From Deltaproteobacteria bacterium (GTDB taxonomy: Bacteria; Myxococcota_A; Polyangia; HGW-17): a stretch of DNA of 59,770 nucleotides. Each line of letters begins with the position of its first letter. The first letter of the stretch is position 1. The translations under genes and the position numbers were made by a program. The stretch lies in NCBI GenBank assembly GCA_016937155.1, contig JAFGWM010000083.1:1-59770 (forward strand), in the 5' to 3' direction. A model generated the notes under the pieces. It was not told where the DNA came from. It worked only from the letters and a program-made list of their open reading frames with translations, and ran no database searches. Positions 1-59,770 of this stretch are shown here, one piece after another.

Positions 1-369
1 GTTAAATGATGGAAATCCACTATATCCTCTACTCTTTCCAGCCAGTGGAGCCTCAAGATTACCCATGGCAAAATCAGCTCTCCATATTGAGGGACCAATA
101 TCAGCAAAGGATTTCATGAAATCATAACTTTTTTTCTCCCGATTCCATGCCCCTTTTATCTGGGGAAGGTGTGCCATAATATCCCCCACAGCAGCAAGGG
201 TTATTGTTACTTCAGAACCTTCATCTTTCATTTCATTTTTCTCAATTTTTTCTGGAGTTGATAATGCTACTGTATTTCCCCTATCCGGTACTTCAACACC
301 AGCTGTGGATACTCTGTTGCCTGAGCATCCCATGAAAAGAAACAGAAAAACAGTGGAAAACTTCTTCAT
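1..369 (-). CDS. CapA-family (PGA_cap) lipoprotein, 3' part outside window
   Basis: The gene is read on the minus strand and is cut off by the window start after 123 codons. It begins with a lipoprotein signal (MKKFSTVFLFLFMGC, Cys15), then a charged linker. The text VGDIMAH...FADIGPSIWRADFAMGNLEAPLAG is the N-terminal metallophosphatase-like motif of CapA/PGA_cap proteins, named after the poly-gamma-glutamate capsule biosynthesis protein. Family members are extracytoplasmic phosphoesterase-fold proteins; most bacterial homologues have no proven substrate. It is divergent from the tRNA that follows. The catalytic C-terminal half cannot be judged here. Family call is fairly sure, function is not. 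Confidence 0.8.
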   Translation of the reverse strand, partial: MKKFSTVFLFLFMGCSGNRVSTAGVEVPDRGNTVALSTPEKIEKNEMKDEGSEVTITLAAVGDIMAHLPQIKGAWNREKKSYDFMKSFADIGPSIWRADFAMGNLEAPLAGKSRGYSGFPSFN

Positions 370-463
370 AATATTAACTTTCTGAGCAACAAAACAATTC
401 TCAATACAAATAGGAATCGACGCTCTGAATTATAGTTATTATGCATCTTTTTTCAATAATTTT

Positions 464-492
464 ATTGTTTGACTGAAATGATCTTTTATGAT
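464..492 (+). promoter_or_regulatory. Candidate promoter of tRNA-Thr
   Basis: A TATGAT -10 element (487-492) lies 17 bp downstream of a weak -35 (ATTGTT, 464-469) and about 24 bp before the tRNA 5' end. The -35 match is poor, so this is tentative. Confidence 0.3.
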
Positions 493-515
493 TTTCTCCC
501 ATCTCGATTGTTGGT

Positions 516-588
516 GCCAGCGTGGCTCAGATGGTAGAGCAGCTGATTCGTAATCAGCAGGTCAGGGGTTCAAGTCCCCTCGCTGGCT
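516..588 (+). tRNA. tRNA-Thr (anticodon CGT)
   Basis: A complete cloverleaf is visible. The 7-bp acceptor stem GCCAGCG pairs with CGCTGGC (581-587), the anticodon arm GCTGA-TTCGTAA-TCAGC places CGT at 549-551, and the T arm is AGGGG-TTCAAGT-CCCCT. CGT reads ACG (threonine). The 3' CCA is not encoded (TCAG follows). A 73-codon open frame across the gene is spurious. Confidence 0.96.
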
Positions 589-757
589 CAGCCCTTTTCC
601 TTTTCCTTCGTTTCTTATCAGGGTTTTATAAAGAACCGTGTCTGTTAGAGCACGGCACTTCTTACCCCTGTCGGAAATTCCTGACTCCTGTTTTCCCTGA
701 TTTTCTGTTTTTTCATACAGTTTTCATTCATGTGTCGTTCTGAATTGAAATTTATCC

Positions 758-766
758 TGTTATAAT
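758..766 (+). promoter_or_regulatory. Candidate extended -10 upstream of parA
   Basis: TG-T-TATAAT (758-766) is a consensus extended -10; a second TATAAT overlaps it at 766-771. No good -35 stands at 17 bp. It lies about 55 bp before parA and could drive parA-parB-folD. Confidence 0.4.
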
Positions 767-820
767 ATAATTTCTGCCCGAACAGGGAATTATTCTAAAT
801 CCCTTTTCCCGGGAGATTAT

Positions 821-1609
821 ATGTCAAAAATTATTTCTATTGCCAACCAGAAAGGTGGTGTTGGCAAAACAACAACTTCCATAAATCTAAGTGCCTCACT
901 TGCACTGGCAAACAAGAAAATCCTTCTGGTGGACCTTGACCCTCAGGCTAATTCCACCAGTGGACTTGGCTTTCTTCCTGAGGATATTGAATATAATCTT
1001 TATAACCTTTTTGCTCAGCAGTGTTCTTTCAGACAGGCGGTATTAAAAACTGAGGTGGAGAATCTGGAACTACTGCCATCCCATACAGATCTCGCCGGTC
1101 TTGAGGTCGAACTGGTGGAGGGTCTGGAAATCCGTGAAAGAGGAGGTAAACTCAAAAGTATTCTTGAAGAGATTAAAAACTCCTACGATTACGTGTTTAT
1201 TGACTGTCCTCCATCTCTTGGCATCCTGACACTAAATGCCCTTACTGCATCAGATAGTGTTTTAATACCTGTTCAGGCTGAGTATTTTGCAATGGAGGGG
1301 TTAAGCAGACTTATGTCCACGATCGCTCTCGTCAGGCAGGATGCTAACACAAACCTTGATATAGAAGGAGTGGTGCTGACGATGACTGATGACCGTACCA
1401 ATCTGTCAAAGATGGTAAGTGATGAAGTCCGTTCAGCTCTTGGAGCAAATGTATTTGAAACTGCAATTCCCCGAAATGTAAGAATTGGTGAGAGTCCATC
1501 CCATGGAAAACCTGTTGTGCTGTACAGTATTGCATCCAGAGGTGCCTTAGCGTATGTGAGTCTGGCAGATGAGTTGCTCAAAAGAAACACTCCAGGGGGT
1601 GAGATATGA
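821..1609 (+). CDS. parA: Chromosome partitioning ATPase ParA/Soj
   Basis: ParA is the Walker-type ATPase that, with ParB bound at parS, segregates chromosome origins. The 262-residue protein has the deviant Walker A motif KGGVGKTTT (residues 11-19, signature Lys11), the Walker A' block DLDPQANST, and FIDCPPSLGILTLNAL as Walker B. Length is normal for chromosomal Soj-type ParA, which lacks the N-terminal HTH of plasmid ParA. GGGAG precedes the ATG. The stop overlaps the start of parB by 4 bp (ATGA), so the two are translationally coupled. Confidence 0.97.
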   Translation: MSKIISIANQKGGVGKTTTSINLSASLALANKKILLVDLDPQANSTSGLGFLPEDIEYNLYNLFAQQCSFRQAVLKTEVENLELLPSHTDLAGLEVELVEGLEIRERGGKLKSILEEIKNSYDYVFIDCPPSLGILTLNALTASDSVLIPVQAEYFAMEGLSRLMSTIALVRQDANTNLDIEGVVLTMTDDRTNLSKMVSDEVRSALGANVFETAIPRNVRIGESPSHGKPVVLYSIASRGALAYVSLADELLKRNTPGGEI

Positions 1610-2544
1610 AGGAAAAGACTAAAAGACCAGCTCTCGGAAGAGGTCTGAAAGCCCTCTTACCGGGTAATGAAGAGTCTGTACCACTGAAAGCACCATCAAT
1701 TCCTCAGGAGAAGGATCTCATTAAATACGAGAAGGATGAGCTGCTGAGGGTTAATATCAATATTGTACGCCCGTCACCAACCCAGCCCAGACAGGCTCTG
1801 GATGAAGACCTTCTCGAGGAACTGGCATCGTCCATACGTGAGAAGGGTCTTCTAAATCCAATAATAGTAAGGAAAACCGAAGAAGGCATTTTTCATATAA
1901 TAGCCGGTGAAAGAAGATGGAGGGCATGTGGCAAAGCCGGAATGACTACAATTCCAGTAATCGTAAAAGAGACTACTGAACTTGAAGCTTTTGAGCTTGC
2001 ACTTATCGAAAACATTCAGCGGGAGGATCTTTCTCCTCTGGATGAGGCTGAAAGTTACAAACATATTTTAACCATGGGTAATACAAGTCAGGAAGATGTT
2101 GCTAAAAGAGTGGGCAAGCAACGAAGCACTGTCACCAATTCATTAAGGTTGCTGCTTCTTCCCGGAGAAGTAAAGACAATGCTTCGCAATGGAAGTCTGA
2201 CCGCAGGTCATGCAAGGGCACTACTTTCTCTCAAGGATGAAAGCCGTATGATCGACACAGCGGAAAAAGTGGTTAAAAAGGGAATGAGTGTTAGAGCCAC
2301 CGAGAAATTGGTGAAGGATTCGGAAAACACACCGAAATCAAGAAAAAAGAAGGAATCTTCAGGTCCTTACAGAGAAATAGAAGATACCCTGAGAAAGTCC
2401 CTTGGAACAAGGGTTAAATTTCACCCGAAAACCAAATCCCGTGGTTCGATTTCTATTGAATATTATTCGCTTGATCAACTTGAACAACTGATGAAAATAT
2501 TCCAGAGTGGAGATAATGATGGAGACTCTGATTCTGAGTGGTAG
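1606..2544 (+). CDS. parB: Chromosome partitioning protein ParB
   Basis: ParB is the parS-binding CTPase of chromosome segregation. The 312-residue protein has the N-terminal ParA-interacting motif ALGRGLKALL (residues 9-18), the ParB/Srx domain with the CTP-binding signature GERRWRA, the ENIQREDLSPLDEAE segment, a KorB-type helix-turn-helix (around EDVAKRVGKQRSTVTN), and a C-terminal dimerisation region. It overlaps parA by 4 bp and folD starts inside its last codons. No full parS site was recognised in the window. Confidence 0.96.
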   Translation: MKEKTKRPALGRGLKALLPGNEESVPLKAPSIPQEKDLIKYEKDELLRVNINIVRPSPTQPRQALDEDLLEELASSIREKGLLNPIIVRKTEEGIFHIIAGERRWRACGKAGMTTIPVIVKETTELEAFELALIENIQREDLSPLDEAESYKHILTMGNTSQEDVAKRVGKQRSTVTNSLRLLLLPGEVKTMLRNGSLTAGHARALLSLKDESRMIDTAEKVVKKGMSVRATEKLVKDSENTPKSRKKKESSGPYREIEDTLRKSLGTRVKFHPKTKSRGSISIEYYSLDQLEQLMKIFQSGDNDGDSDSEW

Positions 2545-3361
2545 AGAAACCTCGAAATCTATAAGAAACAAACTCAAAGAGGAAATCTCAGAACTTCCCT
2601 GGACTCCTCAACTGGCAGTAATTCTCGTGGGAAATGATCCTGCAAGTGCTGTATATGTAAGAAACAAGGAAAAGGGCTGTGCCGCTGTGGGTATCAGAGC
2701 GAAGGATGTGAAACTTTCAGAAAATATCACACCTGAGGAACTCAGAAAAATAATCGTTGAGCTGGACAGTGATCCGGATGTGGACGGAATTCTTCTTCAA
2801 CTTCCACTTCCTGAACACCTTGACGAGAAAGATTTTCTACCCCTTATCAGTTATAAAAAGGATGTGGATGGTTTTCATCCTGTAAATCAGGGGAAACTGT
2901 TCATGGGGGAAAATTCTCTGTTCAGTTGTACTCCCAATGGAATAATTCAGATTTTGAAGCACTACAATATCCGGATGAGCGGAAAACACGCCGTGGTGGT
3001 GGGCCGTTCGAATATCGTTGGAAAGCCTATGGCAGGCCTTTTACTTAGAGAAGATGCTACTGTCACTGTGTGTCACTCCAAAACAACTGACCTCGAAAAA
3101 CACGTACGAAGAGCTGATATTCTCGTTGTTGCTGCTGGTAAAAGAAACCTGATAAATCCAATCTGGATACAGCTTGACACCGTAGTGATTGATGTGGGAA
3201 TGCACAGACTTGAAAATGGCAAAGTAGGCGGAGATCTTGATACTGAGGCACTCATAGGTAGAGTGGCTGCTCTTACACCGGTTCCCGGTGGAGTAGGCCC
3301 AATGACCATAACCATGCTTTTACACAACACTGTAAAAGCTTCCATTGAAAACAGAAGGTAA
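2519..3361 (+). CDS. folD: Bifunctional methylenetetrahydrofolate dehydrogenase/cyclohydrolase FolD
   Basis: FolD interconverts 5,10-methylene-, methenyl- and 10-formyl-tetrahydrofolate in the cytosol. Diagnostic motifs are present: YVRNKEKGCAAVGI with the catalytic Lys, DVDGILLQLPLPEHLD, CTPNGIIQIL, the NAD(P) loop VVVGRSNIVGKPMA and the C-terminal TPVPGGVGPMT. Start choice: a GTG at 2507 gives the longest frame and ATGs follow at 2516 and 2519. The SD GGAG at 2509-2512 fits 2519 best (6-bp spacing) and gives the family-like N-terminus METLILSG. The start lies inside parB, so expression is probably coupled. Confidence 0.95.
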   Translation: METLILSGRETSKSIRNKLKEEISELPWTPQLAVILVGNDPASAVYVRNKEKGCAAVGIRAKDVKLSENITPEELRKIIVELDSDPDVDGILLQLPLPEHLDEKDFLPLISYKKDVDGFHPVNQGKLFMGENSLFSCTPNGIIQILKHYNIRMSGKHAVVVGRSNIVGKPMAGLLLREDATVTVCHSKTTDLEKHVRRADILVVAAGKRNLINPIWIQLDTVVIDVGMHRLENGKVGGDLDTEALIGRVAALTPVPGGVGPMTITMLLHNTVKASIENRR

Positions 3362-3376
3362 TTAACAGGGTTACAA

Positions 3377-5854
3377 ATGGCTAAAGCTCGATTATTACTG
3401 ATATTCCACAATCACCAACCCACGGGAAACATTGAGGATGTTTTTCGAAATGCAACAAGTGACTGTTATGAACCTCTGGTGGATACCATGTTCGATTTCC
3501 CCGAACTCAGGTTTTCACTGCACACCACAGGACCTCTCTGGAACTGGCTTGAGGAAAACAGACCACATGTATTTGAAAAAATGGCTGAAATGGTCAGTCG
3601 CAAACAGCTGGAAATTCTTGGTGGAGGGTTTTACGAACCCATGCTGGCTGTTCTGCCTGAAAAGGATGCCATCGGTCAACTGACAATGATGAGGGAACGC
3701 ATCAAAGAACGTTTCAACTATGAAGCACAGGGTCTGTGGACTGCAGAACGTGTATGGGAACCTGATCTTGCCAGAATAATGTCAATGGGAGGTTATCGGT
3801 ATACACTGTTGGATGACAGGCATTTCCACAGTGCAGGTCTAAAGGGTGAACTTGATGGCTATTATGTAACCGAAAAGGCAGGGTATCCTCTGGCTGTGTT
3901 TCCTATCAGTCAGTCACTTAGGTATGCTATTCCTTTCCAGTCTCCCTCAGATGCATTCAATACCATTGTAAGGCTAGCTGAAGAAAAAGGTGGTAATGAT
4001 GTTGTACTGACATATGGTGATGATGGGGAAAAGTTCGGTGTATGGCCAGGAACAAAAAACCTTGTGTGGGAGCGGGGATGGCTGAGGGAATTCTTTTCAA
4101 TCCTCAGAGATAATAGCGAAACTGTTTCCACTTCAACCCCTTCAGAAATAATGTCTTCCACACCTTCCAAAGGACAGATTTATCTTCCAACATCTTCCTA
4201 CAGTGAAATGGGAGAGTGGTCACTAACACCTGATGCTCAAGATGATTTTAAAGCACTTCACCGGATTCTAGATCTTTCCGGGAAAGCTGTTTCACTTTAC
4301 AAAAAGAAACAGTACATCAGGGAATATATGATTCCCCTCCTTGATCTCCTTGATAAAATCCCCAGAAAATGGCTTGAGACATATCTGAAATTTATGGATC
4401 ATGGAGGTATTCATCTTCTGAAGGGCTCCCGGTTCATTCTCAGCAGGTTTGAGAAATCCAGTGCTCTGGTCTCAAGAATCAGTACCCTGCTGAGCGCCGT
4501 TGAGGACCTCAATCCGGCAATTGAGGGTTCAAACATACTTCTTCATATTGGTAATGAGATGAATGAAATCATTTCAGGTCTGGAAAATCTTGTTGAAAAA
4601 GATATTCCTTCCCTTGAAAGCTTCATTCAGGGTGGAATTTGGCAGGGGTTTCTTTCCAAATATCATGAAAGTAATCTGGTTCACAAAAGGATGCTGCATA
4701 TCAGTTCAACTCTGAATCGCCTTGAATTGAACCCACCAGGTATAGACACCGCACTTTTAATTAAGGCAAGGGATCATCTCTATCAGGCACAGTGTAACTG
4801 CGCATACTGGCATGGAATTTTTGGTGGACTTTACATGGTTCATCTGCGACACGCGTTATATCATCACCTGCTTGTAGCCGAACACCTAATGGATCGTTAT
4901 TCCGGTCTTAGTGAGGATTCCGTTGTCCGTAAGGATTTCGACGCTGATTTGATTGATGAAGTCATCCTCAGTGGCCCTAAACTTTTTGCTGTTGTGAAAC
5001 CATCCTCCGGTGCCGGTCTGTTTGAACTGGATCTCAAGGAGCGATACTTCAATCTTACTAACGTAATGACACGTATGGAAGAAGGATACCACCGTGGATT
5101 TGTTGTGAGGGGAAATGATGAAGACTCCCACGATGACACAATAACAATTCATCATCATGTGGATTACGTTGATGAGTCCTTTCTTGAGAAGCGTATTTAT
5201 GATGCAGGTCCACGGTTCAGTTTTCAGGATCAGTTTCTTAGTGCATCCACTGATATTAAATCATTTTCTCACGACTGGTATTCCAGAAAATATACTGATA
5301 TCGGTGATTTTGCATTTGGCAAATACAGTATTTCAGAGATTTCTGATGCTGAGAAATACGCTGTACTTGAAAAAACGGGTTTGATTGGAAATACAAAAAC
5401 AAACATTTCAAAGAAATTTTCAATCAATGGAAGTGAATTAAAAGTTGAATACTTATTTTCACTTCCATCAGGGGGACATCTGAACTGTTTCTTTGCTTCT
5501 GAAAGCAGTTTCACACTCCTTGGACATAACACTGGCAACCGAAGAATGCTTTTTAATGGAGAATCACCTGAAGGTACTTCAGGCATGAGCGGAGCTGAAA
5601 ATATCAGATCCAATATCACATCCATGGGAATGAAAAGTACCTATGATGGATTTTCCTGGGAAATTGACTGGGGAAACATCAGTGCTGATGTGATTACCTT
5701 CCCGTTTTACTCTCTTTCAAAAAGTGAAACTGGAGTTGAAATGAATTATCAGGGCACTTCAATGACGCCATTTTTCCTTATTAACATTTCAGATGAGGAA
5801 ACTTTTTCACTTGAATTCACACTGAAAACTGACATATTCCCACCTGAACATTAA
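3377..5854 (+). CDS. Glycoside hydrolase family 57 alpha-amylase / 4-alpha-glucanotransferase
   Basis: This 825-residue cytosolic-type protein (no signal peptide) matches GH57 enzymes that cut or transfer alpha-1,4-glucans. The N-terminus LLLIFHNHQP is the first GH57 motif. Glu124 in WTAERVWEPD fits the catalytic nucleophile and Asp215/216 in YGDDGEKFGVWPGT the acid/base. The C-terminal half carries the DUF1925/DUF1926-type beta-sandwich with the typical AQCNCAYWHGIFGG segment. Size and architecture fit 4-alpha-glucanotransferases of the Thermococcus type better than short amylases. It lies 15 bp after folD, so it may share the par promoter; the functional link is not obvious. Exact specificity is uncertain. 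Confidence 0.9.
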   Translation: MAKARLLLIFHNHQPTGNIEDVFRNATSDCYEPLVDTMFDFPELRFSLHTTGPLWNWLEENRPHVFEKMAEMVSRKQLEILGGGFYEPMLAVLPEKDAIGQLTMMRERIKERFNYEAQGLWTAERVWEPDLARIMSMGGYRYTLLDDRHFHSAGLKGELDGYYVTEKAGYPLAVFPISQSLRYAIPFQSPSDAFNTIVRLAEEKGGNDVVLTYGDDGEKFGVWPGTKNLVWERGWLREFFSILRDNSETVSTSTPSEIMSSTPSKGQIYLPTSSYSEMGEWSLTPDAQDDFKALHRILDLSGKAVSLYKKKQYIREYMIPLLDLLDKIPRKWLETYLKFMDHGGIHLLKGSRFILSRFEKSSALVSRISTLLSAVEDLNPAIEGSNILLHIGNEMNEIISGLENLVEKDIPSLESFIQGGIWQGFLSKYHESNLVHKRMLHISSTLNRLELNPPGIDTALLIKARDHLYQAQCNCAYWHGIFGGLYMVHLRHALYHHLLVAEHLMDRYSGLSEDSVVRKDFDADLIDEVILSGPKLFAVVKPSSGAGLFELDLKERYFNLTNVMTRMEEGYHRGFVVRGNDEDSHDDTITIHHHVDYVDESFLEKRIYDAGPRFSFQDQFLSASTDIKSFSHDWYSRKYTDIGDFAFGKYSISEISDAEKYAVLEKTGLIGNTKTNISKKFSINGSELKVEYLFSLPSGGHLNCFFASESSFTLLGHNTGNRRMLFNGESPEGTSGMSGAENIRSNITSMGMKSTYDGFSWEIDWGNISADVITFPFYSLSKSETGVEMNYQGTSMTPFFLINISDEETFSLEFTLKTDIFPPEH

Positions 5855-5878
5855 TTTCCTGCAAACTGGAGAATAAAC

Positions 5879-7309
5879 ATGAAATTCGTAACAATACTTC
5901 TTGGAGTGGTTCTTTTTATCGCCGGATGCGATGATAATTCAAGCTCGACCACCAACAACACCACGAATAATATAACTAACAACACTACCAATAACACCAC
6001 CAATAACACCACCAATAACACCACCAATAACACCACCAATAACTGCACTTGTGAAGAATGGCAGTTTTGCAATGAAGATAATTCATGTGAACTGGCAGAG
6101 GGCAGATGTGAGGAAAAGTCAGACTGTCCGACAAATCAACTCTGCAATACTGATAGTCACGAGTGTGTGAATCCCGTATGCACACCTGAATGCACTGATG
6201 TTCAGAGATGCACTGCAATGGAGGATAACACACCTGAATGTGTGGATATCACCCTCGAATGGAACCACATAGAAGTTACTATTGAGGATGAAATAATCAA
6301 CGGCACAAGTCTAATGAGTCCTGTTGACGGAATCAGTTTTGCGGTAAGGGAAACCACCGGTCATGTTATTACCCTTTTTGATTATGACTACAATGATCCA
6401 CAGATTACCTACCTGTGGCATCTTGATACCGATACAGGTGTTCATACCAGACGGGCTTTAAGCGGTACCCCCTTTGATGATACCGAAAATTTCTGCGTTG
6501 GAGGAGAAGACTGGTGCCAGTTTATCGGCTGGAACAGTGCAGATGATAAATGGTTTGTTGCAGGTCCATCCACCGATTCGATAATGAAAGTGGATCCTGA
6601 TACAATGGAAGCTGAACTTGTCAGCGTGACTGGAACTCACCCTGTTGACAGCCATATAAGTATCGCACACGCTGTCACAACTTCTGGAAGTGTTTATGTA
6701 TATGGAAGCACTGGCCCCTCAGGGTTTGGCGACACTTTATATTACCTGAACCCGGAAACCCATGCGTGGTCAGTTGTTAATGATTCCCTTCCACAGATGG
6801 ATGAAAACTGTATAGCTGTAGATGAGGAAACCGGTTTTCTATGGAGTTTCGGTGGCCGCCTGACCACAGACGGAGGAAACACCACTACTACTGTTGATCA
6901 AATAATTACTGTCAATCTTGAAACAGGCGCTTCAGTATCCACTACCATGCCAATGGGTGAACGACGGGGAATGTCATGTGTATTTGTTCCCACCCTTGAT
7001 ATGGTTCTGATTTTCGGTGGAGCTAGGGTAAACGATTATTATGATGACGCTCAAAACACCTTTTACAATGATCTTTGGGCATTCGATCCTGTAAGTGGCG
7101 AATTTACAAAACTCATGGATATAACTGAAGGCGGAACTCTGGATGATCCTGATGAATATGGAGATCAGCAGTTTATTGGAAATCCAGATGGGCCAAACTT
7201 CGGTCAAAACCGTGGAAAAATGATATGGGATGAAACAAATGGAAGACTATACATCATGGGAAGTGTTCCTGTTTTCTCTCATGAGCAGATTTACTGGATG
7301 GATCTTTAG
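5879..7309 (+). CDS. Surface lipoprotein: Thr/Asn repeat linker, Cys-rich region, kelch-like propeller
   Basis: The signal peptide ends in a lipobox (FIAGC, Cys17) followed by Asp at +2, which in E. coli would favour inner-membrane retention; whether that holds here is unknown. Residues about 22-55 are a repeated TTNN linker. A Cys-rich segment (about 56-120) with EGF-like spacing follows, then some 350 residues with kelch-like strands (repeated YYLNPETHAWSVV, GGRLTTDGG, FGGARVN, LWAFDPVSGEF). Kelch propellers usually bind ligands rather than catalyse. SD is weak (GGAG, 13 bp before the ATG). The 12-bp DNA repeat in the linker is listed separately. Confidence 0.75.
   Translation: MKFVTILLGVVLFIAGCDDNSSSTTNNTTNNITNNTTNNTTNNTTNNTTNNTTNNCTCEEWQFCNEDNSCELAEGRCEEKSDCPTNQLCNTDSHECVNPVCTPECTDVQRCTAMEDNTPECVDITLEWNHIEVTIEDEIINGTSLMSPVDGISFAVRETTGHVITLFDYDYNDPQITYLWHLDTDTGVHTRRALSGTPFDDTENFCVGGEDWCQFIGWNSADDKWFVAGPSTDSIMKVDPDTMEAELVSVTGTHPVDSHISIAHAVTTSGSVYVYGSTGPSGFGDTLYYLNPETHAWSVVNDSLPQMDENCIAVDEETGFLWSFGGRLTTDGGNTTTTVDQIITVNLETGASVSTTMPMGERRGMSCVFVPTLDMVLIFGGARVNDYYDDAQNTFYNDLWAFDPVSGEFTKLMDITEGGTLDDPDEYGDQQFIGNPDGPNFGQNRGKMIWDETNGRLYIMGSVPVFSHEQIYWMDL
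5990..6043 (+). repeat. 12-bp tandem repeat (4.5 copies) in lipoprotein gene
   Basis: The unit AATAACACCACC is repeated perfectly four and a half times in frame and encodes Asn-Asn-Thr-Thr. Degenerate copies extend upstream to about 5951. Gain or loss of units changes linker length by 4 residues without a frameshift. Confidence 0.95.
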
Positions 7310-7345
7310 TCTTATTGCGTATTATCATATTTTCAAGGGGAGCCA

Positions 7346-8050
7346 ATGAAATCTGTTTATCCTTTAGCAATAGTGTTCACAATGCTTGCAGTTCCTACCT
7401 GCAGTAAAAAGTCTTCAGGAGAACCTTCTCTTGAGGACAGGGCTGAACTGGCAAGAGACATTCCAGAAAATATCCGCAAAAGGATTGTTGAGAAAAAACA
7501 GGAAAATGAAGGTATTCCAGGATTTGCAGATAAGCCTGAAAAACGCAGCAGTTCCGGACGCGGAAGCGACAACAGCGTGTTCAGGACAACAATGGATTTT
7601 TCAATCAGTCCACCACAGGAAAAACTCCCAGCACCGGTAGTTCTGGATATTTCCCTGCTCAGTTCTCCAGAAATCAGTATAAAAAGAATTAAATCCACTG
7701 TGGTATCAGATGACAGAAAAAATCCGTTCAGTCGGTTTTTTACTAAATCCGTATTTCTGGACTATATTTCTGACTGCCTTATTAGAGCCGGAGGGTGGAA
7801 ACCGAAGGAAAATTTAGATATGACAGTTACCACAAAATTCTTTATCTATCCGGAAGGTTATGTAAAACACTGCACACAAAAGACAACAGGTACAAACAGA
7901 CTGATTGGGAAGTGCATGTGTGAAAAATTTTCAACTCAACTTTTTTCACTTCATTCTGAAGGAATAACAAAGGTATTCCAGCAGTGGTCAATAAAAGGAA
8001 AATGGCCTGAGAAAATTACTCCGGTGACCAGTATTTTATCAATTCCTTAA
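7346..8050 (+). CDS. Lipoprotein of unknown function with AgmX/TonB-like C-terminus
   Basis: A signal peptide with lipobox-like end (LAVPTC, Cys19) is followed by a low-complexity charged region (residues 20-85) and a C-terminal domain (about 125-225). In that domain DCLIRAGGWKPKENLDMTVTTKFFIYPEGYVKHC and the later KCMCEKF...QQWSIKGKWP loosely recall the C-terminal domain of Myxococcus AgmX-type proteins. That resemblance is by eye only. AAGGGGAG upstream supports the ATG. It lies 36 bp after the kelch-like lipoprotein and may be cotranscribed with it. Function unknown. Confidence 0.7.
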   Translation: MKSVYPLAIVFTMLAVPTCSKKSSGEPSLEDRAELARDIPENIRKRIVEKKQENEGIPGFADKPEKRSSSGRGSDNSVFRTTMDFSISPPQEKLPAPVVLDISLLSSPEISIKRIKSTVVSDDRKNPFSRFFTKSVFLDYISDCLIRAGGWKPKENLDMTVTTKFFIYPEGYVKHCTQKTTGTNRLIGKCMCEKFSTQLFSLHSEGITKVFQQWSIKGKWPEKITPVTSILSIP

Positions 8051-8114
8051 TCCCCCTTTTTCAGTAATAGTGCTGTTTATCATAGCCCCTTTGGGGCACC
8101 GGAGAATCATCTAC

Positions 8115-8140
8115 TTGACTGAAAAAAGCTATCGTATAAT
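8115..8140 (+). promoter_or_regulatory. Candidate promoter of yicC-gmk-rel operon
   Basis: TTGACT (8115-8120) and a perfect TATAAT (8135-8140) are separated by only 14 bp, so the -35 may not be the real one. The -10 places the transcript start near 8147, just before a strong hairpin. Confidence 0.4.
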
Positions 8141-8150
8141 AGTTTCGTAT

Positions 8151-8173
8151 GGATAGGACAAACTGTCTTATCC
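8151..8173 (+). promoter_or_regulatory. 10-bp stem-loop at the predicted 5' end of the yicC mRNA
   Basis: GGATAGGACA (8151-8160), loop AAC, TGTCTTATCC (8164-8173). All ten positions pair in RNA (one G-U). No T-run follows, so it is not an intrinsic terminator. It lies 6 bp upstream of the yicC SD (GGAG, 8180-8183). Confidence 0.6.
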
Positions 8174-8187
8174 AATTATGGAGAACA

Positions 8188-9033
8188 ATGAATATTAAAT
8201 CTATGACCGGTTTTGGGAAATTCAGTTTTTCTCTGGCCAATACTGAGTACACTATTGAGGCGAAATCACTAAATAGTCGCTTTCTTGATATAAAAATCCG
8301 GCATCCTTTTCAGAACGTAGCACTTGATTTTGCGATAAGAAAGAAAATTCAATCTGCTGTTAAAAGGGGACGAGTAGATATTTATATCAACATTATTAAC
8401 TCTGAGAAGGGAAGTATGAAGGAGGATCTGGAGTATCTCAGGAATTTCAGTACTGAAAACGGTCTTGAAAATGTAACGCTAACTCATCTTCTTTTGTGGA
8501 ATCGCAATAATGGAAAAACAATGAATCAGAATCTGTCAGATGATGATATTTCTGTAATTGAAACAGCTGTTGCTAAAACCCTTGCTGCTTTAGATTCATT
8601 CAGAATTCGCGAAGGAGAGGTGTTAAAAACAGACCTTCTGGCTCATCACTCTATCTTGGGTGGACATGTTGATCTAATTGAACAGCATGCAAAGGCTCTG
8701 CCCCTACAGAAGAAAAAAGAACTGGAATCCAGAATGAAAGAATATCTGAGTTCTGAAAATGACAAACTTGCTGTCGAACGCGAAGTAGCTTATATGCTGG
8801 ACAAAATGGATATTAATGAAGAAATAGTCAGATTAAGAGGTCACCTTTCCAGATTTGAGAAGCTTCTTTCAGACTCAGGAAATGGCAAGGAACTTGATTT
8901 TATTTCTCAGGAAATCCTGAGAGAAATAAACACCACAGCATCCAAAACCCCCGGATTTGAAATTTCATCCCTTGCACTTCAGTGTAAAAATGAGGTTGAA
9001 AAACTTCGTGAACTGGTTGCAAATGTTGAATAA
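8188..9033 (+). CDS. yicC: YicC family endoribonuclease-like protein
   Basis: The protein begins MNIKSMTGFGKFSF, the family signature (MIxSMTGFGR), and contains IEAKSLNSRFLDIKIRHP and the C-terminal DFISQEILREINTTASK block seen in YicC/YloC proteins. E. coli YicC has been described as an endoribonuclease acting on small RNAs. An in-frame ATG at 8149 exists but lies in the leader hairpin and adds 13 non-family residues; 8188 has an SD and fits the family. It is the first gene of the run with gmk and rel; yicC-gmk adjacency is widely conserved. Confidence 0.93.
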   Translation: MNIKSMTGFGKFSFSLANTEYTIEAKSLNSRFLDIKIRHPFQNVALDFAIRKKIQSAVKRGRVDIYINIINSEKGSMKEDLEYLRNFSTENGLENVTLTHLLLWNRNNGKTMNQNLSDDDISVIETAVAKTLAALDSFRIREGEVLKTDLLAHHSILGGHVDLIEQHAKALPLQKKKELESRMKEYLSSENDKLAVEREVAYMLDKMDINEEIVRLRGHLSRFEKLLSDSGNGKELDFISQEILREINTTASKTPGFEISSLALQCKNEVEKLRELVANVE

Positions 9034-9045
9034 TAAGGTGTTGTA

Positions 9046-9636
9046 ATGAATGGTTTTATTTTTGTTATCAGTGCACCCAGCGGTGCGGGAAAAAGCACCC
9101 TGATTAAAAAACTTATGGAAGAATTTCCTGAACTTTCATTCAGTGTGAGTACAACCACCAGAAAACCCCGTCCGGGAGAAACAGATGGTATTGAGTATCA
9201 TTTTGTAACTGATGCTGAATTTGATGACCTTCTGGCAAATGGTCACTTTCTGGAATGGGCCAGTATTCATACTTCACGATACGGAACCTCTATTGGTGCT
9301 GTAAAAAATGTACTTGAATCAGGAAAAAAACTGATTCTGGATGTAGATATTCAGGGTGGTGAGGCACTCAGAAAATCCCTGCCGGATGCTCACTTCATTT
9401 TCATTGCACCGCCATCTTTTGACATACTGAAAAGAAGACTTGTGGATAGAAAAACAGAAACTGAACACACTCTTCAGGTAAGATTAAAAAATGCCGTTGA
9501 AGAAATGAAAAGTGTTTCCTTATACGATTATGTGGTCATAAATGATGACCTTGAAAAAGCATGGCAGGACTTCAAAACAGTTTTTCTGGCATGTCATATG
9601 CGGCCGGACCATCAGAAACTCGGTTGGGATATATGA
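9046..9636 (+). CDS. gmk: Guanylate kinase
   Basis: Gmk phosphorylates GMP to GDP with ATP in the cytosol. The 196-residue protein has the P-loop SAPSGAGKSTL, the GMP-binding block STTTRKPRPGETDGIEYHFV, EWASIHTSRYGTS, and LILDVDIQGG. AAGGTG lies before the ATG, 12 bp after yicC. The stop overlaps the rel start by 4 bp (ATGA). In many proteobacteria rpoZ (RNA polymerase omega) sits between gmk and spoT; here it does not. Confidence 0.97.
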   Translation: MNGFIFVISAPSGAGKSTLIKKLMEEFPELSFSVSTTTRKPRPGETDGIEYHFVTDAEFDDLLANGHFLEWASIHTSRYGTSIGAVKNVLESGKKLILDVDIQGGEALRKSLPDAHFIFIAPPSFDILKRRLVDRKTETEHTLQVRLKNAVEEMKSVSLYDYVVINDDLEKAWQDFKTVFLACHMRPDHQKLGWDI

Positions 9637-11765
9637 TTCCTGATATCAGTGAAATAATTAAAACCATAAGAAAAAATTTTCCTGAATGTGATGAATCCGT
9701 AATTTTAAAAGCATGGGATCTAGCTGAAAAGCACCACCGGAATGAGGCTAGAATTTCTGGAGAGCCATATATCGTACATCCTTATACAGTCAGTAAAATC
9801 ACAGCTGAAATGGGTCTTGATGAAGAACCCGTTGCTGCTGCTCTTCTTCATGATATGCACAATGATGAAAAGATGCTGAGCACACTTTCAGAAAAACTCC
9901 CAGGCTTTATCCCTGAAGTGGTAAGAAGACTTGGTGTTATCAGGACTGTACACACACGAAACCTCTCGGAAAGAGATAAAGAAAACTACCGCAAATACAT
10001 TCTGTCAGTAGCGGGTGATCTGCGTGTTATTCTGATTAAAATTGCCGACAGGCTTGATAACATGCGCACGCTTGATTCTCTTCCAGAGGATGAACAGATT
10101 AGAGTTGCAGGTGAAGTAAGATCTCTCTATGTACCACTGGCAAACAGAATGGGATTAAATGCAATCAAAAGTGAGCTTGAAAATCTTTGTTTTTATTACC
10201 TCGAACATGATGACTATCTCAATCTGGAAAACGGGGTTAAAAAAATCAGTCTGAGTGCCGGGGAATATGTTGATAATGTTGTCCACATCCTGAAGGAAAA
10301 ACTCTCCGGAGAAGGTATTGAGCCAACTGTATATGGAAGAACAAAACATCTTTATTCCATACATATGAAGATGGTTCAGAAAAAGAAAACTCTTGATGAT
10401 ATCAACGATATTCTGGCTTTCAGGATTAAAACAGATTCTGAAAGTCAGTGTTACACTGCTCTTGGTGTAATCCATGCTGCATTCAAACCTATAACCGGTA
10501 CATTCAAGGACTATATTGCACTTCCCAAACAAAATGGTTATCAGTCGCTTCATACAGCTGTTATTGGCCCCGGCGGAAGAAGAATAGAAATTCAGATTCG
10601 AACCGATCAGATGCATCAGATAGCTGAAAAGGGTATTGCCGCACACTGGCTTTACAAGGAGAGATTTAAAAAAACCGAACGAAGAGATGCAGAAAAATTC
10701 AGCGAACTGAGAAAGACTGCTGATCATTTAACAGCGCGTGTAGATGAAGGCTTCTGGTCCCTATCCACTTTTCAGCAGGAAATATTCACTTTTACACCTG
10801 ATGACAAACTTATTGTGATGAAAAAGGGAGCCACAGCACTTGATTTTGCATTTAATGTTCACACGCAAATTGGATATCACTGCACAGGCACAAAGGTTAA
10901 TGGAGTACTGGTTCCCCTTAAAACAGTTCTAAAAAATGGGGACAGAGTTGAAGTATCAACCCACACAAACCAGAAACCATCCAGCGACTGGCTTAAATTT
11001 GCGGTTACATCTAAAGCTCTCAACAAAATAAAACATCACATCAGAAATGAGGAAAGAGCTGAATCCCGCAGGAAAGGCCGGGACATTCTCGAAAAAGACC
11101 TGCGAAAAAAACGGATGTCACTTCCAAAACTCATGAAAGATGGAACGTTAAGAAAGATTTCATCTGAACTCAGGTTTTCCACTCCTGATGATGTATTTCT
11201 GGCAATAGGTGAAGGAAAACTTGAAAGCGAAAAAGTCATAAATGCTATCTGCCCTGAAGAAGACCCTGTAGAAATTCCAGAAAAAATTGAAAAGAAAAAG
11301 AAGAAGAAAAAAAAATCAGGAATTCCAGTGGAGGTTGATGGAATAAGCAATATGCTGGTTAGATTTGCCGGCTGCTGTTCACCTATTACAGGCGACCCCA
11401 TCCGCGGATATATTACCAGAGGCAGAGGAATAACCATACATCACAGCCAGTGTCCTAAAATCAGAGAACTGGAATCTGAGCGACTTGTAAATGCAAAGTG
11501 GCTTGCGGACACACTTGAAGGTGAACCCTTCATTCTCAAGGTTGTAACTGATGATAAATCAGGAGTTCTCGTAAAATTAAGTGACACTTTTGCAAAACAG
11601 AATATCAATATCAGAAGAATATTTACTGAAACTCTGAGATCTTCAAGAACTGCAGTGTACTTTCATTTTAATACAACAAAAAATAACTGTGATCTGCTGG
11701 TGAGAAATCTGAGAAAAATTCGCGGGGTTCATGGAGTTTCACGAACTAATACATCACCGCTTTAA
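9633..11765 (+). CDS. RelA/SpoT-type (p)ppGpp synthetase/hydrolase
   Basis: This long-type Rsh enzyme (710 residues) makes and probably degrades (p)ppGpp. Order: HD hydrolase domain with His49 (GEPYIVHP) and His73-Asp74; synthetase domain with TFKDYIALPKQNGYQSLHT (a TxKD form of the RxKD motif of bifunctional enzymes) and EIQIRT; TGS domain; conserved Cys domain (RFAGCCSPITGDPIRGYITRGRGITIH); C-terminal ACT domain. In the HD motif the usual Glu-Asp after HDxx is Asn77-Asp78. A run of eight Lys precedes the Cys domain. An upstream ATG at 9561 inside gmk is rejected; ATG 9633 overlaps the gmk stop and gives the family N-terminus. Confidence 0.93.
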   Translation: MIPDISEIIKTIRKNFPECDESVILKAWDLAEKHHRNEARISGEPYIVHPYTVSKITAEMGLDEEPVAAALLHDMHNDEKMLSTLSEKLPGFIPEVVRRLGVIRTVHTRNLSERDKENYRKYILSVAGDLRVILIKIADRLDNMRTLDSLPEDEQIRVAGEVRSLYVPLANRMGLNAIKSELENLCFYYLEHDDYLNLENGVKKISLSAGEYVDNVVHILKEKLSGEGIEPTVYGRTKHLYSIHMKMVQKKKTLDDINDILAFRIKTDSESQCYTALGVIHAAFKPITGTFKDYIALPKQNGYQSLHTAVIGPGGRRIEIQIRTDQMHQIAEKGIAAHWLYKERFKKTERRDAEKFSELRKTADHLTARVDEGFWSLSTFQQEIFTFTPDDKLIVMKKGATALDFAFNVHTQIGYHCTGTKVNGVLVPLKTVLKNGDRVEVSTHTNQKPSSDWLKFAVTSKALNKIKHHIRNEERAESRRKGRDILEKDLRKKRMSLPKLMKDGTLRKISSELRFSTPDDVFLAIGEGKLESEKVINAICPEEDPVEIPEKIEKKKKKKKKSGIPVEVDGISNMLVRFAGCCSPITGDPIRGYITRGRGITIHHSQCPKIRELESERLVNAKWLADTLEGEPFILKVVTDDKSGVLVKLSDTFAKQNINIRRIFTETLRSSRTAVYFHFNTTKNNCDLLVRNLRKIRGVHGVSRTNTSPL

Positions 11766-11948
11766 TCCGAATTTTCAGGTTTCCCCCAACTGTCACATCC
11801 TTTCAATAATCAATAAACTGCACTTCCTGTTCATTTGGTGCTTAATTCTTATGATGATTTTTCCATTGGTCTCGGCTATTTTATACCCTCAGGGATGTAA
11901 CCAGACCAGATAAAAAGAGACAGAAATCACCTGATTCCGGAGGCACCT

Positions 11949-12890
11949 ATGAAAATTATAAATGTTCTAATTTTATTGTTTACTTTGACACCTGCTTTTC
12001 CTGGACATAGTGTTGTTTCAAAGAATTCTGACATTGATCTGTCTCTTGAATGGGATACTCAGGTAAGCCGGTTTTTGGGAAATGAAAGTGATAGCAGAGG
12101 TCCTGCCAGCTTTTGCCCTAAAACCGATGGGGGAAAACTGATTCTGGATCAGGAAAACTTCCGCATACTTGAATTTGATTCAAATAATACTTATTCCGGT
12201 TACATACCCCTGCCCTCCTCCACTTTTAACTATATCGGACAAAAAAATGATGAGTACATAATCCTGCTGGATACTTTGGTATCGCAGGCAATGTACATTC
12301 TTAATTTCCATGGAGAAATACTTAATGAAATCGATCTCGAAGGAAGATATATACCCAAAAGCGGTTTCATTACAGGATTACTTACAGGTGATGATGGGAT
12401 TTATGTCGAAATTTCACATCGTTACAGCGTCCGAATCCTGAACCGGAACATGAAAGACGTAAAACGTACTATAGTAAGAGGACGGATTGTTTCCGGTTAT
12501 TCGTCTGTCATATGTTCATTCTCAGGAAACAGTATCAACATCTCAAGACAGCCGTACAACTCAGATAACCACTCAAAAACAAAACGTATTTTCTCCGCAA
12601 ACACTATTAACAGAATTATTCACGTTCAGGACTATACTAATGGTACAGTGATTATTTTCAGTGAAGTGGAATTCTCAAAATCTTATCCATACGCCGTTGA
12701 AATGCAGCGCAATACCATTGTTTTTCTAAATCGAAATCTGGAAGAAAAAGCACGATTTTACTCCTATAATATGCTCGGTCTGATGGATCAGAAGACAGAG
12801 TTTACTGTGCATACTGACGGAACTGTGCACCAGATGTACTATGGAGAAACAGGACTTGAATTTTATTCATGGAAGAGAGGGGAAATATGA
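11949..12890 (+). CDS. Secreted protein of unknown function, beta-rich
   Basis: A signal peptide (MKIINVLILLFTLTPAFPG) precedes about 290 residues rich in alternating beta-strand patterns (for example YIILLDTLVSQAMYILNFHGEILNEIDLEG and IVFLNRNLEEKARFYSYN). These suggest a propeller-like fold, as in NHL or 6-bladed proteins, but no diagnostic motif was recognised. GGAGG lies before the ATG. Its stop overlaps the next start, so it is coupled to the NlpC/P60-like protein. Predicted periplasmic or secreted. Function unknown. Confidence 0.75.
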   Translation: MKIINVLILLFTLTPAFPGHSVVSKNSDIDLSLEWDTQVSRFLGNESDSRGPASFCPKTDGGKLILDQENFRILEFDSNNTYSGYIPLPSSTFNYIGQKNDEYIILLDTLVSQAMYILNFHGEILNEIDLEGRYIPKSGFITGLLTGDDGIYVEISHRYSVRILNRNMKDVKRTIVRGRIVSGYSSVICSFSGNSINISRQPYNSDNHSKTKRIFSANTINRIIHVQDYTNGTVIIFSEVEFSKSYPYAVEMQRNTIVFLNRNLEEKARFYSYNMLGLMDQKTEFTVHTDGTVHQMYYGETGLEFYSWKRGEI

Positions 12891-14017
12891 TGAAATTATT
12901 TTTTATTTCCATCTTTGCATATTCTCTGACTCTTTCAACTCCGGTAAAATCTGCCCCTCCGGAGGAGCCAGTGGAATCAATTCTTTGCAGAGGTTACAGT
13001 GCAGTTGGATTTTCATATGAATGGGGTGGAGAATGCTGGTGTTCATCTGGTTGTGACCCCGATCTGAATAACTGCGAAGCAGGAATCTGCACAGTGAATG
13101 ACGGAGCCACAGGGTGCCCAGAATGTACACACTCCGGAACTTACGGGGCAGACTGCTCCGGATTTGTATCCAAAGCATGGCAGGTTCCAGACACTTATGC
13201 AACAAACCAGTGTGATGTCGCCAGATACACAGCGGCAAGTTTCACTGCCGACCATGAGTACTGGAATGTTATCCCGATGAATACTCTTTCTCCCGGAGAT
13301 GCAGTGGCAAGCTCAACTCATGTTATTCTGGTTACAGATTCAGGTGATGACTGGGGAAATTACGAGGTAATTGAAGCCAAGGGCTGTATTTACGGAATTG
13401 TTAACCAGGTGAGAACTTTTTCAACCAGTTACTCCGGAGCAAGAAGAATCAATTTGACTGACTGCAACTGTGAGGAAGGTGAAATTCAGACTGAAAACTG
13501 TGGAGACTGTGGAACAACTGAGAGAAGATGTGTCGGATGCATGTGGAGTGAATGGTCATCATGTGAGGGGCCATCTCCAACCCCGGAAGAATCCTGCAGT
13601 CCTGAAAATGGAGCACAGGGAGAATGTGCAAGGGGCACAGTACTTTGTGTCGCAGGTTTTCGGACATGTCAGGGGAAGTTACCCTCAACAGAAATTTGTG
13701 ACGGCCTTGATAATGACTGCGACGGAATTCCCGATAACGGCACGCCTGTTTCACTTGGTGAAGGTTATAAATGTTCAAATGAATGCGGAGAAGGCACAAG
13801 TCTCTGTATTGACGGAGTTTTAAAATGTAATATTCCTGACACCGGAACAGAGTGCACTGTTGAAATCCTCCCGGAACCCACTTCCAATGATGGCTGCAGT
13901 TGTAATTTTAATGGAAATTCAGGGCGGTCAGAAGCAGTTTTTATTATATTCCTGATTATCTACCTGATAAGAAGAAAAATACTGAATGTTCAAAACCTAA
14001 ACATCAGAAATCTTTGA
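12887..14017 (+). CDS. Secreted NlpC/P60-like (CHAP-type) Cys-rich protein with MopE motif and MYXO-CTERM-like tail
   Basis: A signal peptide precedes an NlpC/P60-like domain: GADCSGFVSKAW supplies a candidate catalytic Cys, STHVILVTD the His, and NYEVIEA the third strand. Such enzymes cut peptidoglycan peptides or amide bonds. The C-terminal half is Cys-rich and holds EICDGLDNDCDG, typical of MopE/myxobacterial surface proteins. The end is GCSC, a hydrophobic segment (AVFIIFLIIYLI) and RRK, the layout of MYXO-CTERM sorting tags, though about 11 residues trail the Arg cluster. ATGs at 12887 and 12890 both follow GAGAGGGG. The gene overlaps its upstream neighbour by 4 bp and its convergent neighbour by 14 bp. 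Confidence 0.8.
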   Translation: MMKLFFISIFAYSLTLSTPVKSAPPEEPVESILCRGYSAVGFSYEWGGECWCSSGCDPDLNNCEAGICTVNDGATGCPECTHSGTYGADCSGFVSKAWQVPDTYATNQCDVARYTAASFTADHEYWNVIPMNTLSPGDAVASSTHVILVTDSGDDWGNYEVIEAKGCIYGIVNQVRTFSTSYSGARRINLTDCNCEEGEIQTENCGDCGTTERRCVGCMWSEWSSCEGPSPTPEESCSPENGAQGECARGTVLCVAGFRTCQGKLPSTEICDGLDNDCDGIPDNGTPVSLGEGYKCSNECGEGTSLCIDGVLKCNIPDTGTECTVEILPEPTSNDGCSCNFNGNSGRSEAVFIIFLIIYLIRRKILNVQNLNIRNL

Positions 14018-15371
14018 TAAGCATAAACAATTCAGGACTCATGCCATCCACAGTAACGTTTAATACATAGTTAACCAGAGAAAAATCAGCACATTTTTGG
14101 GATGTACCAACATATACTTCCACTAAATACAGACCGGAATTCTGAGATGTAAAACTGTATTCCGGACACTGATAGTCCGGAGGGGGAAATGTGCAGGGTA
14201 CTTCATCGTCAGACTCGTGAAGATCGGTACCATCAGGATTTTTAATCATCATTCTGAGGTCAGCCGCCGTCTCAGCATCCACAGTATCAGCGTGGATATC
14301 AATAACTGAAAAAGCCGGTGCATAAAAAGCAAATAAATCTCGGTTAATCTCGTGACTGCAGCCACCAAGAGACATTCCCGAATCAACAGCATAGCCGACA
14401 GTTAATACTGCAGAGCAGCTTTGTGATTCAGTACAGCCATCTATAAAAATATTATATATACCTGAAACGGAAGCATCAAATACCACCGTTGAACCATTGA
14501 TATCTTCATAATTAGTGCTGCTGCATACGATTTCAGATTCCGATGATGAACAGTAATCTATTCCATCCCCGGACTCCCGCACATAGATATCTGACGGGAA
14601 ATCAGTATCCGGGTGAACAACAGATGCGATCATGAGACCATTCTTTGGGGGAGAAAACCTTACAACACCTTCACTGCCTGAGACTTCAGTGCAGCTCCCC
14701 ACCTGACCTGAATATGTACAGTCCACATCATACTGCAGCCCTGTCATGATATCTGAGGAAATATCCAATATATCTTCAGTTTCACAGATACCCTCTTTGT
14801 GTATATCAAGAGCAAAAATAGTGTCTTCCTCCATAAAAACAGCTCTCAATGCGTAAGTTTTGTCTGATTCCAGATAAGAATTGATTATTGCAGTTCCTTC
14901 ATTAAGAACAGTACCGTTACAGCTGCTTTCCAGAAGCTCCAGATACATTGAATCGGAAAAGCCAGGATGCATGGTGGAAATTACATATGAAGAGCTTTGT
15001 GCAACCCTAAAAACCAGAACAATTTCCTTTCTCAGTGTCGCCGAATCAGAATTGTACTGGGCGGAATAAATGCCAAGTGATTCATATCCGTAAAAAACTG
15101 AGTTGGAAGCCACAAGATCTGTAATATCAACAAGAGGTTCACATTCAACAATGCAATCCTGATGACAGGATTGAAAATCTTCTTCTGAGCAGATTCCATC
15201 GCCACATACAGATTCACAGTCCGAGGGACAGTTCAACGCATTTTCCCCATCATCACATACAAGATCACCACATCCGGATGATTTCTCCCCGCTACAGGAA
15301 AAACCAGAAATAATTACAGCGACAGATACTGTGAGGAGCTTCAGGATTTTATCAACTCTTTTTCGTCTCAA
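14004..15371 (-). CDS. Cys-rich lipoprotein with CGDG repeats
   Basis: The N-terminus has a basic region, a hydrophobic stretch and a lipobox-like SGFSC (Cys26). It is followed by two repeats of the CGDLVCDDGENALNCPSDC / CGDGICSEEDFQSCHQDC type common in myxobacterial surface proteins. The remaining 370 residues form repeated beta-sandwich-like blocks (AFYAPAFSVIDIHAD, SGLYLVEVYVG, SGIYNIFIDGC) that recall bacterial pre-peptidase C-terminal domains. Predicted surface-exposed and disulphide-rich. It reads toward the NlpC/P60-like gene. Function unknown. Confidence 0.75.
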   Translation of the reverse strand: MRRKRVDKILKLLTVSVAVIISGFSCSGEKSSGCGDLVCDDGENALNCPSDCESVCGDGICSEEDFQSCHQDCIVECEPLVDITDLVASNSVFYGYESLGIYSAQYNSDSATLRKEIVLVFRVAQSSSYVISTMHPGFSDSMYLELLESSCNGTVLNEGTAIINSYLESDKTYALRAVFMEEDTIFALDIHKEGICETEDILDISSDIMTGLQYDVDCTYSGQVGSCTEVSGSEGVVRFSPPKNGLMIASVVHPDTDFPSDIYVRESGDGIDYCSSSESEIVCSSTNYEDINGSTVVFDASVSGIYNIFIDGCTESQSCSAVLTVGYAVDSGMSLGGCSHEINRDLFAFYAPAFSVIDIHADTVDAETAADLRMMIKNPDGTDLHESDDEVPCTFPPPDYQCPEYSFTSQNSGLYLVEVYVGTSQKCADFSLVNYVLNVTVDGMSPELFMLIKDF

Positions 15372-15454
15372 TTTTAACCCCTTTTGTCCTTGAATCTAAA
15401 ACACAGAAAAATATTAATAAATAAAATTATTGATAAGTGTTATCCGGCCGGGGG

Positions 15455-15472
15455 AAAACAGGTCATACCTGT
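15455..15472 (-). terminator. Weak candidate terminator overlapping the MATE stop codon
   Basis: Read on the minus strand, ACAGGT-ATG-ACCTGT forms a 6-bp stem and is followed by only four Ts. The stop codon of the MATE gene lies in the loop. The short T-tract makes this tentative. Confidence 0.25.
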
Positions 15473-16833
15473 GTTTTTGCAGTTTCAAACATCTTCCACT
15501 GATGACGCACGAGAAAAAATGCCACAAGAAAAGACAGCAGGTCACTTAGTGGATATGCATACCAGATACCCCACGGCCCGTATTTCATGGGCAGAATGAT
15601 AGCTAGGGGAATGAAAAAAAGTGCCTGTCTTGCAATTGACAGCATCAGAGACTGCACACTTCGTCCAAGTGATAAAAACATACTTACTGCAATAATCTGA
15701 AAACCAACTGTGGGAAGCATGAGATTAGCTACAACCAGTACATCATCACCACGCTCAATCAACTTTTCACTGCTTCCAAACAGAGAGATAGTCTCATCTG
15801 CGAAAAGAGCCATAAGCCCCCAACTAAAAAAGGCAATCAGAGTCCCATAAAAGAAACTTAGTTTAAGAGCCTTTTTTATTCTCTCCAGATCCCGCATACC
15901 CACTGCGAAACCGACTATAGGCTGCATTCCTTGAGCCAGTCCGTAAATTGGCTGGAAAATAAATGTCCGGACACGATAGATAATTCCATACATTGCAATG
16001 TAAAAATACTGTCCATAATAGGAAAGAGTATTATTGATAAGTACACTGACAATAGAACCAGCCATATATCTTACCAAAACACTGGAACCAAGACTGAAAA
16101 TCTGTTTTACTATGGAATAATCCGGCAGAAGATACCTGCCCCTGACTTTTAAAAGACTTTTTCCCCCCAACATATACACTGCAATTACCAATAAACTGAT
16201 AAAGTGAGCTACAACAGTTGAAAGTGCCGCACCTTCCATTCCCCACCGGAAAATAAAAATAAAGACAGGAGTGAGAATGAGTTTTAATATGGCAGCAACA
16301 ATTCTGGCGGTCATTGCCACCATTGTGTTGCCCTCTGCCCTTACAACATTAGAGAGAGCCATTGAAAGAGCATAGAAAAAGAATCCCCATATTGTAACCC
16401 TCGTGTATGCCACAGCAAAAGGCATCAGTGCATCCGTAGCACCAAACATCCTCATGAGAGGGACGATAAATACTCCACCGATAAGCAGAAAAAGTGCACT
16501 GAAACAAAGCACCAGACTTAAAACGTTTCCAAGAATTCTTTCAACCTTGTCCTGATCATTGTTTCCTAATGCAATGGAAATAATTGCACCACCACCGACT
16601 CCGATGGCCTGAGCGACTGCAAGAAAGATCATCTGAAGAGGAAATACTATCGCCAGACCACCGATCGCTTTAATTCCAAGACCCTGACCTACAAAAATTG
16701 TATCAATAAGATTATTGAAGGCAGTTACAAACATCCCCAAAATAGCTGGTACTCCCAGTTCTCGAAGAAGACTGCCAACGTCGTCCCCCGCCAGCTTCGC
16801 TTTACGTACCTCAGGGCTAAGGGTTTTAAACAT
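15463..16833 (-). CDS. MATE family efflux transporter
   Basis: This 456-residue inner-membrane protein has about 12 hydrophobic segments and MATE-type motifs: LGVPAILGMFVTAFNNLIDTIFVGQ at the first helix, AQAIGVGGGAIISIALGN in the first repeat, and the second-half YGLAQGMQPIVGFAVG. MATE proteins export organic cations or drugs in exchange for Na+ or H+. Substrate cannot be predicted. AAGG precedes the ATG. It lies 34 bp after the recombinase-repeat protein and may be cotranscribed with it. Confidence 0.93.
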   Translation of the reverse strand: MFKTLSPEVRKAKLAGDDVGSLLRELGVPAILGMFVTAFNNLIDTIFVGQGLGIKAIGGLAIVFPLQMIFLAVAQAIGVGGGAIISIALGNNDQDKVERILGNVLSLVLCFSALFLLIGGVFIVPLMRMFGATDALMPFAVAYTRVTIWGFFFYALSMALSNVVRAEGNTMVAMTARIVAAILKLILTPVFIFIFRWGMEGAALSTVVAHFISLLVIAVYMLGGKSLLKVRGRYLLPDYSIVKQIFSLGSSVLVRYMAGSIVSVLINNTLSYYGQYFYIAMYGIIYRVRTFIFQPIYGLAQGMQPIVGFAVGMRDLERIKKALKLSFFYGTLIAFFSWGLMALFADETISLFGSSEKLIERGDDVLVVANLMLPTVGFQIIAVSMFLSLGRSVQSLMLSIARQALFFIPLAIILPMKYGPWGIWYAYPLSDLLSFLVAFFLVRHQWKMFETAKTQV

Positions 16834-16867
16834 ATTACCTTTTATTTTTAACTACCGACATATAAAT

Positions 16868-17338
16868 TCAGTGATGGGAGATGTGAGGACCTCTGGAAAC
16901 ACAGGTATTTGTAGTGTCATCTTTTTCAATGACCTCTTCAGATTCATATTCTGAATATTCATCACTTCTTTTGATGATACGAGAAACAGTGGATGCATGC
17001 CACTTGATCTCTCCCCGTGCATTTTTAAGCCCCTTGGTGGTAAGCTCGGTTGTGATCCGGCTCACACTTAAGCCTTTTGAGAACATTCGGATTATTTCCG
17101 ACTGAATATCATTATTAACCTTATAACGTTCGGTGGAAATACCCATCTGATGTAAAATAGCCCTTATTGTACCCTGATACCATTTACCACCTCTTGCGGT
17201 TGGAATACCTTCGTGAGTAAGCTTATTGGCTATATCAAGCAGGGAAGCACCCTTTCGGTGAAGCGTGACTATCCTTTTTCTTATATTATCAGGTACTTCA
17301 TAAGTCCCAAGAGCTCTACCAACTTTAATTTTTTTCAT
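16868..17338 (-). CDS. Small protein of two recombinase-type DNA-binding repeats
   Basis: The 156-residue protein holds two similar blocks, residues about 17-68 and 74-131. Each has the pattern I-hydrophobic-K-G-(A/L)S-I-x-G-x(P/N)-A-R-G-W-T-(V/I)-R-I, as in IANKLTHEGIPTARGGKWYQ. This is the pattern of the Recombinase domain (PF07508) or helix-turn-helix of large serine recombinases, which reads DNA next to the resolvase catalytic domain. No Ser-nucleophile catalytic domain is present and the C-terminus is acidic. GGAG stands 7 bp before the ATG. It may be a DNA-binding regulator or a recombinase remnant. Confidence 0.7.
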   Translation of the reverse strand: MKKIKVGRALGTYEVPDNIRKRIVTLHRKGASLLDIANKLTHEGIPTARGGKWYQGTIRAILHQMGISTERYKVNNDIQSEIIRMFSKGLSVSRITTELTTKGLKNARGEIKWHASTVSRIIKRSDEYSEYESEEVIEKDDTTNTCVSRGPHISHH

Positions 17339-17540
17339 AACAATACTCCAATATTTCTTGAAAAAACCAATCGGCTGCTCAGAAGGTTATGGTCTATTTG
17401 GTATTATGTCAATAATATGTTTATTTTTTATGAGAAATTTTCTTTTCCGTAGTTGATTTTTACATTTGACATGTTTACAACCTTTTATCAGCTTGCGTTA
17501 TGTTCAATGCCGAATTAAAAGAAAACACAGGAGGTGCTAA

Positions 17541-17774
17541 ATGTGTCTTGCAGTGCCAGTGAAAGTACTAAAAACTGAAGATGAAACGGCTCAGGTTGAA
17601 ATAAACGGTGTCACCATGAACGTATCCACCGCACTTATGGATGGTGTTGAGGTCGGAAACTGGGTTCTGGTTCATGCCGGTTATATCATTGAAATCATCT
17701 CAGAAGAAAATGCACAGGATAAACTCGAATTATGGGATGAATATTACAAAATCACCGGAAAAAATGCAGAGTAA
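17541..17774 (+). CDS. hypC: Hydrogenase maturation chaperone HypC
   Basis: HypC escorts the Fe(CN)2CO group from the HypD complex to the large subunit of [NiFe] hydrogenase. The 77-residue protein starts MCLAVPVKV with the essential Cys2 and has the family pattern GNWVLVHAGYIIEII. A strong SD (AGGAGGTG) precedes it. hypD begins 4 bp after its stop. About 200 bp of non-coding sequence lie upstream; TTGACA at 17466-17471 has no well-spaced -10, so the promoter is unresolved. Confidence 0.96.
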   Translation: MCLAVPVKVLKTEDETAQVEINGVTMNVSTALMDGVEVGNWVLVHAGYIIEIISEENAQDKLELWDEYYKITGKNAE

Positions 17775-17778
17775 TAAA

Positions 17779-18858
17779 ATGGATCTTCGTCAACAGATTT
17801 CCAAATTGTCAGAGGACATTAAAGGACTTGCAGCAGGACACCCTCTTATGAATTTCATGGAGGTCTGTGGCACACATACGATGTCCATAGCAAAACACGG
17901 AATAAGAAGCCTGCTTCCCGATAATGTGAGAATTATAAGTGGTCCGGGCTGTCCAGTCTGTGTCAGCACCACCTCCGATATTCAGAATTCCATCGAGCTG
18001 GCTCAGCGTGGCATAACTGTGGCAACTTTCGGGGATATGCTCAAAGTTCCAGGTGTGGAAACTTCACTGTCGTCGGTTCCTGAAATATTAATGATTTATT
18101 CACCGCTGCAGGCTGTTCAGTATGCGCTTGAACACGCCGATAAAGAAGTGGTCCTACTGGGAATAGGATTTGAAACCACTGCTCCTTTGATGGCAGCAGC
18201 TTTGTTGAAAGCTAAATCACTAAATCTTAAGAATTTTTCTCTGTATTCCATGCATAGAATAGTTCCCCCTGCTCTTTCCTTACTGCTCGAAATCCCTGAC
18301 AGTTCTATTGCAGGATTCATTCTACCTGGTCATGTCAGTGTCATTACAGGCTCTGACTACTACGAATTTATGAAAAAATACAATACCAGAGGGGTAATTG
18401 CAGGATTTGAGGCTCTTGACATAATGGAGGCCTTATATCTTCTCGTCAAGTCAACAGTTGAGGGAATGACAATTATTCAGAATAATTACCCGGGTGTTGT
18501 AAGTGCAAAAGGAAATATAAAGGCACAGAAGATTTCTGAAAGTGTTTTTGAAAACTGTGATTCTGTATGGAGAGGAATCGGTTCAATTAAAAACAGTGGA
18601 TTAAAAATCAAAGATACATTCAGCACTTACAATGCCACCCTGAAATTCAATATTACAGAGCAGCATCTTCCGGATCCTCCGGGATGCCTGTGTGGCTCAA
18701 TTCTTCTGGGGAAAAATATTCCAACCGACTGTGGACATTTCGGTAATACCTGCACTCCAGCCAATCCTGTGGGGCCATGTATGGTTTCATCTGAAGGTAC
18801 CTGTGCTGCCTATTTCAAATACAATGTCATACAGCCAACCGATGGAAGGTCAAAATGA
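17779..18858 (+). CDS. hypD: Hydrogenase maturation protein HypD
   Basis: HypD is the [4Fe-4S] scaffold on which the Fe(CN)2CO cofactor is assembled with HypC and HypE. Motifs: FMEVCGTHTMSIAKHGI and GPGCPVCVST near the N-terminus, GFETTAP, and the cluster region CGHFGNTCTPANPVGPCMVS...GTCAAY at the C-terminus. The longest frame starts in hypC; ATG 17779 gives a 359-residue protein beginning MDLRQQISKL, as in the family. ATG 17764 is an alternative. The stop overlaps hypE by 4 bp (ATGA). Confidence 0.96.
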   Translation: MDLRQQISKLSEDIKGLAAGHPLMNFMEVCGTHTMSIAKHGIRSLLPDNVRIISGPGCPVCVSTTSDIQNSIELAQRGITVATFGDMLKVPGVETSLSSVPEILMIYSPLQAVQYALEHADKEVVLLGIGFETTAPLMAAALLKAKSLNLKNFSLYSMHRIVPPALSLLLEIPDSSIAGFILPGHVSVITGSDYYEFMKKYNTRGVIAGFEALDIMEALYLLVKSTVEGMTIIQNNYPGVVSAKGNIKAQKISESVFENCDSVWRGIGSIKNSGLKIKDTFSTYNATLKFNITEQHLPDPPGCLCGSILLGKNIPTDCGHFGNTCTPANPVGPCMVSSEGTCAAYFKYNVIQPTDGRSK

Positions 18859-19829
18859 GAAATGAAATAACATTGAACCACGGCAGTGGTGGACGCCAGA
18901 TGCATGAACTCATTGAGAAAAATATCAAGAAAGTACTTGGTGAAAATACAACCTCGGATGACAGTGCTGTAGTGGAAATAAATGGTCGTGTAGCATTCAC
19001 AACAGACAGCTATGTAGTAGATCCGCTGTTTTTTCCCGGGGGAAACATTGGTGCTCTGGCAGTAAGTGGGACAGTAAATGACCTCCTCACATGTGGTGCT
19101 TATCCTAAATTTCTGTCACTGGCCCTGATAATCGAGGATGGCTTTTCCATTAATCAACTTGATGAAATAATAAAGACTATCGCTATTTTTGCAAAGGATG
19201 CAGGAATACGAATTGTCACCGGGGACACCAAAGTGGTGGAACGTGGCAAAGGGGATGGCATATTCATCAATACCGCCGGAGTCGGGTCAGTTCCTGAAGG
19301 CCGGAATATTTCATCATCACTCGTAAAGCCCGGTGATATAATCATGGTAACAGGTGATATGGGCACACATGAAATGGCAATGTTCAAGGCAAGAGAAAAT
19401 CCACCTTTTGAACTCAATATAGTTTCTGATGTTGCCCCCCTTAATATTCAAACCCTTGACCTTTTAAGAAGAACCAGTGATATACACTGTATCAAAGATC
19501 CAACTAGAGGTGGCCTTGCAAGCGCACTTCATGAAATTTCCACAAATTCCAGTTGCAGTATAGAAATTGATGAAAGTTCGGTTCCTGTTCATCCTCAGGT
19601 GGCCGGAGCATGCGCGTTGTTAGGTTTTGATCCCCTTTATATGGCAAATGAGGGGAAATTTATCATTACTGGTGAAGCAGCAATCGAAGAGCATGTGAAA
19701 AACGTTTTTCCTGATGCTGTAACCATTGGAAAAGTCACTTCCGGAAGTGATGTTTATTTAAAAACAGAGGGTGGCGGCATCAGAAGACTGGGAATGCTTG
19801 AAACAATGCAGCTTCCAAGAATCTGTTAG
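18855..19829 (+). CDS. hypE: Hydrogenase maturation protein HypE (carbamoyl dehydratase)
   Basis: HypE turns a carbamoyl group, received from HypF on its C-terminal Cys, into thiocyanate that supplies the cyanide ligands. The 324-residue PurM-like ATPase has LNHGSGGRQMHELI, TTDSYVVDPLFFPGGNIG, GDTKVVERGKGDGIFINTAG, and ends in the obligatory PRIC tail. It completes a hypCDE unit. hypA, hypB and hypF and structural hydrogenase genes are not in this window. Confidence 0.97.
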   Translation: MRNEITLNHGSGGRQMHELIEKNIKKVLGENTTSDDSAVVEINGRVAFTTDSYVVDPLFFPGGNIGALAVSGTVNDLLTCGAYPKFLSLALIIEDGFSINQLDEIIKTIAIFAKDAGIRIVTGDTKVVERGKGDGIFINTAGVGSVPEGRNISSSLVKPGDIIMVTGDMGTHEMAMFKARENPPFELNIVSDVAPLNIQTLDLLRRTSDIHCIKDPTRGGLASALHEISTNSSCSIEIDESSVPVHPQVAGACALLGFDPLYMANEGKFIITGEAAIEEHVKNVFPDAVTIGKVTSGSDVYLKTEGGGIRRLGMLETMQLPRIC

Positions 19830-19942
19830 CAACTGACATCATTTTAATTCATTCAGGAAAATTGTATTCAGGGGAAGTTGGAAATTTCAGAACGCAATCT
19901 CAGAACCCTCCTTACAAAGGGAGGCGAAGACTGTGGATATTT

Positions 19943-20869
19943 CTATTTCATAAAACCACCGCCCATTGATTTTGCGAGATCACTGAGCATTTCCACCTGC
20001 TTTTTGGAAAGACTGACACTTAGAGTAAGATTCTTTCCGGAACCCTTAAGAGAGATTCCCTTGATTATTTCACCAATACCGGGAACAGGAATCATCTTTT
20101 CGCCTTTTTCCGAAAACATCTTGAATTGAGCAAGAGCTTTATCACCAGCACCTGCATCTTTGAAGGTTATATCAATATTTGCACTGATGCCACTTGAGAA
20201 GTCCATGTAACCCTTAGCAGCTTCAAGCTTATCCTCATTAATGCCACTCACATCAAGTGTCACAGTCTTGCTTCCCACAAAACCGCCGATTTCAGTATTT
20301 CCAAGAACACCTTTTCCGGGGGTAACTTTTTTGGAAAGTTCTCCACTTACAACGCCAAGACCGTTTTTTGTAACCCAAATATATGTTGTTTCACCATCAT
20401 CAGTGTTAATCCAAACGTCCTTACCATTGAGTTTACCTGTTTTTAACTGGTCTTTTCCCTTAGCTGATTTCATTGCACATTCAATAAGTGCTTTTCCGTC
20501 AATACCTGTGATAGCGCCATATGCATTAGGAGTTTTCTTTTCTCCGGCCTTTACTTTCTTTCCAATGATGTTGTCTCCGATTAAAACAGCAGCTTCAGCT
20601 TTTTCCAGAGCTGGTTTGAAGCATTCCTTACCACCAGGAAAATCCTTGCCTATTTCATCCTTTACCATCCCAAAAAGTGGCGAACTTTTAGCATTTTTTA
20701 TATTGATGGCAACAAGCATTTTTGGTTTGAAACCAAGTTCATTTTTCAGGTCAGCACTTGCTTTTTTAAGGTTTTTTGTTCCTTCAGCAGCTGACTCCTG
20801 TTTTTTGCTTTTACATCCGGAAAATGCCATCGCAGCAACAAGAAGAACGAATAAAGTTTTATTTTTCAT
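19943..20869 (-). CDS. Lipoprotein of unknown function
   Basis: MKNKTLFVLLVAAMAFSGC is a clear lipoprotein signal (Cys19, Lys at +2). The rest (about 290 residues) is Lys- and Gly-rich with alternating strands and amphipathic helices, such as MLVAINIKNAKSSPLFGMVKDEIG and GVVSGELSKKV. I recognise no family with certainty; the pattern resembles other myxobacterial envelope lipoproteins. The start at 20869 is set by GGAGG 8 bp upstream; an in-frame codon five residues earlier is rejected. It ends 113 bp from hypE, convergent. Confidence 0.75.
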   Translation of the reverse strand: MKNKTLFVLLVAAMAFSGCKSKKQESAAEGTKNLKKASADLKNELGFKPKMLVAINIKNAKSSPLFGMVKDEIGKDFPGGKECFKPALEKAEAAVLIGDNIIGKKVKAGEKKTPNAYGAITGIDGKALIECAMKSAKGKDQLKTGKLNGKDVWINTDDGETTYIWVTKNGLGVVSGELSKKVTPGKGVLGNTEIGGFVGSKTVTLDVSGINEDKLEAAKGYMDFSSGISANIDITFKDAGAGDKALAQFKMFSEKGEKMIPVPGIGEIIKGISLKGSGKNLTLSVSLSKKQVEMLSDLAKSMGGGFMK

Positions 20870-20930
20870 TAATATAGCCTCCATATGCTATGTGTTAGTC
20901 TCATGTTGATACACTTTTAATACTTTGATT

Positions 20931-21890
20931 TTATTTTTCAACGTTTTTATGTGGAGTATGTGACCAAAAAGCATAAATGCTCAGAGAAATGAATCCACAG
21001 AACGTGGCCCACCAGACTGTTACAAATCTGATCAGGATGACTGAAGTTATTATCTGCCCCCAATTTCCATGTTCCTTAAGGAGCAGTAAAAGCATACCTT
21101 CCATGCCACCAAGACCCCCAGGAAAAAATATCCCGGCTATAGTGGATATCGCAAATATAAATACAGCAACATGAAGGGAAATATCAATATTCAGCCCCTG
21201 ACATATAATAAAAAAAGCAGCACCTTCAAAAAACCACCCGGTTATACCAGCCATAAGAGATGGCAACTGAATCTTCAGAGGAAGATAAACCCTAGTATTT
21301 TCTATGATTTCCAGAATTCTGGCCAGTACAGTTTCCGGTACATGCAGTTTTTTAAGAACGCCCATGGCAACACTGGTCGCAGTATCATTTGAAAGAATCA
21401 GTATTCCAGCAGTGATAACAATAAAGGAAACAAGCGTCGCCAGAATTCCCTGTCCAAGAAATATAATCCCAGAGGCCGCAAGAATGGAAACAGCAATTAG
21501 ATCATTGATTCGTTCATAAATTACTGCACCTATTGAATCGGTTATCGGTATTCCCTTTTTTGCCAATAACACACTTTTAATTGCCTCCCCGATTTTTGCC
21601 GGAGTCATGGTGAGCGCAAAACCTGATAAAAAAATCAGAAAATTCTGTTTGTGCGGTATTCTGATATTATTACTGTATAATAAAAAATCCCATCTTGCGT
21701 ATCTGATCACATAGTTCAGAGTCACAAGACCAGTGGCAAAAAACAAATATGAAACGGGAAAAGTACTGATGGCATTGACCATGGATGAGTACCCTGCCCA
21801 GAAAGTCAAACCAACATACAAAGCAGCTGCCAAAAATGCTATGAAAATTGTACGTTTAATCGCTTTACTAAAATCAGGAGTTTCTGCCAT
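20931..21890 (-). CDS. LPG_synthase_TM / AglD-type flippase-like membrane protein
   Basis: The 319-residue protein has 7-9 hydrophobic segments and the pattern of the lysylphosphatidylglycerol-synthase transmembrane family (PF03706): YVIRYARWDFLL, FLSGFALTMTPAKIGEAIKSVLL, GAVIYERINDLIAVSIL and FPGGLGGMEGMLLLLLKEHG. The transferase domain of MprF is absent, so it is a stand-alone membrane part, a form found near glycan and lipid genes and often called a flippase. ATG 21890 overlaps the aldolase stop by one base (TGATG); an upstream TTG at 21920 is less likely. Substrate unknown. Confidence 0.88.
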   Translation of the reverse strand: MAETPDFSKAIKRTIFIAFLAAALYVGLTFWAGYSSMVNAISTFPVSYLFFATGLVTLNYVIRYARWDFLLYSNNIRIPHKQNFLIFLSGFALTMTPAKIGEAIKSVLLAKKGIPITDSIGAVIYERINDLIAVSILAASGIIFLGQGILATLVSFIVITAGILILSNDTATSVAMGVLKKLHVPETVLARILEIIENTRVYLPLKIQLPSLMAGITGWFFEGAAFFIICQGLNIDISLHVAVFIFAISTIAGIFFPGGLGGMEGMLLLLLKEHGNWGQIITSVILIRFVTVWWATFCGFISLSIYAFWSHTPHKNVEK

Positions 21891-22855
21891 CAGTTTGCTG
21901 AATACTTTCCAGGCCCCCAATTGAGAATGTCCTGAATATCGCTGTCGAAAAGAAATCTAAGTTTTCCCTTTGTGTCGTTATAGCACTGCTGCTGCTGTGC
22001 AACAATTTCTAAAGCCCCAGTGAGGGATTCGTCCATGTAGCCGGAAATGAAATAATCTCCCCTGTAGTAATACAACCCTTTGGAGATCATTTCATCTTTA
22101 TCATCAACTGTTCTTAACCCGGCACCGAAATGAAGAACGAAATCAGGAGTCAGCGGCCTTATAAAAGCGTCCTTTATCAGTCCGGAAGCCTTAATTTTAA
22201 AAAGCTCATTTCCACATTCTTCAGCAGTATAATTATGATTATCTGTAAGTTTCTCACCTATAATTTCAAAAAGTGTATTTTCCATTATCTGAAAAATATT
22301 TCTTACAGAATTGTATTCATCACCGAATATTACAATTCCGTGATTCTGGAGCATAAAAACCTTGCTTTCTCCGTCTTTTACTGCCGAATAAATCTCTTTT
22401 GCAAGTGGAAACCCCGGCCTTGCATACTTAACATGCCTGATTTCATATCCTGTCTTTTTTTCCAGAGTCTGCAGCATGGATTGGGCATCGAAGCTGCTGC
22501 TTACAGAAATTGCACCTGTGAGATGCGTATGAACCACCACCTCAGGACCAAGACAGTGAAAACAGGATTCAACAGATGGAGAAAGACCTGTTTTCGTTAT
22601 AAAAGACTTAACAAACTCATCCGGATCCATATAAAAATCACCACAAAGTGCAGACAGAACAGTATTTTTTAGTTCTTTCAGCGGGATTTTTGCTACATTC
22701 CCGGGGCTTGACATGTTTTTCAGCGTCGTTCCAGAAGCCTTGATATAAAGATAGTCCTCATCCTTAATGCTTATATTTCCACCACCAGCCTGGGTTCGAT
22801 ACCATTTACCACCGAAAAACCGGCCTTCATCACCCAGTATATTTTCTGGAGTCAT
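21890..22855 (-). CDS. Class II aldolase/adducin family protein
   Basis: The fold family includes L-fuculose-phosphate and L-ribulose-phosphate 4-epimerase/aldolases, zinc enzymes of sugar metabolism. Seen here: AGGGNISIKDEDYLYIKASGT at the N-terminus, the Zn-ligand pair HTH in VVVHTHLTGAISVS, and MLQNHGIVIFG with the third His. At 321 residues it is about 100 longer than FucA; the C-terminal extension recalls the N-terminal half of aldolase-dehydrogenase fusions such as RhaD, without the dehydrogenase. Start and stop overlap neighbours (4 bp with folB, 1 bp with the flippase-like gene). Substrate unknown. Confidence 0.88.
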   Translation of the reverse strand: MTPENILGDEGRFFGGKWYRTQAGGGNISIKDEDYLYIKASGTTLKNMSSPGNVAKIPLKELKNTVLSALCGDFYMDPDEFVKSFITKTGLSPSVESCFHCLGPEVVVHTHLTGAISVSSSFDAQSMLQTLEKKTGYEIRHVKYARPGFPLAKEIYSAVKDGESKVFMLQNHGIVIFGDEYNSVRNIFQIMENTLFEIIGEKLTDNHNYTAEECGNELFKIKASGLIKDAFIRPLTPDFVLHFGAGLRTVDDKDEMISKGLYYYRGDYFISGYMDESLTGALEIVAQQQQCYNDTKGKLRFLFDSDIQDILNWGPGKYSAN

Positions 22856-23214
22856 CTTTCAACCTCTGTTTCAACCCAGGGAACAACCCCATTCGGAAGT
22901 ACCCCGAGTTTTTTAAGTCTCAATTTTAACCGGATAATTCTTGAATCCATTCGGAAAATATTAGTTCCTAACACAGCGGAAAGATTCTCAATAGTGGTAA
23001 AATGCCGGCTTTTTATTGTTTTTTTCATTTCACCAAGGACAAGTCTGTAGTCGAGAGTATTTTCCAGTTTGTCTGAATCCTGACTATCAGTTATTTCAGT
23101 CGCCACACTCATGTTAATATCGAGTTCAATTGAAACCGGATTTATCCTTTCCTCAGGAAGACAACCCACAAATCCCTCCAGATGGATACCTGTAAGTCCA
23201 ATTGTTAACAGCAT
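22852..23214 (-). CDS. folB: Dihydroneopterin aldolase-like protein (FolB/FolX fold)
   Basis: FolB converts dihydroneopterin to 6-hydroxymethyl-dihydropterin in folate synthesis. The 120-residue protein has IGLTGIHLEGFVGCLPEERINP with the conserved Glu near residue 22, NTLDYRLVLGEMKKTI, FTTIENLSAVLG, and a C-terminal KLRLKKLGVLPNG that replaces the usual KPxA. Family placement is good, but the altered C-terminus and unusual neighbours leave exact substrate open (FolX or a pterin-like role). It overlaps lpdA by 1 base (TAATG, with AAGGAG inside lpdA) and the aldolase by 4. Confidence 0.85.
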   Translation of the reverse strand: MLLTIGLTGIHLEGFVGCLPEERINPVSIELDINMSVATEITDSQDSDKLENTLDYRLVLGEMKKTIKSRHFTTIENLSAVLGTNIFRMDSRIIRLKLRLKKLGVLPNGVVPWVETEVER

Positions 23215-24620
23215 TATCTACTCCTTGAAGGTGGAATATGCAAAGCGCTGTTATTGCAGTCCAGAGAAGCCTCCATTAGTGCCTCTGAGAGTGTGGGATG
23301 CGGATGAATAACATGTCCAATTTCAAAAAACTTCATCTTTTTCTCCACAGCAAGGGTAAACTCTGTCAGAAGTTCACCAGCTTCTGCATGAAGTATCTGT
23401 GCGCCGAGAATAACTCCGGTCTTTTTATCAGAGACAACCTGAACAAATCCTTCTGTTTCACCTGTGGCCAGCGCACGGCCATTAGCAGCAAAAGGAAATT
23501 TTCCAGTATCCACGTCATACCCGGCTTCCATGGCTGTTTCAGGAGTAAGCCCGCATGTGGCAAACTCTGGCATACTGTAACATATTGCAGGAACAGCATC
23601 TGGATTGAAAGTTGAAACATTTCCGGCAATATTTTCCGCAGCCACCAGAGCCTGATGGGACGCCTTATGGGCAAGAAGAATTCCTCCTGTCACATCCCCG
23701 GCGGCATAAATTCCGTCAATTCCAGTCTCACATTTTTCATTAACTTCAATAAATGGAGCATTTTCATCAATACCAATACTGGCCAGATTACATCCTTTCA
23801 GAGATGGTTTTCGGCCTACTGTGACAAGTAAAACTTCAGATTTCAGAGTGGTTTCAGTTTCCCCCTTAGTGACGATTTGAGTTACCTCATCACCTTCGAT
23901 TACTGCAGATTTCAATCTGGTATCTGTCATAACAGCAATTCCCATTTTTTTAAGGTGACGGGTGAGCATTTTAATTGCTGTTTTATCCATTCCGGGAAGT
24001 ATCTGATCCATAGCCTCTACTATTGTCACTCTGGTGCCGATACTTGCATAGAATTCTCCAAGTTCAACACCTATTACACCACCACCGAGAACTGTCATTG
24101 ACTCAGGAATATAATCCAAATCCAGTGCGTGATCAGATTCAATAATTTTTACACCGTCAACGGTAATGCCAGAAATCCTGACAGGCTCACTTCCTGTGCA
24201 TATCATCGCTTTTGAAAAAACAACTTCCGTTTCATCCCCATTGATCACTATACTCTTGTGTGACTTGAAAACCCCATTTCCCGAAATCACCCTTATTTTA
24301 TTCTGTTTGAGTAATGACGCCACACCCTGAGTCAACTTTTTCACCACAGTGTTTTTATGCTGCTGAAGAATCTCCATATTCATGGTGAGATGTTCACCAC
24401 CCTGAATTCCGAAACTGAGACCGTTTTTAACTGCAAGATACTTTGACGCACTGGAAATAAGAGCTTTTGATGGAATACATCCTCTGTTCAGACAAACCCC
24501 CCCAAGAGTATCCTTTTCGATAAGAACTGTATCCACGCCCAACTGTCCCAGTCTGATTGCAGCAACATAGCCAGCAGGACCACCACCCAAAACAACAGTA
24601 TCAGTTTTAACAGTCTGCAT
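23214..24620 (-). CDS. lpdA: Dihydrolipoyl dehydrogenase (E3) family
   Basis: E3 reoxidises dihydrolipoamide with NAD+ in 2-oxoacid dehydrogenase and glycine-cleavage complexes. From ATG 24620: FAD motif VVLGGGPAGYVAAIRLGQ, redox pair Cys43-x4-Cys48 (GGVCLNRGCIPSKAL), NAD loop VLGGGVIGVELGEFYASIG, second FAD block IDGIYAAGDVTGG and catalytic HPHPTLSEAL. No lipoyl domain or E1/E2 gene is adjacent, so it is an orphan E3. Longer starts lack an SD; AAAGGA lies 9 bp before this ATG. It heads the overlapping run to 20931. Confidence 0.95.
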   Translation of the reverse strand: MQTVKTDTVVLGGGPAGYVAAIRLGQLGVDTVLIEKDTLGGVCLNRGCIPSKALISSASKYLAVKNGLSFGIQGGEHLTMNMEILQQHKNTVVKKLTQGVASLLKQNKIRVISGNGVFKSHKSIVINGDETEVVFSKAMICTGSEPVRISGITVDGVKIIESDHALDLDYIPESMTVLGGGVIGVELGEFYASIGTRVTIVEAMDQILPGMDKTAIKMLTRHLKKMGIAVMTDTRLKSAVIEGDEVTQIVTKGETETTLKSEVLLVTVGRKPSLKGCNLASIGIDENAPFIEVNEKCETGIDGIYAAGDVTGGILLAHKASHQALVAAENIAGNVSTFNPDAVPAICYSMPEFATCGLTPETAMEAGYDVDTGKFPFAANGRALATGETEGFVQVVSDKKTGVILGAQILHAEAGELLTEFTLAVEKKMKFFEIGHVIHPHPTLSEALMEASLDCNNSALHIPPSRSR

Positions 24621-24705
24621 ATTTATATTTCCTTTCATGAAAAGCTGATAAATGCATCGGAGCCACATATTTCTAACAGAAGTAAACTGTGTGAACAAGG
24701 TATTA

Positions 24706-24721
24706 GGTGATATTTTTCACC
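24706..24721. promoter_or_regulatory. Inverted repeat between lpdA and the HEAT-like lipoprotein gene
   Basis: GGTGA-N6-TCACC lies in the 211-bp divergent gap, 86 bp upstream of lpdA and 111 bp upstream of the lipoprotein gene. It could be an operator; the half-sites are short. Confidence 0.3.
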
Positions 24722-24831
24722 GTCTAAGTGAATGTAAAAACAGTATAGTTTTCCATATAATTACAATGTGGTTATCTTCACAGAAGCTAAAATTTTGGTT
24801 TTCCACAGTTTAGGGATACTATATTCCAGTT

Positions 24832-25863
24832 ATGACACGAAATTTATTGACTATAATAACTGCGGTTTTCCTTTTATCTGGTTGCAAAAGTTCATTCGGC
24901 AGCCTGGAACAGAAAACTGACTTCACTACTGAGAAAAAAGAACAACGTAAAAAAAGAAATATATCCATAGGAAATATCATTAAAAAACTGGATCTGTGTA
25001 AAGATGGTATATACTGCAAAGCTCAACATCAGTTTGACGAGTATCTTTCTTCCGTTAGCAGAGAAAAGAGATTTGAAATACTGTTTCACATGATCAAAAC
25101 GAGCACTCTTAGGGTAAAAACTCTTGCAATAATTAAGATTTTTCCATTTGCGGGAAATGCAGAACTTTCTGATTTTCTAAGAGCACAACTTGGAAAAATA
25201 AAGGATCCTTCCTGTATAAATCTGGTGGCAGCCCTCCTCATTCTCAGTGGCATTCCTCAGGATTTAAATCTTATTACAAAACATTGGGAACAGTTTGGAA
25301 ACGAAACAAAGAAGAAACTGATCTGGGCACTGCGTCATGAAAATCAGAGACTTCCCAAAGAGTTCATAGACAGACTTTCTCTGTCTGAAATACCAGAAAT
25401 CAGGGCCAGTTCAGTGGAGTTCCAGAGCACAGCATCAGGAAATATCAGCAAGCTTGAACAATGTATAAGAAATAATAATTTGCAATCCCCATACTGTGTC
25501 GCAGCATATATAAGACGAAAAAATCCTCAGATTCCTACTCATTTCGTTCAGATCACCAAAGAGATGATTTCTTCAACAAAAACCTCAAAAAAAAGACTGA
25601 ATGCGCCAAAAGAAATGGTTATGGGTCTTCAGTCTCTGGTTGAGCAAAAGAGGATAAAGACTCAGGAGGCATTCGATATTATAGTCGATATACTGGGGAA
25701 CCGACGACTTGGAGATTCAATAAGGTCTCAGGCTGCTTACGCCATTGGAGAATTAGCAATGCCTCATTCCAGAAAAACACTCGAGAGATATCGCCGGGAT
25801 CGTCGAAAAAGAGTCGGATATGCAGTTCGCAGAGCAATCTATTTTCTGGAGTCTAAAGGATGA
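24832..25863 (+). CDS. Lipoprotein with HEAT-like helical repeats
   Basis: MTRNLLTIITAVFLLSGC is a lipoprotein signal (Cys18). The mature part is helical and ends in clear HEAT-like units: DSIRSQAAYAIGELAMPHSRKTLERYRRDRRKRVGYAVRRAIYFLES. Earlier units around residues 80-200 are looser. HEAT repeats form superhelical protein-binding surfaces. It overlaps the next gene by 4 bp (ATGA), and both encode HEAT-like lipoproteins, so they are likely paralogues acting together. Function unknown. Confidence 0.75.
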   Translation: MTRNLLTIITAVFLLSGCKSSFGSLEQKTDFTTEKKEQRKKRNISIGNIIKKLDLCKDGIYCKAQHQFDEYLSSVSREKRFEILFHMIKTSTLRVKTLAIIKIFPFAGNAELSDFLRAQLGKIKDPSCINLVAALLILSGIPQDLNLITKHWEQFGNETKKKLIWALRHENQRLPKEFIDRLSLSEIPEIRASSVEFQSTASGNISKLEQCIRNNNLQSPYCVAAYIRRKNPQIPTHFVQITKEMISSTKTSKKRLNAPKEMVMGLQSLVEQKRIKTQEAFDIIVDILGNRRLGDSIRSQAAYAIGELAMPHSRKTLERYRRDRRKRVGYAVRRAIYFLESKG

Positions 25864-26960
25864 AACTATCATATGTCTTCATAATTCTACTGGGACTTTT
25901 ATCCTGTAAACGCAATGAAAATACCGAAAAAAAACAAATCCGTGATGCAGGAATAAAACCCGGAAAAAAGGATACTGAAAAAATCGTAAAAACCGTAGAA
26001 AAATTTGATTTCCCATTGGGCAATGAATATCGACTCATTTTAGAAAAAGGGGAGATAAATACCCTTGATACGAAAATTAAAACTAAACTGAAAGTCCTGA
26101 ACAATGAAGAGATTTCCCGGGTCATGAATGAAATGGTGGCCAGGTTCCGTGAAAACGACAAAAAAAAACGCATTGCTGCCGCACTGTTACTGTCCAGATT
26201 ACCTGTGCCTGAGACCTGGATTGACACAGTCAATGACTGGATGAATACAGAAAAAAAACCGGATGTGAGAAGCTCGCTTTATGAGTTGCTTGGAGTTTTC
26301 ACCGGTGAACGAATGCAAAAACTGTTTGTGAACAATCTGATTGCGGAAAAAGACTGGAACTCATTTAAGCATGGGGTAAAAGTTGCATTAAAAAAGGATC
26401 TCGCCGGAAACAGTATACTTCTATCAATGTTTCCCTCCACTACCGGATTTAAAAGAAGATTCCTTCTGATGAATATGAAAACACTTCCGGAATCACCTGA
26501 ACTTCTTGAAGTGCTGAGGACATGTACACTGAAAATGAATGACTCATCGGGAAGATGCTGGATTAATCTCAGTCTGTTAAAAAAGAAACAGGATTATCAA
26601 AACATTATAAATATCCTTGATAAAAACACCGGAAATATTAACCCCTTCAGCATAGGGAGTCTTCTCAACTGGTCCGGAGAACCATTTTTTGATCGGAACG
26701 CAGTAATCAGTTTGTATTTTAAGATATCTACAGATATTAAGCAGAAATTGACAACCCGACAGGTGGCTCTGGGTGAACTCGGGAAAATCGGGAAAAGTGA
26801 AGAACTCGAGAAACTACTAAATTATAAGTGGGATAAAGCAGTGTTTTCAAATGTCGAAAAAGCAAAGTGGCGTATTCGAAGACGACTGGGGCTTCCCGCT
26901 GTAAAACGCATTGAAGACATAAAAAAACACAAAACTGAAAAGCCAAAGAAATTACCATAG
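25860..26960 (+). CDS. Second lipoprotein with HEAT-like repeats
   Basis: MKLSYVFIILLGLLSC is a lipoprotein signal (Cys16). A Lys-rich linker is followed by helical repeats, for example RIAAALLLSRLPVPETWIDTVNDWM, KPDVRSSLYELLGVFTG and KQKLTTRQVALGELGKIGKSEELEKLLNY, ending KAKWRIRRRLGLPA, which parallels the end of its upstream neighbour. It starts on the ATGA overlap with that gene. Predicted envelope-anchored scaffold. Function unknown. Confidence 0.75.
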   Translation: MKLSYVFIILLGLLSCKRNENTEKKQIRDAGIKPGKKDTEKIVKTVEKFDFPLGNEYRLILEKGEINTLDTKIKTKLKVLNNEEISRVMNEMVARFRENDKKKRIAAALLLSRLPVPETWIDTVNDWMNTEKKPDVRSSLYELLGVFTGERMQKLFVNNLIAEKDWNSFKHGVKVALKKDLAGNSILLSMFPSTTGFKRRFLLMNMKTLPESPELLEVLRTCTLKMNDSSGRCWINLSLLKKKQDYQNIINILDKNTGNINPFSIGSLLNWSGEPFFDRNAVISLYFKISTDIKQKLTTRQVALGELGKIGKSEELEKLLNYKWDKAVFSNVEKAKWRIRRRLGLPAVKRIEDIKKHKTEKPKKLP

Positions 26961-26968
26961 GATAAAAA

Positions 26969-27049
26969 ATGTTTGACAATAATAATCCTGAAGTTAAAAA
27001 ATCGTTCCCGAGGGATAGCAATCACTGGAATTTTTTGCTACAACTGTAA
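26969..27049 (+). CDS. Possible 26-residue small ORF before xseB
   Basis: ATG 26969 follows AGGA by 6 bp and opens a 26-codon frame starting MFDNNNPEVKKSF and ending in TAA at 27047-27049. It sits 8 bp after the HEAT-like gene. A leader peptide or chance are both possible; only the SD spacing supports it. Confidence 0.25.
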   Translation: MFDNNNPEVKKSFPRDSNHWNFLLQL

Positions 27050-27105
27050 TTGTGTACAGCCCCAATGGAATTTTCCACCCTGACTGTACAAAGGATCTTA
27101 TTTAT

Positions 27106-27336
27106 ATGGATGATACAAAAAACACCCCAGGATTTGATTCTATACTGAAAGAGCTTGAAACCATTGTTACTCAGATGGAACAGGGGAATATGGATCTCGA
27201 AAAATCTATAAGTCTTTTCGAGAGAGGAATAAGTCTTTCAAGAATGGGCGAACAGAAATTACAGCAGGCTCAGACCAGAATTGATGTTCTTTTAAAGGAT
27301 GGAACAACAAAACCACTTGAGGGAGATTTCCAATGA
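27106..27336 (+). CDS. xseB: Exodeoxyribonuclease VII small subunit
   Basis: XseB partners with XseA in the single-strand-specific exonuclease VII. From ATG 27106 the protein is 76 residues, normal for the family, and has FDSILKELETIVTQMEQGNMDLEKSISLFERGISLSRMGEQKL, the XseB signature. A longer frame begins at 27052 but lacks family sequence; AAGGA is 10 bp before 27106. xseA is not adjacent. It overlaps the receiver-like gene by 4 bp (ATGA). Confidence 0.93.
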   Translation: MDDTKNTPGFDSILKELETIVTQMEQGNMDLEKSISLFERGISLSRMGEQKLQQAQTRIDVLLKDGTTKPLEGDFQ

Positions 27337-27728
27337 TGGCACCAAGAATTCTCTTCGTAAATAAACTTGCTGAATCATGCAGTTTTTTAAGTGTTCTTGA
27401 AAAACGTGGATACCACATTTTGCGTGCCAACAATGGATTAAAACTCATAAGTCAACTGGAAGTTGAGCAGCCTGATCTTATTATAATGGATACGAAATCG
27501 AGCTGGCCCAACAGTTTTAATCTCTGCAGTGCATTAAGACGTGGTAAGTACAGATCTATTCCTGTCTTTTTCCTGTCTCCAAAACACAGCAAGGAAGAGT
27601 TTGATCGCAGTCGTGAGTGTGGAGCAAGCAATTATTTTTCTCTTCCGGGACAAATGGATAACTTCCTTTCCAGTGTCAAGGAAGTGTGCGGTTCTCCTAA
27701 AAATCCTTCCGGGGAATACTTTCTTTAA
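27333..27728 (+). CDS. Stand-alone degenerate response-regulator receiver domain
   Basis: The 131-residue protein has the receiver fold pattern (beta1 PRILFVNK, beta3 PDLIIMD, beta4 VFFLSPK, beta5 ASNYFSLP). Asp53 sits at the phosphoacceptor position and Ser82 at the Thr/Ser position. The acidic pair after beta1 is missing (Asn10-Lys11) and the conserved Lys before cis-Pro is Leu104. Loss of Mg2+-binding acids and the Lys suggests a non-canonical or phosphorylation-independent receiver. No output domain is present. It overlaps xseB by 4 bp. Confidence 0.78.
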   Translation: MMAPRILFVNKLAESCSFLSVLEKRGYHILRANNGLKLISQLEVEQPDLIIMDTKSSWPNSFNLCSALRRGKYRSIPVFFLSPKHSKEEFDRSRECGASNYFSLPGQMDNFLSSVKEVCGSPKNPSGEYFL

Positions 27729-27815
27729 TTTCACCTTTTATCCGTTAAGGTATTCAATTTTTGCAATCACACAAATCTGCAGCCATGATGGTGTGCTTTC
27801 TGAAGAGGTGTAGTT

Positions 27816-28994
27816 GTGAGTCCCGCCAGATATTTGATTTTTATATCTATTGCAGTATTCTTCTACGTTGTCATCACGTGGTGGTTCAGAAAAAGATTTA
27901 TCAATACCCTCACGAAGAATAAAACTCTCAGGGATTTCTTCACCCTCAATCTGTTACTACTCTACCTTTTTATATATGTTCTCCGACGGGTTAACCGTGA
28001 GATACGATTTGGCTCAATAGAAGAAATTCTAATCTTTTTCTATATTATCATGCTTTTTGTACTATTTATCTTTACTATGACTTTTCTTAGGGATTTGTTT
28101 TACGGTCTGTATAAAATGGTTCTTGTCATTTACTCTGCCAGAGGCTTTTCAACACCTTCACCTGAATTTAACAGAAAAATATTAAAATACTCTTCTGTAG
28201 CTATTTTAATTGCAGCAGGTGCTGGAGTTTTTTTCGGTATTCATCAGGCAACTGACACTTTAAAGATAAACGAGGTAACAATTGTGGATTCAAATCTTCC
28301 TGAGAAATTCAGTGGATTTAAAATAGTACTGCTCAGCGATTTACATGTTGGACCAACCTTGAAAACTGATTTTGTAAAAAAAATTGTTGCTAAAACCAAT
28401 GAGGCTGAACCTGACATAATTGTGATTGCAGGAGATCTGGTTGACGGACCGTGGCATAAAGTGGCCGGAATGTTAAAACCCATGAAAAACTTCAATGCTC
28501 CTGTATATTTCTCTCCGGGGAACCATGAACTATACTGGAAATTCAACACGTGGAAAAAGAATCTGCAAAAAACCGGTATTCACATCCTTTCAGAGTCATA
28601 TACCATTATAAAAAAGAACTCAGAGAAACTTCTGCTGGGAGGTATTCCGGATGTTTTCAGATGGTCCGGAGGAGAAAATTTTAATTATAGAGGACCGGAA
28701 CGAATTATCAAAAAAGCGCCTCCTTCTGATTACCGGATTCTTATTGCACACAGACCATCCATCGCAAAAAATGCTTTTAAAGCTGGATTTAACCTGATGC
28801 TAAGTGGTCACACACATGGTGGTCAGACATTCCCCATCACTTTGCTGGGTCTTATAAACCGCAATCTGGGACATGGTTTATTCAGACATGAAGGTCTGCA
28901 TTATTACGTCAGCAGTGGAGCCGGATTCTGGGGACCTCCCGTTAGATTATTTAATAGTCCTGAAATTGTTGTCATCACATTAAAAACACACTGA
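27816..28994 (+). CDS. Membrane-anchored metallophosphoesterase (YaeI-like)
   Basis: About 150 N-terminal residues contain four or five hydrophobic segments (for example YLIFISIAVFFYVVITWWF, YIIMLFVLFIFTMTFL, SSVAILIAAGAGVFFGI). The C-terminal calcineurin-like domain has the metal motifs LLSDLHVG, IAGDLVDG, GNHE, and SGHTHGG. This architecture fits YaeI/YkuE-type phosphodiesterases. The active-site side is uncertain without topology data. The start is GTG at 27816 with GAGGTG 5 bp upstream; no nearer ATG fits. Substrate unknown; lipid or nucleotide phosphoesters are plausible. Confidence 0.88.
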   Translation: MSPARYLIFISIAVFFYVVITWWFRKRFINTLTKNKTLRDFFTLNLLLLYLFIYVLRRVNREIRFGSIEEILIFFYIIMLFVLFIFTMTFLRDLFYGLYKMVLVIYSARGFSTPSPEFNRKILKYSSVAILIAAGAGVFFGIHQATDTLKINEVTIVDSNLPEKFSGFKIVLLSDLHVGPTLKTDFVKKIVAKTNEAEPDIIVIAGDLVDGPWHKVAGMLKPMKNFNAPVYFSPGNHELYWKFNTWKKNLQKTGIHILSESYTIIKKNSEKLLLGGIPDVFRWSGGENFNYRGPERIIKKAPPSDYRILIAHRPSIAKNAFKAGFNLMLSGHTHGGQTFPITLLGLINRNLGHGLFRHEGLHYYVSSGAGFWGPPVRLFNSPEIVVITLKTH

Positions 28995-29146
28995 TTTTAA
29001 ATCTGTCAATAATGGTATTTAAACTCATAAAATTATTACCACCCCTTGCTTTTTAAAATTTAGTGACAATATTCAGGCTCGGATGCAATGAAGCATCGGC
29101 AAAATTGGACAGCGTATAAGACTGCCAGTTGCTAAAAGGAGTTAAG

Positions 29147-29518
29147 ATGGCAACCCACGAATTGACAGCAGCTAACCTTGAATCAACAATAAACGATAAC
29201 GACATGGTAATTATAGATTTTTGGGCTCCCTGGTGTGCCCCCTGTAAAATGTTTGGTCCTATATTCGAAAAAGCATCAGAAAAATACCCCGATGTGAAGT
29301 TCATGAAATGTAATACTGAAGTTGAACAGGAAGTTGCCGGTTCCTTCGGTATAAGATCTATTCCAACCACTGCTATTTTCAGAGAACAGGCTCTTTTATT
29401 TATGCAGCCCGGAGCACTTCCTGAAGCTGCTCTGCATGATGTTTTAGGTCAGGTAAAAGCTCTGGACATGGATGAAGTAAGAAGAAAAATAGCTGAACAC
29501 GAAAAAGAAGGAAAATAA
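29147..29518 (+). CDS. Thioredoxin
   Basis: The 123-residue protein has the thioredoxin fold with the WCAPC active site (Cys30, Cys33), FWAPWCAPCKMFGPIFE, CNTEVEQEVAGSFGIRSIPT with the cis-Pro loop, and no signal peptide, so a cytosolic disulphide reductase is likely. About 20 extra residues at the C-terminus are helical and charged. WCAPC is a common variant of WCGPC. The start at 29147 is set by AAAGGAG; an upstream ATG at 29129 adds six non-family residues. Confidence 0.95.
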   Translation: MATHELTAANLESTINDNDMVIIDFWAPWCAPCKMFGPIFEKASEKYPDVKFMKCNTEVEQEVAGSFGIRSIPTTAIFREQALLFMQPGALPEAALHDVLGQVKALDMDEVRRKIAEHEKEGK

Positions 29519-29970
29519 ATTATCTGCAGAATATTTTTGCTTTACCGGGGTGAGTTTTTTACTTGATAGTTACCCTGAATTTCCATGCAGATTTGTTTTC
29601 CTGCATCTTTACTGCGGTAAATATGAGTCATTTAAACATTTAGCAGGTTAACTGTTTTTCTTCCATAAGGGCCGTTTTTAACTGGAAAAAATTGGTTATT
29701 CGGGTTTCCCTTTATGTAAAGGGGAAAGTCAATACAGTGCCTCAATTCCTGTCCATGTTTTAATTTAATCCAAAATTTATCTTCTAACTCAGCCGGAATA
29801 TGTGAAAAAAGAATTTATCAAACCATATTAACATACGGGAAACCGAAAAGTATTTAGCATGGATTTCATTTGACACTTTCTTTTCCTCAAACTTTCCGTA
29901 TAATGGGTAAGCGAAATTAGACAGGTTTGAAAAAACTGAATAGATTAAGGATATTTCAAGGTTCTGATTT
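29519..29970. other. 452-bp intergenic region, no gene seen
   Basis: No coding frame with an SD was found. A 9-bp hairpin with one bulge lies at 29705-29727 (TTTCCCTTT pairing with AAAGGGGAAA, loop ATGT) with no T-run after it. A perfect TATAAT lies at 29899-29904, but the nearby TTGACA (29870-29875) is 23 bp upstream, too far for a normal sigma70 promoter. A run of six Ts at 29555-29560 follows only a poor stem. The region could hold the promoter and a long leader of the cyclase gene. Confidence 0.5.
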
Positions 29971-31590
29971 ATGGCAAAAATCATTATAGCTACTTCAAAT
30001 CCACCTGCAGAGCATGAACTCAAGGACTATACCACCATTGGTAGAATGCCCAGAAATACAATCCAGATTCTGGATCGTATCCTTTCAAAAGTTCATGCCC
30101 AGATAATCAAATTAAAAGATGGGCAGTATGTCATCAAAGATCTCGGAAGTCTGAATGGTACTTACATTCAAGGACAGAGAATCACTGAACATGTACTTTC
30201 CGACGGTGATGAAATTGCGATGGGTTCCACTCTTCTCAGATTTGTGTCTGAGGAAATTGAAAAACCCGATGCAGATGTACTGGTATCCAATGATGGTGTA
30301 GCAAGCCAGATCCATCAGACAATCGCAGCTGAAGGCGCCGGAAATTTTGTACCTGAATCAGGAATTTCTGATACTAATGTTCTCAGAAGGGACTACGAAC
30401 GATTGAGGGTCAGTCATGAAGTAGCCACATATCTGGGTGTTCAAACCGAACTTAACACGCTTCTTAAAAAGATTCTTACAAAGATTTTTGAAATTTTTGC
30501 ATGTGACAGAGGAATTATATTCCTTCCTGACTCCAGTGGAAATATGAGGCCGTCAGTCTCAAAATTTCGACGTGAGGATGATGAGGAGGAAAACAACATT
30601 GTGGTTTCGCAGACCATACTCAGCAATGTTGTTAATAATAAAGAGGCCGTTCTTTCTTCCGATGCAAGTATGGATAGTCGCTTTAACACTGCGAAATCCA
30701 TTATTATTCAGGGCATTCGTTCCACGATGAGTGTTCCAATGATATATGGCGAAAAACTTCTGGGGGTTATTTATCTTGACAGTCAGATGGCTACCGGGGC
30801 GTTTTCCAAAAAGGATCTGCAGTTACTTACAGGACTGGCTGCACAGGCAGCAATGGCAATAAATAATACCAATCTTATTAAGCAGATAGAGAGTGAAACA
30901 AAGACTCGTGCTCAGTTTGAAAAGCTGTTAAGTCCCAATCTTGTTGATCAGGTTGTTGAAGGCAAGCTCACGTTTGATCAGGAAGGTCAGGGTACAGAAG
31001 TAACCACAATGTTCGCTGACATCAGGGGTTTCACTTCCATGAGTGAAAACATGGAAGCAAAGGAAATCGTAAAAATGCTCAATACATACTTCGAAGTTAT
31101 GGTTGATGTGATTTTTACCTATCAGGGAACTCTTGATAAATTTGTTGGTGATGAGATCATGGCTCTTTTTGGAGCACCGGTTCCCATGCCCAATGGTGCT
31201 AAAATGGCTGTTGAATGTGCACTTGAGATGATTGCCTCTCTTGAAGTTTATAATACCGCAAGAATGGCTGACGGGAAAAAACCAATCGCAATTGGCATTG
31301 GTATAAATACAGGCGAAGTCGTCTGCGGCGCTCTCGGAAGCAGCAAAACTTTGCAGTACACAGTTGTAGGAGATCCGGTAAATCTTGCTTCCAGACTCTG
31401 TTCCCTTGCAAAACCATACGAAATTATTATTGGAGAAAATACGTACAATCAGGTGGCAGATTATTTTGATTTTGAAGTTAGAGACCCCGTGAGTGTTAAA
31501 GGAAAAGCTAAACCTGTAAATATATACAATGTTCTGGGCATGAAAGTTCGCAAGGAAAATACCATTACTTTCACTCATAGACCCCAATGA
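29971..31590 (+). CDS. FHA-GAF-class III adenylate cyclase
   Basis: The 539-residue soluble protein has an FHA domain (1-95; TIGRMPRNTI...SKVHAQI...DLGSLNGTYIQGQRI), which binds phospho-Thr, a GAF sensor domain (about 140-290; NNKEAVL...SMDSRFNTAKSI...SVPMIYGEKLLGVIYLDS), and a class III cyclase domain (about 340-510). Metal-binding residues are Asp350 (FADIRGF) and Asp394 (KFVGDE). Lys390 and the Thr in QYTVVGDPVNLASRL fit adenine recognition in class IIIb adenylate cyclases; the Asn and Arg of the last motif are the transition-state residues. Phosphopeptide binding could link it to a Ser/Thr kinase. It overlaps the prepilin peptidase gene by 4 bp. Confidence 0.93.
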   Translation: MAKIIIATSNPPAEHELKDYTTIGRMPRNTIQILDRILSKVHAQIIKLKDGQYVIKDLGSLNGTYIQGQRITEHVLSDGDEIAMGSTLLRFVSEEIEKPDADVLVSNDGVASQIHQTIAAEGAGNFVPESGISDTNVLRRDYERLRVSHEVATYLGVQTELNTLLKKILTKIFEIFACDRGIIFLPDSSGNMRPSVSKFRREDDEEENNIVVSQTILSNVVNNKEAVLSSDASMDSRFNTAKSIIIQGIRSTMSVPMIYGEKLLGVIYLDSQMATGAFSKKDLQLLTGLAAQAAMAINNTNLIKQIESETKTRAQFEKLLSPNLVDQVVEGKLTFDQEGQGTEVTTMFADIRGFTSMSENMEAKEIVKMLNTYFEVMVDVIFTYQGTLDKFVGDEIMALFGAPVPMPNGAKMAVECALEMIASLEVYNTARMADGKKPIAIGIGINTGEVVCGALGSSKTLQYTVVGDPVNLASRLCSLAKPYEIIIGENTYNQVADYFDFEVRDPVSVKGKAKPVNIYNVLGMKVRKENTITFTHRPQ

Positions 31591-32483
31591 CATCATCGGA
31601 ATTTATACTTTCAAACTGGGGAGGGATGTTTGCGTTCATTTGGGGTGCAATCTGGGGTAGTTTCTCAAATGTTGTGATCTACAGACTTCCTGCAGGAAAA
31701 AATATTGCCTGGCCACCTAGTCACTGTTATTCATGCAAACACAATCTCGGGGCCATCGATAACATACCGATTCTTAGTTATATATTCCTTCTTGGAAAAT
31801 GCAGGCACTGCGGAGCATCATTCAGTTCCAGATATGCTGTAATCGAACTTATCAGTGGAATTATATCTCTTGGCATTTTTTTACTTTACCGAACATTGCC
31901 CTTCCAAAATTTTCTCACAAGTTTTGCAGTAACTTTTACTTTTTTTCAGACACTGATTATCCTGTCATTTATAGACTGGGATACCTTTATTCTTCCGGAC
32001 CTTTTAGTCTTTCCACTTATTTTACTCGGAATATCATGGGGCTTTTACACAAGAGGACTTACAATGACTCTGGTTGGGCTATTTTCAGGCAGTGGTTTAT
32101 TTATAATGATCACTCTATATTATAGATATATCCGCAAAAAAGAGGGTCTGGGTCTTGGAGACGCCAAACTTCTTGCAGCAATAGGCGCATTTGGCGGACC
32201 TTTCATTATCTTTCCGGTAATTTTGCTTGCCAGTATTCAGGGGCTTATTTTTGCTGCGCTGGCATTTATTTTCCGAATTTCCTGGCCTGATCCCGGAATT
32301 TATGTCGGCATTACTGACAGCGAAAATGATGAATTTGACGAAGTAATTGATAATAAAGGCAAATGGACTTTAAAACCTCTGCCGTTTGGACCATTTCTTT
32401 CCATCTCCACCATCGAAGCAGTTCTTCTCTCAACCTCTCTGCTGGTTCCATTTCTGAACTTTTTTAATATTCCAACTGCTTAA
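31587..32483 (+). CDS. Prepilin peptidase (A24, PilD-like)
   Basis: This inner-membrane aspartic peptidase cuts and N-methylates type IV pilins or type II secretion pseudopilins. The N-terminal methylase part has GSFSNVVIYRLPAGK and two Cys pairs (CYSCKHN, CRHCGA), as in PilD. The peptidase Asp residues are in FIDWDTFILPD and LGLGDAK. It has about eight membrane spans over 298 residues. No pilin genes lie in this window. It starts on ATGA overlapping the cyclase stop, so it is expressed with that signalling protein. Confidence 0.93.
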   Translation: MTSSEFILSNWGGMFAFIWGAIWGSFSNVVIYRLPAGKNIAWPPSHCYSCKHNLGAIDNIPILSYIFLLGKCRHCGASFSSRYAVIELISGIISLGIFLLYRTLPFQNFLTSFAVTFTFFQTLIILSFIDWDTFILPDLLVFPLILLGISWGFYTRGLTMTLVGLFSGSGLFIMITLYYRYIRKKEGLGLGDAKLLAAIGAFGGPFIIFPVILLASIQGLIFAALAFIFRISWPDPGIYVGITDSENDEFDEVIDNKGKWTLKPLPFGPFLSISTIEAVLLSTSLLVPFLNFFNIPTA

Positions 32484-32529
32484 TTTTTCCGCTGAGCGTG
32501 AACTTTTTTACTCTTATTGAAATTAAGTG

Positions 32530-32557
32530 TTCACATCTACACATTTTTGACTATAAT
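32530..32557 (+). promoter_or_regulatory. Candidate promoter of the PilZ gene
   Basis: TTCACA (32530-32535), 16 bp, TATAAT (32552-32557). The -35 matches 5 of 6 consensus bases. It lies 32 bp before the PilZ gene start. Confidence 0.5.
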
Positions 32558-32588
32558 GTCATGTGAGGGTAAGAAGTTCTGAGGTGCA

Positions 32589-33302
32589 ATGAACAAAGTG
32601 TTTCGAAGTAATAAAGAAATGAGAATTCATACACTTTATCTAAAATCCGCAGCTGATTTCTTTGAAATGTATAGATCTGACTCTGGCAGTGTAGCATTTC
32701 TGACCAGAGCAGTGTTTCATAACAGCGAGGAAATTATTCTGGAACTGGTATTCAAGGATATTGGCGAAAAAGAACATTTTCGTTCAACTGTTTATGTGCA
32801 GAAACACTACTCCACCGGCAAATTCCGGATAAGTGCCATGCTGCAGAGTGGGCAGAATGCAAAGGTTGCCTTCATTGAGCTGCTGGCCTCTGGAAATACC
32901 AACTGGGCTACCAAGAGAAACCATTCAAGACATCCTGTGGCGATAAAAGCAGCGTGGAGTCTTGAAAGTCCGGATCTTTGGCATCCCTGTGAAATTACTG
33001 ATATCGGCAACGGGGGATTGCAGGCTCTGGGAACCGCAACTCCTCCTATGGGCACAAAACTCCTGATTAACTTTAAACTCCCAAGTGGAGGACAAACTCT
33101 CAGTATCAGGGGGGAAGTTGTATGGGTAAGCCCTAATGATGAAAAAATCAGTAGAATGGGAATGAAATTCATCAGACAAAATATTGATGAGTCATCAATG
33201 CTTGCCAGAGCAAGTATCCGTAGATTCCTCAGACTTTATAAAATTCATGGAAATATGAATGGAATTCCCAACGAAGCCCCCAATAATTCCTCGGATACCT
33301 AA
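32589..33302 (+). CDS. PilZ domain protein
   Basis: PilZ domains bind cyclic di-GMP. The domain is C-terminal (about 110-215): RNHSRH gives the RxxxR motif and DIGNGGLQ takes the place of D/NxSxxG, with Gly for Ser, so nucleotide binding may be weak. GEVVWVSPNDEKISRMGMKFI is the typical end. The 105 N-terminal residues (YLKSAADFFEMYRSDSGSVAFLTRAVFHNSEEIILELVF) resemble an N-terminal PilZ-like fold, as in TIGR02266-type proteins. No signal peptide. Its link to pili or gliding is inferred from the prepilin peptidase next door. Confidence 0.85.
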   Translation: MNKVFRSNKEMRIHTLYLKSAADFFEMYRSDSGSVAFLTRAVFHNSEEIILELVFKDIGEKEHFRSTVYVQKHYSTGKFRISAMLQSGQNAKVAFIELLASGNTNWATKRNHSRHPVAIKAAWSLESPDLWHPCEITDIGNGGLQALGTATPPMGTKLLINFKLPSGGQTLSIRGEVVWVSPNDEKISRMGMKFIRQNIDESSMLARASIRRFLRLYKIHGNMNGIPNEAPNNSSDT

Positions 33303-33422
33303 TAATTACATACAAAAATATTAATGAAAACATATTGAATCAAAAGCACACTGCTTCATTGAAACTTATGACAACGAGTACTCCACCTGTGAATTATATT
33401 TGATTGAAGATATAAAGAGAAT

Positions 33423-33499
<77 letters not shown>

Positions 33500-33536
33500 T
33501 TCATCAACAATGAAATCATCATTGACAGCGAAAGAG

Positions 33537-33565
33537 CATATATAACATTGAACATTAATCGTCAA
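33537..33565 (-). promoter_or_regulatory. Candidate promoter of tRNA-Ile
   Basis: On the minus strand, TTGACG (33565-33560), 17 bp, TATATG (33542-33537). The start would lie about 30 bp upstream of the tRNA 5' end. Confidence 0.5.
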
Positions 33566-33663
33566 GCTGAGAGTTCACTTTTTATTTATTTTTTTTTAAT
33601 CTGTAAATTTTCTTTTAATATTTCATTGCTTAGATTTCTCTCTGGGTGTAAAAAACTCTGACA

Positions 33664-34545
33664 ATGAAGGCTTTCGTATGGATGTACATAATTTTGGCAT
33701 TGTTGCCGTTTTCCACAGGATGTGAAAAATCCATATCTCCCCCCATAACACCAAAACGTAATATCCTCAGTTTCAGTAAAATAATACCCCATCCTCTAAT
33801 GCTGTTTCCCGAAACAATTGATCTTGTTGCTGTTTCAGAGCCATCCAGAATCCCCGGGGAATTACTGGCCAGTTATTATGAGCTTGTATCAGAGTTTACA
33901 ATAACTGATAATCATTCTGAAATTGTCAGTAACATATCAGGTTTTTCAAAAGGCAGTAATGTAGTCAACTATATTGAATATAAAAAGGAAATAACTGTAA
34001 ATACAAACAAATTTTACAGAGGATTTCCTGAAAAACTCAATTCATCAACATCAATTATAAATCTGGGAAAAGGACGAGTTATTCAGGGTTTTTCTGAATA
34101 CACACATCTGGGAGTTGATATCCTCAAAGGACATGAAAAGAAGATTCATACATCATGGAAAAATATGAATTCAACTCTGAATGGACTGAAATGGATACTT
34201 CCTGAACCCGTGGTTATCATTTTTAACAGTAAGGGATACTGCGGTTTCTACCCTATAAACGGATATTTATCGGTAAAGTGTACATATGAATGCCCGGTTT
34301 CAAAAACCAATAATTATGTTAACGCACTAAAATTTTTAGTAAATTCGCTTTTTAAAGCCAGAATTTTTCCTGTCATTCACTTTTTTGAGGCTGCAAAAAA
34401 CCTTTCAGTTCACACTGAAATCACTAAGATACAAATTCAGTTATCTGTGAAATATTCCACTGCAGCAGCATTACTGAAAGTAAAATATCTGAAATCATCA
34501 TTGGATATTTTTAAAAAATTGAAAGTACCAGGAGATAGTTTATGA
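33664..34545 (+). CDS. Lipoprotein of unknown function
   Basis: MKAFVWMYIILALLPFSTGC is a lipoprotein signal (Cys20). The mature part (about 270 residues) has beta-rich text such as ELVSEFTITDNHSEIVSNISGF and VVIIFNSKGYCGFYPINGYLSVKCTYECP, with two nearby Cys that could form a disulphide. No known domain was recognised. No clear SD is present. The stop overlaps the UDG start by 4 bp. Confidence 0.7.
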   Translation: MKAFVWMYIILALLPFSTGCEKSISPPITPKRNILSFSKIIPHPLMLFPETIDLVAVSEPSRIPGELLASYYELVSEFTITDNHSEIVSNISGFSKGSNVVNYIEYKKEITVNTNKFYRGFPEKLNSSTSIINLGKGRVIQGFSEYTHLGVDILKGHEKKIHTSWKNMNSTLNGLKWILPEPVVIIFNSKGYCGFYPINGYLSVKCTYECPVSKTNNYVNALKFLVNSLFKARIFPVIHFFEAAKNLSVHTEITKIQIQLSVKYSTAAALLKVKYLKSSLDIFKKLKVPGDSL

Positions 34546-35339
34546 ATGCAAAAGGACTTCTCGAAACATACCTGAGTCACCATTCAAAATATCTGCGTTT
34601 TGTATCTGATTTCTCGACGCTTCCCGTTTCAAATATTGATTCTCGCTCTGTTTCATCAGAACTGGACTCATTGCCTACAAACACGTCATCTCCAGGTGAA
34701 TCTGAGGCACTAGGAGAAGTCAAAAATGCTGAACCGGATACTCCACCGGAAACTTATGCCTCTCACAGTATTAGCGATGCCACCACACTGGATGAACTCA
34801 AAAATTTATGGGGAGATTGTAAAAGGTGCCCCCTAAGTGAAACAAGAAATAAAATTGTATTTGGTGAGGGAGGAGCTCACAGCAGACTCATGCTCATCGG
34901 AGAAGGCCCGGGTGCAAATGAGGATCGTACGGGAAGGCCTTTTGTAGGCAGAGCTGGTGATCTTTTAACCAAAATGATTGAGGCAATGGGACTCAACCGT
35001 CAGGATGTATATATTGCAAATATCGTAAAATGCCGTCCACCGGGAAATCGGGATCCCCTGCCCTCGGAAATAGTTTCCTGTATTGGCGCTCTGAAAATGC
35101 AGATTTCAATTATCAAACCTGAGCTCATCCTTTGTCTGGGGAGAGTGAGTGCACAGACATTGCTTTCAGATACCAGATCAATGAAACACCTGAGGGGACA
35201 TTTCCACAAATATGCAGAAACACTTCTTGCTGTAACCTATCATCCATCCTACCTACTTAGAAATCCTGATGCTAAAAAAGATGCATGGTCGGACCTGCAG
35301 ATGATTATGAAGAAACTTGGACTGGAAAAAAATGGATAA
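34542..35339 (+). CDS. Type 4 uracil-DNA glycosylase ([4Fe-4S])
   Basis: Family 4 UDGs remove uracil from DNA and carry a [4Fe-4S] cluster. Motif A is GEGPGANEDRTGRPFVG (about 120-136), motif B is HPSYLLRNP, and the cluster Cys are Cys93, Cys96, Cys164 and Cys180. The first 80 residues are a Ser/Pro/Glu-rich extension not needed by the core (about 185 residues). GGAG lies 7 bp before the ATG, which overlaps the preceding lipoprotein. The 3' end overlaps tatC by 8 bp. Confidence 0.94.
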   Translation: MNAKGLLETYLSHHSKYLRFVSDFSTLPVSNIDSRSVSSELDSLPTNTSSPGESEALGEVKNAEPDTPPETYASHSISDATTLDELKNLWGDCKRCPLSETRNKIVFGEGGAHSRLMLIGEGPGANEDRTGRPFVGRAGDLLTKMIEAMGLNRQDVYIANIVKCRPPGNRDPLPSEIVSCIGALKMQISIIKPELILCLGRVSAQTLLSDTRSMKHLRGHFHKYAETLLAVTYHPSYLLRNPDAKKDAWSDLQMIMKKLGLEKNG

Positions 35340-36156
35340 CACCCGTCAGAGTATTACTTCTCATCTCAGAGAACTTGCATACAGAATAAAACTTATTTTT
35401 ATCTGTGCAGTGGCTGGTTTTGGTGTTGCATATTTTTTCCGTGAGGAACTTCTTCAGATTCTTGTAATGCCTCTTGCTCCTGCAATGAACAACAATCCAC
35501 AACTGCACTTCACAAGTCCTGTTGAGCCCTTCTTCACCTATTTAAGACTTTCTCTACGTTGTGGACTCATCCTCGCCATGCCTGGAATCATTTACAACAT
35601 ATGGGCATTCATTGGTCCAGGACTCTATGCAAGGGAAAAAAAGTTTGTACTGTCTGTAACTGTTCTCGGCGTAGTTTTTTTCTCTCTGGGAGTACTCTTT
35701 GCCTATTATGTTGTTTTTCCCTATGGGTTCAAGTTTCTTATTGGTTTTGCACAGAGCAGTCCGGGAAACATCAGGCTTTCAAGCCATATCTCGGAATTTA
35801 TTTTTCAGGTATATGGCGTAACTCCGGTCTTAGCTGATGGCAGTGGAAGTGTATCCATATCTCCAACAATAATGATGGGTGATTATCTTAAGTTAATCCT
35901 GAATCTACTTATAGCTTTCGGTCTTGTTTTTGAACTTCCTCTGGTTATCTATTTCCTCGCCACATCAGGGATTGTTACTACTTCCGGATTAATGAAGTTT
36001 TTCAGATATTTCGTAGTAATAGCTTTCACATTAAGTGCAATTCTCACTCCCCCAGATGTTATAACTCAGGTTATGATGGCGGTTCCATTGATAATAATGT
36101 ATCTGGCAAGCACATTCGTGGCATGGATTGTTATAAGAGCCAGAAAGAAATTATAA
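35332..36156 (+). CDS. tatC: Sec-independent protein translocase TatC
   Basis: TatC recognises twin-arginine signal peptides in the inner membrane. The 274-residue protein has about six spans, the N-terminal HLREL (Glu14), FTYLRLSLRCGLILAMPGIIYNIWAFIGPGLY, and the ending SAILTPPDVITQVMMAVPL. About 35 extra residues between spans 3 and 4 (GFAQSSPGNIRLSS...SISPTIMMGDYLKLI) make that periplasmic loop somewhat long. ATG 35332 is preferred over TTG 35317. tatA/tatB are not in this window. Confidence 0.95.
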   Translation: MDNTRQSITSHLRELAYRIKLIFICAVAGFGVAYFFREELLQILVMPLAPAMNNNPQLHFTSPVEPFFTYLRLSLRCGLILAMPGIIYNIWAFIGPGLYAREKKFVLSVTVLGVVFFSLGVLFAYYVVFPYGFKFLIGFAQSSPGNIRLSSHISEFIFQVYGVTPVLADGSGSVSISPTIMMGDYLKLILNLLIAFGLVFELPLVIYFLATSGIVTTSGLMKFFRYFVVIAFTLSAILTPPDVITQVMMAVPLIIMYLASTFVAWIVIRARKKL

Positions 36157-36165
36157 ATAATTTCT

Positions 36166-36720
36166 TCACATTCCCACACGTATCTCCAACCCCATAAAAG
36201 TACTCATTATTCTGCTTTCCATGTAAATCAGCCCCTGATCAATAAAGAAACCTGCGCTGACATGAAAACTTCCTATCCCTGTTCCAGCACCTGCCCTTAT
36301 TCCATATTTTATCAGAGGATATATATTTGTTGATCCATATATGTCAATTGCATAGCCACCTGCACTGGTTGTTAAATCCATGTAAAAATGAAAAGGTAGA
36401 GCTTTCTGAATGCCAATACTCAAACCCAGAGTCAGATGTCCTCCACTGAATTCCTTTAATACCCCGACTTCTGTATTAACGCCAATTCTAATGGTTTTAC
36501 TGTATGGAAATGCATAAAGAGAAAAAACATTTTCAGTGATTTCAGTATCAATTCTAAACGGAACTCCACAAACCCACGAAATCTCGATATTAGGAAAATA
36601 CTCTGGTGATTTAGTCTCTATACTGCTCTCATTTAAGATTGAAAGAATTTTTGGGTCATCAATACTTTCAATATTCTGAGTACCCGTGCTCAGGATAAGA
36701 AAAGCAATAAAAGGAATCAT
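36166..36720 (-). CDS. Small secreted, probably outer-membrane beta-barrel protein
   Basis: A short signal-like start (MIPFIAFLILSTGTQN) is followed by about 165 residues with alternating strands typical of small barrels (TIRIGVNTEVGVLKEF, HLTLGLSIGIQ, FHFYMDLTTSAGGYAIDIYG, FHVSAGFFIDQGLIYMESR). No family recognised. It starts inside the stop of the upstream lipoprotein (ATGA), so the pair is coupled. Confidence 0.65.
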   Translation of the reverse strand: MIPFIAFLILSTGTQNIESIDDPKILSILNESSIETKSPEYFPNIEISWVCGVPFRIDTEITENVFSLYAFPYSKTIRIGVNTEVGVLKEFSGGHLTLGLSIGIQKALPFHFYMDLTTSAGGYAIDIYGSTNIYPLIKYGIRAGAGTGIGSFHVSAGFFIDQGLIYMESRIMSTFMGLEIRVGM

Positions 36721-37364
36721 TGGATCTCTCCGAAAATTTCAGTGGGGCTCAGTTCCAGTACATCTGCAGGGGATTGGCATGCCGGATTTGATTCTGGTGG
36801 CGGCCCGGGAGTAAATGTCTTTACCATCTGAAGATACTCAATACTGTTCGGGTTCCGAATCGAATGTATACTCAAATGCCAGACGCGATTGTCTCTGACA
36901 AAAAAATAATCATTGGAATACCAGAGATAACCTCCATCCTCAAATATCCATTTTAGAAGTAATCCGGAATTGTCTCCAAGTTCAAATTCACTTTCCGTGC
37001 ATCCTGATGAACAGTAGCCCTCACTTTCAACCCAGGAACTGAAAATACCAAATGCATTTTCCAGCGAAATATCACTGTAACTGATAACTCCCATCATTGA
37101 ACTGGCGATATCACCAAGATCAGCAAATCCGAAGGAGACAACTGATTTAAAAACTGTAATCTCATATTCACTATTCCATAGTGTTTCGGCATCACCCACC
37201 ATTGGAGGACTCAAAGCCTTAAAATGAAAGTTTCCAGAATAATCCGAGCACCATGCTGACAGGTCTGACTTTTGTATTTCCAGATAGTCACATGAGGTAA
37301 AAATACCGATAAGGATAGCAACCAGAATGATTTTTGTATTGTAAAGCCACAGGAAATATTTCAA
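36717..37364 (-). CDS. Lipoprotein of unknown function (TTG start)
   Basis: The signal MKYFLWLYNTKIILVAILIGIFTSC has Cys25 with Asp at +2. The mature 190 residues have mixed strands and helices with two Cys pairs (SSGCTESE, the C-terminal NPACQS). The start codon is TTG, supported by GGAGGT 9 bp upstream and by the lack of an ATG before the lipobox. No known domain recognised. It is coupled with the beta-barrel-like gene that follows. Confidence 0.68.
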   Translation of the reverse strand: MKYFLWLYNTKIILVAILIGIFTSCDYLEIQKSDLSAWCSDYSGNFHFKALSPPMVGDAETLWNSEYEITVFKSVVSFGFADLGDIASSMMGVISYSDISLENAFGIFSSWVESEGYCSSGCTESEFELGDNSGLLLKWIFEDGGYLWYSNDYFFVRDNRVWHLSIHSIRNPNSIEYLQMVKTFTPGPPPESNPACQSPADVLELSPTEIFGEIQ

Positions 37365-37451
37365 TACCTGTTTACCTCCGTACTCTTATCTGGTATTTAT
37401 CGGATGTTTCGGAGAACATATTAATACCTGATCATAATGCTGGAGGAGCAA

Positions 37452-39521
37452 ATGAATTTTATATTTTTAACAATGTTGTCTGCTGGTTTGGTTTCAGCCT
37501 CTCCAAGAGTACTTACCGTAGAGGATCTTATTAAAGTTAAAAAAGTCAGTCAGATTACTTATTCAAAACCCCACAAAAATGTTTATTTTACTGTAAGCTC
37601 TCAAAACGCTACAAAAAACACCAAGGGTGTAGCCGTTTACAGAGCAAATCTCAAGGAAAACAAATCAGTTAAGATTACCGGAGATAATGAAAAAGCCTGG
37701 TCCCCCAGTGTGTCACCGGATGGAAAAACTCTGGCATATATTTCCTACATTCCGGGAAAAAGCACCAAAGGCCCTCAGATTGTTTTGCGCAATATTAAAA
37801 CAGGAAAAATTACCACACTGACTGACACAAATGCCAGTGCTTCAGGTCCTCTTGTCTGGTCGCCTGACGGAAAAAAGATTTTCTTCAATTCTCTCATCCA
37901 CAGACACTGCTACACCATGGAGTGTGTAGACAGGAAAGTAGCTGAAGAGAAAAAGAAAAAAACAGGTGCAAGACTTTTTGACAGACTAATGTACAGACAC
38001 TGGAATCACTGGAGATATAACAACATAAACCAGCTCCTCAGTGCGGATACTAAAACAGGGAAAGTAAGTTTTCCCTTAGGTATAGCTGATAATCCCACCG
38101 CAAAAGATGTTCCTCCTGTTTCCCTCGGAGGAAGTCAGGATTATGCATTCAGTCCTGATGCAAAAGAATTTGCTTTTGTGATGAACACAGAGTCCCTTGT
38201 GGCAAAAAGCACAAACAATGATGTGTTTACATATCGTGCAAGAAATAAAAATGCACATCTGAAATCAAAAAGTAAGGGTAATGACTTCAGTCCATCATAC
38301 AGCCCTGATGGCAGATATCTTGCTTTTCTCTCAATGGCAAGAGCCGGATATGAATCTGATAAAGCGGTTATTGTTCTGCTGGACAGAAAAAACGGAAAAT
38401 ATTCAAGACTGACTGATTCCATTGACCTCAGTGTTGCAGCTTATGCTTTTGCTCCTGATGAAAAGCGGATTTATTTCACTACTCAGGAAAAGGGCCATAT
38501 CAATATGTACAGTGTTAATTTCAAAGGAAAAATCAGGCCTGAGTTCAAAAATACATTTATTACTGATTTCAAGATTTTAAGCAGAGGAAAAATTTTTATA
38601 ATCAATCAGACTATTTCCACTCCTCCTGAAATTTTCTTCCATCGGGGAGAGAAAATAAAAGTTGAGGGAAAGCGTATCAGAGATAATTCGAAATTGAGCC
38701 CGATTTCAAAAATTAATGACAAAACTCTTAATAACATTCCTATGGGTAAGGTAGAAGAACTGTGGGTTAAAGGAAGCAACGGAGATCAGGTTCATTCACT
38801 GATACTTTATCCTCCTCATTTCAAAAAAGGTAATAAATATCCAGTTGTTTTCCTCATTCATGGTGGACCTCAAGGAGCATTTGGATATGACTTTCATCCA
38901 AGATGGAACAGTCAACTTTTTGCAGCTCCGGGCTATGTGGTTGTAATGGTCAACTTTCATGGTTCAACAGGATATGGAATAAAATTTCAGGACGCAATTC
39001 GTGGAGACTGGGGAGGTGGCCCGTACAAGGATATAATGGCTGTTTTAGATGTTGTTGAGAAAAAAGACTGGGCAGTAAAAGGAAACATCTGTGCTGCCGG
39101 AGCAAGTTACGGTGGTTATATGATTAACTGGATTGGTACTCAGAATACGAGATTTAAATGCCTCATAAGTCATAGTGGTGTATTTAATATTGAATCAATG
39201 TATGGAAGTACAGAGGAATTATGGTTTCCTGAATGGGAAAACAAGGGAACACCTTGGGAAAACCGAAAAACATACCAGAAATGGAGTCCTCACCAGTACG
39301 TGAAAAACTGGAAAACACCCACTCTGGTTGTTCATGGCGCCAAAGATTTCAGAGTAACTGTTGATCAGGGTTATCAGTTATTCACTTCACTTCAACGACT
39401 TGGTGTGAAAAGTAAATTTCTATATTTTCCCACTGAGGATCACTTTGTATTCAAACCCGCCAACAGATTAATATGGTGGAATAATGTTCACACATGGTTG
39501 AAAACATATCTCACAAAATAG
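37452..39521 (+). CDS. S9 family (prolyl oligopeptidase-type) secreted peptidase
   Basis: From ATG 37452 (SD GGAGGAG) a signal peptide (MNFIFLTMLSAGLVSA) precedes a beta-propeller (about 20-400; WSPSVSPDGKTLAYIS, WSPDGKKIFFNS, YSPDGRYLAFLS) and an alpha/beta hydrolase domain. Ser552 lies in GASYGGYM; Asp and His are in VVHGAKDFRV and EDHFVF. The fold and motifs match S9C acylaminoacyl or dipeptidyl peptidases acting on short peptides. Predicted periplasmic. Exact cleavage specificity unknown. Confidence 0.93.
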   Translation: MNFIFLTMLSAGLVSASPRVLTVEDLIKVKKVSQITYSKPHKNVYFTVSSQNATKNTKGVAVYRANLKENKSVKITGDNEKAWSPSVSPDGKTLAYISYIPGKSTKGPQIVLRNIKTGKITTLTDTNASASGPLVWSPDGKKIFFNSLIHRHCYTMECVDRKVAEEKKKKTGARLFDRLMYRHWNHWRYNNINQLLSADTKTGKVSFPLGIADNPTAKDVPPVSLGGSQDYAFSPDAKEFAFVMNTESLVAKSTNNDVFTYRARNKNAHLKSKSKGNDFSPSYSPDGRYLAFLSMARAGYESDKAVIVLLDRKNGKYSRLTDSIDLSVAAYAFAPDEKRIYFTTQEKGHINMYSVNFKGKIRPEFKNTFITDFKILSRGKIFIINQTISTPPEIFFHRGEKIKVEGKRIRDNSKLSPISKINDKTLNNIPMGKVEELWVKGSNGDQVHSLILYPPHFKKGNKYPVVFLIHGGPQGAFGYDFHPRWNSQLFAAPGYVVVMVNFHGSTGYGIKFQDAIRGDWGGGPYKDIMAVLDVVEKKDWAVKGNICAAGASYGGYMINWIGTQNTRFKCLISHSGVFNIESMYGSTEELWFPEWENKGTPWENRKTYQKWSPHQYVKNWKTPTLVVHGAKDFRVTVDQGYQLFTSLQRLGVKSKFLYFPTEDHFVFKPANRLIWWNNVHTWLKTYLTK

Positions 39522-40472
39522 CTATTTGTCTTCAGAGTTTATTCTGGATAACTCAGAACTGATTCTGCCGAGTATTCTAAAAACAAGAAAAAGGGAAAGC
39601 GCTGCAAGTAAAAGACTCTGTGACAGCATTTTTAAATCAGGCTTTTCAAAAACAGCATCAGTATATTTCAGAGAGAACTCATTGAATTCAGGTTCTGAGA
39701 AGATGACAGGCAATATACTTATTGATATTACTAAGAAATTATAAAGTGAGTGAAAAATAACTGATGGAACGAGAGAACTGCTGTTCATCCTGATGATCGC
39801 AAGAACCCCACCAACTGTGGATAAAAGAAAAAAACCCTTTATCTGCATATGAACCGCAGCAAAAAGTACAGCTGAAAACCCTATTACCAAAGCTGGAGAA
39901 AATTTTTTCAGCATTAATGACCTTACAATAACACCTCTGAAGAAAAGTTCTTCACTTACAGGGGCAACAACACTTACAGCAAAAAGAGTCAGAAGAACTG
40001 TCCATGGCGCCAGAATTGAAGTTTTCACAAACATTGAAAGTCCGGCGTTTGATCCGAAATCACCATGAAAATAAAGAGCAATTGTTTCCAGTTGAGAACC
40101 ACATAATATTACAAATGGAATTAAAAACACTATAAGTATAATGAGTTTTAATGAGATTTCTTTTTTAAAAGAAAGAACATCAGCAGGGAGTATCAACCTG
40201 TTTGCACTGATAAATGCACTGACCCCCCAAACGGAACTTCCGGCTATGGAGACAACAATAAATGAAACTCCATCAAGGGGCATTTTTAAAAGCTTCACGA
40301 GAATCAATGCAAGAATCATGGAAATGAAAAAAGTGAGAAGTGTTGTTCCTGCTGTGAGAAAAAAGGAACCTGCGATACCAAGAGGAAACCCTTCAATTGG
40401 CAAACCGGAACTTTCAGTTTCATAATCGTCTCCGGAATTATCTGTTTCAATATCCGAATTTTTTTCCATCAT
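39522..40472 (-). CDS. CPBP family intramembrane metalloprotease
   Basis: This family (PF02517, CAAX/Abi) cleaves within or near membranes using Glu/His motifs. SEELFFRGVIVRSL, FAAVHMQIKGF and HSLYNFLV are the three motifs, in a protein of about eight spans with a long acidic cytoplasmic start. ATG 40472 has GAGGA 5 bp upstream; an earlier GTG (40484) is unlikely. Its stop codon abuts the S9 peptidase stop with no base between them. Confidence 0.9.
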   Translation of the reverse strand: MMEKNSDIETDNSGDDYETESSGLPIEGFPLGIAGSFFLTAGTTLLTFFISMILALILVKLLKMPLDGVSFIVVSIAGSSVWGVSAFISANRLILPADVLSFKKEISLKLIILIVFLIPFVILCGSQLETIALYFHGDFGSNAGLSMFVKTSILAPWTVLLTLFAVSVVAPVSEELFFRGVIVRSLMLKKFSPALVIGFSAVLFAAVHMQIKGFFLLSTVGGVLAIIRMNSSSLVPSVIFHSLYNFLVISISILPVIFSEPEFNEFSLKYTDAVFEKPDLKMLSQSLLLAALSLFLVFRILGRISSELSRINSEDK

Positions 40473-40646
40473 CAAAATCCTCACTTACACACGAAGATAC
40501 AAAGCAGATTACGGTGTCCATAAGTAAAATCAAAAAATGAAGTTACCGATTCCAGACTTTATTTATTAACACAGATTGAAAGTAGAACTTAACACTTTAT
40601 GTTGAAAAAGCTTACCATCTGATTATATTGACGCCGGGAGATAAGT

Positions 40647-41609
40647 ATGGGCCATATTTTATTTGGAATATTATTATTTACTCAAAGTACAGGAACATTT
40701 TCAGAACTGTCAAATGTGGAAAAAACATCACAATCCAAAACAGTCCTTTCTGAGAATCCTGTTTACTCAACTGCTGCAATTTTTGCGGGTGTTCCACTTT
40801 TTGCAACACTTGTAGGAATGCAGCTCTGGGAATGGGGAGATACCACACATTTTAAAGCAAATTCCGATGGTTGGTTCAGTTCAAATACTACGCATGGTGG
40901 TGCCGATAAAATGGGGCACATGATGAGTTTTTATTCTGCCACCAAGGTTCTCAGTTGGTATTTTGATAAAGTTTTCCCCGGTGAAAATGTAAAATCATCA
41001 TTTTTAGGAGCCCTTCTGGCATCAATAGGAGGCATATGTGTTGAAATTGGAGACGGGTTTGCCACAAACTATGGCTTTAGTTACACTGATCTTGTGGCGA
41101 ATAGCGCTGGTGTTTTAATTGCTCTTGGACAGCGTCTTTTTCCAGGATTTGATGATCTTGTTGATTTGTCCATGTTTTATTTCCCATCTCCGGGCTTTTT
41201 TACAAAACTCAACGAAAATAAGACGGATGTGGTAACTGATTACAGTGGACAACTTACTACCATTAGTTTGAGACTCGGAGGAATATCCTGGATAAAAGAA
41301 ACGCCACTACGTTTTATCAGATTTGACGTGGGATATTTCACCAGATGCTACCAGCCGTATGATAATTGCAGCAAGGAGAGATCCGGAGTTTCTGATTTTG
41401 AGACCAGAAACATCTATTATGGAGTGTCCTTCGATTTTGCCCGTATGATTCAGGAAAAAAGCAGTAAAAATACTTTTGACCGGTTTCTTTCCAGAGCATT
41501 ACGACTGTACAATATCAATGGATTTTTCCCCATCGGGATTAATACTGACCTCAATTCCGGTGGGTCAGTTTCTCAGGGCATTTCTGTTCGTTCAGTGGTA
41601 TCTCCCTGA
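40647..41609 (+). CDS. DUF2279-like envelope protein
   Basis: A signal-like N-terminus is followed by a membrane-spanning stretch (TAAIFAGVPLFATLVGMQLW), then HGGADKMGHMMSFYSATKVLSWYFD, the DUF2279/YfiM-type motif with a conserved ADKxGH, and ASIGGICVEIGDGF. The C-terminal third has beta-rich text (PLRFIRFDVGYFTRCYQ, IYYGVSFDFARMI), perhaps membrane-associated. GGGAG stands 6 bp before the ATG. The family call is by eye and the function of DUF2279 is unknown. Confidence 0.7.
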   Translation: MGHILFGILLFTQSTGTFSELSNVEKTSQSKTVLSENPVYSTAAIFAGVPLFATLVGMQLWEWGDTTHFKANSDGWFSSNTTHGGADKMGHMMSFYSATKVLSWYFDKVFPGENVKSSFLGALLASIGGICVEIGDGFATNYGFSYTDLVANSAGVLIALGQRLFPGFDDLVDLSMFYFPSPGFFTKLNENKTDVVTDYSGQLTTISLRLGGISWIKETPLRFIRFDVGYFTRCYQPYDNCSKERSGVSDFETRNIYYGVSFDFARMIQEKSSKNTFDRFLSRALRLYNINGFFPIGINTDLNSGGSVSQGISVRSVVSP

Positions 41610-41641
41610 TTTAGCACATTTTTCTTCAATATTTAAAATCG

Positions 41642-41668
41642 TTGACAGTGTTTTTGAAATAGTATAAA
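41642..41668 (+). promoter_or_regulatory. Candidate promoter of the LRR lipoprotein gene
   Basis: A perfect TTGACA (41642-41647) and TATAAA (41663-41668) are 15 bp apart, slightly short of optimal. They lie 50 bp before the gene start. Confidence 0.45.
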
Positions 41669-41717
41669 AATTTTCAATCTGGAAACAATCTGGATCATTA
41701 CTTAACTGGAGGAAAAA

Positions 41718-43271
41718 ATGAAAAAGTTACTTGTGTTTGTATCACTTCTATCCTTTGTTGCTGTCTCCTGTGGCAAAAAAGGTAAAGAGGACGAGAAGAA
41801 ACCCGCAAAATCTGAGAAAAAAACAGAAAAAAAAGACCCCAAAAAAGTAGATAAAAAAGTAGAACCAAAAAAAGATGATAAAGGTGAATTCAAATTCATC
41901 GAAGCTAAAAACGTGAAGCCTGAAGACGAGAAAATAAACTGTAACAGTTACAGTTGCACAATCAGCGTTGTAACAAAAAAGGTTAAAGAAGAGATTGAAA
42001 AGAGAGACCAGTATAAAAAACTTACAATCATCTTCAAAAGCAAAATTAAAAACAGTTACTTCAAGACAATCCAGAATCTTCCCTGGGTAAAAAGACTCAG
42101 CCTTTCCAGCCTTTATATCGACAACATTAAACCGTTGAAAAATCTTAAAGAGCTTGAAAAACTCACAATTTCATACATTAAGACAGACAAGACCGGTGCT
42201 AAGGTTACCATAGATCTGGCTCCAATTGCTGGTCTTTCTAAAATGAAGTATCTCAGTATTTCCAATACAACCATTTCCGGGGTTGAAAATATCGGGAAGC
42301 TTGTGGCACTTAAAGAACTATCCATTTATTATGCAGACCTTCCTGATTTGAAATGGATTAGCAGCCTTAAATCACTGAAAAACATATATTTTTCAAAGAA
42401 TAAAATTGCTGATCTGGCTCCTCTTAAAGGGATGACAGCTGTTGAAAGACTTTCACTTAGAGGTAATGATTCCATAAAGGATTACAGCCCCCTTTCAACT
42501 CTCACAAACATGACTTATCTTGAATTAAGCTCAACAGCAATTGCGGATCTTAAGGTTCTCGCACCTCTCACTAAACTTGAGACTCTTTATATTGCAGGGT
42601 CAAAGGGTAAAATTGCTGATATCAGCCCACTTAAGGCTCTTGTTGCCATAAGATATCTCACTCTGAATGGAAACAAGGATATCAAGGACATTTCAGCTGT
42701 TTCAGTTATGAAGGATCTCTACAGACTCTCAATAAGCAATACAGGTGTTTCTGATATAAAAGCAGTTAAGGATCTTAAAAAACTCAGTTCCATTGAGTTG
42801 AACTCCACTAAGATAAAAGACCTCAAGGCTCTTGCAAAAGTAACTTCACTTTCAAGAATTGAAGCCAGAAAAACTGCCATAACTGATCTTTCACCACTCA
42901 AAGGACTGTCACGATTAAGTTCACTTTATGTTGATGAAACAAAAATTAAGGACCTCACTCCACTGAAGGGTCTTAGTGAAATGTCCACACTTAACGTCAG
43001 CAAAACGAAAATTAAAGACATCAAGGCACTTGAAAAAATGCCTAAACTCTGGTGGCTTTATATCAATGAAACAGAAGTTAAGGATTTAAGTCCACTTAAA
43101 AAAGCTGAGAAACTCTCAAGTCTTGAGATTCGGAAAACAAAGATTAAGGATCTTAAACCACTGTTTGGTTTGAAGAAAATGTCTTCCATTTATATCTCCA
43201 GAGGATTCCCCAAGGATAAGCTTGATAAATTCAAAAAAGCTCTTCCCGGATGTCGTGTAAGCGCCTGGTAA
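41718..43271 (+). CDS. Lipoprotein with internalin-type leucine-rich repeats
   Basis: MKKLLVFVSLLSFVAVSC is a lipoprotein signal (Cys18). A Lys/Glu-rich linker of about 45 residues leads to a pair of Cys (CNSYSC) and then about 16 leucine-rich repeats of 22-23 residues of the type LSSLYVDETKIKDLTPLKGL. The repeats match the internalin/SDS22-like pattern and should form a curved solenoid for protein binding. GGAGG precedes the ATG. No enzyme domain present. Predicted surface-exposed adhesin or scaffold. Confidence 0.88.
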   Translation: MKKLLVFVSLLSFVAVSCGKKGKEDEKKPAKSEKKTEKKDPKKVDKKVEPKKDDKGEFKFIEAKNVKPEDEKINCNSYSCTISVVTKKVKEEIEKRDQYKKLTIIFKSKIKNSYFKTIQNLPWVKRLSLSSLYIDNIKPLKNLKELEKLTISYIKTDKTGAKVTIDLAPIAGLSKMKYLSISNTTISGVENIGKLVALKELSIYYADLPDLKWISSLKSLKNIYFSKNKIADLAPLKGMTAVERLSLRGNDSIKDYSPLSTLTNMTYLELSSTAIADLKVLAPLTKLETLYIAGSKGKIADISPLKALVAIRYLTLNGNKDIKDISAVSVMKDLYRLSISNTGVSDIKAVKDLKKLSSIELNSTKIKDLKALAKVTSLSRIEARKTAITDLSPLKGLSRLSSLYVDETKIKDLTPLKGLSEMSTLNVSKTKIKDIKALEKMPKLWWLYINETEVKDLSPLKKAEKLSSLEIRKTKIKDLKPLFGLKKMSSIYISRGFPKDKLDKFKKALPGCRVSAW

Positions 43272-43621
43272 AATATTTCGCCTTACAGTAGAATTTCCTT
43301 CCACATTCCTTTTATCATTCAAATCATAGTTTTTACTTGGAAATTAAAACCGGTACAATAACAGATGATAATCCATCTCAAGTACTGCAAGAAAGAAAAT
43401 TGTCAGATGTTTCTGGATTCCCATCGAGGAAACCGAAATTTCAATTGCAACAAAAGGCTAAACGAATGAAAACTTTGAATCCTGGAATAATTTATATGTA
43501 AACTACTCATGATGATTACCTCGCATATATTCGTATTACTGATACACAGTAACCAATAAGACAATAAGTGGGCATTTGCTTACTTTTAATAGTCTAATAT
43601 CCTTGAATAATATTTTCATCA
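43272..43621. other. 350-bp intergenic region, no gene seen
   Basis: No coding frame with SD, strong hairpin or T-run was found, and no good -35/-10 pair is visible before the kinase gene. The gap separates the LRR gene from the kinase cassette. Confidence 0.5.
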
Positions 43622-45346
43622 ATGTATCATGATGCCGAGTGGATGAATAAATTAATTATGGATGATAATAAGGAATTTTCCAGTAACCACCTTCGCGGAA
43701 AAGATCTTCTGATAGGAAAGCTTGTTGGAAACTACAGAGTAGATTCCAGACTTGGGCTGGGAGCTATGGGAACTGTTTATCTCGGAGTACACCCTGATAT
43801 TGGAAGAAAAGTTGCTATTAAAGTTCTTGCAGTTCATTTAAGCAGCGATAACGAAATGGTAGAGAGGTTCAAACAGGAAGCACTGGCTTTAAATCAGTTA
43901 CAGCATCCCAATATTATAGAAATCTACGATTTTGGAAAGCTTGATGATGAACGCTGGTACTATTCAATGGAGTACCTTGAGGGTCTCACTCTTACACAAA
44001 AACTGAATAATTCCATTTTATACCTAAAAGATATAAAGGAAATACTCAGACAGATATGTGATGCTCTTGAGGAAGTGCACAAACACGGAATTCTCCACCG
44101 GGATCTTAAACCCGGTAATATATTTCTGGTTCAATCTGAAAATCAGATAAAAACCAAGATCCTCGATTTCGGTATTGCCAAGCTACTTGATAATCCTTTT
44201 GGTTCAGGTGTAAGAACGTCTACGGGTACTGTACTTGGAACACCGGTTTATATGTCCCCTGAACAGGCAATGGGGAAAAACTCCGAACTGAATCCATCAT
44301 CTGACACCTACTCTCTGGGTGTAATACTATATAAACTGCTCTCAAACGATTTGCCTGTTAAAGGTTCAGGCATAGGAGAAATAGTAAGCGCTCATCTTTT
44401 AAATCAGCCTACCATGCTAAATACCGTGAATCCAATGGTTCCTGACTCCCTCAACGAAATGGTGATGAAATCCATTTCTAAAAATGTCTCTGACAGATAC
44501 CAGTCTTCAAGTGATTTTTTTCAGGCTTTTGAAAAAGCAACCCAAAATCTGGCAGATGATCTGATCCTTAACCCCAGGCATGCAATGTATGCAAATGCTC
44601 AGGTACTTGATTCCGGTGTAATATCAGTCAAATCAGGTGAATCAAAAGATAATACCAACGATAAAAACAGTGTTTCATCTGATTGGGGAAGTGTTGCTGC
44701 TGAAATTGGCTATACTCAAACTGAGGCCGCAACAAAAAACATTAAACCACCCATTATTTCAGTTTCAGTTTCTGAGCCGAAAACTACACTGCCTTCAACT
44801 GTTGAAGACAATACTGATGCCGATAAGCAAAAACCTAAAACCGTAGCAAAATACATGCTATCATTACTTCTTTTCCCCATTTTTATCATTTTAGGCTATT
44901 TCATAACTACTCAGTACCTGAACAAAGACAAGACATCAGTTGAACCGCCGATTCTGGTTCCGGAAAAATTTCCATCAGCAGATCAGGTTATTAAAAACAA
45001 AAAGTTTAGTATTAAATTTATATCAACTCCCCCAAATATTAATGCTGTAATACAATCTGGAAATGAAATCCTAAAAAAAACCACACCATTTGTTATGGAT
45101 TTTTTTTACAATGACTCTTTTAATGTAACTGTAAATGCAGATAGTTATGAACCATTTTCTAAAAAATATACTGTCAAAGAAATTTCTTCAGTAAACATCA
45201 AATTAAATGTACTAAAAAATTCTACTCAATCTAAAAATCAGAAAAAAAGAAAATCTGTAATAAGAAAAAACAAGGTTAAAAAAAGAAAGCATAAACCTGC
45301 TATGAAACCTGTGGAAGGCCTGAAGGATTCTCTTTTCATTGACTGA
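43622..45346 (+). CDS. Membrane Ser/Thr protein kinase (Hanks-type) with PEGA-like domain
   Basis: The kinase domain (about 38-310) is complete: GLGAMGTVYLG glycine loop, catalytic Lys67 (VAIKV), HRDLKPGN with Asp161, DFGIAK, GTPVYMSPEQ and SDTYSLGVILYKLL. A linker rich in Thr/Ser/Asp leads to one transmembrane helix (YMLSLLLFPIFIILGYFI) and a 110-residue outer part with a PEGA-like strand pattern (FSIKFISTPPNINAVIQSG...VTVNADSYEPFSKKYTV) and a Lys-rich tail. The start is unsure: ATGs at 43643 and 43658 are alternatives, all with weak SDs. TPR and lipoprotein genes follow within 12 bp each. Confidence 0.92.
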   Translation: MYHDAEWMNKLIMDDNKEFSSNHLRGKDLLIGKLVGNYRVDSRLGLGAMGTVYLGVHPDIGRKVAIKVLAVHLSSDNEMVERFKQEALALNQLQHPNIIEIYDFGKLDDERWYYSMEYLEGLTLTQKLNNSILYLKDIKEILRQICDALEEVHKHGILHRDLKPGNIFLVQSENQIKTKILDFGIAKLLDNPFGSGVRTSTGTVLGTPVYMSPEQAMGKNSELNPSSDTYSLGVILYKLLSNDLPVKGSGIGEIVSAHLLNQPTMLNTVNPMVPDSLNEMVMKSISKNVSDRYQSSSDFFQAFEKATQNLADDLILNPRHAMYANAQVLDSGVISVKSGESKDNTNDKNSVSSDWGSVAAEIGYTQTEAATKNIKPPIISVSVSEPKTTLPSTVEDNTDADKQKPKTVAKYMLSLLLFPIFIILGYFITTQYLNKDKTSVEPPILVPEKFPSADQVIKNKKFSIKFISTPPNINAVIQSGNEILKKTTPFVMDFFYNDSFNVTVNADSYEPFSKKYTVKEISSVNIKLNVLKNSTQSKNQKKRKSVIRKNKVKKRKHKPAMKPVEGLKDSLFID

Positions 45347-45357
45347 GAGGTATTGTT

Positions 45358-46233
45358 TTGAACAAAAGATTTTTTTATTTAATTGCCCCACTGATACTGA
45401 GTCTTTCTTTTCCAGAAAAATCTTTTTCCGCAAACAGAAAGCAGAAAATAAACAGTTATGTCAAACTGGCAAAAGCTTTTTATACAAAGAAGAATTACAC
45501 TCAGGCCGCAGTATATTTTGAAAAAGCGATATCTCTAAAAAGTAACTCAAAATTTTATTTTAATATCGCTCAGTGTTATCGACTTGCGGGTGAACTGGAA
45601 AAAGCACTTTCCTATTACAATCTGTTCTTGCCCTATGTCCGAAGTCTGAAAAACATCAGTTCCGGGAAAAAACGCGCCATTGAAAAGGAAATCACTGGGT
45701 ATATTGTTGTTATTACAGAGAAAATACAGAAGAAAAATGAATTAATCAAACTTGAAAAAGAAAAACAACTCCAAAAAGAAAAAGCGGAAAATTTAAAAAA
45801 ACAAAAAGCTGCACAACAAAAGCTCATGGAAGAACAGAAAGAAAAGGATATACTTGCAAAAAAACTGGCTGAAGAAAAAGCTGCCTCAATGAAATTAAAA
45901 GCAAAAAAATCTGTAACATCAAAGTGGTGGTTTAAGGGAGGTTTTGCAGTAGCAGGAACAGCATTGCTTTTTTCTGGAATTTCCGGGATATTAGCGCTGA
46001 AATATAAAAGTGATTATGAAAATACAGGATTAGATGGTAACAGGGAAAATGCGTTGTTATTCAGAACAACAACTGATGTTTTCCTTGGCACAGCACTAAT
46101 TACAGGAATTATAGTGGGAATTAAAACTTATCTCTATAATGATGATGAAAAAAGTAAGGAAAATGCCCGCTATGTAATTTCTCCCTACTGCAGTCACAGT
46201 TACTGTGGTGCATTTTTGGGAATTAACTTCTGA
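45358..46233 (+). CDS. TPR-type secreted/membrane protein with coiled coil
   Basis: A signal peptide (MNKRFFYLIAPLILSLSFPEKSFS) is followed by TPR-like units (YVKLAKAFYTKKNYTQAAVYFEKAISLKSNSKFYFNIAQCYRLAGELEKALSYYN), a long coiled coil (about 110-185, rich in Lys/Glu), and two hydrophobic segments (FAVAGTALLFSGISGILAL, VFLGTALITGIIVGI). Start codon is TTG with GAGAGG 5 bp before it; no ATG lies nearby. It is 11 bp after the kinase gene and is likely cotranscribed. It may be a scaffold or substrate for the kinase; that is inference. Confidence 0.75.
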   Translation: MNKRFFYLIAPLILSLSFPEKSFSANRKQKINSYVKLAKAFYTKKNYTQAAVYFEKAISLKSNSKFYFNIAQCYRLAGELEKALSYYNLFLPYVRSLKNISSGKKRAIEKEITGYIVVITEKIQKKNELIKLEKEKQLQKEKAENLKKQKAAQQKLMEEQKEKDILAKKLAEEKAASMKLKAKKSVTSKWWFKGGFAVAGTALLFSGISGILALKYKSDYENTGLDGNRENALLFRTTTDVFLGTALITGIIVGIKTYLYNDDEKSKENARYVISPYCSHSYCGAFLGINF

Positions 46234-46245
46234 GGGCAGGAAAAA

Positions 46246-46473
46246 ATGAAAAATCTTTTTTTTATATCTCTTTTTACACTTCTTTTTTCAGGTTGCACAC
46301 TGATTCTTGATATAGATGAAAACTGCGGAAACGGGAAAGTGGATCCCAATGAAGAGTGCGATGGAAACAATCTTGATGGCGAGGATTGCCAGTCGCTGGG
46401 AAAAGGAGTCGGGTATCTTCAATGCACTAATGAATGTACTTATGATTTTACCGCATGTGCGCTTGTTGATTAA
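46246..46473 (+). CDS. Small Cys-rich lipoprotein with CGNG repeat
   Basis: The 75-residue protein has a lipobox (LLFSGC, Cys17) and one copy of the motif CGNGKVDPNEECDGNNLDGEDC...LGYxxLxCTNECTYDFTAC, a repeat common in myxobacterial surface proteins. It is the whole mature protein, so it is a single-repeat form. It follows the TPR gene by 12 bp and lies 32 bp from the convergent barrel gene. Confidence 0.82.
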   Translation: MKNLFFISLFTLLFSGCTLILDIDENCGNGKVDPNEECDGNNLDGEDCQSLGKGVGYLQCTNECTYDFTACALVD

Positions 46474-46505
46474 ACCACTAACCTCCGGTTCATTTCTAAA
46501 CAGTA

Positions 46506-47909
46506 TCAATAATATCGTTTATACTGGACGTAAATCATGGTTGGATAAAGACCAAATTCTGAGTTGACCTTCAGTACATTTCCTGTTCCTGATAAGTTAA
46601 TCTCCGGCTTTTTACCAATAGGAACATAACCCCCGAGCACGATACTGGAGTTATCATCCAGCCTGATATCCAGTGATGAACTGAGATGAAAACTGGCATC
46701 AAAAAAATTTCCCATTGCCATGGTTGCCATTTTTATTTTATCACTCAGTTCAATGTTCAGGGCTACCGCCCCATAAAGCATTCCGGGATTAAGAACTTCC
46801 CCATGAACAGCAGTCCTCGCACTGGACATTGTGTTTAGATATTCGGATGGATCATCCGTTCCAAAACCGTTGTAGTAAATTTCAGATACAAGTTTAACTG
46901 ATTTTTTTGTATCAAAGGAATATTCCATACCCAGAACACTTCGGATAAAATTGTTTTTCGAGCTGTAATATGGATCTCCCGGACTCTGGGTATCCATATC
47001 ATGGGTGAAAGTTGCTTCTCCCTTGAAATTAAATTTTTTAATGCTTCCAGCGAAAAAAATTCCCCCAACCAGATCCCCTCTCACATAACCCCCAAGAATT
47101 CCTATATCCCATTCATCAAAAGTGGTTCTCAACCTGACTGCAGCACTGCTGTGCTCATTTTCATATCTGATTTCCCCTGGAGTGCAACTGTTCCCGGCAA
47201 CCGTCTGCCAAACAGAAGGTGCCAGAGGATTGGAAGAATCAGGAAATGAAATATGGTTGCATCCGGGTCCACCAGCAACACCTATAAATGCAACCTCAGT
47301 AAACTGCCCCGGAGTCCAGTTGATGCGAATGGCATCCACCCCGGGTTTATTTTCCCGATCTATTTCAAGTGGCGAAAATGTTCCCAGTAGATCAGCAGGT
47401 TGCCATATAAAGCCCACACCTAGGCCAATCGCCTGGCGACCAAGAATAAAATCCAGTTTTCCAAGACGAAATTTGATGTTCATCCTGTCCACAAGAGATG
47501 AGAGAGTTACATTTGGATCATCCGAATCAGTATACTGTAGTGGAAAAAGATATGAAGGCTCATAGTTTCCCGTTCCACCACCAATGGAGTTCATTATTCC
47601 AACCTGAGAGTAAAGTGCCGCTGCACCCTTAAGTTGAAACTGCCATTTAAAAATATCTTCTTTCCATGCGCCACTGAAACCGATTCTCGCTTCACCCAGA
47701 CCCATCAGAGCACTTTTTGAATCCCAGCCCAAACCTCCGGCAATAATTGACCAGGGGTAATTCATGTGTAATCCCATTACATAGAATTTCAGACTCCCAT
47801 CCATTTCCATTGTCAGATTATCAGTTTCATAAATACTGGATGCTACAGCATTTTTTCCAAGCCCCAAAAGGCTAAAACCTAGAACCATTACAAACAGGAA
47901 TGTTCTCAT
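46506..47909 (-). CDS. Outer-membrane beta-barrel protein at end of ABC operon
   Basis: From ATG 47909 (GGAG 6 bp upstream) the protein has a signal peptide (MRTFLFVMVLGFSLLGLGKNAVA) and about 440 residues of alternating strands with many Gly/Asn turns (KLDFILGRQAIGLGVGFIWQPADLLG, AVALNIELSDKIKMATMAMGNF), ending in an aromatic residue (YVQYKRYY), typical of outer-membrane barrels. LDFILGRQ resembles porin-like and DUF1302-type barrels. A longer reading frame begins inside the ATPase gene. It may be the outer-membrane exit or acceptor of the export system. Confidence 0.8.
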   Translation of the reverse strand: MRTFLFVMVLGFSLLGLGKNAVASSIYETDNLTMEMDGSLKFYVMGLHMNYPWSIIAGGLGWDSKSALMGLGEARIGFSGAWKEDIFKWQFQLKGAAALYSQVGIMNSIGGGTGNYEPSYLFPLQYTDSDDPNVTLSSLVDRMNIKFRLGKLDFILGRQAIGLGVGFIWQPADLLGTFSPLEIDRENKPGVDAIRINWTPGQFTEVAFIGVAGGPGCNHISFPDSSNPLAPSVWQTVAGNSCTPGEIRYENEHSSAAVRLRTTFDEWDIGILGGYVRGDLVGGIFFAGSIKKFNFKGEATFTHDMDTQSPGDPYYSSKNNFIRSVLGMEYSFDTKKSVKLVSEIYYNGFGTDDPSEYLNTMSSARTAVHGEVLNPGMLYGAVALNIELSDKIKMATMAMGNFFDASFHLSSSLDIRLDDNSSIVLGGYVPIGKKPEINLSGTGNVLKVNSEFGLYPTMIYVQYKRYY

Positions 47910-47928
47910 AGAATTCTCCAGCACAGAT

Positions 47929-48660
47929 TCAGTTATTTTCCATATTCTGAGTTTCAGGTAGGGATTCCATTCGGGAATCCTTAACAATGTCTTCACTGAT
48001 TTTACCATCTACAATTCTTACCAGTCTTCTGGAAAAATCCATAACCATGGAATCGTGTGTAGAAAAAAGAAAAGTCACATGATGATCCTCATTAAGTTTC
48101 TTCATGAGTTTCAACAGAGATTTTCCGGTTTCACTGTCAAGATTGGCAGTGGGCTCATCCGCAAGTATAAGTTCAGGCTGGGCAACCAGTGCTCTGGCCA
48201 CAGCAACTCTTTGCTGCTGTCCTCCTGACATTTCTGCAGGCCTTCTGTCTGCGAGTTCTTCCAAACCTACCTCTTTTAATACTTTCATGACCCGTTCATG
48301 TCTTTCCTTTACTTTTACTCCCTGAAGGCTCAGTACAAGGTCAACATTTTCATATGCTGTTAACACAGGTACCAGATTGTAAGCCTGAAAGACAAAGCCA
48401 ATTTTATTCAGCCTTAATTCACTGAGTTGTGTAGATGAGAGATTTCCAGCATTCTGCTGAGCAATTTCTACTTTTCCGGATGTAGGGTTATCAAGACATC
48501 CAATAATGTTTAAAAGAGTTGTTTTTCCGCTCCCACTTGGTCCACAGATGGCAGTAAATTCCCCTTTTCTGATAACCAGATCAATACCTCTGAGAGCAGG
48601 AACCTCTATTTTGCCCTGAAGATAGGTTTTCTTTATATTTTCAAGCTTAATAATTTCCAT
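47929..48660 (-). CDS. ABC transporter ATP-binding protein (LolD/MacB type)
   Basis: The ATPase has Walker A GPSGSGKTTLLNIIG, the signature MSGGQQQRVAVARAL, Walker B LILADEPTANLD and a His-loop FSTHD. It belongs to the LolD/MacB/FtsE group that pairs with FtsX-fold permeases. Start 48660 is preferred over 48666 because GGAG then has 7-bp spacing. It lies 15 bp after the permease gene. It is the only ABC ATPase in the window and may energise both sets of permeases. Confidence 0.94.
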   Translation of the reverse strand: MEIIKLENIKKTYLQGKIEVPALRGIDLVIRKGEFTAICGPSGSGKTTLLNIIGCLDNPTSGKVEIAQQNAGNLSSTQLSELRLNKIGFVFQAYNLVPVLTAYENVDLVLSLQGVKVKERHERVMKVLKEVGLEELADRRPAEMSGGQQQRVAVARALVAQPELILADEPTANLDSETGKSLLKLMKKLNEDHHVTFLFSTHDSMVMDFSRRLVRIVDGKISEDIVKDSRMESLPETQNMENN

Positions 48661-48675
48661 ATCCATTCTCCTGTT

Positions 48676-49908
48676 TCAAACATCCCTTACTGCTTTAACT
48701 GGAATAATTCGTGCTGCCCTGATAGCAGGCAGTAAAGCACTCATTACTGTCATCAGCATAACACTGCTGCTTGTCCATACTATTGACCAGAAAGTTATTT
48801 TGGTTCTTATCCTTTCTGTCAGGCCAACTCCTGCCACTTCCATGGTTTCTCCTCCTGTAAACGCCGCAGGATCAATGCCATATTTATAAGTCAGATAACT
48901 TATTAACTGACCGATTAAAAATCCAATAACGGTACTGATCAGACCAATCAATACACTTTCGATAATTATTAGATTAAAAATACTGAATGGCTTCATTCCA
49001 ATGGATTTTAATACACCAAACTCTCTGGTCCTCTCCATAACGCTCATCAGAATTGCGTTAAGCACTCCCGCTGCCACAATGAAGAAAATTATAAGAAGAA
49101 AAACATACATCGAAATTGTATCGACCAGAATAAACTGACTCAATGTTGGCAGAGCCGATGCCCAATCAAGAACTTCAAGTTCATTGTCATGAATTTTTTT
49201 CCTGATTGAACTGGCCATTTTCAGACTGTTATCAATTCCGGAAAAAACAGATATCTGATTAACCGAGTTTCCCATATTTAAAAGTTTCTGTGCCTGGGAA
49301 AGATTTATTACAGCATAACCCCGGTCAATATCGCTTCCTCCGGTGGTAAAAATACCTGTAACACGCAGTGCCACTCTCGATACATTTCCACCCAAATCAG
49401 GAATACTCAGTTGAACTTTTGTTCCAATATCCAGTTTAAGCAGTTTGGCAGCAAGAAAACCGATAACTATTTCGCCATCCTTACCACTTATCCATTTTCC
49501 GGAAGTAATTTTTTCCGGAATATTGCTGATTTTACCCTCATCCACATGGGAAGCTCCGAGCAGTGTATCCAGAATAATATTTCCATCACTGCTCGCCAGA
49601 GAACCTGTAGTAAAAATTCGGCTGGAAACTGGAAAGGATGATCCAAAGTTTTCTCTGATTATCTTCATAACCTTTTCAGGGTGAATTATTCTGTCTGCAA
49701 GTTCACAACTGGACTGAAAGTTTTTATGCTGTATGACAACATGCCCTGAGTGCAGTCTAATTCCGGAATTAGCCATCTGCTCATGCTGACCGAGATGCAG
49801 TTGTTCAAAAAAGAGAAGCATGGATGAACTTATTCCAATGGCAACAATGGTTATTATTGTACGGAATTTTCTTCTCCAGAGATTTCTGAATGCAATTTTT
49901 AAAAGCAT
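48676..49908 (-). CDS. FtsX-type ABC permease (MacB-like) of TetR-controlled operon
   Basis: The 410-residue protein has an N-terminal transmembrane helix (FRTIITIVAIGISSSMLLFFEQ), a large periplasmic domain, and three C-terminal helices of the FtsX fold (VDTISMYVFLLIIFFIVAAGVLNAILMSVMERTREFGVLKSIGM, NLIIIESVLIGLISTVIGFLIGQL, WSIVWTSSSVMLMTVMSALLPAIRAA). It closely parallels the upstream permease. The pattern matches LolC/E and MacB-type exporters that extract lipids, lipoproteins or peptides. AAAGGG stands before the ATG. Confidence 0.92.
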   Translation of the reverse strand: MLLKIAFRNLWRRKFRTIITIVAIGISSSMLLFFEQLHLGQHEQMANSGIRLHSGHVVIQHKNFQSSCELADRIIHPEKVMKIIRENFGSSFPVSSRIFTTGSLASSDGNIILDTLLGASHVDEGKISNIPEKITSGKWISGKDGEIVIGFLAAKLLKLDIGTKVQLSIPDLGGNVSRVALRVTGIFTTGGSDIDRGYAVINLSQAQKLLNMGNSVNQISVFSGIDNSLKMASSIRKKIHDNELEVLDWASALPTLSQFILVDTISMYVFLLIIFFIVAAGVLNAILMSVMERTREFGVLKSIGMKPFSIFNLIIIESVLIGLISTVIGFLIGQLISYLTYKYGIDPAAFTGGETMEVAGVGLTERIRTKITFWSIVWTSSSVMLMTVMSALLPAIRAARIIPVKAVRDV

Positions 49909-49922
49909 TTGGGCCCTTTCAC

Positions 49923-51737
49923 TTATCCGATTGTCTGCCTGAAGGCTTCAACCGGTTTAATTCTGGCTGCTCTCACAGCCGGCCATATTGATACAAGCAT
50001 ACTGATTACAAATAATAATATCACTGGAATAGCAATACCTTCGATAGTCCATATTCCTCTCCATACGGGATCAAGTACAACACCCTGAAAAGTGAAGCCA
50101 TCGGGCAGCACAGACCTGAGATCCAGCCCGGTATTTACCAGATAACTGTTCAATGCAACCCCTATCGCTGTGCCAACAATTGAAGCAGCTAGACTCATAA
50201 GAAAAGTTTCAAAAATAATAAGTCTTGCCACCATATTTGGCTTCATTCCAATGGATTTTAAAACACCAAACTCCCGAATCCTTTCAATAACACTCATCAG
50301 CATTGTGTTCATTGTGCCAAAAGCGGCAATTATAAGTATTATCATCAATATAATGCTGGTCATGGCATCAGTGGTTTTAATCATCATTGCCATACCCCGA
50401 TCAATCTGTTGCCAGGTTCTCACTACTGCTACATCCTTTGTGACCTCTTTGATACCTGATATATAACTTGAATTTCTTGATGGTTCTTTTACGTGAACAG
50501 CGAATTCATGAACACCTCGAAGGGTTTTATCCTTTCCTTCAAAATACCGGATATCCATGAGATCCTTATCCCAGCCGTTTTTAATGTGAACTAAAACCAC
50601 ACTGCGATCCACCGAAGTACTGCCGGTTTTAAAAATCCCACAAACTGTATAAAACCTGTCCATCGGATAAAAGTGACTTGTTGCACTATCCATACCAATC
50701 CTGTCACCAACCTTCACATTAAGTGTTTCAGCTAAACGGTTCCCGATTAATATTTCGGGATATTTTCCACTCGGATTATCATTTAAATAACTTCCTTTAA
50801 TTACTGTTTTCCAACTATTTGTCACCAGTTTTTCCTCAGACGGAAGTATTCCCATTATTCCAACAGGGGCACTTTTTGTTCTGACAAATCTCCATTTGAT
50901 TTTCTTTTTTATTCTGGTGAAAGATAGTTTTCTCTTTTCGATAGTTTTTTCATTTTTATCAACTACTGCAGGCAGCTTTTTCAGGTTATCTATATCAGAA
51001 TCATCATCTGTACTTTTTTCCTGCGTTTTCCCTTCCGGATTTTCTTTTTTTGATGCTGAATCAACTACTGCAGGCAGCTTTTTCAGGTTATCTATATCAG
51101 AATCATCGTCTGTACTTTTTTCCTGCGTTTTCCCTTCCGGATTTTCTGCACCTAGAGCCCGCATTATATTTTCAGAAACAAATATTTCATTATCTGCATA
51201 GTCTCCATGTCTGATTCCAGAAATCTTTAATGTTCCGCAATTAAGTGAGACCGGAACAGGCTTGAAGAGTAAAGTACTGCCTGGTGTCAACCGATACTTC
51301 TTTGATGCTTTTTCAGATATTAATGCTTTGCAGTGAAATTCTTCATCATTTCCTTCACCAGTATTAACTTTTTTATCCCAAACAGCCGTAAGTTCTATTT
51401 CTTCATCACTGCTTATCATTCCACCACTGTATATTCTGGGAGCAACACCGATTATTCCGGATTTCCTTTTTAGGCGGGTATAGATATCATCAAATGGTAT
51501 TGTCTGACGAATACCTTTTTCCTCAGGCCATTTGGGATTATGAATCTGTATGTCTCCGAGATGCATTCTGGTTATGCCTTTAGTCATGGAGGTTGTCATT
51601 CCCACGATCAGACCATAGGTTGGTATACAAAGAGCAAGTCCCGATGCCATAGCACTAAGAGTTATGAGACTCCTTCGCTTTTGTCTCCAGAGATTTCTCC
51701 ATCCCATCTTTAGAAGTAGAACCGTATTCTGAAACAT
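49923..51737 (-). CDS. FtsX-type ABC permease with duplicated linker
   Basis: The 604-residue protein has the N-terminal helix, a long periplasmic core and FtsX helices (DAMTSIILMIILIIAAFGTMNTMLMSVIERIREFGVLKSIGM, FETFLMSLAASIVGTAIGVAL). It is about 190 residues longer than its neighbour because of an acidic, Lys-rich insert (residues about 198-270) that holds two nearly identical 29-residue copies of NPEGKTQEKSTDDDSDIDNL and what follows. It lies 27 bp after the LolA-like gene. The insert is probably a disordered periplasmic loop. Confidence 0.9.
   Translation of the reverse strand: MFQNTVLLLKMGWRNLWRQKRRSLITLSAMASGLALCIPTYGLIVGMTTSMTKGITRMHLGDIQIHNPKWPEEKGIRQTIPFDDIYTRLKRKSGIIGVAPRIYSGGMISSDEEIELTAVWDKKVNTGEGNDEEFHCKALISEKASKKYRLTPGSTLLFKPVPVSLNCGTLKISGIRHGDYADNEIFVSENIMRALGAENPEGKTQEKSTDDDSDIDNLKKLPAVVDSASKKENPEGKTQEKSTDDDSDIDNLKKLPAVVDKNEKTIEKRKLSFTRIKKKIKWRFVRTKSAPVGIMGILPSEEKLVTNSWKTVIKGSYLNDNPSGKYPEILIGNRLAETLNVKVGDRIGMDSATSHFYPMDRFYTVCGIFKTGSTSVDRSVVLVHIKNGWDKDLMDIRYFEGKDKTLRGVHEFAVHVKEPSRNSSYISGIKEVTKDVAVVRTWQQIDRGMAMMIKTTDAMTSIILMIILIIAAFGTMNTMLMSVIERIREFGVLKSIGMKPNMVARLIIFETFLMSLAASIVGTAIGVALNSYLVNTGLDLRSVLPDGFTFQGVVLDPVWRGIWTIEGIAIPVILLFVISMLVSIWPAVRAARIKPVEAFRQTIG
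50958..51045 (-). repeat. 88-bp direct repeat, copy 1, in permease gene
   Basis: Matches 51060-51147 base for base except a51006 versus g51108. The period is 102 bp (34 codons), so the duplication keeps the frame. Confidence 0.97.
51060..51147 (-). repeat. 88-bp direct repeat, copy 2, in permease gene
   Basis: Second copy of the 88-bp unit. Near-identity at DNA level, including synonymous positions, points to a recent duplication. Confidence 0.97.
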
Positions 51738-51764
51738 ATGTATCCCCTTTATCAGAATCAGTGA

Positions 51765-52508
51765 TTATTTCTTTAAACCGCGTATGGAGAAATATCTCGA
51801 TGGAATCGCAACATCAAAACGAATTTTCTCGTAAACAAGTTTAGTAAACTCTTCTTTTCCAGCAGGAATCAGAGTCATCACAGTTGGTACAGTTTTTCCG
51901 TCCACCTTCTTAACTCCTGAAAATTTCATGGTTCTTTTCAACTGACCCTTTTCTGAATAGTATCTGCTTTCCTCTGGAATATTGTTGGATTTAAGAATTT
52001 TCATAACGATTTTTCCCCATACAACGGGAGCGTTTGATTTTGGTTTCAACTCAATTACAATAAAATCCTTATCATCCTTCCTTGATTGACAGTCATAATG
52101 TTTATAAAGTTGAGTTTCCTTAACTAGATCATCATTAGAGAAATGGCTTCCCATCCAGCTTTCACCCATCATGGATGAATTAACCTTAACAATGCGATCT
52201 GTTCTGGGCATATAATACCAGACATTATTTCCAACTTTCAAAGTGGAGGTATTCCTATTTCTTGCAGGACTCGTTATTTTTACTGACATTTTATCCCGTC
52301 CTTCAGACCAGAATTTCATTGTCATTTTACTGCTGTAGCCTGCTTTTTTAACAGACATTGTCATTTTACCGGCACTTGTCCGGGAAAACATGATTCGATC
52401 AGCTTTGTCCACAATTGTCCTGGTATCGGCGGTGCAGTTACCCCACTTTTGTGCTGTGGCAGCACTTGAGTAAAAAGCAATTATTGATATTATTGTAATT
52501 CTTAACAT
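51765..52508 (-). CDS. LolA-like outer-membrane lipoprotein-sorting protein family
   Basis: A signal peptide (MLRITIISIIAFYSSAATAQ) precedes a half-barrel-type domain with ITSPARNRNTSTLKVGNNVWYYMPRTDRIVKV, MGSHFSNDDLVKE and IELKPKSNAPVVWGKIVMKI. These match COG2834/PF17131 proteins, which resemble LolA and are often encoded next to exporters. It likely carries a lipid-linked cargo across the periplasm between permeases and outer membrane. GGAGGG lies 5 bp before the ATG, 14 bp after tetR. Confidence 0.9.
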   Translation of the reverse strand: MLRITIISIIAFYSSAATAQKWGNCTADTRTIVDKADRIMFSRTSAGKMTMSVKKAGYSSKMTMKFWSEGRDKMSVKITSPARNRNTSTLKVGNNVWYYMPRTDRIVKVNSSMMGESWMGSHFSNDDLVKETQLYKHYDCQSRKDDKDFIVIELKPKSNAPVVWGKIVMKILKSNNIPEESRYYSEKGQLKRTMKFSGVKKVDGKTVPTVMTLIPAGKEEFTKLVYEKIRFDVAIPSRYFSIRGLKK

Positions 52509-52522
52509 TTATACCCTCCACT

Positions 52523-53188
52523 TCATTTCAGGTGAGTGATTTCTTTAAAAATTAACAGTTTTTCCCCGTTAATTGAATAATCTGGTTCCAATATACCCCT
52601 CAGAATTTCAATATAAGCACTTATTAAAACCGGCATGATTTCTTCATTTATATTATCGAAATAAGGGATGAGCCATGTATCAAGCATTGAAAATAAATGT
52701 ATCGTAATATCTATGGAAAGTTTTTCCGGAAGTTCCTTCCTTACTGCTCCAGCTTCAATTCCGGATTTTATCATAGTACCAATCCAGATATGATTTATTT
52801 GAGGATATTTACTGTCCTTTAGTATATCCTCCAGAAACTCAGGGGAAAGACCTTTTGAAAGAGTCATTATTTCCTGAAATTCTGTTGTCTTAAATATTTC
52901 AAAAAAGGTACTTGTGAAGCTGCTCCAGTAAGTTTCAATGCTTGAAGAATCAAGATTAAATTCCATTGAATCGAGAAATGACTTTATAAATGTATCCAGA
53001 ACCGTGGCGAGCAGATCATTTTTATCGTTGAAATAATAATACATCGCGCCCTTGCTTATACCTGAGTTCTTAATAATTCTATTAAGAGAGGCTTTTACAG
53101 GGCCCTTCTCAATAAATTCAACTTTGGCTGCCTGAAGAATTCTGGCCTGTTTTTCTTCAGACAGGTTATAAAATCTGCTTCCTGGCAT
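52523..53188 (-). CDS. TetR family regulator of the ABC/LolA operon
   Basis: The N-terminus has the TetR helix-turn-helix (ARILQAAKVEFIEKGPVKASLNRIIKNSGISKGAMYYYFNDKNDLLATVLD), followed by an all-helical ligand domain of about 160 residues. Start ATG 53188 has GGAG at 7 bp; a TTG two codons earlier is less likely. It is the first gene of the minus-strand run and faces the radical SAM gene across a 197-bp gap with TetR-like inverted repeats, so autoregulation and control of both arms are likely. The inducer is unknown, perhaps a membrane lipid. Confidence 0.93.
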   Translation of the reverse strand: MPGSRFYNLSEEKQARILQAAKVEFIEKGPVKASLNRIIKNSGISKGAMYYYFNDKNDLLATVLDTFIKSFLDSMEFNLDSSSIETYWSSFTSTFFEIFKTTEFQEIMTLSKGLSPEFLEDILKDSKYPQINHIWIGTMIKSGIEAGAVRKELPEKLSIDITIHLFSMLDTWLIPYFDNINEEIMPVLISAYIEILRGILEPDYSINGEKLLIFKEITHLK

Positions 53189-53209
53189 TTTCAAACTCCG
53201 ATGATTGAA

Positions 53210-53225
53210 CCAGTGCCTATACTGG
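53210..53225. promoter_or_regulatory. Candidate operator 1 (inverted repeat)
   Basis: CCAGT-N6-ACTGG, a perfect 5-bp inverted repeat of 16 bp in total, lies between tetR and its predicted promoter. Confidence 0.45.
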
Positions 53226-53239
53226 AGTACATACTTATG

Positions 53240-53267
53240 TTTATACTCTGGTTAGACCACCAGTCTA
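53240..53267 (-). promoter_or_regulatory. Candidate promoter of the tetR operon with operator in the spacer
   Basis: On the minus strand TAGACT (53267-53262), 16 bp, TATAAA (53245-53240). The spacer and -35 coincide with the operator 2 inverted repeats, a layout typical of TetR autoregulation. Confidence 0.45.
53248..53267. promoter_or_regulatory. Candidate operator 2 (nested inverted repeats)
   Basis: CTGGT-N6-ACCAG (53248-53263) and TAGAC-N5-GTCTA (53253-53267) are nested. The TAGAC/GTCTA half-sites resemble operators of several TetR-family repressors such as NemR. Confidence 0.5.
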
Positions 53268-53289
53268 TTTTTTACTTACTAATTATGCT

Positions 53290-53317
53290 TTGTCAATCTC
53301 TTTACTGATATTAATAT
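53290..53317 (+). promoter_or_regulatory. Candidate promoter of the radical SAM-permease operon
   Basis: TTGTCA (53290-53295), 16 bp, TAATAT (53312-53317), about 70 bp before the radical SAM gene and 23 bp from operator 2, so a bound repressor might also affect it. Confidence 0.5.
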
Positions 53318-53385
53318 GAAAATATTTTAAAATGATATTTGTTCACATTACTTTCAACAACCATCTTTTCTAAAAAGGTTTTAGC

Positions 53386-54717
53386 ATGAAAATTACATTT
53401 ATTCGTCCCGGAATTGGAAGGGTAAATCCTGAAAAACCTGAGTTGGCCACAATTGAGCCTCTTTCTCTTGCACTTCTCAGTGCAATGACCCCTCCGGAAA
53501 TAGACCGAGCCTTTTATGATGATAGAATAGAGAATATTCCTTTTGATGAACCAACTGATTTTGCAGTATTGACCGTAGAAACATTCACTGCAAAACGTGC
53601 ATGGGAAATCTCTGCTGAGTACAAAAGACGTGGGGTCATGGTCATTGCAGGTGGAATTCATGTATCACTCATTCCTTCTGAAGCTTTAATGAATGTAAAC
53701 TCAATATGCATCAATGATGCAGAAAGCGTCTGGGCTGAAATTCTGGATGATATGGCCACTGGAAATCTTAAACCCTGGTATCAGGGAAATAATGGGGAAC
53801 CACAGAATGGTTTTTTACCTGACAGAAGATTGTTCAAGGGAAAAAAATATCTTCCATTGAGTCTGGTTCAATTTTCAAGGGGATGTCCATATTCCTGTAA
53901 CTTTTGTGCACCAGCAGTTTACTTCGACAGAAAGATGTTTCACAGACAGATCGACTCAGTAATAAAAGAAATATCTGAACAAAAACTGAAGAATATACTT
54001 TTTGTTGATGACAACATCACCGCCAATCAGGAAAGAGCCACTGAGCTTTTTCAGGAACTCGCCAAATTAAAAATAAGATGGGGAAGTCAGGGTTCAATTG
54101 AAATGACCCGAAACAAAAAACTGATGGAGGCGATGGCCAAAAGTGGCTGCATAGGTCACGTTCTGGGAGTGGAATCTATTGATAAATCCAATCTGCTGCA
54201 TATTAATAAAATTCCAAACCTGAATCAGGATATTGATACAGCTATTGATATTTTCAGGGATTTCGGATTTCAATCATGGGCAGCTCTGACAGTTGGGCAT
54301 GATAACGATACCCCTGATACTATTAGAAATCTTGTTGATTATGTCATACGCAAAAAGTTTGCGTTTGCTGCGGTAAATATGCTTGTTCCCTACCCTGGCA
54401 CTGAATTATACAAACAGCTATCCAGTGGAAAAAGACTGGCCTTTTCCGGAAAATGGTGGCTACACCCTGAATATCAGTATAATGAAGCACCCTTCATTCC
54501 AGCAAGAATGACAAGGCAACAATTAACCACAGCTTGTGCTGATGGATGGGAGAAGTTTTACAGCCATTCATCAATCGCATCAAGAAGTTTTGATTTTAAA
54601 ACGAATCTGAGCTCGCCTTTTCGTGCGGGAATATTTCTTGTTTACAACTATATTTTCAGATGGGAATATTATAGAACAAATTTCATGAAATTCGGGCTGG
54701 AGCACCATTACAGATGA
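53386..54717 (+). CDS. Radical SAM protein with B12-binding-type N-terminal domain
   Basis: The N-terminal Rossmann-like part (about 1-130; SLALLSAMTPPEIDRAFYDDRIENIPFDEP, RRGVMVIAGGIHVSLIPSEA) resembles the B12-binding domain of this radical SAM family, but the DxHxxG cobalamin motif is not seen. The SAM domain has the cluster motif Cys167-x3-Cys171-x2-Cys174 (GCPYSCNFC), FVDDNITAN and LGVESIDKSN. The C-terminal block VPYPGTELYKQL...YNEAPFIPARMT is shared by family members annotated only generally. Relatives modify lipids, hopanoids or cofactors. It overlaps the next permease gene by 4 bp (ATGA), so it is coupled to transport. Substrate unknown. Confidence 0.9.
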   Translation: MKITFIRPGIGRVNPEKPELATIEPLSLALLSAMTPPEIDRAFYDDRIENIPFDEPTDFAVLTVETFTAKRAWEISAEYKRRGVMVIAGGIHVSLIPSEALMNVNSICINDAESVWAEILDDMATGNLKPWYQGNNGEPQNGFLPDRRLFKGKKYLPLSLVQFSRGCPYSCNFCAPAVYFDRKMFHRQIDSVIKEISEQKLKNILFVDDNITANQERATELFQELAKLKIRWGSQGSIEMTRNKKLMEAMAKSGCIGHVLGVESIDKSNLLHINKIPNLNQDIDTAIDIFRDFGFQSWAALTVGHDNDTPDTIRNLVDYVIRKKFAFAAVNMLVPYPGTELYKQLSSGKRLAFSGKWWLHPEYQYNEAPFIPARMTRQQLTTACADGWEKFYSHSSIASRSFDFKTNLSSPFRAGIFLVYNYIFRWEYYRTNFMKFGLEHHYR

Positions 54718-56189
54718 TTAACCTCGCATGGAAAAATCTATGGCGAAATAAAGCGCGAACATTCACTACTCTTTTATCCCTTGTGGGAGGACTTGTAGTT
54801 GCGATTCCGGCGTTCGCCCTGGCCAGGGGTGTGAGCAAAGCACTTAAAAAAAGTATTATCTCTACAAGACTTGGTGAGTATCAACTGGTTGATAAAACCA
54901 GTACAAATCAATATAACCGAAAAGTCTTTTCACTTAATGAAGTTATAGACACACTTGATATTAAAAACGAAATAACATGGGCGCCCAGGCTCGATTTTCC
55001 CGGTAAGATTATACATGACAGAAAATTTCGCCTGATTACAAATGAACTTGTGGAAAAATGCAGTGGAAATTTCACTTTCAGTCGAAATGGTATCTGCACA
55101 GGTTATCTGGACGAAAAAACAGCGAAGGACTTAGATATAAGTGATGGCAGCAGAGTATTCATTAAAAGTGGTCATTTTGCCGAATACTGTGAAATGATAC
55201 AGATCAAATTCTGGAATAAAAATTCAAATATATTGCATATAAAAACGTGTAAAAGTCATAGAATAAAAAACCATATCAGCACATTTTTTGTCCAGAAAAG
55301 TAAAAATGTGATGTTTTCAGGAACCGATTTGCTCAGAGAACCTATGGTTACTGAACTCAATAAAAAAATAATATCAGGAAGATGGAAAATTTCAGATACA
55401 GGTTTAATAATCGGTGAGGAGCTTTCCAGAAAATTAGGTGTTAAAACCGGTGATAGTTGTCTTGGAATTATAAAAGGAAAACATTCAATTCCCACAGATG
55501 AAATATACAAAGTTCAGGGAATTTTCAGAACGAATATTCCCCGACTTGATTCAAGTCTGGTAATTATACCAATTCAAACACTTAGAAGAATCAGTGGAGA
55601 TAAAAAATCTGATGAAGTAAATATAATCGTATTCAACTCACGTGAAGGAAAACCGATACAAGCCATTAACGCTCTTGATAAATTAAAGAATTTCAAATTA
55701 ACCCCGTGGTGGATTACTGCTGCATCACTTTTTCAGATCGCAAATTTCAATGAAGCTCTGAGCATTATGATTATAGTAATTATTATGGTTATGGCTTCAA
55801 TAGGAGTTATGAACTCCATTATGATGAGTATTATGGACAGAAGAAGAGAATTTGCGATGCTGTCAGCTATAGGGATGTCCCGGCAGAAACTGTTTTCTCT
55901 GATTGTCATGGAATCTATGATTATAAACATTCTCACTGTTACTGCAGGGTGCTTTCTGAGCTATTTTATAGTGAGTTATATGAGTAAATACGGCATCAAT
56001 CTATCCTTCATAATGAAAGATGGTCTGGCTATTGGAGGTATGGTTATTGATCCCCACTGGAAAGCTGAATTAACAGGGCGTGTTTTTATTATTCCTGTTG
56101 CCATTTTCACTCTAATAAACCTCTCCATATCCATGTGGCCTGCCTGGAGAGCCGGCAGATATTCACCAGCTGTTGAAATGAGAGACTGA
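54714..56189 (+). CDS. FtsX-type ABC permease coupled to radical SAM gene
   Basis: The 491-residue protein starts on the radical SAM stop. It has the N-terminal helix (NKARTFTTLLSLVGGLVVAIPAFALA), a periplasmic core of about 330 residues and the FtsX-fold helices (LSIMIIVIIMVMASIGVMNSIMMSIMDRRREFAMLSAIGM, MESMIINILTVTAGCFLSYFI, AIFTLINLSISMWPAWRAGR). It parallels the minus-strand 604-residue permease. No ATPase gene follows, so it must use an ATPase made elsewhere, the obvious candidate being that of the minus-strand operon. Confidence 0.9.
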   Translation: MINLAWKNLWRNKARTFTTLLSLVGGLVVAIPAFALARGVSKALKKSIISTRLGEYQLVDKTSTNQYNRKVFSLNEVIDTLDIKNEITWAPRLDFPGKIIHDRKFRLITNELVEKCSGNFTFSRNGICTGYLDEKTAKDLDISDGSRVFIKSGHFAEYCEMIQIKFWNKNSNILHIKTCKSHRIKNHISTFFVQKSKNVMFSGTDLLREPMVTELNKKIISGRWKISDTGLIIGEELSRKLGVKTGDSCLGIIKGKHSIPTDEIYKVQGIFRTNIPRLDSSLVIIPIQTLRRISGDKKSDEVNIIVFNSREGKPIQAINALDKLKNFKLTPWWITAASLFQIANFNEALSIMIIVIIMVMASIGVMNSIMMSIMDRRREFAMLSAIGMSRQKLFSLIVMESMIINILTVTAGCFLSYFIVSYMSKYGINLSFIMKDGLAIGGMVIDPHWKAELTGRVFIIPVAIFTLINLSISMWPAWRAGRYSPAVEMRD

Positions 56190-56194
56190 AAAAG

Positions 56195-57424
56195 ATGTTC
56201 ATTCTGATAAAATACAGTTTCAGAAATCTTTTTCGTCGAAGATTCAGATCAGTGACAGTATTCTGTGCTGTAGGCAGTGCTGCCTTTATACTTATCTTTT
56301 TCAGAGGACTCTCTGATGGCGGCTACGAACAGATGGCAAAAATAAGCACCAGAATTCAGGCTGGTAAAGTAGTTATATCACACCCTGAATGGCTTAAAAC
56401 CAGACAGCCTGACAAACTCATTCCATTCGATGAAAATATCAGAAGAAACCTACAGGATTTGACTCGTAAAATAAAACCATGCGGGAGAATTATACTTTCA
56501 GGTTCAATTAAAACTGAATCAGGAGAATTCAACACTGATTACATAGCCGGAGTAAATTATTTCCAAGAAAAGGAAACATCCGATATTGAACAATTTTTAC
56601 TTTCCGGATCATTCAATTTAACCGGTGCAATTATGTCTCACTCATTCGCTGATAAAACAAATCTGAAAATAGGAGATACTCTGATTGTTTTCACTGGAGA
56701 CTGGCCTGAAAATGTTTTTTTTAGAATTCCACTTGCAGCAACATTGAAAGATGGGTGGTCAGGAGCAGAAAATTGGGTACTTGTACCCCTTAACCTACTT
56801 CAGAACAAACTGAAAATATCAAATGCAGTCAATATGATTTCTTTTTCAGGGGGGCGTTTCAGAGATGAAAGAAATATTGAGCACCTGATTTCAAAATTAA
56901 AAATCCATTTTAAAAATACAGATATTGCCATCAGTCCATGGTGGAAAGTAATGCCCATGGTAAATCAGTTCATTGATTACCATAGTGCCAGTGTATGGAT
57001 TTTTCAGATTTTTATTTTTTTTATTGTCTCAATTGCTATCGCGAATGCCATGATCATGTCGGTTATGGAGAGAAAAAAAGAAATAAGTGTGCTTCGAGCA
57101 CTTGGGGCATCAAAACACTACATTCTGACTCAGATATCAGTAGAATCCCTGATACTAACATTTTCCGGGGGACTTACCGGAGTGCTTGCCGGTCTGGGAT
57201 TAAACTGGTGGTTAAGTAAAGTTGGTCTTGATCCTGGAATATTCAATGGAGGTCACGCCCTTGAGATTGCAGGGGGTACTTTTTCAAGAAGGATATTTCC
57301 TTTGGTTGATCCCGCTATGGCATTATATTCTTTGACATTTATTGTCAGTCTGGGGCTGTTGGGCGGACTAATGGCTGGTGCTAAAATACTTGGAACTGTC
57401 AAATTAACCGATTCAACCAGATGA
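56195..57424 (+). CDS. Second FtsX-type ABC permease of the plus-strand arm
   Basis: The 409-residue protein resembles the 410-residue minus-strand permease in length and layout: N-terminal helix (SVTVFCAVGSAAFILIFFRGLSDG), periplasmic core, and helices FQIFIFFIVSIAIANAMIMSVMERKKEISVLRALGA and SLILTFSGGLTGVLAGLGLNWWLS. The shared STRIQAGKVVISHPEW text parallels GIRLHSGHVVIQHKNF in the other permease, showing two paralogous pairs. It lies 5 bp after its neighbour; the SD is weak. Confidence 0.9.
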   Translation: MFILIKYSFRNLFRRRFRSVTVFCAVGSAAFILIFFRGLSDGGYEQMAKISTRIQAGKVVISHPEWLKTRQPDKLIPFDENIRRNLQDLTRKIKPCGRIILSGSIKTESGEFNTDYIAGVNYFQEKETSDIEQFLLSGSFNLTGAIMSHSFADKTNLKIGDTLIVFTGDWPENVFFRIPLAATLKDGWSGAENWVLVPLNLLQNKLKISNAVNMISFSGGRFRDERNIEHLISKLKIHFKNTDIAISPWWKVMPMVNQFIDYHSASVWIFQIFIFFIVSIAIANAMIMSVMERKKEISVLRALGASKHYILTQISVESLILTFSGGLTGVLAGLGLNWWLSKVGLDPGIFNGGHALEIAGGTFSRRIFPLVDPAMALYSLTFIVSLGLLGGLMAGAKILGTVKLTDSTR

Positions 57425-57448
57425 TTACCTATTTGCCGGATAAGGATT

Positions 57449-57478
57449 TTGATAAATATTATTTTTTAATCTTATATT
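57449..57478 (+). promoter_or_regulatory. Candidate promoter of the 2-hydroxyacid dehydrogenase gene
   Basis: TTGATA (57449-57454), 18 bp, TATATT (57473-57478). The start would fall near 57485, which supports translation from ATG 57500 and not 57485. Confidence 0.45.
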
Positions 57479-57499
57479 TAAGTTATGAAAGGATATATC

Positions 57500-58603
57500 A
57501 TGAAATGGATTACACAAGGTGATGGCAAAAACAGCGTTATTTCTGTAAGTTCCCTATCAACCAATGAATGGGTGGATATTTTCATTAAAAACAACTTCAC
57601 AGTAACCTATCCTAGTGAAGATCATAGTATAGAAGAATCTGATTTCTTTGAAGAACTTGAAAAAGGAGCATTTGGTGTAATTTCTATGCTCAGTTGGAAA
57701 TGGGATAAGGCAGCTATTAAAAAGCTGTCACTGGCTGGAGTCAAAATTCTGTGCAATTACGCTGTCGGTGTTAACAACATTGATCTTGAAGCGGCCCGTA
57801 TGGAAGGAATTCAGGTAGGTAATACCCCCGATGTTTTAACACAGGCAACAGCTGAACTTGCAATGACCCTCACAAATGCATGTGCAAGAAAAGTAACCAT
57901 GGGTGATTCATATGTAAGAAATGGAAAGTTTCATGGCTGGGCGCCAGACTTGATGCTGGGAATGGAGCTACAGGGCAAAACACTGGGGATTATAGGACCG
58001 GGAAGAATTGGTACATCATTTGCGGTAAAAATGGCGGCAGCATACTCAATGAATTGTTGCTATTTCGCAAGGTCTGAGCCTCATTCACTCATTAGCGAGT
58101 TCAAAATATTAAATAAATGGAATGAGTTAAGAGGGACAACTCCTCTTGAATGTAAAAAAAGTAACTCAGTTATTGATTTGATAAAAACTTGTGATGTTAT
58201 ATCAATTTTCGTGAGTCTAAATAAAGAAACAAACCATCTGATTGGGCGTGATGAACTGTCTTCCATGAGAAAAAACAGCATTATTATTAACGTATCAAGA
58301 GGTCAGGTTATCAATGAAAAAGAGCTGGTAAAACATCTTCAAAAAAGGGTGGATGTCACTGCAGGACTGGATGTTTATGAACGCGAGCCAGTTTTAGAAA
58401 ACATGCTGAAGGAATTGCCCAATGCTGTTTTATTGCCACATCTTGGAAGTGCCACAAGAGAGGCACGAAGAAACATGGAAATTATCACTTCGCTGAATAT
58501 TATAAACTTCAAAAAGGGGTTTCCTCAGTGGACTGGAAATTCTATTATGCCGTTTATCACAAATCAGGACCTTCCTTATGTACCATCAATTCTGACATTC
58601 TAA
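57500..58603 (+). CDS. D-isomer specific 2-hydroxyacid dehydrogenase
   Basis: The 367-residue NAD(P)-dependent oxidoreductase belongs with glyoxylate/hydroxypyruvate reductases and phosphoglycerate dehydrogenases. Seen: NYAVGVNNIDLEAARMEGIQVGNTPDVLT, dinucleotide loop GIIGPGRIGTSFA, catalytic Arg in NVSRGQVINE, Glu in GLDVYEREPV, and His in LLPHLGSATREARRNM. An extra segment of about 25 residues lies after the loop (EFKILNKWNELRGTTPLECKKS). AAAGGA lies 6 bp before ATG 57500. The substrate is not set by sequence; glyoxylate reductase is a fair guess. Confidence 0.9.
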   Translation: MKWITQGDGKNSVISVSSLSTNEWVDIFIKNNFTVTYPSEDHSIEESDFFEELEKGAFGVISMLSWKWDKAAIKKLSLAGVKILCNYAVGVNNIDLEAARMEGIQVGNTPDVLTQATAELAMTLTNACARKVTMGDSYVRNGKFHGWAPDLMLGMELQGKTLGIIGPGRIGTSFAVKMAAAYSMNCCYFARSEPHSLISEFKILNKWNELRGTTPLECKKSNSVIDLIKTCDVISIFVSLNKETNHLIGRDELSSMRKNSIIINVSRGQVINEKELVKHLQKRVDVTAGLDVYEREPVLENMLKELPNAVLLPHLGSATREARRNMEIITSLNIINFKKGFPQWTGNSIMPFITNQDLPYVPSILTF

Positions 58604-58637
58604 TTTCAAATATCAGGAAAGTTTTTTAATCCAACGG

Positions 58638-58667
58638 TTGACTTCACTAGACATCTAATTATATTAT
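58638..58667 (+). promoter_or_regulatory. Candidate promoter of marR (probably leaderless)
   Basis: TTGACT (58638-58643) is followed after 16 bp by TATATT (58660-58665), or after 18 bp by TATTAT (58662-58667). The transcript would begin at or within a few bases of the marR ATG (58672). Confidence 0.5.
58647..58657. promoter_or_regulatory. Candidate MarR operator 1
   Basis: CTAGACATCTA lies in the spacer of the marR promoter. Core is TAGA-CA-TCTA. The same 11 bp occur at 59101-59111. Confidence 0.55.
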
Positions 58668-58671
58668 TTTT

Positions 58672-59112
58672 ATGTTCAGTAAACAGGCCCTTGCCAGAAT
58701 AAGCCGAATTAGAGAAACAGCAAACTCCCTTATTATAAATTATTTAAAACAGAGGGGAATTTCAGAACTTGTACCATCCCATGGCGATATACTTATGGCT
58801 TTGTATAAATCCGAAAATGCAATGACTGTCAGGGAAATTTCGGAAAAAATACATCGTAAAAGTTCAACTGTTGTTGTTCTGATAGACAAACTTGAAAATT
58901 CTGGATGGGTTTACAGAAACAAGTCAAAAAAAGACAAACGCATCACGCTGATTTCACTAACACCTAAAGCCATAGATATTTATAGCGTTTTTAATGAGGT
59001 TTCTGACCTGCTTATGAATACAATATATGAAGGATTTACAGAAATAGAAATTCTGCTTTTCGAAAACCTTCTGGAAAAAATATTTAACAACCTAAAAAAG
59101 CTAGACATCTAG
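58672..59112 (+). CDS. MarR family transcriptional regulator
   Basis: The 146-residue protein has the winged helix pattern (LVPSHGDILMALYKSENAMTVREISEKIHRKSSTVVVLIDKLENSGWVYRNKSKKDKRITLISLTPKA), including the DKR(x)I wing with basic residues. MarR proteins are usually repressors that respond to phenols or oxidants. No SD is seen before the ATG, and the promoter places the start of the transcript at about the ATG. The gene is followed 15 bp later by a quinone reductase, the typical target of such a regulator. Confidence 0.93.
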   Translation: MFSKQALARISRIRETANSLIINYLKQRGISELVPSHGDILMALYKSENAMTVREISEKIHRKSSTVVVLIDKLENSGWVYRNKSKKDKRITLISLTPKAIDIYSVFNEVSDLLMNTIYEGFTEIEILLFENLLEKIFNNLKKLDI

Positions 59113-59116
59113 CTTT
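59097..59116. promoter_or_regulatory. Candidate MarR operator 2
   Basis: AAAGCTAGA-CA-TCTAGCTTT is a perfect 9-bp inverted repeat around a 2-bp centre. It covers the marR stop codon and ends next to the SD (AGGAG) of the reductase. The 2-nt loop makes an RNA hairpin less likely than a DNA operator. Confidence 0.6.
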
Positions 59117-59127
59117 AGGAGCAAAAA

Positions 59128-59700
59128 ATGAATATACTCATTATCTATTCTCATCCAAATCCAAACAGTTTTAATCACGCTATACTTGAAACAGCAAAGG
59201 AAACATTTCAAAAACAAGGCCATACGGTGATAGTCAGGGATCTTTATGCAATGGAATTCGATCCTGTGTTAAAACCTGCTGATTTTGAACTGATTCAGCA
59301 GGGAAAAGTATCCCAGGATGTAAAAACCGAGCAGGAGTTTATTTCAAATTCAGACTTGATTGTAATGATTTATCCCATCTGGTGGGCCACTATGGGAGCA
59401 ATGCTTAAGGGCTACATTGACAGGGTTTTTAGTCATGGTTTCGCATATAGATACACACAAAATGGGCCTGAAGGTCTTTTAAATAGCAAGAAAGTTATAA
59501 TTATCAACACGATGGGAACTCCCAACACTTCTTATGAATCAATGGGAATGCTGGATGCAATGGCCCTAACCACTGACACTGGAATATATAAATTCTGCGG
59601 GATGGAAATAAAAAACCACATTTTTCTAGGAGCTATTCCAGCATCCACCCCAGAGCAAAGAGCAGCCCACCTCCAAAATATATCCACCCTCCTGGGTTAA
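59128..59700 (+). CDS. NAD(P)H dehydrogenase (quinone), flavodoxin fold
   Basis: The 190-residue protein matches KefF/MdaB-type two-electron quinone reductases: HPNPNSFNHAILETAKE (FMN phosphate region), PVLKPADFELIQQGKV, MIYPIWWATMGAMLKGYIDRVFSHGFAYRY, and INTMGTPNTSYESMGM. It protects the cell from quinones by reducing them with two electrons. AGGAG is 6 bp before the ATG. Regulation by the MarR protein just upstream is inferred from layout and from the shared 11-bp operator-like sequence. Confidence 0.93.
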   Translation: MNILIIYSHPNPNSFNHAILETAKETFQKQGHTVIVRDLYAMEFDPVLKPADFELIQQGKVSQDVKTEQEFISNSDLIVMIYPIWWATMGAMLKGYIDRVFSHGFAYRYTQNGPEGLLNSKKVIIINTMGTPNTSYESMGMLDAMALTTDTGIYKFCGMEIKNHIFLGAIPASTPEQRAAHLQNISTLLG

Positions 59701-59709
59701 GTTTATAAA

Positions 59710-59770
59710 ATGTTGTATAAATTCCTTTGGGTTTTACTCCCTGGCCTGATTTTTTGTTTTTTGTCGTTTA
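59710..59770 (+). CDS. Possible start of a membrane or secreted protein, cut by window end
   Basis: An open frame begins at ATG 59710 and reads MLYKFLWVLLPGLIFCFLSF up to the window end, the pattern of a signal peptide or first helix. No good SD is seen. It may be a chance hydrophobic frame. Confidence 0.3.
   Translation, partial: MLYKFLWVLLPGLIFCFLSF

Follow-up and report, generated by a model that had tools for sequence, protein, structure and literature searches.

The window, by which we mean the whole stretch of 59,770 nucleotides analysed here (G+C 39%), carries a gene whose product is probably a cell-wall-cutting enzyme fixed to the outer surface of a myxobacterium-like microbe via a known tail signal. 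Its reading frame is open across 12869–14017 (+), and the likely start at 12887 gives a protein of 376 aa. The ATG at this position shares an ATGA with the TGA stop of the upstream gene, and AGAGGGGA stands immediately 5' of the ATG. The gene, its parts and its two neighbours are laid out as follows.

11949–12890 (+): partner gene for an exported NHL-type beta-propeller (profile A8), sharing the ATGA overlap with the hydrolase gene
12887–14017 (+): CDS of 376 aa, with signal peptide, NlpC/P60-like domain, Cys-rich/MopE region and MYXO-CTERM-type tail
12887–12955 (+): probable Sec signal peptide MMKLFFISIFAYSLTLSTPVKSA, read by eye; aligned relatives are laid out alike before APP
12956–13474 (+): NlpC/P60-like catalytic domain, 173 residues (profile A6 against PDB; PF00877 in 8 of 19 homologues)
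13154–13156 (+): Cys of GADCSG, the predicted nucleophile, unchanged in all 19 homologues
13319–13321 (+): predicted catalytic His, invariant in 19 of 19 homologues
13373–13375 (+): Glu, the predicted third residue of the catalytic set, likewise unchanged in all 19 homologues
13688–13735 (+): single MopE-type motif CDGLDNDCDG (PF11617, 20 bits, cut-off 27), kept in orthologues
13892–13903 (+): GCSC signature, predicted lipidation/cleavage site; all 25 aligned own-genome tails have its G and first C
13934–13969 (+): short hydrophobic helix AVFIIFLIIYLI, 12 residues without charge; none of the 25 own-genome tails has a shorter one (range 12–19)
13970–14014 (+): RRK (13970–13978) and 12 further residues ILNVQNLNIRNL, a length inside the range of other tails
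14004–15371 (−): 455-aa lipoprotein-like gene, third cluster member, convergent and downstream of the hydrolase gene

Between the NlpC/P60-like domain and the tail lies a region rich in Cys that contains one MopE motif, and the tail itself reads GCSCNFNGNSGRSE-AVFIIFLIIYLI-RRK-ILNVQNLNIRNL. Orthologues 52–63% identical to the protein were found in 7 of the 58 other genomes searched and in the named MAG JAKLDZ010000109.1 (L002). The distribution of the gene is patchy, no match being found in the same-genus genome G001 or in G002–G004.

The product of the upstream gene gave nothing useful against Pfam. Its profile, A8, matches NHL and Pizza propellers with a best E of 1.4e-15, the matches including Pizza designs, TRIM2/TRIM71 and PknD. 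A propeller homologue is located just upstream of the hydrolase gene in all ten loci compared. The 455-aa gene is less constant in its position: since its homologue stands upstream of the pair and on the same strand in 7 of the 10 loci (L002 and L083–L088), whereas here it is convergent and downstream, gene order indicates that it is inverted or moved in the window. Elsewhere in the window, an ORF at 5879–7309 (+) codes for a lipoprotein in which a long Thr/Asn linker, (TNN)n, comes after the lipobox Cys; relatives have further examples (L262, L263, L264 and L255). An ABC permease-like ORF at 49923–51737 (−) has ENPEGKTQEKSTDDDSDIDNLKKLPAVVD twice, almost in tandem. The adjacent genes at 17641–19829 (+) are, going by their motifs, what we take to be hypD- and hypE-like genes, and no further hydrogenase gene was recognised beside them.

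The assignment of the catalytic domain to the NlpC/P60 type, proposed in the earlier note, rests on comparison with relatives. With the window protein alone, no NlpC/P60 model of Pfam was matched and the gathering score of PF00877 was not reached. The same model matches 8 of the 19 homologues individually at E ≤ 0.1, the best at 4.5e-6, and the profile built from all 19 (A6) matches solved NlpC/P60 enzymes in the PDB: RipA and related 'invasion protein' chains (best E 8.4e-4, up to 0.13), the cell-wall-associated hydrolase 8auc (E 1e-3), and Spr and MepS (E 0.02–0.9). The Cys and His regions of the domain are aligned with the PDB chains by this profile, and all the homologues share the Cys, His and Glu that the triad should have. 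A structure prediction by AlphaFold2, for which the window protein and L002 were the only two sequences, reached a mean pLDDT of 31.4, too low to bear on the fold. The domain thus shares with the NlpC/P60 endopeptidases (RipA, the related invasion proteins, Spr and MepS) the Cys and His regions, the third polar residue being invariant among the homologues collected here. Unlike those enzymes, the window protein adds Cys-rich insertions, a MopE region, a C-terminal surface anchor and a propeller partner gene. Our literature search found no paper that joins NlpC/P60 with MYXO-CTERM and nothing related on NlpC, MopE and sorting in myxobacteria.

A fold of the NlpC/P60 type need not imply activity on peptidoglycan, and the domain might instead act, say, as a transferase or as an amidase on another polymer. 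The Cys-rich insertions and the conserved CW..C..CPxCTHxG..GADCSG pattern are absent from the aligned PDB matches, the profile scores are weak (E about 1e-3), and the predicted place of the enzyme beyond the outer membrane is away from the cell's own wall. Against this stand the triad, invariant in 19 of 19, and the fact that peptidoglycan endopeptidases are the best structural relatives, so that we regard such a different activity as unlikely, though deserving of some weight, and retain the reading of the domain as a cysteine hydrolase of the cell wall. The MopE motif, a single one, scores below its Pfam cut-off and is kept in the relatives.

The tail of the protein is of the MYXO-CTERM kind in its three parts: GCSC with the invariant Cys, the helix AVFIIFLIIYLI and the basic RRK. 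As MYXO-CTERM requires, it is placed at the C-terminus, with 12 residues beyond RRK. A leave-one-out profile made from the 24 other tails of the same genome scores it at 28.9 bits (E 6.1e-6 at genome scale), and it is the sole match to this profile at E < 10 among the 1692 ORFs of the window. When the tail was shuffled 5000 times, 5 shuffles gave any match, the top one at 13.4 bits against the real 28.9. With the frame open and the tail recovered in this way, the succession of start, NlpC/P60-like domain, MopE motif and GCSC-TM-RRK ending that the earlier note had described for 12887–14017 is confirmed. The curated model TIGR03901 (cut-off 20 bits) gave no match to the window tail even at E ≤ 10. 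Eight relatives are available, of which L087 was left out because it runs off its contig, and all seven complete ones end in GCxC, a helix and a basic cluster at the same position. TIGR03901 places four of these seven tails over its cut-off (21.9, 24.4, 30.5 and 24.9 bits) and two under it (14.9 and 18.3 bits), L002 being without a match. Because the seven orthologous tails are alike and four of them exceed the cut-off, the tail of the window protein is, by descent and layout, a MYXO-CTERM tail, though below the curated score.

The helix of the window tail, at 12 residues, is the joint shortest and its end the longest among the 25 own-genome tails, so the signal may have decayed in part. Taken further, this would mean that sorting has been lost in this species and that the protein is an ordinary NlpC/P60 enzyme, secreted or anchored in the inner membrane; the missing TIGR03901 match and the lack of a match to the hydrolase gene in the same-genus G001 would agree with such a loss. 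We nevertheless find it improbable, as GCSC, helix and RRK are all present and are recognised at the leave-one-out E given above, while similar helices of 12–14 residues occur in 8 of the 25 own tails, the window's included, and other ends reach 14 residues. A functional sorting tail is therefore the reading that we keep.

Such tails are common in this genome. TIGR03901 finds 10 places at E ≤ 10, three of them over the cut-off; L116 is internal, and the nine others are tails at a C-terminus. A lineage profile made from 11 tails (10 own and one from L083) finds 27 places at E ≤ 0.3, of which 17 were absent from the profile's own input; 25 lie 28–46 residues from the stop and two are internal. 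A second profile round adds L214, so that the genome total, with seven weaker places left aside, comes to 28 tails (26 C-terminal and 2 internal). Because tails of this kind occur at 27 other places, 25 of which are C-terminal, the contrary prospect raised in the earlier note, that no other protein of the genome would share this tail type, is clearly dismissed. In the set of 25 own tails (profile A3) 18 have GCxC and 7 a single Cys.

The earlier note had further suggested that the residues following the Arg cluster may be a lineage variant of the signal, and this part of it has to be given up. Counted from the first R/K as far as the stop codon, the 25 own tails have 4–15 residues, with a median of 7, and 10 of the 25 have 8 or more; the window tail, with 15, is the longest. 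By the same measure the end has at least 15 residues in 6 of 17 tails of named loci and in 4 of 22 tails of relatives, these counts being a strict subset, as the pattern used caught 21 tails in the 28 own loci and missed that of the window. The end-length counts in own, named-locus and relative tails thus rule out the extended end as a lineage marker. According to Guo et al. 2025 (PMC11980579), a C-terminal FLAG tag on TraA still allowed cleavage.

What does vary with the lineage is the sequence of the tails. At E ≤ 0.01, TIGR03901 finds 3, 4 and 1 places in the own genome, in G001 of the same genus and in G002, respectively, against 6–63 in the 11 others of the 14 genomes. The lineage-specific variation is sequence drift in AT-rich genera, not end length. 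In comparison with the MYXO-CTERM system of Myxococcus xanthus (TIGR03901 and myxosortase MrtX), the shared traits are a signature with an invariant Cys, a helix and a basic end, many copies per genome, a CPBP protease and a T2SS, and orthologues of the window protein pass the model. The differences are that the window tail and most own tails lie under the cut-off, with AT-rich drift, Lys beside Arg and short helices, and that the ends of the own tails span 4–15 residues.

A homologue of the sorting protease, anticipated by the earlier note, was sought in the genome and a myxosortase-type candidate was found. Four CPBP proteases are present. That on contig C34 (65241–65978) scores 90.8 bits with Mrt_core, missing the cut-off of 100, 96.7 with MrtP and 90.6 with MrtC, and its translation carries the CPBP motifs EExxxR (PEEYFYRG) and HxxxN (HGLAN). 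Homologues of it occur in 35 of 39 genomes, the own included, and in 26 of the 27 good ones. Ten of the 34 homologues besides its own were tested, and eight pass Mrt_core, including that of G001 at 101.3; the two misses score 98.1 and 93.4. The secretin GspD, from which alone the T2SS was judged, is present in the genome at 498.7 bits (cut-off 351). The CPBP protease encoded in the window itself (39522–40484, −) was rejected as the sorting protease, with 41 bits for MrtS, 30 for MrtJ and 11 for MrtP, far under the cut-offs. Another bacterial CPBP protease of this genome, on C37 (L158:9147–9923, +), scores 92 bits against the archaeomyxosortase MrtA, and the ORF adjoining it is presumably uvrA-like, judged by a motif.

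With four CPBP proteases in one genome, an MrtA-like one among them (its 92 bits being set against a cut-off of 200), and with two classes of tail, 18 GCxC and 7 single-Cys, the tail could in principle belong to a distinct sorting system served by the C37 protease or by that of the window. We hold this to be very improbable: the orthologous tails pass the ordinary MYXO-CTERM model, and Mrt_core, MrtP and MrtC are the best matches for the C34 protease only. We accordingly continue with the ordinary myxosortase system.

Taken together, the domain with its Cys, His and Glu, the tail, the 27 other tails, the CPBP protease, the T2SS secretin and the conserved propeller partner lead us to predict, with good confidence, that the window protein is a surface-anchored NlpC/P60 cysteine hydrolase, lipid-anchored, sorted by myxosortase and accompanied by an NHL propeller. 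The interpretation offered in the earlier note therefore stands as regards the domain, the motif, the tail, the other tails and the protease, and falls as regards the long end as a lineage variant. The hydrolase would be taken by Sec across the inner membrane and retained there by the tail helix. The Cys of GCSC would then receive a lipid, and the C34 CPBP protease would cut behind the lipidated Cys, releasing the helix, RRK and the last 12 residues, after which the enzyme, folded and bearing its lipid anchor, would be carried by the T2SS to the cell's outer surface. Once there, it may cut the peptide bonds in peptidoglycan or in some similar glycopeptide, and the NHL propeller is a likely binding or control partner. 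Since the enzyme would be outside the outer membrane, its most likely targets are fragments or the walls of neighbours, not the cell's own sacculus, and a role in predation, scavenging or contact may be envisaged.

The two internal tails of the genome, both outside the window, reveal a further use of the same signal. They are situated in giant ORFs, listed here with a related pair of separate genes.

Own genome, C66, L155:7829–11992 (−): giant ORF of 1387 aa with an internal MYXO-CTERM-like tail
Own genome, C25, L156:5937–16352 (+): giant ORF of 3471 aa with an internal MYXO-CTERM-like tail
Own genome, C34, L157:1202–7809 (+): unfused C25-type pair, a MopE-rich protein with a GCSS tail and a lipoprotein gene

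In both ORFs the basic end of the tail passes, with no stop or Met, into a hydrophobic stretch closing with a lipobox-like Cys; the N-terminus of the C66 protein is also a lipoprotein-like signal peptide. L116, the internal TIGR03901 place, is this tail of the C66 polyprotein and not a chance match. A search with the C66 protein matched 25 of 39 genomes at E ≤ 1e-20, the own included. Among 29 ORFs of this type the hairpin was found in 18 by pattern and in a further three, L165, L166 and L177, by alignment; L169 is truncated by the end of its contig. By pattern and alignment it was not seen in L178, L180, L181, L183, L185, L189 and L190, of which L180 and L181 end in a tail instead. Both Cys are invariant in all 15 aligned junctions of the C66 type, of which 11 are recognised by TIGR03901 at E ≤ 1; this set leaves out L169, as well as L166, which hardly differs from L165.

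For the C25 type, 8 genomes together have 10 loci with the fused form, and no fewer than five loci (G000 C34, G001 C121, G003 C232, G008 C192 and G011 C259) have overlapping genes instead, four further places (L253, L255, L266 and L270) not being fully settled in these counts. Fused and split forms coexist in G000 (the own genome), G001, G003 and G011. In the own split pair, the start of the lipoprotein gene and the stop of the gene before it have 4 bases in common, and the pair lies some 8 kb away from the myxosortase candidate. An assembly error behind the fused frames is rejected because they recur: that of the C66 type is uninterrupted in many genomes, and that of the C25 type is found at the 10 loci just counted. 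With a hairpin profile, matches at E ≤ 1e-7 were obtained in 23 of the 96 genomes of the class, among them all 13 of the order; these counts are not independent, because the profile was partly made from the searched genomes. The hairpin was also found in six of 80 named loci (L039, L042, L052, L059, L066 and L072), that of L072 containing a Met. As read from these frames, the hairpin layout is spread through the class, either within one fused protein or between two genes that overlap.

We lean, if only slightly, towards the view that the mid-protein MYXO-CTERM tail and the lipoprotein signal peptide form a cleavable membrane hairpin that yields two proteins, each with a lipid anchor, at a constant ratio of one to one. 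A single translation product would enter the membrane twice; myxosortase would free the N-terminal protein with a C-terminal lipid, and LspA would free the C-terminal protein with an N-terminal lipid. One internal MYXO-CTERM has been published, MXAN_5598 of M. xanthus; in that report such cases are called rare, processing is proposed, and the protein, whose second part is an outer-membrane beta-barrel/OmpA protein, is compared with the overlapping traA/traB genes (Guo et al. 2025, PMC11980579). As far as the protein is described there, it shares with the hairpin polyproteins an internal MYXO-CTERM followed by a second exported part, whereas in our polyproteins a lipoprotein signal peptide with an invariant Cys follows directly and the arrangement is conserved class-wide. 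The NCBIfam model NF058595, 'lipo-invert putative C-terminal anchoring domain', gave a weak match over the hairpin (14.9 and 16.3 bits, cut-off 37); it is named a C-terminal domain, while the hairpin here is mid-protein. Our literature search, with most subscription journals outside its reach, found no description of the back-to-back layout.

For the AT-rich members of the group these results mean that the curated MYXO-CTERM model misses most of the sorting tails, with 3 places over its cut-off against 28 tails obtained with the lineage profile, and that the surface proteomes of these bacteria are consequently underestimated. With the hairpin proteins one could test cleanly whether internal sites are processed by myxosortase and whether lipidation or cleavage comes first. 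If both sites are cut, the class-wide layout would be a bacterial surface polyprotein, with sorting signals of opposite direction in one membrane hairpin.
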